From Lutibacter sp. (lineage in GTDB: Bacteria; Bacteroidota; Bacteroidia; Flavobacteriales; Flavobacteriaceae), in assembly GCF_013139515.1 (NCBI RefSeq), contig NZ_WTAR01000074.1, forward strand, positions 1 through 39,555: a stretch of 39,555 nucleotides of DNA, given 5' to 3'. How positions within the stretch are numbered: position 1 is the first letter of the stretch; each line of letters begins with the position of its first letter. A program made the translations under genes and the position numbers. The notes beneath the pieces were generated by a model that saw only the letters and a list, made by a program, of their open reading frames with translations, did no database searches and was not told where the DNA came from. This document shows, one piece after another, positions 1 to 39,555 of this stretch.

Positions 1-242
1 GGCACAAATGGAATTAAAGTAAGTATAAACAGTAAAAAAGGAAATAGTGCCATAAAAAAGCTAAAAGCAATTCCACCAGCACGAGATGTTAAAGCTCCTT
101 TTACAATTCCAAGCACATACATTTCAATAACATCATACAGAGACATTCCTTGCAAACCTGGTATTTTAACCTTTTTTGCAAAAAGAACGAGCCAATTTAC
201 AATTGGAATTTTGGATAAACTATCTTCAATTTCTTTTGTCAT
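1..242 (-). CDS. YihY/BrkB-family inner membrane protein, N-terminal part (gene runs off the left edge)
   Basis: The first 80 residues are present, starting at the ATG at 242-240; the rest lies outside the window. A soluble amphipathic start is followed by the family-typical stretch GLQGMSLYDVIEMYVLGI, then ALTSRAGGIAFSFF and a hydrophobic segment rich in Leu and Phe, which is the first membrane helix. This layout matches the YihY/BrkB family (once misnamed RNase BN), polytopic membrane proteins of unresolved role. The start codon overlaps the nadC stop as ATGA (242-239), so the two are very probably translated from one message. The family call is fairly sure; the function is not known. Confidence 0.8.
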   Translation of the reverse strand, partial: MTKEIEDSLSKIPIVNWLVLFAKKVKIPGLQGMSLYDVIEMYVLGIVKGALTSRAGGIAFSFFMALFPFLLFILTLIPFV

Positions 243-1099
243 TCAACAGCTTTTAAACTTAAATCCATATTATAAACCGAATGTGTTAAAGCACCCGATG
301 AAATATAATCTACACCACAATCGGCATATTTTTTAGCAGTTTCTAAAGTAATACCTCCTGATGATTCTGTTTGACATTTATCACCAATTAATACAACTGC
401 TTTACGAGTTTCATCATAATCAAAATTGTCAATTAAAATTCTGTGAATACCACCCGATTTTAATATTTCTTCAATTTCCTCCATACTTCTTGCCTCTACA
501 ATAATTTTTAAATCGAGATGATTCTCTTTTAAATATTGTTGAGTTTTTGAAATTGCTTTTGTTATACCACCTGCAAAATCAATATGGTTGTCTTTTAACA
601 TTATCATATCATACAATGCAAACCTATGGTTTTCACCTCCACCAATTTTCACAGCCCATTTTTCAATAGCTCTAATACCTGGCGTCGTTTTTCGAGTATC
701 TAAAATTTTTGTTTTAGTACCTTTTAACAATTCCGCAAACTTTTTAGTTTTAGTAGCAATGGCACTCATACGCTGCATGGCATTTAACACCAATCGTTCA
801 GCCTTTAAAATAGATTGCGAACTTCCTGAGACGAAAAAAACGATATCGCCATATTTCACTTCTGCACCATCTTCAATAAGCGTTTCTACTTTTAAATTTA
901 TATCAACATATTTAAAAATTCGTTTTGCAAATTCTACCCCTGCAATAATACCATTTTCCTTTACTAATAATTTCGCTTTCCCTTGTGCCTCTTCAGGAAT
1001 GCAAGCAAGCGAACTGTGATCTCCTCCTCCAACATCCTCTCTAACAGCGTTAGAGATTATAATATCAAGTTCTTTTTTAAATTGCTTATTACTTATCAT
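239..1099 (-). CDS. nadC: Quinolinate phosphoribosyltransferase (nicotinate-nucleotide pyrophosphorylase, carboxylating)
   Basis: A 286-residue protein of normal length for NadC, the cytosolic enzyme that turns quinolinate and PRPP into nicotinate mononucleotide, CO2 and pyrophosphate in de novo NAD synthesis. Visible landmarks are EDVGGGDHSS (residues 21-30), LDTRKTTPG (133-141, the phosphoribosyl/quinolinate-binding Arg-Lys segment), GGGENHRFALYD (153-164), MLKDNH (167-172), and ESSGGIT followed by ISSGALTHS near the C-terminus, the last two lining the phosphate sites of the barrel. It starts at an ATG 76 bp from the divergent rlmH start and overlaps the downstream YihY-family gene by 4 nt. 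No nadA or nadB is in the window. The call is secure. Confidence 0.97.
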   Translation of the reverse strand: MISNKQFKKELDIIISNAVREDVGGGDHSSLACIPEEAQGKAKLLVKENGIIAGVEFAKRIFKYVDINLKVETLIEDGAEVKYGDIVFFVSGSSQSILKAERLVLNAMQRMSAIATKTKKFAELLKGTKTKILDTRKTTPGIRAIEKWAVKIGGGENHRFALYDMIMLKDNHIDFAGGITKAISKTQQYLKENHLDLKIIVEARSMEEIEEILKSGGIHRILIDNFDYDETRKAVVLIGDKCQTESSGGITLETAKKYADCGVDYISSGALTHSVYNMDLSLKAVE

Positions 1100-1175
1100 A
1101 ACTATGCATATTTACAACAAAAATAACTTTTTTATTTTCAAAAAATTCATCTTTATTTCTTTTTATATTTACCAA

Positions 1176-1649
1176 ATGAAAATTAAATTACTTGCCATTG
1201 GTAAAACCGATGCTAAAAATTTACAAACGTTAATAGAAACCTATCAAAATAGGCTAAAACATTATATTAATTTTACTATTGAAATTATTCCAGATATTAA
1301 AAATGCTAAGAATTTAAGTCAAACTCAGCAAAAAGAAAAAGAAGGTGAACTTATATTAAAAAAATTAGCTGCAACTGATGTTTTAATTTTATTAGATGAA
1401 AAAGGAAAAGAATTTCGTTCTATTGAATTTTCAAAATATCTTCAAAAAAAAATGAACTCAGGAATTAAACAGTTAGTAATTGTAATTGGTGGCCCTTATG
1501 GTTTTTCAGAAGCCATTTATAAAAAATCTCAAGGAAAAATTTCTTTATCAAAAATGACGTTTTCACATCAAATGATTCGTTTATTTGTTGTTGAACAAAT
1601 CTATAGAGCATTTACAATTCTAAAAAACGAACCATATCATCATGAATAA
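1176..1649 (+). CDS. rlmH: 23S rRNA pseudouridine1915 N3-methyltransferase RlmH
   Basis: A small SPOUT methyltransferase that methylates pseudouridine 1915 in helix 69 of 23S rRNA on assembled 70S ribosomes. From the ATG at 1176 the protein is 157 residues, matching the usual ~155. The reading frame is open for 24 more codons upstream, but that stretch is low-complexity Phe/Ile/Lys and does not belong to the family, so 1176 is the start. The SPOUT knot is visible: [25 protein letters not shown], and the C-terminal [15 protein letters not shown] signature. The last 8 nt overlap rdgB. An AT-rich TATATTTA just before the start may be a -7 box, giving a nearly leaderless message. Confidence 0.95.
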
Positions 1650-2226
1650 ATTAAAACTTGTTTTTGCAACCAACAATAAAAACAAATTGAAAGAAGTACA
1701 AGCAATGCTAACTAATTTTGAAATTGTTAGTTTAGCCGATATTAATTGTTTTGATGATATTGCTGAAACTGCTAAAAATTTAGAGGGAAATGCAAAAATT
1801 AAAGCTAATTTTATCACCGAAAAATATGGTTTGAATTGTTTTGCTGACGATACCGGTTTAGAAGTTGATGCCTTAAATAATGAACCTGGAGTGTATTCAG
1901 CCCGTTATGCTGGAAATGAAAGCAATGCTGAAGAAAACATGAAAAAATTATTAAATAAACTTGGCAATAATTCTAATAGAAAAGCACAATTTAGAACAGC
2001 TATTGCATTAAATATTGAAGGCAAACAATATCTTTTTGAGGGAATTTGTAAAGGAACTATTTTAAGTAAAGAACAAGGTGATAGTGGTTTTGGATATGAC
2101 CCTATTTTTTTACCAACTGGTTTCAATAAATCATTTGCTGAAATGAATTTAGAGGATAAAGGAAACATTAGCCACCGAGGAAAAGCAATTGATAAATTAG
2201 TAACATTTTTAAATGAACTTACTTGA
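1642..2226 (+). CDS. rdgB: XTP/dITP diphosphatase (RdgB/HAM1 family)
   Basis: A 194-residue house-cleaning nucleotidase that hydrolyses non-canonical purine triphosphates (XTP, dITP, ITP) to the monophosphate and pyrophosphate, keeping them out of DNA and RNA. Family landmarks are all present: [12 protein letters not shown] (8-19, substrate phosphate loop), [14 protein letters not shown] (65-78, with the catalytic/metal Asp69-Asp70), [20 protein letters not shown] (146-156) and SHRGKA (177-182). It starts inside the end of rlmH (8-nt overlap), and its stop overlaps the start of the following permease. This points to translational coupling across the three genes. Confidence 0.96.
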
Positions 2227-3257
2227 TAAACCCAACAAAATCATATAAAAACACATTTACTCTTTTAATAATTACATTGCTAGTAATTGTATTTATTAAT
2301 ATAAGTTTGGGTTCAGTTTATATCCCTTTAAAACAAATATTCTTATCTCTTTTAGATGGTTTAGTTGAAAAAGAATCTTGGAAAGCTATTATTTTAAATT
2401 ATCGTTTACCAAAAGCAATTACCGCAATTATTGTTGGTTCAGGATTATCTATTAGCGGATTATTAATGCAAACTTTATTTAGAAATCCGCTAGCAGGTCC
2501 TTTTGTTTTAGGAATTAGTTCTGGAGCAAGTTTAGGAGTTGCAATTTTAATTTTAGGAGCAGCTTTTTTAGGAGCAAATATTACTGCATATGCCTTTACA
2601 AATTGGGGACAAGCAATTGCTGCAAGTGTTGGTGCATTTTTAGTGCTTTCAGCAGTAATGTTAGCCGCCATTAAAGTTAGAAACACCATGTCCATTTTAA
2701 TAATTGGTTTAATGTTTGGAAGCTTAACTGCTGCTGTAATTAGTGTTTTGGCATATTTTAGTAGTGCCAACCAATTACAACAATATTTATTTTGGAGTTT
2801 TGGAAGTTTAGGAAACTTAAGTTGGAACGAAATTAGCGCGCTTTCTGTAACGTTCTTCATTGGAATTTCATTAGTAATTTTCATAATAAAACCGCTAAAC
2901 AGTTTATTATTAGGTGAAAACTATGCCAAAAGTATGGGTGTTAATGTAAAACGAACTAGAAATATCACTTTAATTTCAACAAGTTTACTAACAGGTGTAA
3001 TTACTGCATTTTCGGGACCTATTGCGTTTATAGGCTTGGCTGTTCCGCACTTAACAAAACTATTATTTAACACCTCAAACCATAAAATATTGATTCCGGC
3101 TGTTGCTATTAGCGGCGCTATAATTATGTTAATTTGTGATAGTATTGCGCAATTACCCAATAGTGAATATACATTGCCAATTAACGCTATAACTTCCTTA
3201 TTTGGAGCGCCAATTATTATTTGGTTATTGGTTAGAAAAAGAAAAATTTATTATTAA
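2223..3257 (+). CDS. FecCD/BtuC-type ABC transporter permease (iron chelate, heme or cobalamin uptake)
   Basis: A 344-residue integral membrane protein with about ten hydrophobic helices. It has the FecCD hallmarks [15 protein letters not shown] (near residue 58), [16 protein letters not shown] (78-93) and, near the C-terminus, [15 protein letters not shown] (about 265-279), the coupling region that contacts the ATPase. The family imports iron-siderophore, heme or vitamin B12 across the inner membrane; the substrate cannot be told here. The start is a TTG at 2223 overlapping the rdgB stop as TTGA; no ATG fits nearby without cutting into the first helix. The ATPase partner follows with a 1-nt overlap. 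No substrate-binding protein or TonB-dependent receptor is in the window. Confidence 0.9.
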
Positions 3258-4054
3258 TGAAATTAGCCGATAAACATATCATTAAAACTGTAAATTTAAG
3301 TATTGGATATACTTCAAAAAAAGAAGTAAAAACAATTACTTCTAATTTGAATATAGACTTAGATTCCGGTAATTTAGTTTGTTTATTAGGGGAAAATGGT
3401 GTTGGAAAATCAACTCTTTTAAGAACCTTAACTAAAGTACAACCAAGTTTAAAAGGTGAGATTTTTATAAATTCTAATAAATTAGAAACCATTAATTATA
3501 CAGATTTTTCTAAAATATTAAGCCTTGTTCTTACTGAAAGGCTACCCGATAGTAGTTTAACTGTTTTTGAATTGGTTGCTTTAGGTAGGCAACCTTATAC
3601 CAATTGGATTGGCTATTTAACTACTGAAGATTTGCATATTATTGAATCGGCTTTTGAAAAAACAAGCACCACACATTTAAAAGACTCTAAATGTTATGAA
3701 CTGAGTGATGGACAATTACAAAAAGTATTAATTGCCAGAGCACTTGCTCAAAATACACCTATAATTGTATTAGATGAGCCAACTGCACATCTAGATATTC
3801 ATCATACTATTGAAACTTTTACTTTACTAAAACAATTAGCAAAAGATTTTAATAAAACAATTATAGTTTCTTCCCATGAAATAAATTTAGCACTTCAACT
3901 AGCTGATGAGTTATGGCTTATGACTCCAAATCAATTTATTTCAGGAAAAACCGAAACACTAATCTCAAATAACAGTGTGCAACAACTCTTTGAATCCAAT
4001 TTAATTTCATTTAACAAAACTTTAAAACAATTCACAATATCTAACTCACAATAA
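3257..4054 (+). CDS. ABC transporter ATP-binding subunit, FecE/FhuC/BtuD type
   Basis: A 265-residue ATPase partner of the preceding permease; its ATG overlaps the permease stop (TAATG). Walker A is GENGVGKST (45-53). The ABC signature reads LSDGQ (149-153), with Asp in place of the first Gly of the usual LSGGQ. Walker B is IIVLDEPTAHLD (169-180), and the switch histidine is in VSSHE (His207). The VALGRQPY segment (107-114) is typical of the metal-chelate importers. Together with the FecCD-type permease it would form an inner-membrane importer for an iron chelate, heme or corrinoid. The C-terminal ~35 residues are variable. Function at class level is sure; substrate is unknown. Confidence 0.93.
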   Translation: MKLADKHIIKTVNLSIGYTSKKEVKTITSNLNIDLDSGNLVCLLGENGVGKSTLLRTLTKVQPSLKGEIFINSNKLETINYTDFSKILSLVLTERLPDSSLTVFELVALGRQPYTNWIGYLTTEDLHIIESAFEKTSTTHLKDSKCYELSDGQLQKVLIARALAQNTPIIVLDEPTAHLDIHHTIETFTLLKQLAKDFNKTIIVSSHEINLALQLADELWLMTPNQFISGKTETLISNNSVQQLFESNLISFNKTLKQFTISNSQ

Positions 4055-4060
4055 TTTTAA

Positions 4061-4068
4061 TATATTTG
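4061..4068 (+). promoter_or_regulatory. Putative -7 box TATATTTG before the M28 peptidase gene
   Basis: TATATTTG matches the Bacteroidota sigma-A -7 consensus TAnnTTTG and lies 22 bp before the ATG at 4090. It suggests that the peptidase gene has a promoter of its own although it follows the ABC genes closely. No clear TTG -33 element is seen. Confidence 0.45.
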
Positions 4069-4089
4069 AAAACTTGTAAAACCCTCAGA

Positions 4090-5112
4090 ATGAAAAATTT
4101 ATTAATAATTCTTGTTTCAACAATACTACTAAGTTGTGGAAGTAATAATAACATCACCGGTCAAACTACAGACGGTACAATTGTAACTGGTGAAACTGCT
4201 ACGCTATTTGCTAATACAATTACTACTAACGATTTAAAAGAACATTTATACAACATTGCGTCTAAAGAGTTTGAAGGAAGAGAAACAGGTGAAGACGGAC
4301 AAAAACTAGCCGCTGAATATTTAAAAAATTTCTATATAGCACAAAGTATTGCTTCACCCTACGGTGGAACTGATTATTTTCAAGCAATACCAACCGAACA
4401 CTTAAGACCCGAATTAAACCCTTCAGAAAATGTAGTTGCATTTATAGAAGGAAATGAATTCCCAGAAGAAATTGTAGTAATATCTGCACATTATGATCAT
4501 CTTGGAATAAATGGTGATGCTATTTATTATGGTGCTGATGATAATGGTTCTGGTACTTCAGCAATTTTAGAAATTGCTGAAGCTTTTCAGCAAGCTGTAT
4601 TAGCTGGTGATGGCCCAAAACGATCTATTCTATTTTTACATGTTACTGGCGAGGAGAAAGGTTTATTAGGCTCTAAATATTACACTAATTTTCCGATTTT
4701 CCCATTAGAAAATACTGTTACAGACCTTAATATTGATATGATTGGACGTGTTGATGAAGCGCATACAAATAATCCTAACTTCATATATTTAATAGGTTCA
4801 GATAAATTGAGTAGTGAATTACATCTTTTATCTGAAAAAATAAATGAACGTTTTACAAAGTTAGATTTAGATTATACATTTAATGATGAAAATGACCCAA
4901 ATCGGTTTTATTATCGATCAGATCACTACAATTTTGCAAAAAACAATATTCCAATTATCTTTTATTTTAATGGTACTCATGATGATTATCACAGAACTTC
5001 TGACACACCCGATAAAATTAATTATGAAGTATTAGCAAAAAGAACTCAATTAGTTTTTTATACTGCTTGGGAAATAGCAAATAGAAAACAAAGAATTATA
5101 GTTGATAAATAA
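4090..5112 (+). CDS. M28-family zinc metallopeptidase, lipoprotein
   Basis: From the ATG at 4090 the product is 340 residues. It begins with a lipoprotein signal peptide, MKNLLIILVSTILLSC, with Cys16 as the lipidated residue. The frame is open to a TTG at 4066, but that codon lies in the putative -7 box and would spoil the signal peptide. The peptidase domain shows the paired-zinc ligands of M28 enzymes: SAHYDHLG (His134, Asp136), GADDNGSGT (Asp150/151), TGEEKGLLGS (Glu188/189), NIDMIGR (Asp216) and DDYHRTSDTPD (His301). Such enzymes are aminopeptidases or carboxypeptidases acting on peptides outside the inner membrane. A role in nutrient peptide use is inferred; the exact substrate is unknown. 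Confidence 0.92.
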   Translation: MKNLLIILVSTILLSCGSNNNITGQTTDGTIVTGETATLFANTITTNDLKEHLYNIASKEFEGRETGEDGQKLAAEYLKNFYIAQSIASPYGGTDYFQAIPTEHLRPELNPSENVVAFIEGNEFPEEIVVISAHYDHLGINGDAIYYGADDNGSGTSAILEIAEAFQQAVLAGDGPKRSILFLHVTGEEKGLLGSKYYTNFPIFPLENTVTDLNIDMIGRVDEAHTNNPNFIYLIGSDKLSSELHLLSEKINERFTKLDLDYTFNDENDPNRFYYRSDHYNFAKNNIPIIFYFNGTHDDYHRTSDTPDKINYEVLAKRTQLVFYTAWEIANRKQRIIVDK

Positions 5113-5129
5113 ATTTGTTTTTAAATACA

Positions 5130-6359
5130 ATGAAAACCCTTTTAATTATTGGATTTATTTGGCCAGAACCAACTTCAACAGCTGCAGGAACAAGAATGCT
5201 TCAACTTATTGAAGTCTTTAAAACCAATGCATATCAAATAACTTTTGCTTGTTCAGCTTCAAAAACGATAAACTCATTTAACTTAAATAGTTTAAACATA
5301 CAAACAACTAATATACAACTAAATGATTCTAGTTTTGATTCTTTTATAGCTGAACTAAATCCAGATTTAGTACTTTTTGATAGGTTTTTAACAGAAGAAC
5401 AATTTGGATGGAGAGTTACAGAAAATTGCTCCAAAGCAATCAGAATTTTAGATACTGAAGATTTACATTTTTTACGTAAAGCTAGGCAAACTGCATACAA
5501 AAATAACACAACCGTTTCTTTAGAATATTTAACTAATGATTTAACTAAGCGAGAAATTGCAAGTATATATCGCTGTGATTTAACACTTATTATTTCAAAA
5601 TATGAAATGAAATTGTTAAAAAAAACATTTAAAATTGATACAGAAATTTTGCAATACCTCCCCTTTTTAATAGATACTAACACATTAAAACCGTTAAAAG
5701 AATACCCGTCATTTCAAGAACGAGCTAATTTTGTATCTATCGGGAATTTTAAACATGAACCAAACTGGAATGCCGTTTTAGTATTAAAAAACAACATTTG
5801 GCCTTTAATAAAACAAAAATTACCAAATGCTAAAATGCTAATTTATGGTGCGTATGCAACTCAAAAAGCACAACAATTACACCATGAAAAAGATGATTTT
5901 TTAATTAAAGGATGGGCAGAAAGTACAGAAAAAGTAATTTCAAACAGTAAAGTTTGTTTAGCACCACTACAATTTGGAGCTGGTCTAAAAGGTAAGTTAA
6001 TTGATGCTATGCAATTTGGAACTCCAAGTGTAACAACTACAATTGGTGCTGAAGCTATGCATAAAAAACTGCCTTGGAATGGATTTATTTGCGATAACTA
6101 TGAAGAGTTTGCTTTAAAAGCTGTAGAACTTTATATACAAGAAAAAACTTGGCAAGGTGCACAAAAAAATGGTTTAGATATACTTAACAAGTGTTTTTCA
6201 AAAGAAAAATATTCTCAAAAATTATTAAATAAGATTGAATATTTAGAACAAGATAAAACCGCACACAGACTGCAAAACTTTATAGGTTCATTATTGCTTC
6301 ATCATACTTTAAAAAGCACAAAATATATGGCTAAATGGATTGAAGAAAAAAATAAATAA
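5130..6359 (+). CDS. Glycosyltransferase, GT4-like (GT-B fold)
   Basis: A 409-residue protein starting MKTLLIIGFIWPEPTSTAAG at the ATG at 5130; the in-frame TTG 15 nt upstream is less likely. The N-terminal half looks like a GT-B acceptor domain. The C-terminal half has the donor-site pattern of GT4 enzymes: VSIGNFKHEPNWNAV, LLIKGWAES, then APLQFGAGLKGKLIDAMQFG and TPSVTTTIGAEAM. The family moves sugars from nucleotide-sugar donors onto glycans or lipids at the cytoplasmic face. It stands apart from the polysaccharide cluster at the right edge, follows the peptidase gene by 17 bp, and ends just before the convergent thioesterase gene. Donor and acceptor are unknown. Confidence 0.85.
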   Translation: MKTLLIIGFIWPEPTSTAAGTRMLQLIEVFKTNAYQITFACSASKTINSFNLNSLNIQTTNIQLNDSSFDSFIAELNPDLVLFDRFLTEEQFGWRVTENCSKAIRILDTEDLHFLRKARQTAYKNNTTVSLEYLTNDLTKREIASIYRCDLTLIISKYEMKLLKKTFKIDTEILQYLPFLIDTNTLKPLKEYPSFQERANFVSIGNFKHEPNWNAVLVLKNNIWPLIKQKLPNAKMLIYGAYATQKAQQLHHEKDDFLIKGWAESTEKVISNSKVCLAPLQFGAGLKGKLIDAMQFGTPSVTTTIGAEAMHKKLPWNGFICDNYEEFALKAVELYIQEKTWQGAQKNGLDILNKCFSKEKYSQKLLNKIEYLEQDKTAHRLQNFIGSLLLHHTLKSTKYMAKWIEEKNK

Positions 6360-6369
6360 TACGATATTC

Positions 6370-6759
6370 CTATTGAATAATTTTTAGTATTTCAGGAGAA
6401 ATCCTAATTGGCTTCATACTCTTATTATCTAATAAACACCAAACTGTTTTGGCCTTTGCTAGTAATTTACCTTTACATTTCACCTCAACAAATCTTTCAG
6501 ATTTCACACCATAAGAATCACCAATCCAAGTACTTATTTCAATTATATCGTTTAATTTTGCCGAAGCCAAATAATCAACTTCATGTCTTAAAACAACCCA
6601 AACATAATTAGCATTTATAGCTGGTGTTTTTAAAACATTCCAATGTTTTTGAGCCGCATTTTGAATCCATTTAACGTAATGAATATTGTTTACATGATTT
6701 AAATCATCAATTTCATTTTCATTAACAACAAACGAGAATGTGAATTTATTATTTTTCAA
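6370..6759 (-). CDS. Acyl-CoA thioesterase, 4HBT hot-dog family
   Basis: A 129-residue single hot-dog domain. The N-terminal signature IDDLNHVNNIHYVKWIQNA (17-35) matches the 4HBT pattern, with Asp19 in the usual catalytic-acid region and His22-Val-Asn-Asn following. A second family stretch is ISTWIGDSYGVKSERFVEVKC. Family members hydrolyse acyl-CoA or acyl-ACP thioesters in the cytoplasm; chain length cannot be predicted. It is convergent with the glycosyltransferase (10-bp gap). Upstream on its own strand begins a long repeat-rich non-coding stretch. A second, different hot-dog protein is at 23979. Confidence 0.88.
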   Translation of the reverse strand: MKNNKFTFSFVVNENEIDDLNHVNNIHYVKWIQNAAQKHWNVLKTPAINANYVWVVLRHEVDYLASAKLNDIIEISTWIGDSYGVKSERFVEVKCKGKLLAKAKTVWCLLDNKSMKPIRISPEILKIIQ

Positions 6760-6915
6760 TTTTGAATAACAAGTTTATATATATTTTTAAAAAAACCAAT
6801 TATAAATTTAAGTATAAAATAATTGGAATTATAAATGTTATAATTTACTTTTACAAAACCTAAAGAAAGTTCAAGAATATTTAATATTTTAACATTATTT
6901 ATAAAATATGGTTAA

Positions 6916-7005
6916 AATATTTACAGTCGTAATTGATTGATGCACAAAAGATTATCGTGGGGACGACAGTTTTTTTTCAAATCTGTTGCGGCTGTTTTAA
7001 ATATT
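6916..7005 (+). repeat. Structured repeat element 1 (long imperfect hairpin, conserved GTGGGGACGAC core)
   Basis: The arms pair AATATTTA (from 6916) with its complement ending at 7005, and CAGTCGTAA (6924-6932) with TTGCGGCTG (6986-6994). The two non-Watson-Crick positions in the second pair are U.G only in a plus-strand RNA. Near the centre is a small hairpin TCGT-GGGG-ACGA (6955-6966). The same architecture recurs in elements 2 and 3. It may be a structured RNA or a non-autonomous mobile repeat. The inverted repeats are directly visible; the function is not known. Confidence 0.7.
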
Positions 7006-7013
7006 ATTAACTC

Positions 7014-7104
7014 TTACATAATAAACAGTTGTAACATAAAATCTAATTATACTACCGTTGTGGGGACGACTTATTTGATTTTTTACAGCTGTTTTTTTAT
7101 GTAA
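7014..7104 (+). repeat. Structured repeat element 2 (long imperfect hairpin, conserved GTGGGGACGAC core)
   Basis: The left arm (7014-7034) and right arm (7083-7104) are complementary over about 20 of 22 positions. The inner part is AAACAGTTGTAA against TTACAGCTGTTT, with one U.G pair on the plus strand. The central hairpin is GTTGT-GGGG-ACGAC (7057-7070), again with one U.G pair. It begins only 8 bp after element 1. The right arm ends in a run of seven T, as in an intrinsic terminator. The outer arm differs from those of elements 1 and 3 but keeps its own pairing. Confidence 0.72.
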
Positions 7105-7274
7105 TTACTATTTTTTATTGTGTAACGCAACGTTTTATTGGCATAACAATTCTTCCTAATTTATTTTGAAACTCAAAATAAGGGGTTAATGTATTAATGT
7201 AAATTCTATTAGAATTGTTTTTTATTGCTTTGCTATTTTTTATTGTCTCTAAATTCATACTATTTAATTTCAGA

Positions 7275-7766
7275 TTAGCGTTTTATAAAAATTTGAGTAA
7301 AATAATTTCTGTTTTCTAAATCTTTACCTATTGAAATTCCAAAATGTGTATATGCATCATTTTCAATAATTTCTTTATGCTCTTTACTTTGTAACCAAGC
7401 TTCAACAACACCTTTAGCTGAATTAAACCCATAAGCTACATTTTCACCAACCATTTGAGCTTCTGCTTTTAGCACCAAGTTCTCATGCCTTTCTGGAAAA
7501 TTAAAATGATCAACCTTTCCTGTTTCAACCATATAATTAGTATGCGTTAAAGCTACAGATGAAACAATATTCATTTTTTCTAAAGCTTGTATTCCTTTTG
7601 TTTCTCTATGCATATTAACTAAATTAAATATGTCTAATTCTAGTTTTGAATATTCTTGTTTAACATCAGAAATTTCATTAAAATAAATTCCATCGTCTTT
7701 AACACAAGAGCTAAAAAGAATACTAAACAGAACAAATACTACTAATTTATAAGGTATTAACTTCAT
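7275..7766 (-). CDS. CAP-domain (SCP/YkwD-like) lipoprotein
   Basis: A 163-residue protein with a lipoprotein signal peptide (MKLIPYKLVVFVLFSILFSSC, Cys21 lipidated) and one CAP domain. CAP landmarks are FNLVNMHRETKG (47-58), SSVALTHTNYMV with His75, DHFNFPERHENL (His87), VGENVAYG (106-113), AWLQSKEHKEI (His130) and HFGISIG (141-147). Bacterial CAP proteins are extracytoplasmic and of mostly unknown role. It is isolated, with the structured repeats on both sides: elements 1 and 2 downstream, and element 3 only 17 bp upstream of its start. Fold is sure; function is unknown. Confidence 0.9.
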   Translation of the reverse strand: MKLIPYKLVVFVLFSILFSSCVKDDGIYFNEISDVKQEYSKLELDIFNLVNMHRETKGIQALEKMNIVSSVALTHTNYMVETGKVDHFNFPERHENLVLKAEAQMVGENVAYGFNSAKGVVEAWLQSKEHKEIIENDAYTHFGISIGKDLENRNYFTQIFIKR

Positions 7767-7783
7767 TCTAAAAGGGGTTTAAA

Positions 7784-7875
7784 TATAAAACACAGTCGCA
7801 ATTATTTATTATCTTCTTACTAACCGTCGTGGGAAAAAATTGGGTTAGATAATTTTATTGCGACTGCTTTTATAT
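7784..7875 (+). repeat. Structured repeat element 3 (long hairpin, variant centre)
   Basis: Perfect 10-bp arms CAGTCGCAAT (7793-7802) and ATTGCGACTG (7857-7866) are extended outward by TATAAAA/TTTTATA. An inner helix pairs ATTATCT plus AACC (7808-7814, 7822-7825) with GGTTAGATAAT (7843-7853), around a 7-nt bulge. The centre is CCGTCGTGGG followed by A-rich sequence, so the ACGAC half seen in elements 1 and 2 is missing. It contains TTCTTACTAACC and ACTGCTTT, both shared with the tandem units at 8046-8570. On the minus strand it would lie in or near the leader of the CAP-domain gene. Confidence 0.68.
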
Positions 7876-8045
7876 ATGTATATAGGTTGTACTATTTTTT
7901 TATTTGAAGAATAGCTAAAGTCACCAAAAATTAGTGTAAACGACTGTTTAAAATAAGTGTAGATTTTATTTTTTAACGCTCTGTTAATGAGTTTAACAGA
8001 CAGGACAGATAATAATGTATTCATGTCTTCGGGGTTTTGGCTTTT

Positions 8046-8310
8046 TTTGGGTTGATTTATTTATTCTTAATTATTTTCATAAAATTTAAAGAAGAAGCAG
8101 AAACAAAGTTCTTACTAACCATCTAACATCTTAAAGCTTTTTCGGACTGCTTTATTGAGTATGTGACTACAGTGTAACTACCTCTATTAAATTTCTTTTA
8201 ACCTTTCATAATTTCTTACTAATTAAATTATTACTTACTTTTTATTTTTGAATTTATTATCTCGTACCATTTAAGGGTTAAAAACAGTACCAAATAAAAA
8301 ATCAGCTTAT
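8046..8310. repeat. Tandem unit A (265 bp) with conserved core 8081-8200
   Basis: The unit starts with TTTGGGTTGATTTATTTATTC, repeated at 8311 (unit B) and at 8571, where it runs into the 3' end of marR. The core 8081-8200 differs from unit B at only about three positions, whereas the remaining part is visibly more diverged. The core holds TTCTTACTAACC (8109-8120), a closing helix AAGCAG (8095-8100)/CTGCTT (8147-8152), and GTGACTACAGTGTAACTAC. A 21-codon minus-strand frame (8057-8122) exists but is not convincing as a gene. Confidence 0.75.
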
Positions 8311-8323
8311 TTTGGGTTGATTT
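8299..8323 (-). terminator. Possible intrinsic terminator at the unit A/B junction
   Basis: AAATCAGC (8299-8306) and GTTGATTT (8316-8323) form a stem of about 7 bp with one mismatch. Read on the minus strand, it is followed by a T-rich run. It is the same hairpin that follows marR at 8559-8583, so unit B read on the minus strand would end with a terminator of its own. Confidence 0.45.
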
Positions 8324-8570
8324 ATTTATTCCTATTTCTTTTAATAAAATTTAAAGAAGAGGCAGAAACAAAGTTCTTACTAACCATCTAACACTTAAAG
8401 CATTTTCGGACTGCTTTATTGAGTATGTGACTACAGTGTAACTACCTCTATTAAATTTCTTTTAAATTTTCATAAATTCTTACTAATTAATTTATTACTT
8501 ACTTTTTTTTAATTTTTATAACTTGTATCATTTAGGGATTGAAAATAATACTATATAAAAATCAGCTTAT
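8311..8570. repeat. Tandem unit B (260 bp) with conserved core 8346-8464
   Basis: The second copy of the tandem unit. In its closing helix AGGCAG (8360-8365) pairs with CTGCTT (8411-8416), and the A-to-G change relative to unit A turns an A-U pair into a G.U pair on the plus strand. A hairpin of the AAATCAGC/GTTGATTT type (8299-8323) marks the junction with unit A, and the same hairpin stands at the junction with marR (8559-8583). Preferential conservation of the core suggests that it is the functional part. Confidence 0.75.
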
Positions 8571-8583
8571 TTTGGGTTGATTT
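8559..8583 (-). terminator. Intrinsic terminator overlapping the marR stop codon
   Basis: The arms are AAATCAGC (8559-8566) and GTTGATTT (8576-8583), with a T-rich run after the stem on the minus strand. The stem begins within the marR stop codon (8582-8584). The stem is AT-rich with one mismatch, so strength is uncertain. Confidence 0.5.
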
Positions 8584-9028
8584 ATTTATTCCTAATTTTA
8601 TTCAATAATTTGTTAAGAGTTAAAATTTCCTTGTTATTTAAATTTGCAACTATATCATTTTCAAAATTTGAATGAATATCATCAATTTCATCTAACAACT
8701 TTAAACCTTCATCAGTAATTCTAATTTCTACCTTTCTCCTATTCTCTTCATTCTGAATTCTAGTAATTAATCCTTTTAACCTTAGCTTCTCTACTAAACG
8801 TGTAGTGTTACTATTTTTGCTTACCATTTGAGATTGCAATGTTAAAAGATCTGCCGGTTTACCTTTCAATACTCTTAAAGAACGTAATACTTGAAATTGT
8901 TGAATAGATAATGCATATTGTTTAAGATGATCTGAAAACTTTTCATTCATCCAGTTACCTGTGTGCAAAATATTTGCAATTGTTAAATCAGGTAAATTTA
9001 GCTCATCATTTTCATTATTTATATTCAA
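8582..9028 (-). CDS. MarR-family winged-helix transcriptional regulator
   Basis: A 148-residue protein with the MarR layout: N-terminal dimer helix, QYALSIQQFQVLRSLR (about 39-54), the recognition segment LTLQSQMVSKNSNTTRLVEKL, the wing LKGLITRIQNEENRRKVEIRIT (about 85-106), and a C-terminal dimer helix ending LNKLLNKIRNK. The start is a TTG at 9028-9026; no ATG or GTG is in frame until residue 27. MarR proteins usually repress themselves and a neighbouring gene in response to small molecules. A palindrome lies across its own promoter (9060-9088). No obvious partner gene is adjacent, so the ligand and other targets are unknown. Confidence 0.9.
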   Translation of the reverse strand: MNINNENDELNLPDLTIANILHTGNWMNEKFSDHLKQYALSIQQFQVLRSLRVLKGKPADLLTLQSQMVSKNSNTTRLVEKLRLKGLITRIQNEENRRKVEIRITDEGLKLLDEIDDIHSNFENDIVANLNNKEILTLNKLLNKIRNK

Positions 9029-9461
9029 CTTCGGGGGGACAACTATTTTCTATACTACTATTGTATATACATCAAAAGTATGTACAATTATTATAACCAA
9101 CAACTTTTTTGTTAAAAACTTTTACTTTATTCTTATTTAAAGATTAAAATAACTACTTAAAACATACTTTTTTTAATGAAAGAGTAAAAATAAAATTATT
9201 GAAAATACAAATTTAATCGCCTTATTCCCAGTTAATTACAATAAAACATTATACTATCAAATTTTTATATTTATATAGTTTTTAATTAAAAATAGTTGCT
9301 GCTTTAAAAATGAATTATTTATAAATTGAAGTTTCTAAATTGTTAATAACTCAGTTTTTTGTTAATAAGAAAGGCCAAAAAAGGTTATGGATTACAGATC
9401 TGAAGTTAAAAAAATCATTCCTTTAAGGTAGAAATACTCCTGAAAATCACTCTTAATTGTT
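9029..9461. other. Intergenic stretch between marR and ligA
   Basis: Beyond the marR promoter/operator (9060-9088) this is AT-rich sequence without a recognisable gene. A 14-codon frame at 9387-9431 (MDYRSEVKKIIPLR) was noted but has no supporting context. A G-run (9032-9037) stands just before the marR start. Confidence 0.5.
9060..9088 (-). promoter_or_regulatory. Palindromic operator overlapping the marR -7 box
   Basis: ATTGTATATAC (9060-9070) and GTATGTACAAT (9078-9088) are inverted repeats matching at 10 of 11 positions around a 7-bp centre. On the minus strand the centre contains TACTTTTG (9080-9073), a good match to the -7 consensus TAnnTTTG. The predicted transcript start is about 38 nt before the TTG start codon. 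A dimeric regulator bound here would block RNA polymerase, which fits autorepression by the MarR protein. Confidence 0.6.
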
Positions 9462-11471
<2,010 letters not shown>

Positions 11472-11559
11472 CTATAAATTTCTTTGCTAAAATAATCATA
11501 ATTATTTAACTTTATACATTATATGGATAATCCCTAAAGCCCTTGTTTTAGTCATGTTT

Positions 11560-11575
11560 TGTAACAAGCGTTACA
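11560..11575. promoter_or_regulatory. CRP/FNR-type palindrome upstream of sqr
   Basis: TGTAACAAGCGTTACA has perfect 6-bp arms (TGTAAC/GTTACA) around four bases. This spacing is that of CRP/FNR-superfamily sites; the GTAAC-N4-GTTAC form is, to my knowledge, associated with HcpR-like members. It lies about 115 bp before the sqr start. If TAACTTTA (11619-11626) is the -7 box, the site is centred near -64, the usual class I activator position. It lies between ligA and sqr, so either gene could be the target, but sqr fits better. Confidence 0.55.
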
Positions 11576-11618
11576 TAGCAACCTGATATTTATCATAAAG
11601 GTGAATATGTAACTTAAG

Positions 11619-11626
11619 TAACTTTA
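11619..11626 (+). promoter_or_regulatory. Possible -7 box for the sqr operon
   Basis: TAACTTTA matches TAnnTTTG at all but the last position and lies 63 bp before the sqr ATG. It is weak on its own and is listed because of its spacing from the palindrome at 11560-11575. Confidence 0.3.
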
Positions 11627-11689
11627 CACTATAATTAAAAGCTATTAAAAAGTGTTAATCAATCTAATAGTTAAATTAAATCACTCAAT

Positions 11690-12940
11690 ATGAAAAACTT
11701 ACTAATTTTAGGTGCTGGTACTTCAGGTACAATGATGGCTAATCATTTAAGAAGTAAACTTTATCTAAACAAATGGAATATAACAATTGTTGATCAATAT
11801 AAAACTCATTATTACCAACCTGGGTTTTTATTTTTACCATTTGACACCTATACTGAAAATCAAGTAAAAAAAGTAGGTGAAAAGTTTATACCAATGGGTG
11901 TAAATTATATTCAAAAGAAAATTGAAAAAATACTTCCTAAAGAAAATAAAGTAGTTTTAGAAGATGAAACTTTAAACTATGATGTATTAATAATTGCTAC
12001 TGGTTCTAAAATTGCTCCTGAAGAAACTGAAGGATTGGTAGGACCACTTTGGAAAAAAGATATTTTTGATTTTTACACTTATGAAGGTTCTTTAGCTTTA
12101 CGTAACAAATTAAGAACTTGGGAAGGTGGTAAATTAGTAGTTCACATAACTGAAATGCCAATTAAATGTCCTGTTGCTCCTTTAGAGTTTGCTTTTTTAG
12201 CTGACTCATATTTCCGCAAAAAAGGCATGAGAGATAAAGTTGATATTACTTATGTAACTCCACTTACGGGAGCTTTTACAAAACCAACTTGCTCTACAGC
12301 ACTTGCATATCTTTTAAAAGAAAAAGATATACATCTGCAATCTGATTTTGCTATTGAACATGTTGATAATGATACTAAAGAAATTGTGGATTATGAAGAT
12401 AGAAGAATTCCTTTTGATTTATTAGTAACTATTCCAACAAATATGGGTGATGAAGTTATTGAAAGATCTGGTTTAGGAGACGACTTAAATTTTATTCCAA
12501 CAGATCATAATACACTTCAATCAAAAGCACATGAAAATATTTTTGTTATTGGTGATGCAACTAATGTACCAGCTTCAAAAGCTGGTTCAGTAGCACATTT
12601 TCAAGCTGAAACATTAACCGATAATATTCTTTTATACATAGATGGCTACCCACTTAAAAAAGAATTTGATGGTCACGCAAACTGTTTTATTGAAACTGGG
12701 AATAACAAAGCATTACTAATTGATTTTAACTATGTTACAGAACCTGTACACGGTAAATTTCCATTCGCTAAAATTGGCCCACTCCAATTATTAAAAGAAA
12801 GTGTTTTTAATCATTGGGGGAAATTAGCATTTAGATGGATTTACTGGAATATGCTATTAAAAGGAATTGCTATACCTTTTGTCTCAAGAAACATGAGCTT
12901 TAAAGGAAAAGTGTTTGATATTAAACCAGATGAAAAATAA
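11690..12940 (+). CDS. sqr: Sulfide:quinone oxidoreductase-like FAD enzyme
   Basis: A 416-residue flavoprotein of the SQR family, which oxidises sulfide to zero-valent sulfur or polysulfide and passes electrons to the membrane quinone pool. The FAD-binding GxGxxG is ILGAGTSG (6-13). IIATGSKIAPEETEG (101-115) and NIFVIGDATNVPASKAGSVAHF (283-304) are the other flavin contacts. There are only three cysteines, Cys160 (in IKCPVAPLEF), Cys201 and Cys332 (in HANCFIETG); Cys160 and Cys332 sit where SQRs carry the redox pair bridging sulfur. A C-terminal amphipathic region (LAFRWIYWNMLLKGI) would serve as membrane anchor. It heads a three-gene sulfur operon. A related FAD enzyme is possible but less likely. 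Confidence 0.85.
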   Translation: MKNLLILGAGTSGTMMANHLRSKLYLNKWNITIVDQYKTHYYQPGFLFLPFDTYTENQVKKVGEKFIPMGVNYIQKKIEKILPKENKVVLEDETLNYDVLIIATGSKIAPEETEGLVGPLWKKDIFDFYTYEGSLALRNKLRTWEGGKLVVHITEMPIKCPVAPLEFAFLADSYFRKKGMRDKVDITYVTPLTGAFTKPTCSTALAYLLKEKDIHLQSDFAIEHVDNDTKEIVDYEDRRIPFDLLVTIPTNMGDEVIERSGLGDDLNFIPTDHNTLQSKAHENIFVIGDATNVPASKAGSVAHFQAETLTDNILLYIDGYPLKKEFDGHANCFIETGNNKALLIDFNYVTEPVHGKFPFAKIGPLQLLKESVFNHWGKLAFRWIYWNMLLKGIAIPFVSRNMSFKGKVFDIKPDEK

Positions 12941-12968
12941 TAACTAATTATATAAAACCACAAATATT

Positions 12969-13280
12969 ATGTCAGTAAAAACAATCGCAGGAGTTGCAGT
13001 TAATATTTCTGAAGAAGGATATTTAGAAGATATGTCTCAATGGAACGAAGAAATTGCAAATGAAATTGCAAAAGAAATAGGTATAGAATTAACACCAAAA
13101 CACTTTGAAGTTCTTAATTATTTACGTGATAAAACAGCCGCAAAAGAATCTTTAACAATTAGAGGCGTAGGAAAATCAGGTATTGTAACTATTAAAGAAT
13201 TGTACGGATTATTTCCAAAAGGACCTCTAAAATTTTCTTCTAAAATTGCAGGAATTCCTAAACCAACTAGTTGTATCTAA
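12969..13280 (+). CDS. TusE/DsrC-family sulfur carrier with a single C-terminal cysteine
   Basis: A 103-residue protein of the DsrC/TusE superfamily, recognised by SEEGYLEDMSQWNEEIANEIA (14-34), LTPKHFEVLNYLRD (41-54) and the C-terminal swinging arm GPLKFSSKIAGIPKPTSCI. The penultimate Cys102 (CysA) is present. The second cysteine of dissimilatory DsrC, ten residues earlier, is absent (the region reads SSK). It therefore resembles TusE or regulatory DsrC homologues rather than the DsrAB partner. DsrC-family proteins carry a persulfide or trisulfide. Its place between sqr and dsrE2 suggests that it accepts sulfane sulfur from sulfide oxidation. That is inference; no dsrAB is in view. Confidence 0.88.
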   Translation: MSVKTIAGVAVNISEEGYLEDMSQWNEEIANEIAKEIGIELTPKHFEVLNYLRDKTAAKESLTIRGVGKSGIVTIKELYGLFPKGPLKFSSKIAGIPKPTSCI

Positions 13281-13324
13281 ATTTACTTTAGAGCTATTAT
13301 TTATAAAAAACTAAAATTAAAACA

Positions 13325-13825
13325 ATGAGTACAGAAAAAAAACCTTTAGAAAAAGTTTGCTTAATATGTGCCAAAGGAAGCTTAGAAGATGTATATGCCA
13401 GTTTAGTTATGGCTAATGGAGCTGTAATGGAAGGCATTGAAACCAAAGTATTTTTCACATTTTTTGGATTGGATGGAATTACAAAAAAAGCAATGAATCA
13501 CTTACACACAGCAACTACAGGAAACCCTGCAATGCGTATGCCTGGCGGATTACCTTTCCCTACAATGCTTGGTGGATTACCTGGTGTAGAATCTGCAGTT
13601 TCTGGAATGATGAGAAAGCAAATGGAAGCTTTAGATATGCCTCCAGTTGATGAATTTTTAGAAATGATTACAGCAGGTGGCGGAGAAATTTTCGCTTGTA
13701 AGTTAGCTGTTGATATGTTTAAATTAAAAAAAGAAGATTTATCAGATGAAGTTTCTGAAATTATTACCATAGGTGAATTTTATGAAATGTGTGATGGAGA
13801 CAGAACACAAATTATATTTACTTAA
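13325..13825 (+). CDS. DsrE2-like sulfurtransferase (DsrE/F/H superfamily)
   Basis: A 166-residue protein of the DsrE/DsrF/DrsH-like family. The N-terminal strand-loop KVCLICAKGSLEDVYASLVMA (10-30) is followed by FFTFFGLDGITKKAM (43-57), a Gly/Pro-rich insertion MRMPGGLPFPTMLGGLPGVE (70-89) typical of the DsrE2 type, and AGGGEIFACKLAVDMF with Cys125 in the position expected for the sulfur-carrying cysteine. Other cysteines are Cys12, Cys15 and Cys156. DsrE2 proteins are thought to relay sulfane sulfur among TusA, rhodanese and DsrC-type carriers. It is the last gene of the sqr operon and is followed by a strong terminator. No tusA or rhodanese gene is adjacent. Confidence 0.85.
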   Translation: MSTEKKPLEKVCLICAKGSLEDVYASLVMANGAVMEGIETKVFFTFFGLDGITKKAMNHLHTATTGNPAMRMPGGLPFPTMLGGLPGVESAVSGMMRKQMEALDMPPVDEFLEMITAGGGEIFACKLAVDMFKLKKEDLSDEVSEIITIGEFYEMCDGDRTQIIFT

Positions 13826-13844
13826 TTAACAAATCATTAAAAAG

Positions 13845-13881
13845 AAAAAAGCCAAATCAATTTATTGATTTGGCTTTTTTC
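13845..13881. terminator. Bidirectional intrinsic terminator between dsrE2 and the EamA gene
   Basis: GCCAAATCAAT and ATTGATTTGGC form a near-perfect hairpin, flanked by six A on one side and six T on the other (13845-13880). It can therefore end transcripts from both the sqr operon and the convergent EamA gene. Confidence 0.9.
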
Positions 13882-13898
13882 TTTCAAAATATTTCATA

Positions 13899-14807
13899 TT
13901 AATGTTTATGTATTTTTTGATGTTTAATTTTTCCTAAAGCAATTAACAACAACCCAAAAATAGTAATCAAACCTCCAATTAATGCAATTGTGGGTGGAAA
14001 TTGGTTAAAATAAAGATAAGAGCCTAACAATACAAAAAGTCCTTTTGTACTAGCTATTATAGCTTTTCTAGACAATGGAATGTATTGAAGAGCCAAATAA
14101 CCCGTTACAACTGTTAAAAATGGCCCTAAAAGTGACCCTATAAAAATATTTTTCATAGCACTCGAAGGAATTGTTAAAGATTCATGTGTATATTTTAATG
14201 CTAGTATTGAAAAAACTAATAAAAATAGACTTCTGCTTATTGTTAATATTATTGGGTGAATTTTTTTAATGTATTTCTTAACAATCACCGCATTTATAGC
14301 TGATAGTAAACTAAAGTATAGTACATATTGTGCACCATCAATAAACATATCATTAATTCCCGATTCACCCTTGTAACTAATCACAACAGCTCCTGAAACA
14401 GCGAACACCATACCAAACATTTCTGTATAATTAAATCGTTCTTTAAGCACAATAAAACTTAAACTAATTATAAAAACAGGTGAAATATTACCAATAAAAG
14501 AAACAATAGTTGGGTTTGAAACAGTATAAATAGACTTAAAGAAAAAATATGTGCCTACAACTTCTATGGTTCCTAAAACAACTAAAACTATATAACATTT
14601 AGAATTAAGTGTTTTTAAAATTTTAAAAGACTTATGATACCAAGCGTATAGCAATATCCATAATAATCCAAACGTAAACCAATAAACACCAAATTGAGGT
14701 AAACTAACTTCATTTAAGGCTGCTTTGCTAAAAATAAAAACATTAGAAACAGCAATTACAGATACTAATGCCAATAAAAACCCTTTGACAGAATTTGTTA
14801 TCTTCAT
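13899..14807 (-). CDS. EamA/DMT-family transporter
   Basis: A 302-residue membrane protein with about ten hydrophobic helices arranged as two EamA repeats. The first includes PQFGVYWFTFGLLWILLYAW and SIYTVSNPTIVSFIGNISPVF; the second includes ISRSLFLLVFSILALKY, YLALQYIPLSRKAIIASTKG and the closing GGLITIFGLLLIALG. The loop FIVLKERFNYTEMFGMVFAVSG is the family's typical conserved segment. Members export or import metabolites such as amino acids or nucleotides; the substrate is unknown. It is a single gene, convergent with the sulfur operon and downstream of gap with a 56-bp gap. Confidence 0.88.
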   Translation of the reverse strand: MKITNSVKGFLLALVSVIAVSNVFIFSKAALNEVSLPQFGVYWFTFGLLWILLYAWYHKSFKILKTLNSKCYIVLVVLGTIEVVGTYFFFKSIYTVSNPTIVSFIGNISPVFIISLSFIVLKERFNYTEMFGMVFAVSGAVVISYKGESGINDMFIDGAQYVLYFSLLSAINAVIVKKYIKKIHPIILTISRSLFLLVFSILALKYTHESLTIPSSAMKNIFIGSLLGPFLTVVTGYLALQYIPLSRKAIIASTKGLFVLLGSYLYFNQFPPTIALIGGLITIFGLLLIALGKIKHQKIHKH

Positions 14808-14863
14808 ACATCAAAGGTAATTTTATTAACTATCAAAGAAAGCAACTTTTGTTGCGACAACTA

Positions 14864-16309
14864 CTAATAATAAGCAAATTTTCTTACTTGTGAAATATAC
14901 TTTGCCAATCTAATTACCTGGTGAGCGTAACCATATTCATTATCGTACCAAACATAGAGTACCACATTTTTCCCATCACTATTAGCTATTGTTGCATTAC
15001 TATCAAAAATTGCAGGCGCTGAAGCTCCCACGATATCAGAAGAAACTAACTCATTACTTAAAGAATATCTTATTTGTTCAACCAAATCTCCTTCTAAACA
15101 ATATTTTTTTATTGTTGTATTTATTGTTTCTTTACTTGCAGCATTTTCTAAGCGTAAATTTAAAATTGCTAAAGAACCATTTGGTACAGGCACACGAATT
15201 GCACTTGAAGTTAATTTGCCTTCAAAAACTGGTAATGCCTTAGAAACTGCTTTTCCTGCTCCTGTTTCTGTAATTACCATATTTAGAGCTGCAGCTCTTC
15301 CTCTTCTATATTTTTTATGCATATTATCAACTAAATTTTGATCGTTAGTGTATGCATGGATAGTTTCTAAATGTCCATTAATTACTCCAAAATTATCTTC
15401 AATAACTTTTAAAACTGGTGTAATTGCATTTGTTGTACAAGAAGCTGCTGAAAAAATAGCAACTTTATTTGGGTCATAATCTGTATGATTTACTCCAAAA
15501 ACAATATTTGGAACACCTTTTCCTGGCGCTGTTAACAATACTTTTGAAATTCCTTTCCCCTTTAAATGTCTTCCTAATGAAACTTCATCTCTAAAGGCTC
15601 CTGTATTATCAATCACTAATGCGTCAGAAATTCCGTATGCTGTGTAATCTATAGCTTCTGGTTCATTTGCTGAAATCACATGAACAGTTGTTCCATTAAT
15701 AATCAAAGCCTTTTTATCAATATCAGCACTAACTGTTCCATGAAAATCTCCATGAACAGAATCGTTTCTTAGCAATGAAGCTCTTTTTTCTAAAACTGAA
15801 GCTGTTATTTCTCCACGCGTAACAATTGCCCTTAAACGCATAAGGTTTCCCTTACCTGTAAGTACCATTAGTTCACGTGCCAATAAACGACCAATACGGC
15901 CAAAGCCATAAAGTACCACATCTTTTGGTGTAGTTTCATTAGAATTTTTATCAACTTTTAATTTATCTTCAACAAATTCTTTTACAAAATTATGGGTATC
16001 ATCTAAATGATATTCAAACACTAATTTCCCAATATCAATTTTTGATGGAGGTAAATTCAATTTTTTAATTTCTCTTGAGATTTCAACAGCGTCAAAAATT
16101 GAAATTGGTTTTTCAACAAAATCACTAGCGTATTCAATTAAATTTAGTATTTCGCTAACATTTTTATCTAATAATTGATTTCTAAATAAAATCAATTCTA
16201 CAGTATTATCATACCATAAATCACTAATAATTCTAATAAGTTCTACTGTTGCTCTTCTACGCTTAGCTTGAAAAGCAAGTTCTTTTTCGTAAAGTTCGTT
16301 AAATGACAT
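14864..16309 (-). CDS. gap: Glyceraldehyde-3-phosphate dehydrogenase with N-terminal extension
   Basis: A 481-residue protein from the ATG at 16309, with SFNELYEKELAFQAKRRRA as its start. The frame is open for 19 more codons, but they look unlike the family and run into the upstream regulatory region. About 128 helical residues precede a full GAPDH domain with the Rossmann motif LYGFGRIGRLLAREL (133-147), catalytic SAASCTTNAITP (Cys291), His318 in IHAYTNDQ, and WYDNEYGYAHQV at the C-terminus. It oxidises glyceraldehyde-3-phosphate to 1,3-bisphosphoglycerate, reversibly. The end of the second strand reads AIVTRG instead of the usual Asp-bearing form, which hints at NADP use or a gluconeogenic role; this is inference. 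Similar long forms are known in Bacteroidota. Confidence 0.92.
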   Translation of the reverse strand: MSFNELYEKELAFQAKRRRATVELIRIISDLWYDNTVELILFRNQLLDKNVSEILNLIEYASDFVEKPISIFDAVEISREIKKLNLPPSKIDIGKLVFEYHLDDTHNFVKEFVEDKLKVDKNSNETTPKDVVLYGFGRIGRLLARELMVLTGKGNLMRLRAIVTRGEITASVLEKRASLLRNDSVHGDFHGTVSADIDKKALIINGTTVHVISANEPEAIDYTAYGISDALVIDNTGAFRDEVSLGRHLKGKGISKVLLTAPGKGVPNIVFGVNHTDYDPNKVAIFSAASCTTNAITPVLKVIEDNFGVINGHLETIHAYTNDQNLVDNMHKKYRRGRAAALNMVITETGAGKAVSKALPVFEGKLTSSAIRVPVPNGSLAILNLRLENAASKETINTTIKKYCLEGDLVEQIRYSLSNELVSSDIVGASAPAIFDSNATIANSDGKNVVLYVWYDNEYGYAHQVIRLAKYISQVRKFAYY

Positions 16310-16353
16310 TTTAGAGTTTATTGTTAAATATTTTTGTAAAAATACCCATTTCA

Positions 16354-16366
16354 AACGTTTTCGCAA
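16354..16366. promoter_or_regulatory. 13-bp motif upstream of gap, shared with the icd promoter
   Basis: AACGTTTTCGCAA stands 45 bp before the gap start and recurs exactly at 30379-30391 before icd. Read toward gap it is TTGCGAAAACGTT, whose TTG lies 19 bp before TATTTTTA (16344-16337), a possible -7 box. The GCGAAAACGTT shape resembles half-sites of LacI-family operators. Confidence 0.4.
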
Positions 16367-16381
16367 CTTTTTTTGAAATAA

Positions 16382-16410
16382 AAAAACCTTTCAAAATTTG
16401 AAAGGTTTTT
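16382..16410 (-). terminator. Intrinsic terminator after the Do-type protease gene
   Basis: AAAAACCTTTCAAA (16382-16395) pairs with TTTGAAAGGTTTTT (16397-16410). On the minus strand the stem is followed by seven T. It separates the protease transcript from gap. Confidence 0.85.
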
Positions 16411-16429
16411 AAAAATATTGTTTAAAAAT

Positions 16430-17836
16430 TTATCTAAAAATATATCGCTCCTTCTCCCCTTTTAAATTTAGCATTTCAATTCTTAGCACTGCTCCTTTAG
16501 TTTTATTTTCAATCATATTGTTTACATCGTCAACAGTAATTACTTTTTTATCATTTATAGCTGTTATCACATACCCCTTTTTTACGCCATAATATTGTAA
16601 TTCTTTATTTGAAATTTGACTAATTTTAACACCGTTTTTAATATTTAATTTTTTTAATTCAGCTTTATCCAAGTTATTTAACTCTAATCCAATAGCTGAA
16701 ATTCTTGCTTTTTCATTTTTTGTTAATGTAACATTTGCTATTTTTTTGGAACCTTCTCTTAAAAAAGTGATTGCTATAACATCACTTGGTCTTTTAGTTC
16801 TTAAAAATCCTTGCAAATCTGCAAACGTAGAAATTTTAACTTCATTTAACTTTATAATGATATCATGTTCTTTAAGTCCCGCTTTTGCAGCTCCAGAATT
16901 TTCTACTACTCCAGAAATATAATAACCTTCAGTGGTTTCAATATTTAAATTTTCAGCAGCTCTATTATTTAACTCACCTCCAAAAACACCTAACATTGCT
17001 TTTTGAACATTTCCAAACTCCATTAAATCTTCAATAACTTTTTTAGCAATATTTGAAGGCACTGCAAATGAATATCCTACAAAAGCTCCAGTTTGAGATG
17101 AAATTGCCGTATTAATACCAATTAATTCACCTCTAGTATTCACCAAAGCTCCACCACTATTTCCTGGGTTTACAGCCGCATCTGTTTGAATAAAAGAATC
17201 TATACTACTATTTCCATCTAAATCTCTTCCTTTTGCACTTACAATGCCTGCGGTAACTGTTGACGTTAAATTATATGGATTTCCAACAGCTAATACCCAT
17301 TCTCCAACTTTAATACCATTAGAATCTCCAAAAGTTATATAAGGCAAATCTTTAGCTTCAACCTTTAATAAAGCAATATCGTTTGTAGCGTCTGTTCCAA
17401 TTAATTTTGCTTTATAATTCTTCTTATTATTTAAAGTCACCTCAATTTCAGTAGCATTTTTTATTACATGATTATTTGTAATAATATAACCATCAGAAGA
17501 GATAATTACTCCACTTCCTGTTCCTACTTGTGAATATTTTTTTGTACCACTACCTTGTCCATAAAAAAACTCTGCATAAGGGTCTCTATATGTTTTTACT
17601 GAAGTATTTTTAACATGAACTACAGAATTTATAGTTTTATCTGCAGCTACAGTAAAATCTGTATTTTCTATTGAAGAAACCATAGTATTTGTATAATTTA
17701 CAGGTAAACTACATAATGCATTAACTTCTTTTTGCTCAATAACCACCTGTGGTTTTTCTATAAATATCTTATAACTTCCTAAAGTAAGCGCTCCTCCAAG
17801 AGCCGAGAATAATATAACACTTAATACTTTTTTCAT
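16430..17836 (-). CDS. Do/DegP-type periplasmic serine protease
   Basis: A 468-residue HtrA-family protease/chaperone. The N-terminal hydrophobic segment (VLSVILFSALGGALTLGSY) is a signal peptide or anchor. The trypsin-like domain carries the triad: His123 in ITNNHVIKNA, Asp153 in TNDIALLKV, and Ser227 in VNPGNSGGALV. Two PDZ domains follow, about residues 280-365 (LGVFGGELNNRAAENL, GAAKAGLKEHDIIIKLN) and 385-460 (GVKISQISNKELQYYGVKKG). DegP/DegQ enzymes degrade or hold misfolded envelope proteins. It is divergent from dapF. A TAAATTTG -7 box (17868-17861 on its strand) and a 14-bp palindrome lie upstream. Confidence 0.94.
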   Translation of the reverse strand: MKKVLSVILFSALGGALTLGSYKIFIEKPQVVIEQKEVNALCSLPVNYTNTMVSSIENTDFTVAADKTINSVVHVKNTSVKTYRDPYAEFFYGQGSGTKKYSQVGTGSGVIISSDGYIITNNHVIKNATEIEVTLNNKKNYKAKLIGTDATNDIALLKVEAKDLPYITFGDSNGIKVGEWVLAVGNPYNLTSTVTAGIVSAKGRDLDGNSSIDSFIQTDAAVNPGNSGGALVNTRGELIGINTAISSQTGAFVGYSFAVPSNIAKKVIEDLMEFGNVQKAMLGVFGGELNNRAAENLNIETTEGYYISGVVENSGAAKAGLKEHDIIIKLNEVKISTFADLQGFLRTKRPSDVIAITFLREGSKKIANVTLTKNEKARISAIGLELNNLDKAELKKLNIKNGVKISQISNKELQYYGVKKGYVITAINDKKVITVDDVNNMIENKTKGAVLRIEMLNLKGEKERYIFR

Positions 17837-17860
17837 TGTTTTAGTTTATAAATTAAAACT

Positions 17861-17888
17861 CAAATTTAGAATTATTTTACGCGTAAAA
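17861..17888 (-). promoter_or_regulatory. Promoter and palindrome of the Do-type protease gene
   Basis: On the minus strand TAAATTTG (17868-17861) fits the -7 consensus, 24 bp before the ATG. Just upstream, at the -33 position, is a perfect 14-bp palindrome TTTTACGCGTAAAA (17875-17888), a possible regulator site. Confidence 0.5.
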
Positions 17889-17980
17889 ATTTACTTTAAC
17901 TATCTGTTAACGCTGTTTTAACTCATTTTAACATTTCAAAATCACGCATTCTATTTACTTTAAAAACTCACTTAATTTAG

Positions 17981-17988
17981 TACATTTG
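17981..17988 (+). promoter_or_regulatory. dapF -7 box, near-leaderless
   Basis: TACATTTG matches TAnnTTTG and ends only 5 bp before the dapF ATG (17994). The transcript is therefore expected to begin at or next to the start codon. Confidence 0.65.
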
Positions 17989-17993
17989 CAGTA

Positions 17994-18773
17994 ATGAAAA
18001 TACATTTTTACAAATATCAAGGAACAGGAAATGATTTTATTATGATTGATAATAGAAGCTTAACATTCCCAAAAAACAACGTTAAACTCATTCACAAATT
18101 ATGCGACAGACGTTTTGGTATTGGTGCTGATGGTTTAATTTTATTAGAACCATCAAAAGAAAATGATTTTACTATGGTATATTTTAATGCTGATGGAAAT
18201 GAAGGAAGTATGTGTGGTAATGGAGGAAGATGCCTTGTTGCTTTTGCAAAGCAGCTTGAAATAATAACAACAGAAACAACATTTGAAGCTGTTGATGGTT
18301 TGCACTTTGCAAGCATTAATAATAACATTGTAAGCCTTCAAATGATTGATATTGATACTATTGACATTTTTAGTGATTATTGTTTTTTAAACACAGGATC
18401 TCCCCACCATGTGAATTTCAATAAAAACGTAACAACCTTAAATGTTAAGATCGAAGGCTCAAAGATAAGATACGGAGCTCCATATTTTAAAGAAGGAACC
18501 AATGTGAATTTTGCTGAACAAACATCTAATAACTCATTTAAAGTTAGAACCTATGAACGTGGTGTTGAAGATGAAACATTAGCATGTGGAACAGGTGTTA
18601 CCGCTGTTGCAATTGCGGCAAATAAAACAAATAAAACAAATGCAACCTCTATAAATATTGAGGTTTTAGGTGGAAATTTAGAAGTTTCATTTGAAAAAGA
18701 AGCTAATACTTACAAAAATGTATTTTTAAAAGGACCTGCTCAACTTGTTTTTGAAGGAAATATTTCTATTTAA
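17994..18773 (+). CDS. dapF: Diaminopimelate epimerase
   Basis: A 259-residue enzyme that converts LL- to meso-diaminopimelate for lysine and peptidoglycan synthesis, using two cysteines as acid and base. Both are visible: Cys74 in GSMCGNGGRC (71-80) and Cys198 in ETLACGTGVTAV (194-205). The start YKYQGTGNDFIMIDNR and DRRFGIGADGL are also diagnostic. The gene overlaps the following GNAT gene by 1 nt (TAATG), and mltG follows, so cell-wall functions are grouped. Transcription probably starts right at the ATG. Confidence 0.97.
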   Translation: MKIHFYKYQGTGNDFIMIDNRSLTFPKNNVKLIHKLCDRRFGIGADGLILLEPSKENDFTMVYFNADGNEGSMCGNGGRCLVAFAKQLEIITTETTFEAVDGLHFASINNNIVSLQMIDIDTIDIFSDYCFLNTGSPHHVNFNKNVTTLNVKIEGSKIRYGAPYFKEGTNVNFAEQTSNNSFKVRTYERGVEDETLACGTGVTAVAIAANKTNKTNATSINIEVLGGNLEVSFEKEANTYKNVFLKGPAQLVFEGNISI

Positions 18774-19306
18774 TGGCAATACTACTAGGAAAAAATATAA
18801 ACTTACGTGCTTTAGAACCTGAAGATATAGACTTTCTATTTTCTTCTGAAAATAATGAATTATTTTGGGAAATAAGTAGCACTCAGCTGCCTTTTTCAAA
18901 ATACACCTTACAAAATTATATTAAAAATGCGCATCAAGATATTTATGAAGCTAAACAATACCGTTTTGTAATTTGTGACTCTAAAAATTTACCAATTGGT
19001 ATGATTGACTTATTTGATTTTAATCCTCTACACCAACGTATTGGCATTGGAATACTAATAAACCCGAAGCACCAAACTAATGGATATGGCTCTGAAGCTC
19101 TTGAAATGATTATAGATTATGCTTTCACATATTTAAATGTGCATCAAATTTATGCCAATATCACTTCAGATAATAAAAACAGTATTTCACTTTTTGAAAA
19201 ATTTAACTTCAAGAAAATAGGAATAAAAAAAGATTGGATTTTTTCTAATGCTACATTTAAAGACGAAATCTCTTACCAATTAATTAATAAAAAAAATGAA
19301 TCTTAA
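18773..19306 (+). CDS. GNAT N-acetyltransferase, RimJ/RimL-like
   Basis: A 177-residue single GNAT domain. The order is N-terminal NINLRALEPEDIDFLF, the central strand FVICDSKNLPIGMIDLFDF, acetyl-CoA-binding IGIGILINPKHQTNGYGSEALEMIIDYAF (an R/Q-x-x-G-x-G/A variant reading QTNGYG), and the C-terminal NKNSISLFEKFNFKKIG. Substrates of this group include protein N-termini, amino acids and antibiotics; none can be chosen here. It lies between dapF and mltG, overlapping both, so it is expressed with them. Confidence 0.87.
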   Translation: MAILLGKNINLRALEPEDIDFLFSSENNELFWEISSTQLPFSKYTLQNYIKNAHQDIYEAKQYRFVICDSKNLPIGMIDLFDFNPLHQRIGIGILINPKHQTNGYGSEALEMIIDYAFTYLNVHQIYANITSDNKNSISLFEKFNFKKIGIKKDWIFSNATFKDEISYQLINKKNES

Positions 19307-20330
19307 AAAACTCTTCTTCTTAATTTCCTTTTTAGTTTTAATAATTGGAGGTTTCCTTACATATAATTTTTACTCAAAAATATACAAGCCAAATACCACC
19401 AAAGAAGGTTTCTTATACATCCCAACTACTAGTAATTTTGACGATATTGAAAACTTAATTCGCCCGTTCTTAAAAAGAGTAAAACCATTTACTTGGGTTG
19501 CTAACAAAAAAAACTATCCAAACACCATTAAACCAGGAAAATATCATATTACAAAAGGTTTAAATAATAACGAATTGGTAAATTTATTACGAAGTGGTAA
19601 ACAAACAACTGTAAAGTTATCATTCAACAACCAAGATACATTTGAAAAACTTGCTGGTAGAATTGCTGAACAAATTGAACCTGATTCAATTACAATTTTA
19701 AATACTTTAAACAATAATTCATTTATATCTGAAGTAGGTTTTACTATAAATACAGCGTTAAGTATGTATATTCCAAATACATATGAGTTTTACTGGAATA
19801 CATCTGCTGAATCATTCAGAACTAAAATGTTAAACGAATACAATAAATTTTGGAATGCTTCAAGATTAGAAAAGGCTAAAAAACTAAATTTATCTAAAAC
19901 AGAAGTAATTACACTTGCATCTATTGTTCAAAAAGAAACAGCTGCAGTTAGCGAAAGACCAATGGTGGCTAAATTGTATTTAAATAGGTTGAATGATAAA
20001 TGGCCTTTGCAAGCAGATCCCACAATTATATTTGCATTAAAAAAAGAATTTGGTAATAACCTTGTCATTAAAAGAGTACTTACAAAAGATTTAGAAATTA
20101 ATTCACCATATAATACTTATAAAAATAATGGTCTTCCTCCTGGTCCTATTGCAATGCCAGACATCTCTTCAATAGACGCAGTATTAAACCCTGCTTTACA
20201 TAATTACTATTATATGTGTGCAAGTATTACATCAATAGGAAAACATGAATTTGCTAAAACTCTCTCGCAACACAATAAAAACGCTACTAAATATCAAAAG
20301 TGGCTTAGTAAACAAGGTGTGAACAGATAA
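19296..20330 (+). CDS. mltG: Endolytic murein transglycosylase MltG (YceG-like)
   Basis: A 344-residue protein with one N-terminal membrane helix (FFLISFLVLIIGGFLTYNFY) and a periplasmic YceG domain. A LysM-like part (IKPGKYHITKGLNNNELVNLLRSG) precedes the catalytic region LASIVQKETAAVSERPMVAKLYLNRL, in which Glu214 is the probable catalytic residue, followed by WPLQADPTIIFAL and GLPPGPIAMPDISSIDAVLNP. MltG cuts nascent glycan strands and thereby sets chain length or ends synthesis. The ATG lies 11 nt inside the end of the GNAT gene. The call is secure. Confidence 0.95.
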   Translation: MNLKKLFFLISFLVLIIGGFLTYNFYSKIYKPNTTKEGFLYIPTTSNFDDIENLIRPFLKRVKPFTWVANKKNYPNTIKPGKYHITKGLNNNELVNLLRSGKQTTVKLSFNNQDTFEKLAGRIAEQIEPDSITILNTLNNNSFISEVGFTINTALSMYIPNTYEFYWNTSAESFRTKMLNEYNKFWNASRLEKAKKLNLSKTEVITLASIVQKETAAVSERPMVAKLYLNRLNDKWPLQADPTIIFALKKEFGNNLVIKRVLTKDLEINSPYNTYKNNGLPPGPIAMPDISSIDAVLNPALHNYYYMCASITSIGKHEFAKTLSQHNKNATKYQKWLSKQGVNR

Positions 20331-20457
20331 CATTTTAATATCTTTTTATTAAATTTATAATTTAACTACCATTTCTCTTTATTATTTACGTTTTTTATCA
20401 ACAAAAACTTCACTTTGTTAACAATTTGTTAATTTGTTAAAATATTTTGTAAATTTG

Positions 20458-20487
20458 TTGTCAGATTAAAAATATACTATACATTTG
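20458..20487 (+). promoter_or_regulatory. Promoter of the lysozyme-like gene
   Basis: TTG (20458-20460) and TACATTTG (20480-20487) are separated by 19 bp, an ideal Bacteroidota -33/-7 pair. It leaves a leader of about 30 nt. The region before it repeats TTTGTTAA-like words without clear meaning. Confidence 0.65.
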
Positions 20488-20525
20488 CATCCTGAAATTT
20501 AGAAGGTAATTAAAACCTATAAATT

Positions 20526-21143
20526 ATGAAAAAAATAATAGTAATTTTAAGTTTACTAACTTTAGTACTTGTTATTTCAAGTTTCTCTAAAGAAGAAAGA
20601 ACACTAAACAGTAACATTACTTCTACAATAGAAATTAGTACTGTACCTAACGAAAAAGAAAGTCTTCATCAAATTTACAACATTCCATTTGTAGGTAATT
20701 CATTCAACGGTTTTAAAGAAGCTGTAGCATTTAAAGAGTCTCAAGGAAGATATCATGTTGTTAACACTCTTGGTTATTTAGGGAAATATCAATTTGGAAG
20801 AACTACTTTAGAAAGATTCAAAATATACAACACTAAACAATTTTTAAGCTCTCCAGAATTACAGGAAGATGCATTTATTGCACTTTGCTCTGTAAATAAA
20901 TGGATTTTAAGAAAAGATATTAGACGAAGTGTTGGAAAAAAAATAAACGGTATTAAAATTACCGAGTCTGGTATTTTAGCTGCCGCACATTTATCTGGTG
21001 CTGGAAATGTAAAAAAATACCTTAGAAGTAATGGTAAAAAGAAATTTAAAGATGCATACGGCTCATCTATAGAACATTACTTAGAACAATTTTCAGGTTT
21101 TAATACTTCATTTATTGAAGCAAATAAAAAACCTGCTTTATAA
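20526..21143 (+). CDS. Secreted lysozyme-like (lytic transglycosylase-like) protein
   Basis: A 205-residue protein with an N-terminal signal peptide (MKKIIVILSLLTLVLVISSF). The mature part has a lysozyme-fold pattern: FKEAVAFKESQGRYHVVNTLGYLG with Glu71 as the likely acid, then GKYQFGRTTLERF (86-98), a typical active-site cleft segment, and LAAAHLSGAGNVKKYL, which matches the helix following the cleft in phage and bacterial transglycosylases. It probably cuts peptidoglycan in the periplasm; activity is inferred from motifs only. It follows mltG but has its own promoter and a terminator, so it is a single-gene unit. Confidence 0.72.
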   Translation: MKKIIVILSLLTLVLVISSFSKEERTLNSNITSTIEISTVPNEKESLHQIYNIPFVGNSFNGFKEAVAFKESQGRYHVVNTLGYLGKYQFGRTTLERFKIYNTKQFLSSPELQEDAFIALCSVNKWILRKDIRRSVGKKINGIKITESGILAAAHLSGAGNVKKYLRSNGKKKFKDAYGSSIEHYLEQFSGFNTSFIEANKKPAL

Positions 21144-21170
21144 TTAGAATAATTTTTGGTTAAATTAGTA

Positions 21171-21203
21171 AAAAAGGTTTCTGTTTATTGCAGAAACCTT
21201 TTT
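21171..21203. terminator. Bidirectional intrinsic terminator
   Basis: AAAAAGGTTTCTG (21171-21183) pairs with CAGAAACCTTTTT (21191-21203), with A and T runs on the flanks. It serves the lysozyme-like gene and the convergent RsmI-like gene. Confidence 0.9.
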
Positions 21204-21204
21204 T

Positions 21205-21921
21205 TTATTCTTTATGAATTATAAATATTGTAGGTCTTTTATGCAAATCAGGAGTTTCACTTTTCCAATCGCTAATAGTTAACGTCTTAATATATTCTGA
21301 TTGTAATGTTATATCACAAGCAATACATAGTTTTGCAGTTGGCGTTAATGTACTTTTTAGATCGGCCAACATTTTTTCGTTTCTATAAGGAGTTTCAATA
21401 AAAATTTGTGATTGATTATTTTCTCTTGATAATCTCTCTAGTTTTTTTATTGCTGCTTTTCTTTCTGAAGTATCAATTGGCAAATACCCATTAAAAGCAA
21501 AATTTTGACCGTTAAAACCAGAAGACATCATTGCTAAAATTATAGATGATGGCCCAACCAAAGGAATTACTCTAATTCCTTTTTCGTGTGCTAGCTTAAC
21601 TATTTCAGCTCCAGGATCGGCTATTGCTGGCACACCTGCTTCAGAAAGCAAACCGACAGAAGTGCCTGAAACACAAACATCTAAATAGGTTCTTACTTCT
21701 AATTGGTCAGCGTATTTATCTAACTTTAAAATAGTTAAAGAAGGTTGAGATTTTCGTGGTGTAATTTGTTTAATAAATCTACGAGCGGTTTTTTCGTTTT
21801 CAACAATAAAAAAATCTAATTCTTCAATTACTTTTTTTACTGATAAAGGCAAAACTTCAAGCGGTTCATTATCACCTAAAGTAGTTGGAATTAAATACAA
21901 TTTTCCTTGTTCGTTATTCAT
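21205..21921 (-). CDS. RsmI-like SAM-dependent methyltransferase (tetrapyrrole methylase fold)
   Basis: A 238-residue protein of the tetrapyrrole-methylase superfamily. Landmarks are GKLYLIPTTLGDNEPLEVLP (6-25), VGLLSEAGVPAIADPGAEIV, IRVIPLVGPSSIILAMMSSG and SQIFIETPYRNEKML. These match the RsmI/YraL group, which methylates the 2'-O of C1402 in 16S rRNA. The N-terminal sequence differs from canonical RsmI (usually LYLVATPIGNLxD). Bacteroidota often carry this form as a second paralogue, so its own substrate is uncertain. It overlaps the preceding phosphatase gene by 8 nt and ends next to the shared terminator. Confidence 0.82.
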   Translation of the reverse strand: MNNEQGKLYLIPTTLGDNEPLEVLPLSVKKVIEELDFFIVENEKTARRFIKQITPRKSQPSLTILKLDKYADQLEVRTYLDVCVSGTSVGLLSEAGVPAIADPGAEIVKLAHEKGIRVIPLVGPSSIILAMMSSGFNGQNFAFNGYLPIDTSERKAAIKKLERLSRENNQSQIFIETPYRNEKMLADLKSTLTPTAKLCIACDITLQSEYIKTLTISDWKSETPDLHKRPTIFIIHKE

Positions 21922-22375
21922 TGGGGTTTATTTTTTTTGCAATAATATCGCAAGCATTATCTAACATCTCATATACCTTTTTAAAACCAAAATCTCCACC
22001 ATAATAAGGATCTGGAACATCTAAATTATCATCAGGAAAAATTTCATTTAAAATAAGTTTCACTTTAGATTTCTCTACTTCATTTCTAGCTAATTTCAGT
22101 ACATTTTTATAATTTAAATTATCCATCACATAAATATAATCAAATTCATCAAAATCTTGAACCAAAAATTTTCTAGCTTGTTGTTTGGAAATATCTATAC
22201 CATTTTTTTTTGCAATAGCAATAGATCTAACATCGGGTTTTTCACCTTGATGATATGCGGCCGTGCCAGCAGAATCAACAATAGTTTGAGAACTATTTAG
22301 TTTATATTTTAAAATACCTTCTGCCAATGGCGAACGGCAAATATTACCGAGACAAACCATTAATACTTTGGTCAT
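21914..22375 (-). CDS. Low-molecular-weight protein tyrosine phosphatase
   Basis: A 153-residue LMW-PTP. The P-loop is VCLGNICRSPLAEG (7-20), giving the C-x5-R-S motif with Cys8 as nucleophile and Arg14. The general acid lies in the C-terminal VPDPYYGGDFGF motif. Bacterial members often act on tyrosine kinases of capsule and exopolysaccharide pathways or on arginine phosphate; there is no such partner next to it here. It sits between dnaA (9-bp gap) and the RsmI-like gene (8-nt overlap), so it is probably co-transcribed with both. Confidence 0.93.
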   Translation of the reverse strand: MTKVLMVCLGNICRSPLAEGILKYKLNSSQTIVDSAGTAAYHQGEKPDVRSIAIAKKNGIDISKQQARKFLVQDFDEFDYIYVMDNLNYKNVLKLARNEVEKSKVKLILNEIFPDDNLDVPDPYYGGDFGFKKVYEMLDNACDIIAKKINPNE

Positions 22376-22384
22376 TATTATAAA

Positions 22385-23812
22385 TTAAAATGTAAGTTTT
22401 TTTGTAATATCGTCAACATATTTTCTAAACTGCTTATCAGTTTCTGTTAAATTATCAACAGTTTTACAAGCATGAAGTACCGTTGCGTGATCTCTTTTTC
22501 CTATTTGAGAACCAATACTTGCCAATGAAGCTTTTGTCATTCTTTTAGCAAAATACATTGCTAATTGACGCGCTTGTACAATATGTCTTTTACGAGTTTT
22601 AGATTGTAAAGTTGTAACATCTAATTCAAAATAGTTAGAAACTATTTTCTGAATATAATCAATAGAAACTTCACGCTTGGTGTTTTTAACAAATTTATCA
22701 ACTATTTGTTTTGTAAGCGATAATGTAAATTCTTTTCTATTAAATGAAGCTTGCGCAATCATAGAAATTAACACCCCTTCTAACTCTCTAACATTAGATT
22801 TTATATGTTTGGCTATGTATTCAACAATTTCTTCAGGCATTTCAACGCCATCTCTATACAGTTTATTTTGTAAAATTGAAATTCTTGTTTCATAATCAGG
22901 AACTTGAAGTTCAGCTGACAATCCCCATTTAAATCTTGAAAGTAAACGCTGCTCAATATCTTGCATATCAACAGGTGCTTTATCAGATGTTAAAATAACC
23001 TGTTTTCCATTTTGATGTAAATGATTAAAAATATGGAAGAATACGTCTTGTGTACCTGTTTTTCCTGATAAAAACTGAACATCATCAATTAACAACACAT
23101 CAATCATTGAATAAAAATGAATAAAATCATTTCTTGTGTTTGCTTTTACTGAATCTATATATTGTTGTGTGAATTTTTCAGAAGAAATATACAAAACCGT
23201 TTTATCTGGATATTTATCTTTTATTTGAACGCCAATAGCATGTGCTAAATGCGTTTTTCCTAATCCTACTCCACCATAAATTAATAACGGATTAAATGAA
23301 GTTCCTCCAGGTTTATTTGCGACTGCCATACTAGCAGAACGTGCCAACCTGTTTGAATCTCCCTCAACAAAACTATCAAAATTATAATTTGGATTTAACT
23401 GAGACTCAATCTTAACTTTTTGAATTCCAGGTATAACAAACGGATTTCTTAATTCGCGTTTATTAAAATCTAAAGGCATTGTAATACCTTGTGGATTTAT
23501 TGGGTTTCTATTTGAACTTGGAATTTTTACTGTATGCGGTTTACTGCTACTGTAATTATTTTCCATTCTAACATCATAAATCAGTTTTGCATCTTCACCT
23601 AACTGCTTAACTAATGCAACTCTTAATAACTTAATGTAGTGCTCTTCTAACCACTCATAAAAAAACTTACTTGGAACTTGAATAGTAAGTGCCTCACCAG
23701 ATAATTTTATTGGTTTAATTGGTTCAAACCAAGTTTTATATGCTTGTTGTTTTATGTTATCTTGTATAAAAGATAAACATTCCCCCCAAACTGATGGTGC
23801 AGTTTTAATCAT
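22385..23812 (-). CDS. dnaA: Chromosomal replication initiator protein DnaA
   Basis: A 475-residue DnaA. Domain I is SVWGECLSFIQDNIKQQAYKTWF; a polar linker follows (about 85-125). The AAA+ domain has NPLLIYGGVGLGKTHLAHAIG (Walker A, 180-188) and MIDVLLIDDVQFLSG (Walker B, about 240-245), with sensor and arginine-finger segments VILTSD and LLSRFKWGL. The C-terminal DNA-binding domain holds the signature IGKRDHATVLHACKTV. It binds DnaA boxes and opens oriC. The 166-bp upstream gap has only one box-like sequence, so no origin is claimed here. It leads a dnaA - phosphatase - RsmI-like operon. Confidence 0.98.
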   Translation of the reverse strand: MIKTAPSVWGECLSFIQDNIKQQAYKTWFEPIKPIKLSGEALTIQVPSKFFYEWLEEHYIKLLRVALVKQLGEDAKLIYDVRMENNYSSSKPHTVKIPSSNRNPINPQGITMPLDFNKRELRNPFVIPGIQKVKIESQLNPNYNFDSFVEGDSNRLARSASMAVANKPGGTSFNPLLIYGGVGLGKTHLAHAIGVQIKDKYPDKTVLYISSEKFTQQYIDSVKANTRNDFIHFYSMIDVLLIDDVQFLSGKTGTQDVFFHIFNHLHQNGKQVILTSDKAPVDMQDIEQRLLSRFKWGLSAELQVPDYETRISILQNKLYRDGVEMPEEIVEYIAKHIKSNVRELEGVLISMIAQASFNRKEFTLSLTKQIVDKFVKNTKREVSIDYIQKIVSNYFELDVTTLQSKTRKRHIVQARQLAMYFAKRMTKASLASIGSQIGKRDHATVLHACKTVDNLTETDKQFRKYVDDITKKLTF

Positions 23813-23978
23813 TAGTAATTATTGTAATATTTAGATTTAATTTATGCCGAATAAAAAAGCTACCCCAATAAGCTATTTTAGGCTTTACAAAAATGTGAAT
23901 AAATTTCATTATAAAAAAATAAATTCTTGTTGATTATTAACTTTTTTTTACGTAACATAACAAGATTAAAATTTACAA

Positions 23979-24386
23979 ATGATTTTTAACAAAATACAAT
24001 TTAGAGTTAGGTATGCTGAAACCGATCAAATGAGTTTTGCTTATCACGGTAATTACGTGCAATACTATGAGATGGGACGTATTGAATGGCTTAGAAAATT
24101 AGACATTTCTTATAAGAAAATGGAAGAAGCTGGAGTTATGTTACCTGTAATTAGTCTAAATATAAATTATATTAAACCCGCAAAATATGATGACCTTTTA
24201 ACCCTAAAAACTACATTAATAAACAACCCTCTAGTTAAAATAAAATTTGAGTTTGAAATTCACAATGAAAACAATGAACTTTTAAACACTGCAAATGTAA
24301 CTTTAGCTTTTATGGATTCAATAACTAGGAAACCTGTAAGAGCTCCTAAATATCTTTTAGAAAAAATACAGCAAAATACTATTTAA
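23979..24386 (+). CDS. Acyl-CoA thioesterase, YbgC/FadM-like hot-dog protein
   Basis: A 135-residue hot-dog domain with the YbgC-type signature FRVRYAETDQMSFAYHGNYVQYYEMGRIEWLR (8-38). The Asp of ETDQ is in the catalytic position and His23-Gly-Asn-Tyr follows. A second block is INYIKPAKYDDLLTLKT. YbgC-type enzymes hydrolyse acyl-CoA or acyl-ACP esters. It is divergent from dnaA. Its last 8 nt overlap the convergent yigZ gene. Confidence 0.9.
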   Translation: MIFNKIQFRVRYAETDQMSFAYHGNYVQYYEMGRIEWLRKLDISYKKMEEAGVMLPVISLNINYIKPAKYDDLLTLKTTLINNPLVKIKFEFEIHNENNELLNTANVTLAFMDSITRKPVRAPKYLLEKIQQNTI

Positions 24387-24993
24387 TTTCTGTAATTTTT
24401 AAGCAACGTAAATCTTCAAATAATTGTTGAATTTTTAAAGCTTTGGTTTTTCGAATTGAAATTACATACTCACAATTTAAATGCATTTTTTGGCTTTTAA
24501 TTTCAATATTATTTTCTTTAATAATTCGCATTACTTTATTCATATCTTTATATTCAAAGAAAATTTCAAAATTTACATCTATAGTTTTTTCTACAATTTT
24601 TGAAGCTTCAATAATTAACTTAGCAGTAGTTTTATATGCATTAATAAGCCCGCCAACACCCAACTTTGTTCCTCCAAAATAGCGTACTACCACAACTAAT
24701 ACATTTGTTATATTAAAAGATAATAGTTGTCCGTAAATAGGCTGACCGGCTGAATTATTTGGTTCCCCATCATCATTTGCTCTATATCTAAATTCTTCAG
24801 TTCCTAGCTGCCATGCATAGCACCAATGCCTTGCTGAATAATGTTTTTTCTTTAATTCATCAATACAACCTTTAACTTCATCTTCAGAAGAAATTGGAAA
24901 AACATAGCCAATAAATTTACTGCCTCTATCTTTAAAAAGCGAATCTCCATTAGCAATATCAATTGTTCTATATGTATCTTTTTCTAAAATAAT
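24379..24993 (-). CDS. yigZ: YigZ/IMPACT-family protein, with an apparent ATT start codon
   Basis: The full frame encodes 204 residues, the normal length for YigZ. It opens I-I-L-EKDTYRTIDIANGDSLF, followed by KDRGSKFIGYVFPISSEDEV, YSARHWCYAW, RANDDGEPNNSAGQPIYGQL and VVVVRYFGGTKLGVGGLINAY, all typical of the family (N-terminal UPF0029 domain, C-terminal DUF1949-type domain). A stop codon stands directly before ATT-ATT at 24993-24988, and no ATG, GTG or TTG occurs in frame until a GTG deep in the conserved domain (24693), so initiation at ATT is the simplest reading. A -7 box TATATTTG (25018-25011, minus) sits at the right distance. The cellular role of YigZ is not settled. Confidence 0.85.
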   Translation of the reverse strand: MILEKDTYRTIDIANGDSLFKDRGSKFIGYVFPISSEDEVKGCIDELKKKHYSARHWCYAWQLGTEEFRYRANDDGEPNNSAGQPIYGQLLSFNITNVLVVVVRYFGGTKLGVGGLINAYKTTAKLIIEASKIVEKTIDVNFEIFFEYKDMNKVMRIIKENNIEIKSQKMHLNCEYVISIRKTKALKIQQLFEDLRCLKITEIK

Positions 24994-25010
24994 TTATAAA
25001 TTTAAGAATA

Positions 25011-25018
25011 CAAATATA
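25011..25018 (-). promoter_or_regulatory. -7 box of yigZ
   Basis: CAAATATA on the plus strand reads TATATTTG toward yigZ. It ends 17 bp before the ATT codon, giving a leader of about 10-12 nt. It supports translation starting near 24993 rather than at the internal GTG. Confidence 0.6.
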
Positions 25019-25042
25019 TCAAAACCCTAAATTTAAATTGAA

Positions 25043-25050
25043 TATATTTG
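25043..25050 (+). promoter_or_regulatory. -7 box of the isoaspartyl peptidase gene
   Basis: TATATTTG lies 18 bp before the ATG at 25069 and fits the -7 consensus. It overlaps the in-frame upstream TTG (25048), arguing against that codon as the start. Confidence 0.55.
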
Positions 25051-25068
25051 AGTTATAAATTACCAATC

Positions 25069-26121
25069 ATGAAAAAACTAACCTTTCTATTACTTTCAAG
25101 TATTATTATATTTTCGTGCGAAACAACTTCTAACAAAAAAGAAGCTGAAGCAAAACAAAGAGAACCAAACTCCTTTTCAATAGTTATTCATGGAGGCGCT
25201 GGAGGAATTAAACGAGAGTATTTTACCCACGAACAACAAGAAGCTTATTCAAAAAAATTAGAAGAAGCTTTAAATGCAGGATATACTATCTTAGAGAATG
25301 GCGGAATCTCATTAGATGCTATCCAAGCTGCAATTAATGTTATGGAAGATTCACCATTATTTAATGCGGGTAAAGGTGCCGTATACAACAATGAAGGTAA
25401 CCAAGAAATGGACGCTGCTATTATGGATGGTAACACTTTAAATTCTGGTGCTGTTGCTGGTGTTAACCACATAAAAAATCCAATTTTAGCAGCTCGAATT
25501 GTTATGGACAGCTCAAAACACGTTTTACTTTCTGGAAAAGGAGCTGAACTTATGGCTAAAAAATATGGTATTGAAATGGTTGATAGCAGTTATTTTTTCA
25601 CTGAAAAGAGATTAAATCAGCTCAAAAAAATTCAAGGAAAAGAAAAAACACAATTAGACCATACAGCTTTCCTTATTAAAAATGAGTTAATTGATGATCA
25701 TAAATATGGCACAGTTGGCGCAGTTGCAATTGATAAAAATGGAAATATTGCTGCTGGTACTTCAACAGGCGGAATGACAAATAAAAAATATGGCAGAATT
25801 GGTGATGTACCAATAATTGGAGCAGGAACTTACGCTAATAATTTAACCTGTGGAATATCAGCAACTGGAACTGGTGAATATTTTATGAGAACTGTAGCAG
25901 TTCATGAGGTTTCAAGCTTAATACAATATAAAGGTATGACTGCTAAAGAAGCTCTTCATGAAGTTTTATTCAATCAAATTGGGCCACTTGGAGGTGAAGG
26001 CGGAATGATATTGATGGATAAAAATGGAGATGTTTCTTGGGATTTTAATTCAACAGGAATGTTTAGAGGTTATAAAAAATCTGATGGAGATACTAAAATA
26101 GAAATGTTTGAGCAACCTTAA
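25069..26121 (+). CDS. Isoaspartyl peptidase / L-asparaginase (Ntn hydrolase), lipoprotein
   Basis: A 350-residue plant-type asparaginase. MKKLTFLLLSSIIIFSC is a lipoprotein signal peptide (Cys17), so the enzyme is placed outside the cytoplasm. The start at 25069 is preferred over the TTG seven codons upstream. VIHGGAGGIKR (39-49), GKGAVYNNEGNQEMDAAIMDG (101-121) and SGAVAGVNHIKNPI precede the autocleavage site HKYGTVGAVAID, in which Thr215 becomes the N-terminal nucleophile of the beta subunit. TSTGGMTNKKYGRIGD and GTGEYFMRT line the active site. It removes isoaspartyl residues from peptides or hydrolyses asparagine. It is a single gene. Confidence 0.94.
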   Translation: MKKLTFLLLSSIIIFSCETTSNKKEAEAKQREPNSFSIVIHGGAGGIKREYFTHEQQEAYSKKLEEALNAGYTILENGGISLDAIQAAINVMEDSPLFNAGKGAVYNNEGNQEMDAAIMDGNTLNSGAVAGVNHIKNPILAARIVMDSSKHVLLSGKGAELMAKKYGIEMVDSSYFFTEKRLNQLKKIQGKEKTQLDHTAFLIKNELIDDHKYGTVGAVAIDKNGNIAAGTSTGGMTNKKYGRIGDVPIIGAGTYANNLTCGISATGTGEYFMRTVAVHEVSSLIQYKGMTAKEALHEVLFNQIGPLGGEGGMILMDKNGDVSWDFNSTGMFRGYKKSDGDTKIEMFEQP

Positions 26122-26127
26122 TAATTT

Positions 26128-27174
26128 CTAATTTTTATAAATTTTCAAAGCATCAGTTGAAATTTTCTTGATTTCAATTGGTGCTTTTTTCAACTTAGGA
26201 GCTTTTAAACCCGTTTTAAAATTTGCATCACCTACAAAAACAAAAGCTTCATCCCATACATTTACATCAATAAAACTTTGTAACGTTTTTGCTCCCCCTT
26301 CAATAATTACAGATTGTATTTCATACTTAAATAAAACATCACAAATTTGTTTTGGTAAGTTTTCATTAAAATTAATTATTTCAAACAACACATTATTATA
26401 GGTACTCTTTTCATATTTATTTTCAGTAAATACAATGGTTTGTATGCTTTCATCAAATAAATTGTAATTGATGGGAATTTTTAAAGTTCTATCTAACACT
26501 ACTCGAATTGGATGAATTCCAACCCAACTTCTAATATTTAAAGTAGGATTATCATTTAAAGCTGTTGTTGTTCCAATTAAAATAGCTTGCTCTTCAGCTC
26601 TCATTTTATGTGCAAATTGCTGAGAATATACATTTGAAATCCAATTTGGTGAATTTTCTGAATCCTTATTACGTAATTTATCTATAAAACCATCAGCAGT
26701 TTCTGCCCATTTTAAAATTACAAAAGGTCTTTTTTTTGTGTGAAATGTAAAAAAACGTTTATTCAATTCTTTACATTCTTCTTCTAAAACACCAACAATA
26801 ACATTGCAATTGTTATTTCGCAAATGCTTAACTCCTCCTCCACTAACTTTACTATTTTCATCAATAATACCAATAACAACTTTTTTTATACCATTTTCAA
26901 CAATTAAATTAGCACAAGGAGGTGTTTTACCATAATGTGAACACGGTTCTAAACTTACATAAATAGTTGCATTTTTTAAAAGGGACTTGTCACTCACCGA
27001 ATTTATAGCATTCACCTCCGCATGAGGTTCACCTGCTTTTTTATGCCAACCTTCACCAATAATTGAATTATTTAATACAATTACGCTTCCAACCATTGGA
27101 TTTGGATACGTTTTTCCTAAACCATTTTTAGCAAGTTCTATGCAACGTTTTATATATTTTTCGTGTATATTCAC
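26128..27174 (-). CDS. ribD: Bifunctional riboflavin biosynthesis deaminase/reductase RibD
   Basis: A 348-residue protein. The N-terminal deaminase domain shows NGLGKTYPNPMVGSVIV (17-33), the zinc site EPHAEVNAI (His51, Glu53) and LEPCSHYGKTPPCANLI (Cys78, Cys87). The C-terminal reductase domain (from about 148) has RPFVILKWAETADGFID, WISNVYSQQFAHKMRAEEQAILIGTTTALNDNPTLNIR and SVIIEGGAKTLQSF. It carries out the second and third steps after GTP cyclohydrolase II. No FMN riboswitch is evident. It is divergent from the GNAT gene, 22 bp away. The call is secure. Confidence 0.96.
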   Translation of the reverse strand: MNIHEKYIKRCIELAKNGLGKTYPNPMVGSVIVLNNSIIGEGWHKKAGEPHAEVNAINSVSDKSLLKNATIYVSLEPCSHYGKTPPCANLIVENGIKKVVIGIIDENSKVSGGGVKHLRNNNCNVIVGVLEEECKELNKRFFTFHTKKRPFVILKWAETADGFIDKLRNKDSENSPNWISNVYSQQFAHKMRAEEQAILIGTTTALNDNPTLNIRSWVGIHPIRVVLDRTLKIPINYNLFDESIQTIVFTENKYEKSTYNNVLFEIINFNENLPKQICDVLFKYEIQSVIIEGGAKTLQSFIDVNVWDEAFVFVGDANFKTGLKAPKLKKAPIEIKKISTDALKIYKN

Positions 27175-27196
27175 AGCGTAAAAATAACATTTTAAA

Positions 27197-27688
27197 ATGA
27201 CTCACAACAACTTTAAAATTAGAGAAATTCAACCTAAAGATAATCCGAAAATTGCACAGGCAGTTAGAGATATTTTAATTGAATTTGGAGTACCCAAAGT
27301 TGGAACTGCCTATGCAGATAAAATTTTAGATACATTATATGAAGCGTATCAATTTGAAAAAACTGTTTATTATGTTATTGAAAAAAATGGTGAAATTTAT
27401 GGAGGTGCAGGCATAAAACAACTTGATAATTTTGAGGGAAATGTGTGTGAACTTCAAAAAATGTATTTTTTACCTGAAGCACGTGGTTATGGATTGGGTA
27501 GTAAAATGATGGAAATTTGCTTAAATAAAGCCAAAGAATATGGATTTGAGCAATGCTATTTAGAAACACTACCTTATATGGAAGATGCAAGAAAACTGTA
27601 TAGAAAAGTCGGTTTTAAAGATTTAGACGCTCCAATGGGCGATACAGGCCATTATTCTTGTAATTTATGGATGCTTAAAAGCTTATAA
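27197..27688 (+). CDS. GNAT N-acetyltransferase
   Basis: A 163-residue GNAT domain: FKIREIQPKDNPKIAQAVRDIL at the N-terminus, YYVIEKNGEIYGGAGIKQL, acetyl-CoA motif LQKMYFLPEARGYGLGSKMMEICL (with RGYGLG), and the C-terminal YLETLPYMEDARKLYRKVGFKDL. Substrate is unknown. Its stop overlaps the prmC start (TAATG), so the two are co-translated, but this does not prove a shared pathway. Confidence 0.88.
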   Translation: MTHNNFKIREIQPKDNPKIAQAVRDILIEFGVPKVGTAYADKILDTLYEAYQFEKTVYYVIEKNGEIYGGAGIKQLDNFEGNVCELQKMYFLPEARGYGLGSKMMEICLNKAKEYGFEQCYLETLPYMEDARKLYRKVGFKDLDAPMGDTGHYSCNLWMLKSL

Positions 27689-28536
27689 TGCTAGTACAAA
27701 AATTTAAAAAACAGTTTTTTTTAGAACTATCAAAATTATACCCTGAAACTGAAATTCAGTCCTTTTTCAACATATTAATTCAACATAAATTGAATTTATC
27801 TCGTGTTGATTTAGCACTTCAATCTTCTTTAGAATTTAATAATTCTGATTTAGATTTCTTTCAAAAAGCGCTAAAAGAGTTAAAAAACCAAATTCCAATT
27901 CAATATATAACAGGTGAAACTGAATTTTACGGACTTCATTTTAACGTAAACAGCAATGTTTTAATTCCAAGACCCGAAACTGAAGAATTAGTTGATTGGA
28001 TTTTAAAAGACCATCAAAATTCTCCAAGTATTAAAATTCTTGATATTGGCACTGGAAGTGGTTGCATTGCAATTTCATTAGCTAAAATTTTACCCAATGC
28101 TGAAGTTTTCGCTTTAGATATTTCTGCAGAAGCTATAAAAACAGCCAAATCAAATGCGGTAATAAATAACGTAACTGTAAATTTTACTGAAGCCAATATT
28201 TTAACCTTAAGTGATTTATCAAATAAATTTGACGTTATAGTTTCAAATCCGCCTTATGTACGTGAATTAGAAAAAGAGCAAATGCAACCAAATGTTTTAG
28301 CCAACGAACCTCATTTAGCACTGTTTGTTGAAAATGATAATCCGCTACTGTTTTATAATAAAATAGCTGATTTAGCTAAATCAAGTTTGAAGAAAAATGG
28401 TCATTTGTATTTTGAAATTAATCAGTATTTAGGTGCAGAAACTGTAGAGTTATTAAAATTAAAAGATTTCAAAAATATTCAACTAAAAAAAGACATTTTT
28501 GAAGTTGATAGAATTATAAAAGCTTCATTAATATAG
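27688..28536 (+). CDS. prmC: Release-factor glutamine N5-methyltransferase PrmC
   Basis: A 282-residue class I methyltransferase that modifies the GGQ glutamine of peptide release factors. After a helical N-terminal domain come IQYITGETEFYGLHF, VLIPRPETEELVDW (91-104), the SAM motif ILDIGTGSGCIAISLA (117-132), and the catalytic SNPPYV (Asn187-Pro-Pro-Tyr190), which binds the target amide. The C-terminal HLYFEINQYLG matches the family. It is followed by an AT-only hairpin and then by trmD with its own promoter. Confidence 0.96.
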   Translation: MLVQKFKKQFFLELSKLYPETEIQSFFNILIQHKLNLSRVDLALQSSLEFNNSDLDFFQKALKELKNQIPIQYITGETEFYGLHFNVNSNVLIPRPETEELVDWILKDHQNSPSIKILDIGTGSGCIAISLAKILPNAEVFALDISAEAIKTAKSNAVINNVTVNFTEANILTLSDLSNKFDVIVSNPPYVRELEKEQMQPNVLANEPHLALFVENDNPLLFYNKIADLAKSSLKKNGHLYFEINQYLGAETVELLKLKDFKNIQLKKDIFEVDRIIKASLI

Positions 28537-28564
28537 AAATATTAGTTCATTTCAAATATTAATT

Positions 28565-28588
28565 ATTAATTACTACTAATTAATTTTT
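28565..28588 (+). terminator. Possible weak terminator after prmC
   Basis: ATTAATTA (28565-28572) and TAATTAAT (28577-28584) form an 8-bp stem around CTAC, followed by a short T-run. The stem has no G-C pairs, so it may be only a palindrome. It also overlaps the expected -33 region of trmD. Confidence 0.3.
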
Positions 28589-28594
28589 CCCTAT

Positions 28595-28602
28595 TATCTT
28601 TG
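28595..28602 (+). promoter_or_regulatory. trmD -7 box, near-leaderless
   Basis: TATCTTTG fits TAnnTTTG and ends only 4 bp before the trmD ATG (28607). Transcription would begin essentially at the start codon. Confidence 0.65.
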
Positions 28603-28606
28603 CAAT

Positions 28607-29284
28607 ATGCGAATTGATATTATAACCGTTTCTCCAGAATTAATTAAAAGTCCGTTTCAATTTTCAATAATTAAACGCGCAATAGACAAGAATTTAGTTG
28701 AAGTTCATTTTCATGATTTAAGAAAATATGCTTTAAATGATTACGGAAAAATAGACGATTATCAGTTTGGAGGTGGTGCTGGAATGGTTTTAATGATTGA
28801 ACCTATTGATAAATGTATTTCGAAATTAAAAGCAGAAAGAGAATACGATGAGATTATTTATATGACTCCTGATGCTCCAACTTTAAACCAACAAACATCA
28901 AACACCTTATCTTTAAACGAAAATATGATTATTCTTTGCGGCCACTACAAAGGTGTAGATCAGCGCGTTAGAGAATTATTTATTACCAAAGAAATATCAA
29001 TAGGCGATTATGTTTTAAGTGGTGGAGAATTAGGCGCTGCTGTTTTATGCGATACAATTATACGATTAATACCTGGTGTTTTGGGTGATGAAACATCAGC
29101 CTTAACAGATTCTTTTCAAGACGATTTACTTTCGCCTCCAGTTTACACAAGACCCTCTGAATATAAAGAACTTAAAGTACCTGAAGTATTACTATCTGGT
29201 AATTTTCCAAAAATTGAAGAATGGCGAAATGATCAAGCTTTTGAACGTACAAAAAAAATTAGACCTGACTTGTTGGAAGACTAA
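28607..29284 (+). CDS. trmD: tRNA (guanine-37 N1)-methyltransferase TrmD
   Basis: A 225-residue SPOUT methyltransferase that makes m1G37 in tRNAs and prevents +1 frameshifting. Motifs are [25 protein letters not shown] at the start, [25 protein letters not shown], the SAM knot [15 protein letters not shown] and [19 protein letters not shown], and [23 protein letters not shown] in the C-terminal tRNA-binding part. It precedes rplS, as in many bacteria, but rimM and rpsP are not adjacent. The call is secure. Confidence 0.97.
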
Positions 29285-29294
29285 TATTTTTTAC

Positions 29295-29302
29295 TAAATT
29301 TG
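29295..29302 (+). promoter_or_regulatory. rplS -7 box
   Basis: TAAATTTG fits the -7 consensus and sits 70 bp before the rplS ATG. It gives rplS its own promoter besides any read-through from trmD. Confidence 0.55.
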
Positions 29303-29308
29303 CATTCT

Positions 29309-29372
29309 CAAAATTAACCTCTGACGAAAATCGTGAATGTTGATTATTGGTAAAACCCATTAAAAGTTAAAA
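29309..29372 (+). promoter_or_regulatory. Candidate ribosomal-protein leader before rplS
   Basis: The ~65-nt leader is long for this genome. It contains the hairpin ACGA-AAA-TCGT and a second small helix in TTGGTAAAACCCA. A flavobacterial L19 leader motif has been described, and this is where it would be; I cannot align it here. Autoregulation by L19 binding is the working idea. Confidence 0.4.
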
Positions 29373-29723
29373 ATGGAAAATTTAGTAAAATTTATACAAG
29401 ATGAATTTGTAGCAAAGAATGAATTTCCTCAATTTCAAGCAGGAGACGCAATCACAGTATACTACGAAATTAAAGAAGGACAAAAAACACGTACACAGTT
29501 TTTTAAAGGAACAGTAATTCAAAGAAGAGGAGCTGGAGCATCTGAAACATTTACAATTAGAAAAATATCTGGTACAGTTGGTGTTGAACGTATTTTCCCA
29601 ATAAACTTACCTGCAATTCAAAAAATTGAGGTTAATAAACACGGTAAAGTTCGTAGAGCACGTATTTTCTACTTTAGAGGATTAACTGGTAAAAAAGCTA
29701 GAATTACAGAGAAAAGACGTTAA
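29373..29723 (+). CDS. rplS: 50S ribosomal protein L19
   Basis: 116 residues, normal for L19, which sits at the 30S-50S interface. Diagnostic parts are FQAGDAITVYYEIKEGQKTR, FKGTVIQRRGAGASETFTIRKISGTVGVERIFPINLP and HGKVRRARIFYFRGLTGKKARI. A strong terminator follows directly. The call is secure. Confidence 0.98.
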   Translation: MENLVKFIQDEFVAKNEFPQFQAGDAITVYYEIKEGQKTRTQFFKGTVIQRRGAGASETFTIRKISGTVGVERIFPINLPAIQKIEVNKHGKVRRARIFYFRGLTGKKARITEKRR

Positions 29724-29745
29724 TTCGTTTTTAAATAAACTTATT

Positions 29746-29779
29746 AAAACCCGATTTGATTTTCAAATCGGGTTTTTTG
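29746..29779 (+). terminator. Intrinsic terminator after rplS
   Basis: AAAACCCGATTTGA (29746-29759) pairs with TCAAATCGGGTTTT (29763-29776) around a 3-nt loop, followed by a T-run. A strong G-C-containing stem. Confidence 0.92.
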
Positions 29780-29813
29780 TTATAAACAAATGTTTATAAG
29801 TCACGTTTATATC

Positions 29814-29842
29814 TTGTTAAAAACTAAACAGTTATAAATTTG
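29814..29842 (+). promoter_or_regulatory. Orphan promoter for a possible non-coding transcript
   Basis: TTG (29814-29816) and TAAATTTG (29835-29842) are spaced 18 bp apart, a good -33/-7 pair, but no gene starts downstream. The next plus-strand terminator is at 30264-30310. Confidence 0.5.
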
Positions 29843-29848
29843 GAAAAT

Positions 29849-30310
29849 AGCTTTTTCTGTCTTTATTTTACATAAGAATTAATAGAGAGATTGAATGTGA
29901 AGTTGATAGATGCAAATTTTGAAGCTAAATTGAAATTCTCAAAATGAAATTCTAAATGTTCTTGAACATAGTTTTTAAAACTAAACTTTAAATAGTAATG
30001 TGCCCAGGTGTTTAGCATGAATAAATGGAAACATAGTTTTAAAAGCAAAAATTTAAAATAAAATTTTAAAATAAGTAGTTTTTATAAATTACAACAAAGT
30101 TTTATGTTTTATTTTAAATGAAACGATTATTTAGTAAGAAGTTGCATTTGTAAGAAGACAACAAGCGGCAGTGAAAAATTTAGTTGTGGGTGATCTTTAA
30201 CGAGAATAGCTAATACAATGAAAATAAAGTACCTGAAGACTTATTAGAAACCTTGTTTCAGCAAAAAGCCATGATAATGAGAAATCAATATTATGGCTTT
30301 TGTTTTTTTA
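29849..30310 (+). ncRNA. Candidate non-coding transcript (about 460 nt) or remains of a gene
   Basis: The stretch lies between a promoter-like pair (29814-29842) and an intrinsic terminator (30264-30310). It has no open frame of useful length on the plus strand. The 3' half (from about 30135) is richer in G+C than its surroundings and contains small perfect hairpins such as GAAAC-CTT-GTTTC. It lacks the conserved cores of RNase P RNA, tmRNA and SRP RNA, so no class is assigned. Short protein-like runs (RRQQAAVKNLVVGDL and VPEDLLETLFQQKAMIMRN, in different frames) leave open a decayed gene. The 61-codon minus-strand frame at 29863-30048 looks accidental. Confidence 0.35.
30264..30310 (+). terminator. 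Intrinsic terminator with no gene upstream
   Basis: AAAAGCCAT (30264-30272) pairs with ATGGCTTTT (30293-30301). The stem extends by four further pairs, one of them G.U, and is followed by a run of seven T. A clear terminator on the plus strand, 540 bp after rplS, which already has its own. Confidence 0.8.
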
Positions 30311-30378
30311 GACATTATTATTCCTTCAAAATTTCATATTTATTTTTCCTTTTATAACAAAACAAAGTCCTTATTTAT

Positions 30379-30391
30379 AACGTTTTCGCAA
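30379..30391. promoter_or_regulatory. 13-bp motif upstream of icd, shared with gap
   Basis: AACGTTTTCGCAA is identical to 16354-16366 before gap. It is centred about 43 bp before the predicted icd transcript start, so a regulator bound here could activate or repress. Confidence 0.4.
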
Positions 30392-30414
30392 TCAATTTTT
30401 CCATTGGTATTTAG

Positions 30415-30422
30415 TATATTTG
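30415..30422 (+). promoter_or_regulatory. icd -7 box
   Basis: TATATTTG fits the -7 consensus. The icd ATG is 81 bp downstream, leaving a leader of about 75 nt that has no evident strong structure. Confidence 0.6.
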
Positions 30423-30497
30423 TACTGCTTAAAATAATTAATTAATAACACTATAATCACTCATAAAAAAATAGGATTATAGTATTAAAAAATATAA

Positions 30498-32729
<2,232 letters not shown>

Positions 32730-32748
32730 AATATTTTGATTGAATTTT

Positions 32749-32780
32749 AAAAGCGAGAATTTATATTTCTCGCTTTTTTT
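32749..32780 (+). terminator. Intrinsic terminator after icd
   Basis: AAAAGCGAGAA (32749-32759) pairs with TTCTCGCTTTT (32767-32777), followed by a T-run. Confidence 0.92.
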
Positions 32781-32860
32781 ATGCTAAAAAAATTTAAAAG
32801 CCACTACCAAAATAAATAAGCATTTTAAAATTAACTACACTTATATAAATTTCAATTTAT

Positions 32861-32868
32861 TACTTTTG
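32861..32868 (+). promoter_or_regulatory. -7 box before the small membrane protein gene
   Basis: TACTTTTG fits the -7 consensus 14 bp before the ATG at 32883. A clear -33 element is not seen. Confidence 0.5.
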
Positions 32869-32882
32869 AAAAAAATAGTAAA

Positions 32883-33107
32883 ATGAGTACAAATAAAAAC
32901 GAATTGATTAGAGGTCTAAAATATGAACTAGCTGCATTTCCTTTATTAATTCTTGGCCCTATTTTAATTACTATTGGATTTAAAGCCATTAAACAACAAC
33001 AAAATTATTTATGGCTAATAGCAGGAGCATTAATAGCTGTTTCTTCAATTATTATTGGCTTCATTGGAATACGAATTATTTTAAATGCATTTTTTAACGA
33101 TAAATAA
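32883..33107 (+). CDS. Small two-helix membrane protein (probably DUF6095-like)
   Basis: 74 residues: a short polar start (MSTNKNELIRGLKYE), a first helix AAFPLLILGPILITIGF, a polar loop KAIKQQQNYL, and a second helix WLIAGALIAVSSIIIGFIGI. Size, the RGLKY start and the glycine/proline placing recall the DUF6095 family of Bacteroidota, which has no known function; this is from memory and is not certain. It has its own -7 box, and the ATP-grasp gene starts 4 bp after its stop, so the two probably form an operon. Confidence 0.75.
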   Translation: MSTNKNELIRGLKYELAAFPLLILGPILITIGFKAIKQQQNYLWLIAGALIAVSSIIIGFIGIRIILNAFFNDK

Positions 33108-33111
33108 TTTA

Positions 33112-34155
33112 ATGAGTTTGAGTTTTAAAAATTGGGAATATTGGCCATCATACATGTTTTATGTACCTGTAGCACCTTATGCATGTTACCTCGCTTTAAA
33201 AGCTAGAAGTTTTGGTTTTTTTTCAGCGGTGAACCCGTGTATTGAAGGCTCTGGAAATGGTTTAGAGTCTAAATATGAAACTGTACAATTAATACCTGAA
33301 AAATATAAACCAACAACAATTTTCATTAAAAAAGGTGATAAAACCTCTCATATTTTACCTCAGCTTAAAACAAACAACATTAATTATCCGCTTATTATTA
33401 AGCCAAATATTGGTTTTAGAGGTTTGTTGGTTAAAAAAATTAATTCAGAAAGTGAACTTACTGAGTATGTTCACAAATACAACTCTATAAATTTAATTCT
33501 TCAAGAATTGATCGAATATAAAAATGAATGTGGAATTTTTTATCATAGAATTCCTGGAGAAAAAAATGGAAAAATAACTTCAATTACGCTTAAAAAATAT
33601 CCAACTATAATTGGTGATGGTTCTTCTTCAATTTTAAAACTAGTTAAAAATGATGCTAGAGCAAAAATGTATATCGATTTAATTTCAGAATTAAATTATG
33701 AAAGACTTCAAACTGTTCCTCTTAAAAATGAAGAAATTGTATTAAACACTATAGGAAATCATTCTAAAGGAACTCAATTTATAAATGGCAATCATTTAAT
33801 AACTAAAGAACTAACCCGTTATTTTGATGATTTAAATAAAGAAATTAAAGGATGGTATTACGGTCGTATCGATATTAAATACATAAATTTTGAAGAATTA
33901 GTTAAAAGTGAAAATTTTAAAATAATTGAAATTAACGGTATAATATCTGAACCAACACATATTTACGATGCTTCAAAAGGTACTTATTTAAAAGCTTTAA
34001 AATCAATTAAAAATCATTGGAAATTAACGTATAAAATAGGAGTTAAAAACAACAAATTGAATAAAACACCTTTCACCAATTTAAACTATTTAATCCGTCT
34101 TTATATCAATTATAAAAAATATCTAAAAAAAGTAAGTGATTTAAGTGTTAATTAA
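33112..34155 (+). CDS. Uncharacterised ATP-grasp protein
   Basis: 347 residues from the ATG at 33112; the frame is open nine codons further up, but that part overlaps the preceding gene. The N-terminus SFKNWEYWPSYMFYVPVAPY...LALKARSFGFFSAVNPCIEG is a Bacteroidota-specific block. The ATP-grasp core follows: YPLIIKPNIGFRGLLVKKI (nucleotide-binding Lys), NLILQELIEYKNECGIFYHRI, TIIGDGSSSILKLV, and the metal-binding C-terminal FKIIEINGIISEPTHIYD with Glu and Asn. Such enzymes join a carboxylate to an amine or thiol through an acyl phosphate. Annotation as D-Ala-D-Ala ligase would overreach. The last 8 nt overlap the convergent DinB-like gene. Confidence 0.8.
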   Translation: MSLSFKNWEYWPSYMFYVPVAPYACYLALKARSFGFFSAVNPCIEGSGNGLESKYETVQLIPEKYKPTTIFIKKGDKTSHILPQLKTNNINYPLIIKPNIGFRGLLVKKINSESELTEYVHKYNSINLILQELIEYKNECGIFYHRIPGEKNGKITSITLKKYPTIIGDGSSSILKLVKNDARAKMYIDLISELNYERLQTVPLKNEEIVLNTIGNHSKGTQFINGNHLITKELTRYFDDLNKEIKGWYYGRIDIKYINFEELVKSENFKIIEINGIISEPTHIYDASKGTYLKALKSIKNHWKLTYKIGVKNNKLNKTPFTNLNYLIRLYINYKKYLKKVSDLSVN

Positions 34156-34642
34156 CAACTTTATCTCTTGGAGTAGTTGGATTAAATCCAAAATCTTCGT
34201 CGGGCAATTGTATTCCAAGCTGACAGATAATATATCCAATACTTGCAAAATGATGTATAGCGTGACTGTGTGCTTGAATTAATATAGCTGATAACGTATA
34301 ATTTGCGGTTATAATTCCTAAACCTAAATCATCTGTTACCCTAACAATTTTATCAAAATCTTCATTTTTTAAAGCTTTTAAATTATTTAAAACTTCTTCA
34401 AAATAATAAATCCCATTAGCTGTAAAATTTTCCGCTAATTCATTTCTTTTTCTATTAATCAGGTTAATTTCATTTGAGTTTAATCCTTCAAAAATACAAT
34501 CAAAAACATCTAAAACATGGCGCATATGCCCTCCAATACTAGAATAATAAGGTGCTATTGTAGTGTTACTATATTGTTCATTAGAAATACATTTTAAAAG
34601 TTGTATTCCTCTAAATAAATTTTTCTCAATAGCTTCAATCAT
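34148..34642 (-). CDS. DinB-like (DinB_2) putative metal-dependent protein
   Basis: A 164-residue predicted four-helix bundle of the DinB/YfiT type. The metal histidines are recognisable: SIGGHMRHVLDVFD (His39/His42) and IQAHSHAIHHFASIGYI (His127 and His131). DinB proteins include thiol-S-transferases that use bacillithiol or mycothiol, but many have unknown roles. The rest (VLNNLKALKNEDFDKIVRV) is helical and charged. It is convergent with and overlaps the ATP-grasp gene by 8 nt. Confidence 0.78.
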   Translation of the reverse strand: MIEAIEKNLFRGIQLLKCISNEQYSNTTIAPYYSSIGGHMRHVLDVFDCIFEGLNSNEINLINRKRNELAENFTANGIYYFEEVLNNLKALKNEDFDKIVRVTDDLGLGIITANYTLSAILIQAHSHAIHHFASIGYIICQLGIQLPDEDFGFNPTTPRDKVVN

Positions 34643-34678
34643 ATTTTTAATTTCAAGATTTCACAAATATAAAATATT

Positions 34679-35293
34679 TTATACCAAAACCTTTATCAAA
34701 GTTAGAATTCCCAAAGATAAAAAGAGAATGCTTAAAATTATATTAATGTTAGTCGCAATAAATGACACTTTCTTAATAATTATTTTTGCAAAAAAAACAT
34801 ATGTATAAAACAGTAAAAATGAACCAATTGCAGCACCAAATACAAATAAAAGAATGTAAGGTTGTTCAATTACAATTTTATTTACTGATACTAAATATAT
34901 ACTTAAACCTAAATAAAATGGTATTGCCAACATGTTTACCGAAGACATTAAAACACCTTTTAAAAAATATTTTTTACCAATTGTTTTTGAGTTTGATTCT
35001 ATCTTTTTTTTAGATAGAAAGTAGAAAAAAATTGACAACGCAAAAAACACAAAAATTCCGGCAATTTTTAAATTATCTATTATAGTTGGATTGTTTGCAA
35101 AATAATCAGCAAAAAACAAAGCGATTCCCGCTTGTAAAAAAACAATAATAGATGCGCCTATTGCGAATTTTAGACTTTCATTTTCCCCCTTATCAATTCT
35201 TATTTTTAAAGCAGTCATATTTAGCATTCCTGGCGAAATTAAACCAAAATATGCCATAATTATTCCGTAAAAAATATGTAAAAAGTAACTCAT
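34679..35293 (-). CDS. LysE-family amino-acid exporter
   Basis: A 204-residue membrane protein with six hydrophobic helices. The N-terminal FYGIIMAYFGLISPGMLNMTALKI corresponds to the LysE/RhtB start with its conserved Pro-Gly, and is followed by ENESLKFAIGASIIVFLQAGIALFFA. The second half repeats the three-helix pattern. Members export amino acids; the substrate here is unknown and the sequence is a divergent member. It lies 36 bp upstream of the DinB-like gene on the same strand. Confidence 0.75.
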   Translation of the reverse strand: MSYFLHIFYGIIMAYFGLISPGMLNMTALKIRIDKGENESLKFAIGASIIVFLQAGIALFFADYFANNPTIIDNLKIAGIFVFFALSIFFYFLSKKKIESNSKTIGKKYFLKGVLMSSVNMLAIPFYLGLSIYLVSVNKIVIEQPYILLFVFGAAIGSFLLFYTYVFFAKIIIKKVSFIATNINIILSILFLSLGILTLIKVLV

Positions 35294-35388
35294 TATTAAC
35301 TTCTATTAATTTATAAAAAATCTAATATATTATTTAAAACTCAATTTAAGCTGTAACATATATTACAATTTACTTCAACTAAATAGTA

Positions 35389-35396
35389 TACTTTTG
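35389..35396 (+). promoter_or_regulatory. Orphan -7 box on the plus strand
   Basis: TACTTTTG fits the -7 consensus. It points toward a 3-codon-spaced ATG (35399) opening a 12-codon frame and then a terminator, with no larger gene downstream on that strand. Confidence 0.4.
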
Positions 35397-35399
35397 ATA

Positions 35400-35497
35400 T
35401 GAGATTAGATTATGAATACTATACTGCTGAAAGTTAAGAATTATCTTAATTTTTCATATAAGAAATCGCTAAAATTTTATTTTAGTGGTTTTTTTAT
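35400..35497 (+). ncRNA. Candidate short transcript (about 95 nt) with a 12-codon frame
   Basis: The stretch lies between a -7 box (35389-35396) and a terminator hairpin (35463-35491). A leaderless frame MRLDYEYYTAES (35399-35437) would be the only coding content. It runs against the 3' end of the flippase gene. Direct evidence is limited to the promoter-like box and the terminator; it could be a small RNA, a small peptide gene or chance. Confidence 0.35.
35463..35497 (+). terminator. Intrinsic terminator, plus strand
   Basis: CGCTAAAAT (35467-35475) pairs with ATTTTAGTG (35479-35487). The stem extends outward to about 13 bp with two G.U pairs that exist only in a plus-strand RNA, followed by seven T. 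On the minus strand those pairs become A-C mismatches and no good T-run follows, so it serves a plus-strand transcript better than the flippase gene. Confidence 0.65.
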
Positions 35498-36954
35498 TTT
35501 AAAGAAAAATACTTTTCAAACAACCCATTAATATCTTCAGAAATTTTTATTTTTTTAATTATCATTATATATAAAACACTAATTACAATACATTTTAATA
35601 GTATATTTAGTAGTGGGTGAAAATTAAAATTCCAAAAATAAAAAGCAATAAAAATAAAGCTAACTACAAATACTATTTTAACTGTTTGAAAACTAAATGG
35701 CTGTATTTTTAGTTTAAATTTTATATAAATAATTTTAAAAATACTGTAAAACACAACTACAATTAATGTTGCTAAAGCAGCTCCTTCAATACCTATTAAA
35801 TTAATTAACCATTTATTTAATAAAATTACACTAATAGCCATTGATAATGATAGGTAAAAAAATATTTTATAATATTTAGAGTTCACTAAAATAGCATTAC
35901 CGGTACCTAAAGCAAGTTCCATTAATTTTGCTAATGAAATAATTAAAACAATCCAAATACCTTTAGTAAACTGAGGTTTATTAATTAGTTCATATAAATC
36001 GGCAATATTTAAATTTATTAAAAGAAAAAATAAACCACCAATAACCAATAAATTAATTGAAGTTTTTTTATACAGTATCTCAACTTCATCTATATTATTA
36101 GCATTCATTTCTTTTGCTGTAATAGGGCTTGTAATTTGCTGCATTGCTCTTGTTGGAATAGCAACTACGCTTGCAATATAAATACCAACTGAGTAATAAG
36201 CTACTTGCGCAATTTGCTCCATTTGAGGAATCATAAACTTATCAATTTCTAACAAAACACTAGCTGCAGATCCTGCTACAATAATATACATTGAAAAAGA
36301 TAAAATTTCTTTTATGTTTGAAGGAAGTTTTAAAATAATAGTTGGTTTACAAATATAAAACGCATAAAGCTTCATTATTAAAGTTCTAACACCATAAACA
36401 ATTACAACTGCATAAATAAATTGCTCACTTGAAAGCCATTTAAAATAAACTGCAAACAATAAAATGGAGATACAAACCCTAGCAAATATTTCTTTAATAA
36501 AATTTCCAAAAACTGAATTAAACTTAACTTTGGTCCACGCATAAAATATTTCAAAATACCCCATGAAAATAGCAGCAATAAAAATAAGCCAAGTGTATTT
36601 TTTTATCAGCATATTTTCAGAAGAAAACCAACTAGCAATAGTTTCATATAAAAAAGCACTAATTGCTGCAATTGGAATAATTATTAAAAGTGGAATTAAA
36701 GTTGATGCTATTAAAAAACCATCTTGCTCAATTTTAGTTTTATAAGAAGAATAAAATTTAATAATCGTATGCTGCATACCAAATGTAACTAAAGGCAAAA
36801 TAATAGTTGCTGTTGATAATAAAAAGGTAATTAACCCAAAATAATCTTCATGCAAAAAATGAGTAAATAGAAACATGACATTAATACCTCCTACTGCAAA
36901 ACCAGCAAAAAGAATAAATGTATTTATAAAAGATTGTTTTAAAACAATTCCCAT
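35494..36954 (-). CDS. Oligosaccharide flippase (Wzx-like, MATE/MOP superfamily)
   Basis: A 486-residue protein with about 12-14 hydrophobic helices. The start LKQSFINTFILFAGFAVGGINVMFLF and the ISFSMYIIVAGSAASVLLEIDKFMIPQM segment (here LSFSMYIIVAGSA...) are typical of polysaccharide flippases that move undecaprenol-linked oligosaccharides across the inner membrane. It is the last gene of the polysaccharide cluster, its start overlapping the wecB stop by 1 nt. Sequence among flippases varies widely, so the substrate cannot be told. No Wzy polymerase is in view. Confidence 0.88.
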   Translation of the reverse strand: MGIVLKQSFINTFILFAGFAVGGINVMFLFTHFLHEDYFGLITFLLSTATIILPLVTFGMQHTIIKFYSSYKTKIEQDGFLIASTLIPLLIIIPIAAISAFLYETIASWFSSENMLIKKYTWLIFIAAIFMGYFEIFYAWTKVKFNSVFGNFIKEIFARVCISILLFAVYFKWLSSEQFIYAVVIVYGVRTLIMKLYAFYICKPTIILKLPSNIKEILSFSMYIIVAGSAASVLLEIDKFMIPQMEQIAQVAYYSVGIYIASVVAIPTRAMQQITSPITAKEMNANNIDEVEILYKKTSINLLVIGGLFFLLINLNIADLYELINKPQFTKGIWIVLIISLAKLMELALGTGNAILVNSKYYKIFFYLSLSMAISVILLNKWLINLIGIEGAALATLIVVVFYSIFKIIYIKFKLKIQPFSFQTVKIVFVVSFIFIAFYFWNFNFHPLLNILLKCIVISVLYIMIIKKIKISEDINGLFEKYFSLK

Positions 36955-38033
36955 TATAGTAAATTAAAAATTTCAGTATAAATTTTCTCTCCTACTCCAC
37001 TTCCATACAATTCAACCTCAAAATTTGATGATGAATTTTGAAATTTATCAAAAGCATCAATCATAGCTACTTTATTACTACCTACAATTTTGGCAAAACC
37101 ATGAGAAACAAGCTCAATCCATTCTGTTTCTTCTCTTGCAATAATACAATGTTTTTTATTGAAGAAAGCCTCCTTTTGAAGTCCACCACTATCAGTAATA
37201 ACTAAATTACAATTTTTAAGTAATTCTAACATGTCAAAATATCCAACAGGAGTAATTGCAGTAATATTGTAAGATAAATTATGCTGTTCTAAAATTACTT
37301 TTGTTCTAGGGTGTAAAGGCAATACAACCTTTTTTTGTTTGTTAATTTGTTCTAAACCTTCAAAAATAGATTTTAAATTTTCAATACTATCTGTATTTTC
37401 CTGACGATGAATAGTTGCTAAAATAAACTCATTTTTTCTTAAATTTAACTTTGAAATAATTGAAGATTTTTCTTTTGAAGTTTCCCCATAAAACTCAAGG
37501 GCATCTTTCATAATATCACCACACTTTACAACTTTTGAAGGTAAGTTATTAATTCCTTCATTTTGTAAATTCTCAATAGCTGTGTCTGTTGGACACAACA
37601 ATAAATCTGAAATTCTATCAGTTAAAATTCTATTTATCTCCTCAGGCATTTTCATATTAAAAGAACGCAAACCTGCTTCAATATGTGCTACTTTTATATT
37701 CATTTTCTTTGCTGCTAAAGCACCTGCCATCGTTGAATTTGTATCACCATAAACCACAACTAATTCTGGTTTTTCTTTAACTAACACTTCTTCAATTTTC
37801 TGCAACATTTGTCCGGTCATTGCACCGTGACTTAATCCGTTTATATCCAAATTGTATTTTGGTGTTGGAATTTGCATTTCTTCAAAAAAAACAGCACTCA
37901 TATTAGTGTCATAGTGCTGTCCGGTATGAATAATAACTTCTTCAATAGTTTTATATTTAGAAATTATTCTACTTAATACTGCAGCTTTCACAAATTGAGG
38001 TCTTGCGCCTAATATGGTTACAATTTTTTTCAT
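36954..38033 (-). CDS. wecB: UDP-N-acetylglucosamine 2-epimerase, non-hydrolysing
   Basis: A 359-residue GT-B-fold epimerase interconverting UDP-GlcNAc and UDP-ManNAc. Landmarks are VTILGARPQFVKAAVLSRII (5-24), IHTGQHYDTNMSAVFFEEM, VVYGDTNSTMAGALAAKKM (catalytic Asp region), VAHIEAGLRSFN with MPEEINRILTDRISDLLL, TIHRQEN, and the UDP-binding TDSGGLQKEAFF. UDP-ManNAc feeds O-antigen or capsule sugars such as ManNAcA. Both neighbours overlap it by 1 nt, so it is part of the cluster's single transcript. Confidence 0.95.
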   Translation of the reverse strand: MKKIVTILGARPQFVKAAVLSRIISKYKTIEEVIIHTGQHYDTNMSAVFFEEMQIPTPKYNLDINGLSHGAMTGQMLQKIEEVLVKEKPELVVVYGDTNSTMAGALAAKKMNIKVAHIEAGLRSFNMKMPEEINRILTDRISDLLLCPTDTAIENLQNEGINNLPSKVVKCGDIMKDALEFYGETSKEKSSIISKLNLRKNEFILATIHRQENTDSIENLKSIFEGLEQINKQKKVVLPLHPRTKVILEQHNLSYNITAITPVGYFDMLELLKNCNLVITDSGGLQKEAFFNKKHCIIAREETEWIELVSHGFAKIVGSNKVAMIDAFDKFQNSSSNFEVELYGSGVGEKIYTEIFNLL

Positions 38034-39307
38034 TAAGTAATTGTATTAATTATTTCTGAAACTTTTTTAGTTAATTTTCTTCTATGATATTGTTCAATAT
38101 TTTTTGAATTAACTACTAAGTTATTTTCTTTAAATTTTGAATATAAATCTACAATTGTTTTTTTTAGCTGAATTCTATCATTAAAATTAACTACAAAACC
38201 GCTATTTGTTTTACTAATTATTTCAGCTAAATCACCATTTTTTGGAGCAATTGCCAAAATTGGACGTTTTGCCATTAAATATTCAAATATTTTTCCTGTA
38301 ATTATTCCTTTTGCACTTGGCACATTATTAACTATAAGCAATAATACTTGAGATTTTTTTTGAAATTCAACAACTTCTTTATGAGAAACATAATTTATTA
38401 ATTCAACATTTTCAGTTAAATTATTTTTTGAAATTTCATTTAAAATAGAATTATCTACTTTTCCTATAAGCTTTAAACTAAAATCAGTTTTAAATGCTGA
38501 ATTTTCTTTAATAATCTCAGATAAAACTTCCCACAGCATGTCTGGATTTCTATCAGCATTCATTAAACCAATATGAGTTAGTGTAAATTTAGAATCTAAT
38601 TTCTTAACTACTTCATTAAGTTTTCCGTCAAAACCATTAGTTATGGTAATCGTATTTTTATTGAATTTCCTATATTTTTCATTCATTGTATTTCCAACAA
38701 CTAAAACAGTATCAGCATTTTTCAACACTTTTTTTTCTAATGAATGATGTTTCTCAATAGCTTTTTTTGTTAATGGTAATTGATGAAAATAATCAATTTC
38801 AGTCCAAGGATCACGGAAATCAGCAATCCATTTTATATTTAATTGCTTCTTTAAATTTAAGCCAATTAAATGCATACTGTGTGGCGGGCCAGTTGTTATA
38901 ACAACATCAACTTTATTTTTTTGTAAATACTTTTTTAAATAATTAACCGATGGTTTTACCCAAAACTTACGTGCATCAGGAATAAAATAATTTGCACGAA
39001 TGTATTGCATTAACTTTCCGAAAATTGATGGATTTGGATTTAAAAAACCGGCACTTTCAGTTTTCTTTTTACCAAATACCGAAAATAAATTATTAGGTTC
39101 CCAAATTGGTTGTTTTAACGTTTCTACACCCTCAGGAATATCATTTAAAAGCGATTTATCATTTATTGGGTAGTTTGGATTTTCTAAAGTATAAATAATT
39201 GGTTCAATACCAAAATCTCTAAAATATTTTACAAACTTTAACCAACGTTGCACTCCTGACCCTCCTGCTGGCGGCCAATAATATGTTATAATGAGTGCTT
39301 TTTTCAT
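38033..39307 (-). CDS. Glycosyltransferase, GT4-like
   Basis: A 424-residue GT-B protein. The N-terminus KALIITYYWPPAGGSGVQRWLKFVKYFRDFG is the common pattern of polysaccharide-cluster GT4 enzymes. DVVITTGPPHSMHLIGL and IADFRDPWTEIDYF follow in the first domain. The donor domain shows LTHIGLMNADRNPDMLWEVL and SAKGIITGKIFEYLMAKRPILAIAPKNGDLAEII, where the usual E-G-x-P/x4-E motif is ITGKIFEYL. It adds a sugar to the lipid-linked repeat unit; the sugars are unknown. It overlaps the upstream glycosyltransferase by 4 nt (ATGA) and wecB by 1 nt. Confidence 0.9.
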   Translation of the reverse strand: MKKALIITYYWPPAGGSGVQRWLKFVKYFRDFGIEPIIYTLENPNYPINDKSLLNDIPEGVETLKQPIWEPNNLFSVFGKKKTESAGFLNPNPSIFGKLMQYIRANYFIPDARKFWVKPSVNYLKKYLQKNKVDVVITTGPPHSMHLIGLNLKKQLNIKWIADFRDPWTEIDYFHQLPLTKKAIEKHHSLEKKVLKNADTVLVVGNTMNEKYRKFNKNTITITNGFDGKLNEVVKKLDSKFTLTHIGLMNADRNPDMLWEVLSEIIKENSAFKTDFSLKLIGKVDNSILNEISKNNLTENVELINYVSHKEVVEFQKKSQVLLLIVNNVPSAKGIITGKIFEYLMAKRPILAIAPKNGDLAEIISKTNSGFVVNFNDRIQLKKTIVDLYSKFKENNLVVNSKNIEQYHRRKLTKKVSEIINTIT

Positions 39308-39555
39308 TTGCTTAAATTAGCATATAATTCAATTAATTTCTCTGAAGTTTTTTCCCAACAAAATTCATTTTCAACAAATCGTTTTCCATTTTCTCCAAAA
39401 GTATCTCTTAAATTTTTATCAGCATATAATTGCATTACTTTTTCTGAAAAATCTTCAGCATTTTTTTCTAAATGCACTAACCCTGTGTTTGTTTTTTCAA
39501 TCAAGTTTTTCTGGGCAGTTGCATTACTTACCAAAACAGGTTTTGAAAAACTCAT
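39304..39555 (-). CDS. Glycosyltransferase, C-terminal fragment (gene runs off the right edge)
   Basis: The last 83 residues of a GT4-type enzyme: FSKPVLVSNATAQKNLIEKTNTGLVH is the end of the donor site, followed by KVMQLYADKNLRDTFGENGKRFVENEFCWEKTSEKLIELY, the classic C-terminal helix block. The ATG at 39555 is an internal Met; the start lies outside the window. Its TGA overlaps the next gene's ATG, so it belongs to the same polysaccharide operon. Confidence 0.85.
   Translation of the reverse strand: MSFSKPVLVSNATAQKNLIEKTNTGLVHLEKNAEDFSEKVMQLYADKNLRDTFGENGKRFVENEFCWEKTSEKLIELYANLSK

Follow-up and report, generated by a model that had tools for sequence, protein, structure and literature searches.

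What are the hairpin elements that surround a lone CAP-domain gene in a Lutibacter genome, and in what form and on which strand would they act? The window analysed here, i.e., the whole stretch of 39,555 nt, is one contig (C16) of a genome of 2.83 Mb. A preliminary description had noticed three hairpins (here E1, E2, and E3) with a common stem, and had proposed that they are folded plus-strand RNAs, with a miniature inverted-repeat transposon as the main alternative. All three elements are indeed present, with the CAP gene lying between E2 and E3 as described. On the evidence presented below, E1 and E2 are rather probably part of a multicopy base-pairing sRNA that would hinder translation of the neighbouring marR gene. 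The features of the locus are as follows:

6823-6853, plus strand: predicted promoter of the E1-E2 RNA (TTG - 20 nt - TACTTTTA), of the flavobacterial TTG/TAnnTTTG type
6883-6921, plus strand: H0, leading hairpin of the predicted transcript, an inverted repeat with 18-nt arms that are 89% complementary
6920-7002, plus strand: E1, with outer stem P1 (6924-6932/6986-6994) and core ATCGTGGGGACGAC (6954-6967), then four T
7022-7099, plus strand: E2, with outer stem P1 (7026-7034/7083-7091), core GTTGTGGGGACGAC (7057-7070), and seven T (7092-7098)
7115-7258, minus strand: conserved small ORF of 47 aa after the CAP gene, convergent with E2, known from its translation and from tblastn relatives at both CAP loci
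7275-7766, minus strand: gene for a CAP-domain lipoprotein-like product (Pfam CAP, E 1.7e-12), possible second target with CCCC before its ATG
7784-7875, no strand assigned: E3, a diverged relative with half-core CCGTCGTGGGA
7845-8024, minus strand: small ORF of 59 aa upstream of the CAP gene, whose 3' end overlaps E3, known from its translation, with like overlaps in several relatives
8582-9028, minus strand: gene for a MarR-family regulator, the proposed target, with NCBIfam MarR-type matches below curated cut-offs and conserved as a neighbour
9035-9043, minus strand: proposed target site GUUGUCCCC, situated 6 nt ahead of the TTG start in the leader of marR

Each element folds better than shuffled sequence on the plus strand, with z values of -5.48 for E1, -5.17 for E2, and -4.1 for E3 (0, 0, and 1 shuffles per 200 as good, respectively). 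E1 (z -2.5) and E2 (z -3.5) fold less well on the minus strand, which is not the case for E3 (z -5.7). E1 and E2 have the tip (G/A)T(T/C)GT-GGGG-ACGAC in common, while E3 shares their outer stem and the first half alone of this tip (GTCGTGGGA). The imperfect pairs, previously read as U.G pairs of a plus-strand RNA, are borne out as such: two are found in the outer stem of E1, one in the outer stem and one in the tip of E2, and none in the outer stem of E3. A covariance model of the family described below matches E1 (E 3.7e-8) and E2 (E 6.8e-11), and E3 weakly on either strand (E 0.125 and 0.164); the latter is a diverged relative of the E1/E2 family.

A cmscan against Rfam 15 assigned the elements to no family at gathering score, and this includes Flavo-1 (RF01705), whose exclusion had been advised from the outset. 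A match to CRISPR-DR22 at 7219-7254 is at chance level, and those to mir-9457, SraG, Bp1_162, and mir-627 at one related locus (L147) or to RefA9 and EF3314_EF3315 at another (L136) are below gathering score and off the elements, and were likewise put down to chance. Far downstream in the window, the Rfam ribosomal protein leader L19-Flavobacteria is found at 29315-29342 on the plus strand.

The same tip occurs elsewhere in the genome, behind an OmpA-family gene (contig C54) and, in two copies, between gcvP and pdhA (C81), and the covariance model recognizes five strong copies in total in this genome. Among 60 relatives, the exact tip pattern is present in 34, that is, in 34 of 37 Lutibacter genomes, this one included, and in 0 of 23 from other families. 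The covariance model in turn matches 37 of 38 Lutibacter genomes, including all 29 of good quality, with 1 to 7 matches per genome. The search of Flavobacteriaceae that had been suggested as a check does find the family beyond this locus, in 7 of 397 genomes and 3 of 237 genera; across the order, the present genome is the only one matched among 296, and in both cases stricter filters, applied to sets of more than 40 genomes, may let weak relatives escape.

A scan of named genomes yielded 74 contigs and, after removal of one cyanobacterial chance match, 73 loci, mostly from Lutibacter, with one from Urechidicola and the rest from Flavobacteriaceae or similar. Their genomic homes are few: 32 loci lie beside marR and a thioesterase gene, 30 behind an OmpA-family gene, and five between gcvP and pdhA (67 in sum), the remainder being two loci beside a CAP gene or small ORF alone and four without any query gene nearby. 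The usual order at the marR home is marR, E3, the CAP gene where present, the small ORF, the elements on the opposite strand, and the thioesterase gene. Copies at the OmpA home are located past the stop codon, in the same orientation as the gene, and in one genome (G047, contig C51) this home contains tandem duplicates together with decaying copies. In each of two Lutibacter genomes (G166 and G702), the element is matched once and a search for marR relatives at E 1e-20 finds none, as though the gene had been lost along with its adjoining copies. Several other matches to the pattern, at L012, L013, and L016-L019 in the family, at L133-L135 in viral contigs, and at L082 in Nodosilinea, form no hairpin by eye and were discarded as chance.

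The alignment and the covariance model were built from 53 non-redundant copies, a subset of 95 with a CAG...CTG stem; another 17 of the 112 copies, many of them from the gcvP home, have no stem of the CAG type and were left out of the pair counts. Over the 95 copies, the nine outer-stem pairs comprise 735 Watson-Crick, 89 G-U, 8 A-C, and 23 other combinations. In the 53-row alignment, 8 of the 11 P1 pairs change on both sides, and the covariation score of P1 is 0.274, versus 0.170 for shuffled and 0.070 to 0.173 for slid versions (n = 53). RNAalifold, unaided, predicts nine of the outer-stem pairs, six of them with double changes. The sequence of the inner stem varies by home, and its own arms pair at -4.31, versus -2.55 for permuted arms (0 of 2000 as good). 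The compensatory changes and strand-consistent wobble first seen in the window are, in other words, a property of the family. This is not so for the outermost arms: these were correctly described as complementary within each of E1, E2, and E3, but a permutation test over the 53 members shows no significant fit of the 12 nt beyond the stem, with 273 of 2000 permutations pairing equally well, and the claim is therefore not extended to the family. The sole clear covariation beyond the stem is at the first pair outside CAG/CTG (A-U 27, G-C 17, G-U 4, U-A 2, unpaired 3). The family has the conserved structure with compensatory change that one would look for in a base-pairing sRNA.

The family also has a clear strand. 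The outer stem is more stable on the plus strand in 39 of 53 copies and on the minus strand in one, and at least seven T within 9 nt past the stem are present in 32 of 53 copies on the plus strand versus 10 of 53 on the minus strand. As to the features of intrinsic terminators, the stem is long and G+C-rich in part only, and the conserved tip is left unexplained by membership in this class. Save for its G/A and T/C positions, the tip is constant in all 53 rows, in part since the copies were collected with it, and the model matches inspected for sequence keep GTTGTGGGGACGA or the E1 form ATCGTGGGGACGAC. Taken together, family covariation, the asymmetry between G-U and A-C pairs, the T-runs, and a promoter strongly support E1 and E2 as plus-strand RNA. 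For E3, the signals favor neither strand clearly.

The promoter in question was predicted 5' of E1, with a transcript start at about 6858. In F. psychrophilum, the consensus TAnnTTTG is located at -12 to -5, and the box of the window fits both this consensus and this position, as they are given for that species (PMC9723704). The predicted transcript, 6858-7100, folds with a z of -4.99 and with H0 paired. Upstream of the first element, TTG-N16-21-TAnnTTT(G/A) is found at 26 of 26 distinct Lutibacter loci of the marR home on the thioesterase side (mononucleotide shuffles: mean 1.6, maximum 5). At marR loci without thioesterase, which are mostly from related genera, 4 of 12 have it (shuffled mean 1.1, maximum 4), and the figures are 1 of 6 at the gcvP home, 1 of 8 at other loci, and 1 of 30 at the OmpA home, counted over the 250 nt before the copies. 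The combination of promoter and terminator typical of a base-pairing sRNA is hence found at the Lutibacter marR home, with its 26 of 26 promoters and its T-run, and not at the other homes. Since a promoter of this type is not conserved at the OmpA home, the copies located there would be the 3' end of the OmpA mRNA.

What might such an RNA pair with? Its core GUUGUGGGGACGAC is complementary to GUUGUCCCC, which lies beside the marR start, the conserved TTG being a fitting start codon in Lutibacter. The sequence GTYGTCCCC is found just before this start in all 23 Lutibacter leaders and in 5 of 10 leaders from related genera; CCCC is present in 8 of these 10, and four of them end in GTTGTCCCCACAACA-ATG, i.e., 14 nt complementary to the tip with one G-U pair. 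One marR leader (L098) has no CCCC whatever. Outside the clade, GTYGTCCCC is absent from all 26 marR relatives examined, for which the mean duplex is -13.4, and CCCC occurs in three of the 26, after the likely start codon. The sample drawn for this comparison also held four loci from the clade, two with the exact site and two (L204 and L205) without. In the window, the predicted duplexes with the marR leader are -22.9 for E1 and -20.0 for E2. Against 22 Lutibacter leaders, a 28-nt core, picked once the leaders had been seen, pairs at -24.7 kcal/mol versus -10.6 for shuffles, with 0 of 500 shuffles as good and 1 of 500 when GGGG is kept; against the 10 leaders from related genera the value is -27.6, with 0 of 500 as good whether GGGG is kept or not. 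Related species are counted as separate in these tests. Complementarity to a translation start is weaker with a 14-nt core, for which 5 of 500 shuffles are as good with the Lutibacter leaders, and 37 of 500 when GGGG is kept.

At the scale of the genome, GTYGTCCCC is found eight times (five for a control pattern), namely in the five element copies, the marR leader, the start of tmRNA, and once inside a reading frame. A wider regulon did not emerge: CCCCAC near ATGA occurs at seven sites versus eight for the control, and the CAP gene is the only clear gene start among the seven. One of them, L171, was rejected as a gene start because the Met lies inside a longer frame, and neither the gcvP/pdhA copies nor L163 and L164 adjoin a target of this kind. 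Also set aside was GTAGTATAG in the Lutibacter marR leader, which is complementary to the element block CTATACTAC and was considered as an extension of the pairing, because its order is wrong for one continuous duplex and because it lies within an operator region that is seen outside the clade. Many Flavobacteriaceae (L206-L231) have a palindromic block of the ACAANNGTTGTATATACAA type before marR that, by eye, looks like an autoregulatory operator. At six loci (L029, L073, L078, L086, L105, and L160), a C-rich block (TCCCCAC, or TCTCCAC in L073) precedes the element of related genera by about 60-90 nt and could pair with the element's own GTGGGGA tip.

The CAP gene may be a second target, although a weaker candidate than marR. 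CCCC is found upstream of the start in 88% of 34 CAP genes of the clade versus 1% of 308 background starts; outside the clade, 2 of 23 CAP genes have it, and four more loci gave no start. Against shuffles that retain GGGG, pairing with the CAP leaders has no significance (76 and 94 of 500 as good), so that the case for this mRNA as a target comes from the CCCC pattern. Flanking of a CAP gene, as first noticed, is not a fixed trait of the elements, since 10 of the 19 named loci with both marR and thioesterase in view have no CAP gene, yet keep the element and the small ORF. This ORF (7115-7258) is retained at 10 of 10 complete marR-home loci without CAP and has no Pfam or NCBIfam match; its product belongs to an undescribed type of small protein of 47-60 aa with the motif IYINTL.P.F, which is encoded behind CAP at both homes (also at L010, L027, and L028). 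In four loci from genera without the element (L185, L190, L191, and L195), the CAP gene is followed by a shared TGATAACTTAATTGTTATT...TTTAGCTTTAGGTA-like block and, after it, a hairpin resembling a terminator; this could be a further sRNA or 3'-end element.

On the other side of the CAP gene, the small ORF at 7845-8024 has no NCBIfam match, and the frame overlapping E3 reads, by eye, SRN...FPQR in some relatives. A looser pattern collected 17 E3-like elements, one of them (L061) from the OmpA home. Their outer stems are nearly all Watson-Crick (137 of 153 cells), with five G-U and 10 A-C pairs, and are more stable on the plus strand in 10 cases and on the minus strand in seven. With so weak a strand signal, E3 was dropped as a proven target hairpin. 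Between marR and the CAP gene, a repeat of about 265 nt is present in two copies (8040-8246 and 8305-8510) that are 88-95% identical over the matched parts. It contains GAGGYAG...CTGCYTC arms and a GGTTAGTAAGAA block, the latter being found in E3 too and recurring in relatives; the region 8075-8200 folds no better than shuffles.

The family with its structure, strand, and homes, the promoter of the Lutibacter marR home, and the clade-specific complementarity are thus established by computation; from them, we infer transcription of E1-E2, pairing in the cell, repression as the direction of control, and any role of E3. E1 and E2 would be two hairpins of one sRNA of about 140-240 nt, initiated at the promoter 6823-6853, terminating at either of the two T-runs, after E1 or after E2, and belonging to a multicopy family present in Lutibacter and two related genera. 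Copies at the other homes would constitute a 3' end downstream of an OmpA-family gene, or lie between gcvP and pdhA, where they may simply add dose. Each copy would form one long hairpin, with a covarying outer stem doubling as terminator stem, a covarying inner stem, and a tip hairpin GUUGU-GGGG-ACGAC. The tip would pair with GUUGUCCCC, or with GUUGUCCCCACAAC in some related genera, on the mRNA of the adjacent marR gene, beside its start codon, and hinder initiation of translation; in related genera, the contact may be loop against loop. CAP mRNAs with CCCC before AUG could be a second target. As for E3, its reverse strand could act as a target hairpin in the mRNA of CAP and the small ORF, or the element could be conserved through the small ORF that it overlaps. 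A possible, if doubtful, history is that the sRNA family arose in the clade along with its target site, marR gaining GUUGUCCCC while the sRNA multiplied beside marR and behind the OmpA-family gene next to CAP.

Several other explanations were weighed against a base-pairing sRNA. The elements could be RNA terminators or 3'-end stabilisers with a protein-bound tip, acting on their own transcript alone, the fit to marR being a by-product. The sense orientation of the OmpA-home copies after a stop codon, with the promoter type in a single case of 30, speaks in favor of this, as do the T-runs past the stem and the convergent placement against the small ORF. We nonetheless consider it unlikely, as the Lutibacter marR-home copies have a conserved promoter of their own, a terminator has no need of a fixed 14-nt tip, and the complement in the marR leader is clade-specific. 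Another possibility, compatible with the sRNA explanation, is an antisense pair in which the element strand would be the regulator and E3, read on the reverse strand in the CAP/small-ORF mRNA, the target hairpin. E3 does retain the half of the core able to pair with E1 and E2, its outer stem is overwhelmingly Watson-Crick across relatives, and the window copy has the better z on the minus strand; the strand signal in the 17 E3-like elements is nevertheless small, and the overlap with the small ORF can account for the conservation of E3, which makes this arrangement fairly unlikely.

Mobile DNA, either the miniature inverted-repeat transposon initially put forward or a REP-like hairpin, would likewise be non-autonomous and repeated, and the hairpins do recur at three main homes, with local tandem duplication and decay in G047. 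It is however a very improbable source of the family: copies are few in each Lutibacter genome rather than many and scattered, three conserved homes, and thus orthologous places, account for 67 of the 73 named loci, the stems show strand asymmetry and compensatory change, and no transposase was seen by eye in the ORF lists. No more credible is a function at the DNA level, in which the hairpin would fold as a single strand, as in an attC-like recombination site, or would serve as a decoy operator bound by MarR. Single-stranded DNA would also yield an asymmetry of G-T over A-C, and the block CTATACTAC of the elements is similar to a stretch of the marR operator region in Lutibacter, but promoter and T-runs fit an RNA, the marR leaders of related genera are devoid of CTATACTAC while their elements retain ATACTACC or similar, and no integrase was seen by eye in the ORF lists.

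Should the joint origin of sRNA and target site sketched above hold, a surface gene would be coupled in its expression to both a MarR regulator and a CAP lipoprotein by one shared loop, possibly through loop-loop contacts, and E3 might be a target hairpin built into the system. Work on flavobacterial sRNAs has covered few cases so far, and flavobacteria do not depend on the customary ribosome-binding sequence. The family thereby raises the question of how an sRNA could block translation start in such bacteria, and offers a compact system in which to address it: the 14-nt tip is nearly invariant, a single best target carries a matching site specific to the clade, the promoter is defined, and copies exist both alone and behind another gene. 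It also illustrates how covariation in public genomes can lend support to an RNA of genus-level distribution that Rfam does not contain. The family appears to be new as a family, its kind being that of small RNAs: the titles and abstract openings listed for small or noncoding RNAs of Lutibacter, flavobacterial sRNAs, the tip or loop, and MarR with sRNAs in Bacteroidetes, a body of literature with most subscription papers and all preprints outside it, contain no account of it.

Comparison with known systems helps to situate these RNAs. Qrr RNAs are multicopy base-pairing sRNAs with a common pairing segment, and the likeness, drawn by description, is that a genome has several nearly equal copies whose pairing segment does not vary; unlike the Qrr RNAs, the Lutibacter copies arise in different ways, from their own promoter or as the 3' end of another gene, and have different stem sequences. 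CopA-CopT are loop-loop antisense RNAs, of which the G-rich hairpin loop is reminiscent, as it faces a possible C-rich loop hairpin (GUUGU-CCCC-ACAAC) in four of the 10 marR leaders from related genera; in contrast to CopA-CopT, the Lutibacter family is not transcribed opposite its proposed target. Flavo-1, listed as a structured RNA motif of Bacteroidetes (PMC2864571), is alike in being a structured RNA from this phylum, and differs in that its model does not match the elements. Another parallel, again drawn by description, is the Rfp18 sRNA of Flavobacterium psychrophilum, which is also flavobacterial, strongly structured by prediction, conserved beyond the species, and predicted to pair with several mRNAs via one stem-loop (PMC9723704). 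Rfp18 acts on metalloprotease mRNAs and was tested by deletion (PMC9723704), whereas the Lutibacter family is multicopy, is found in Lutibacter and two related genera, and has another predicted target.
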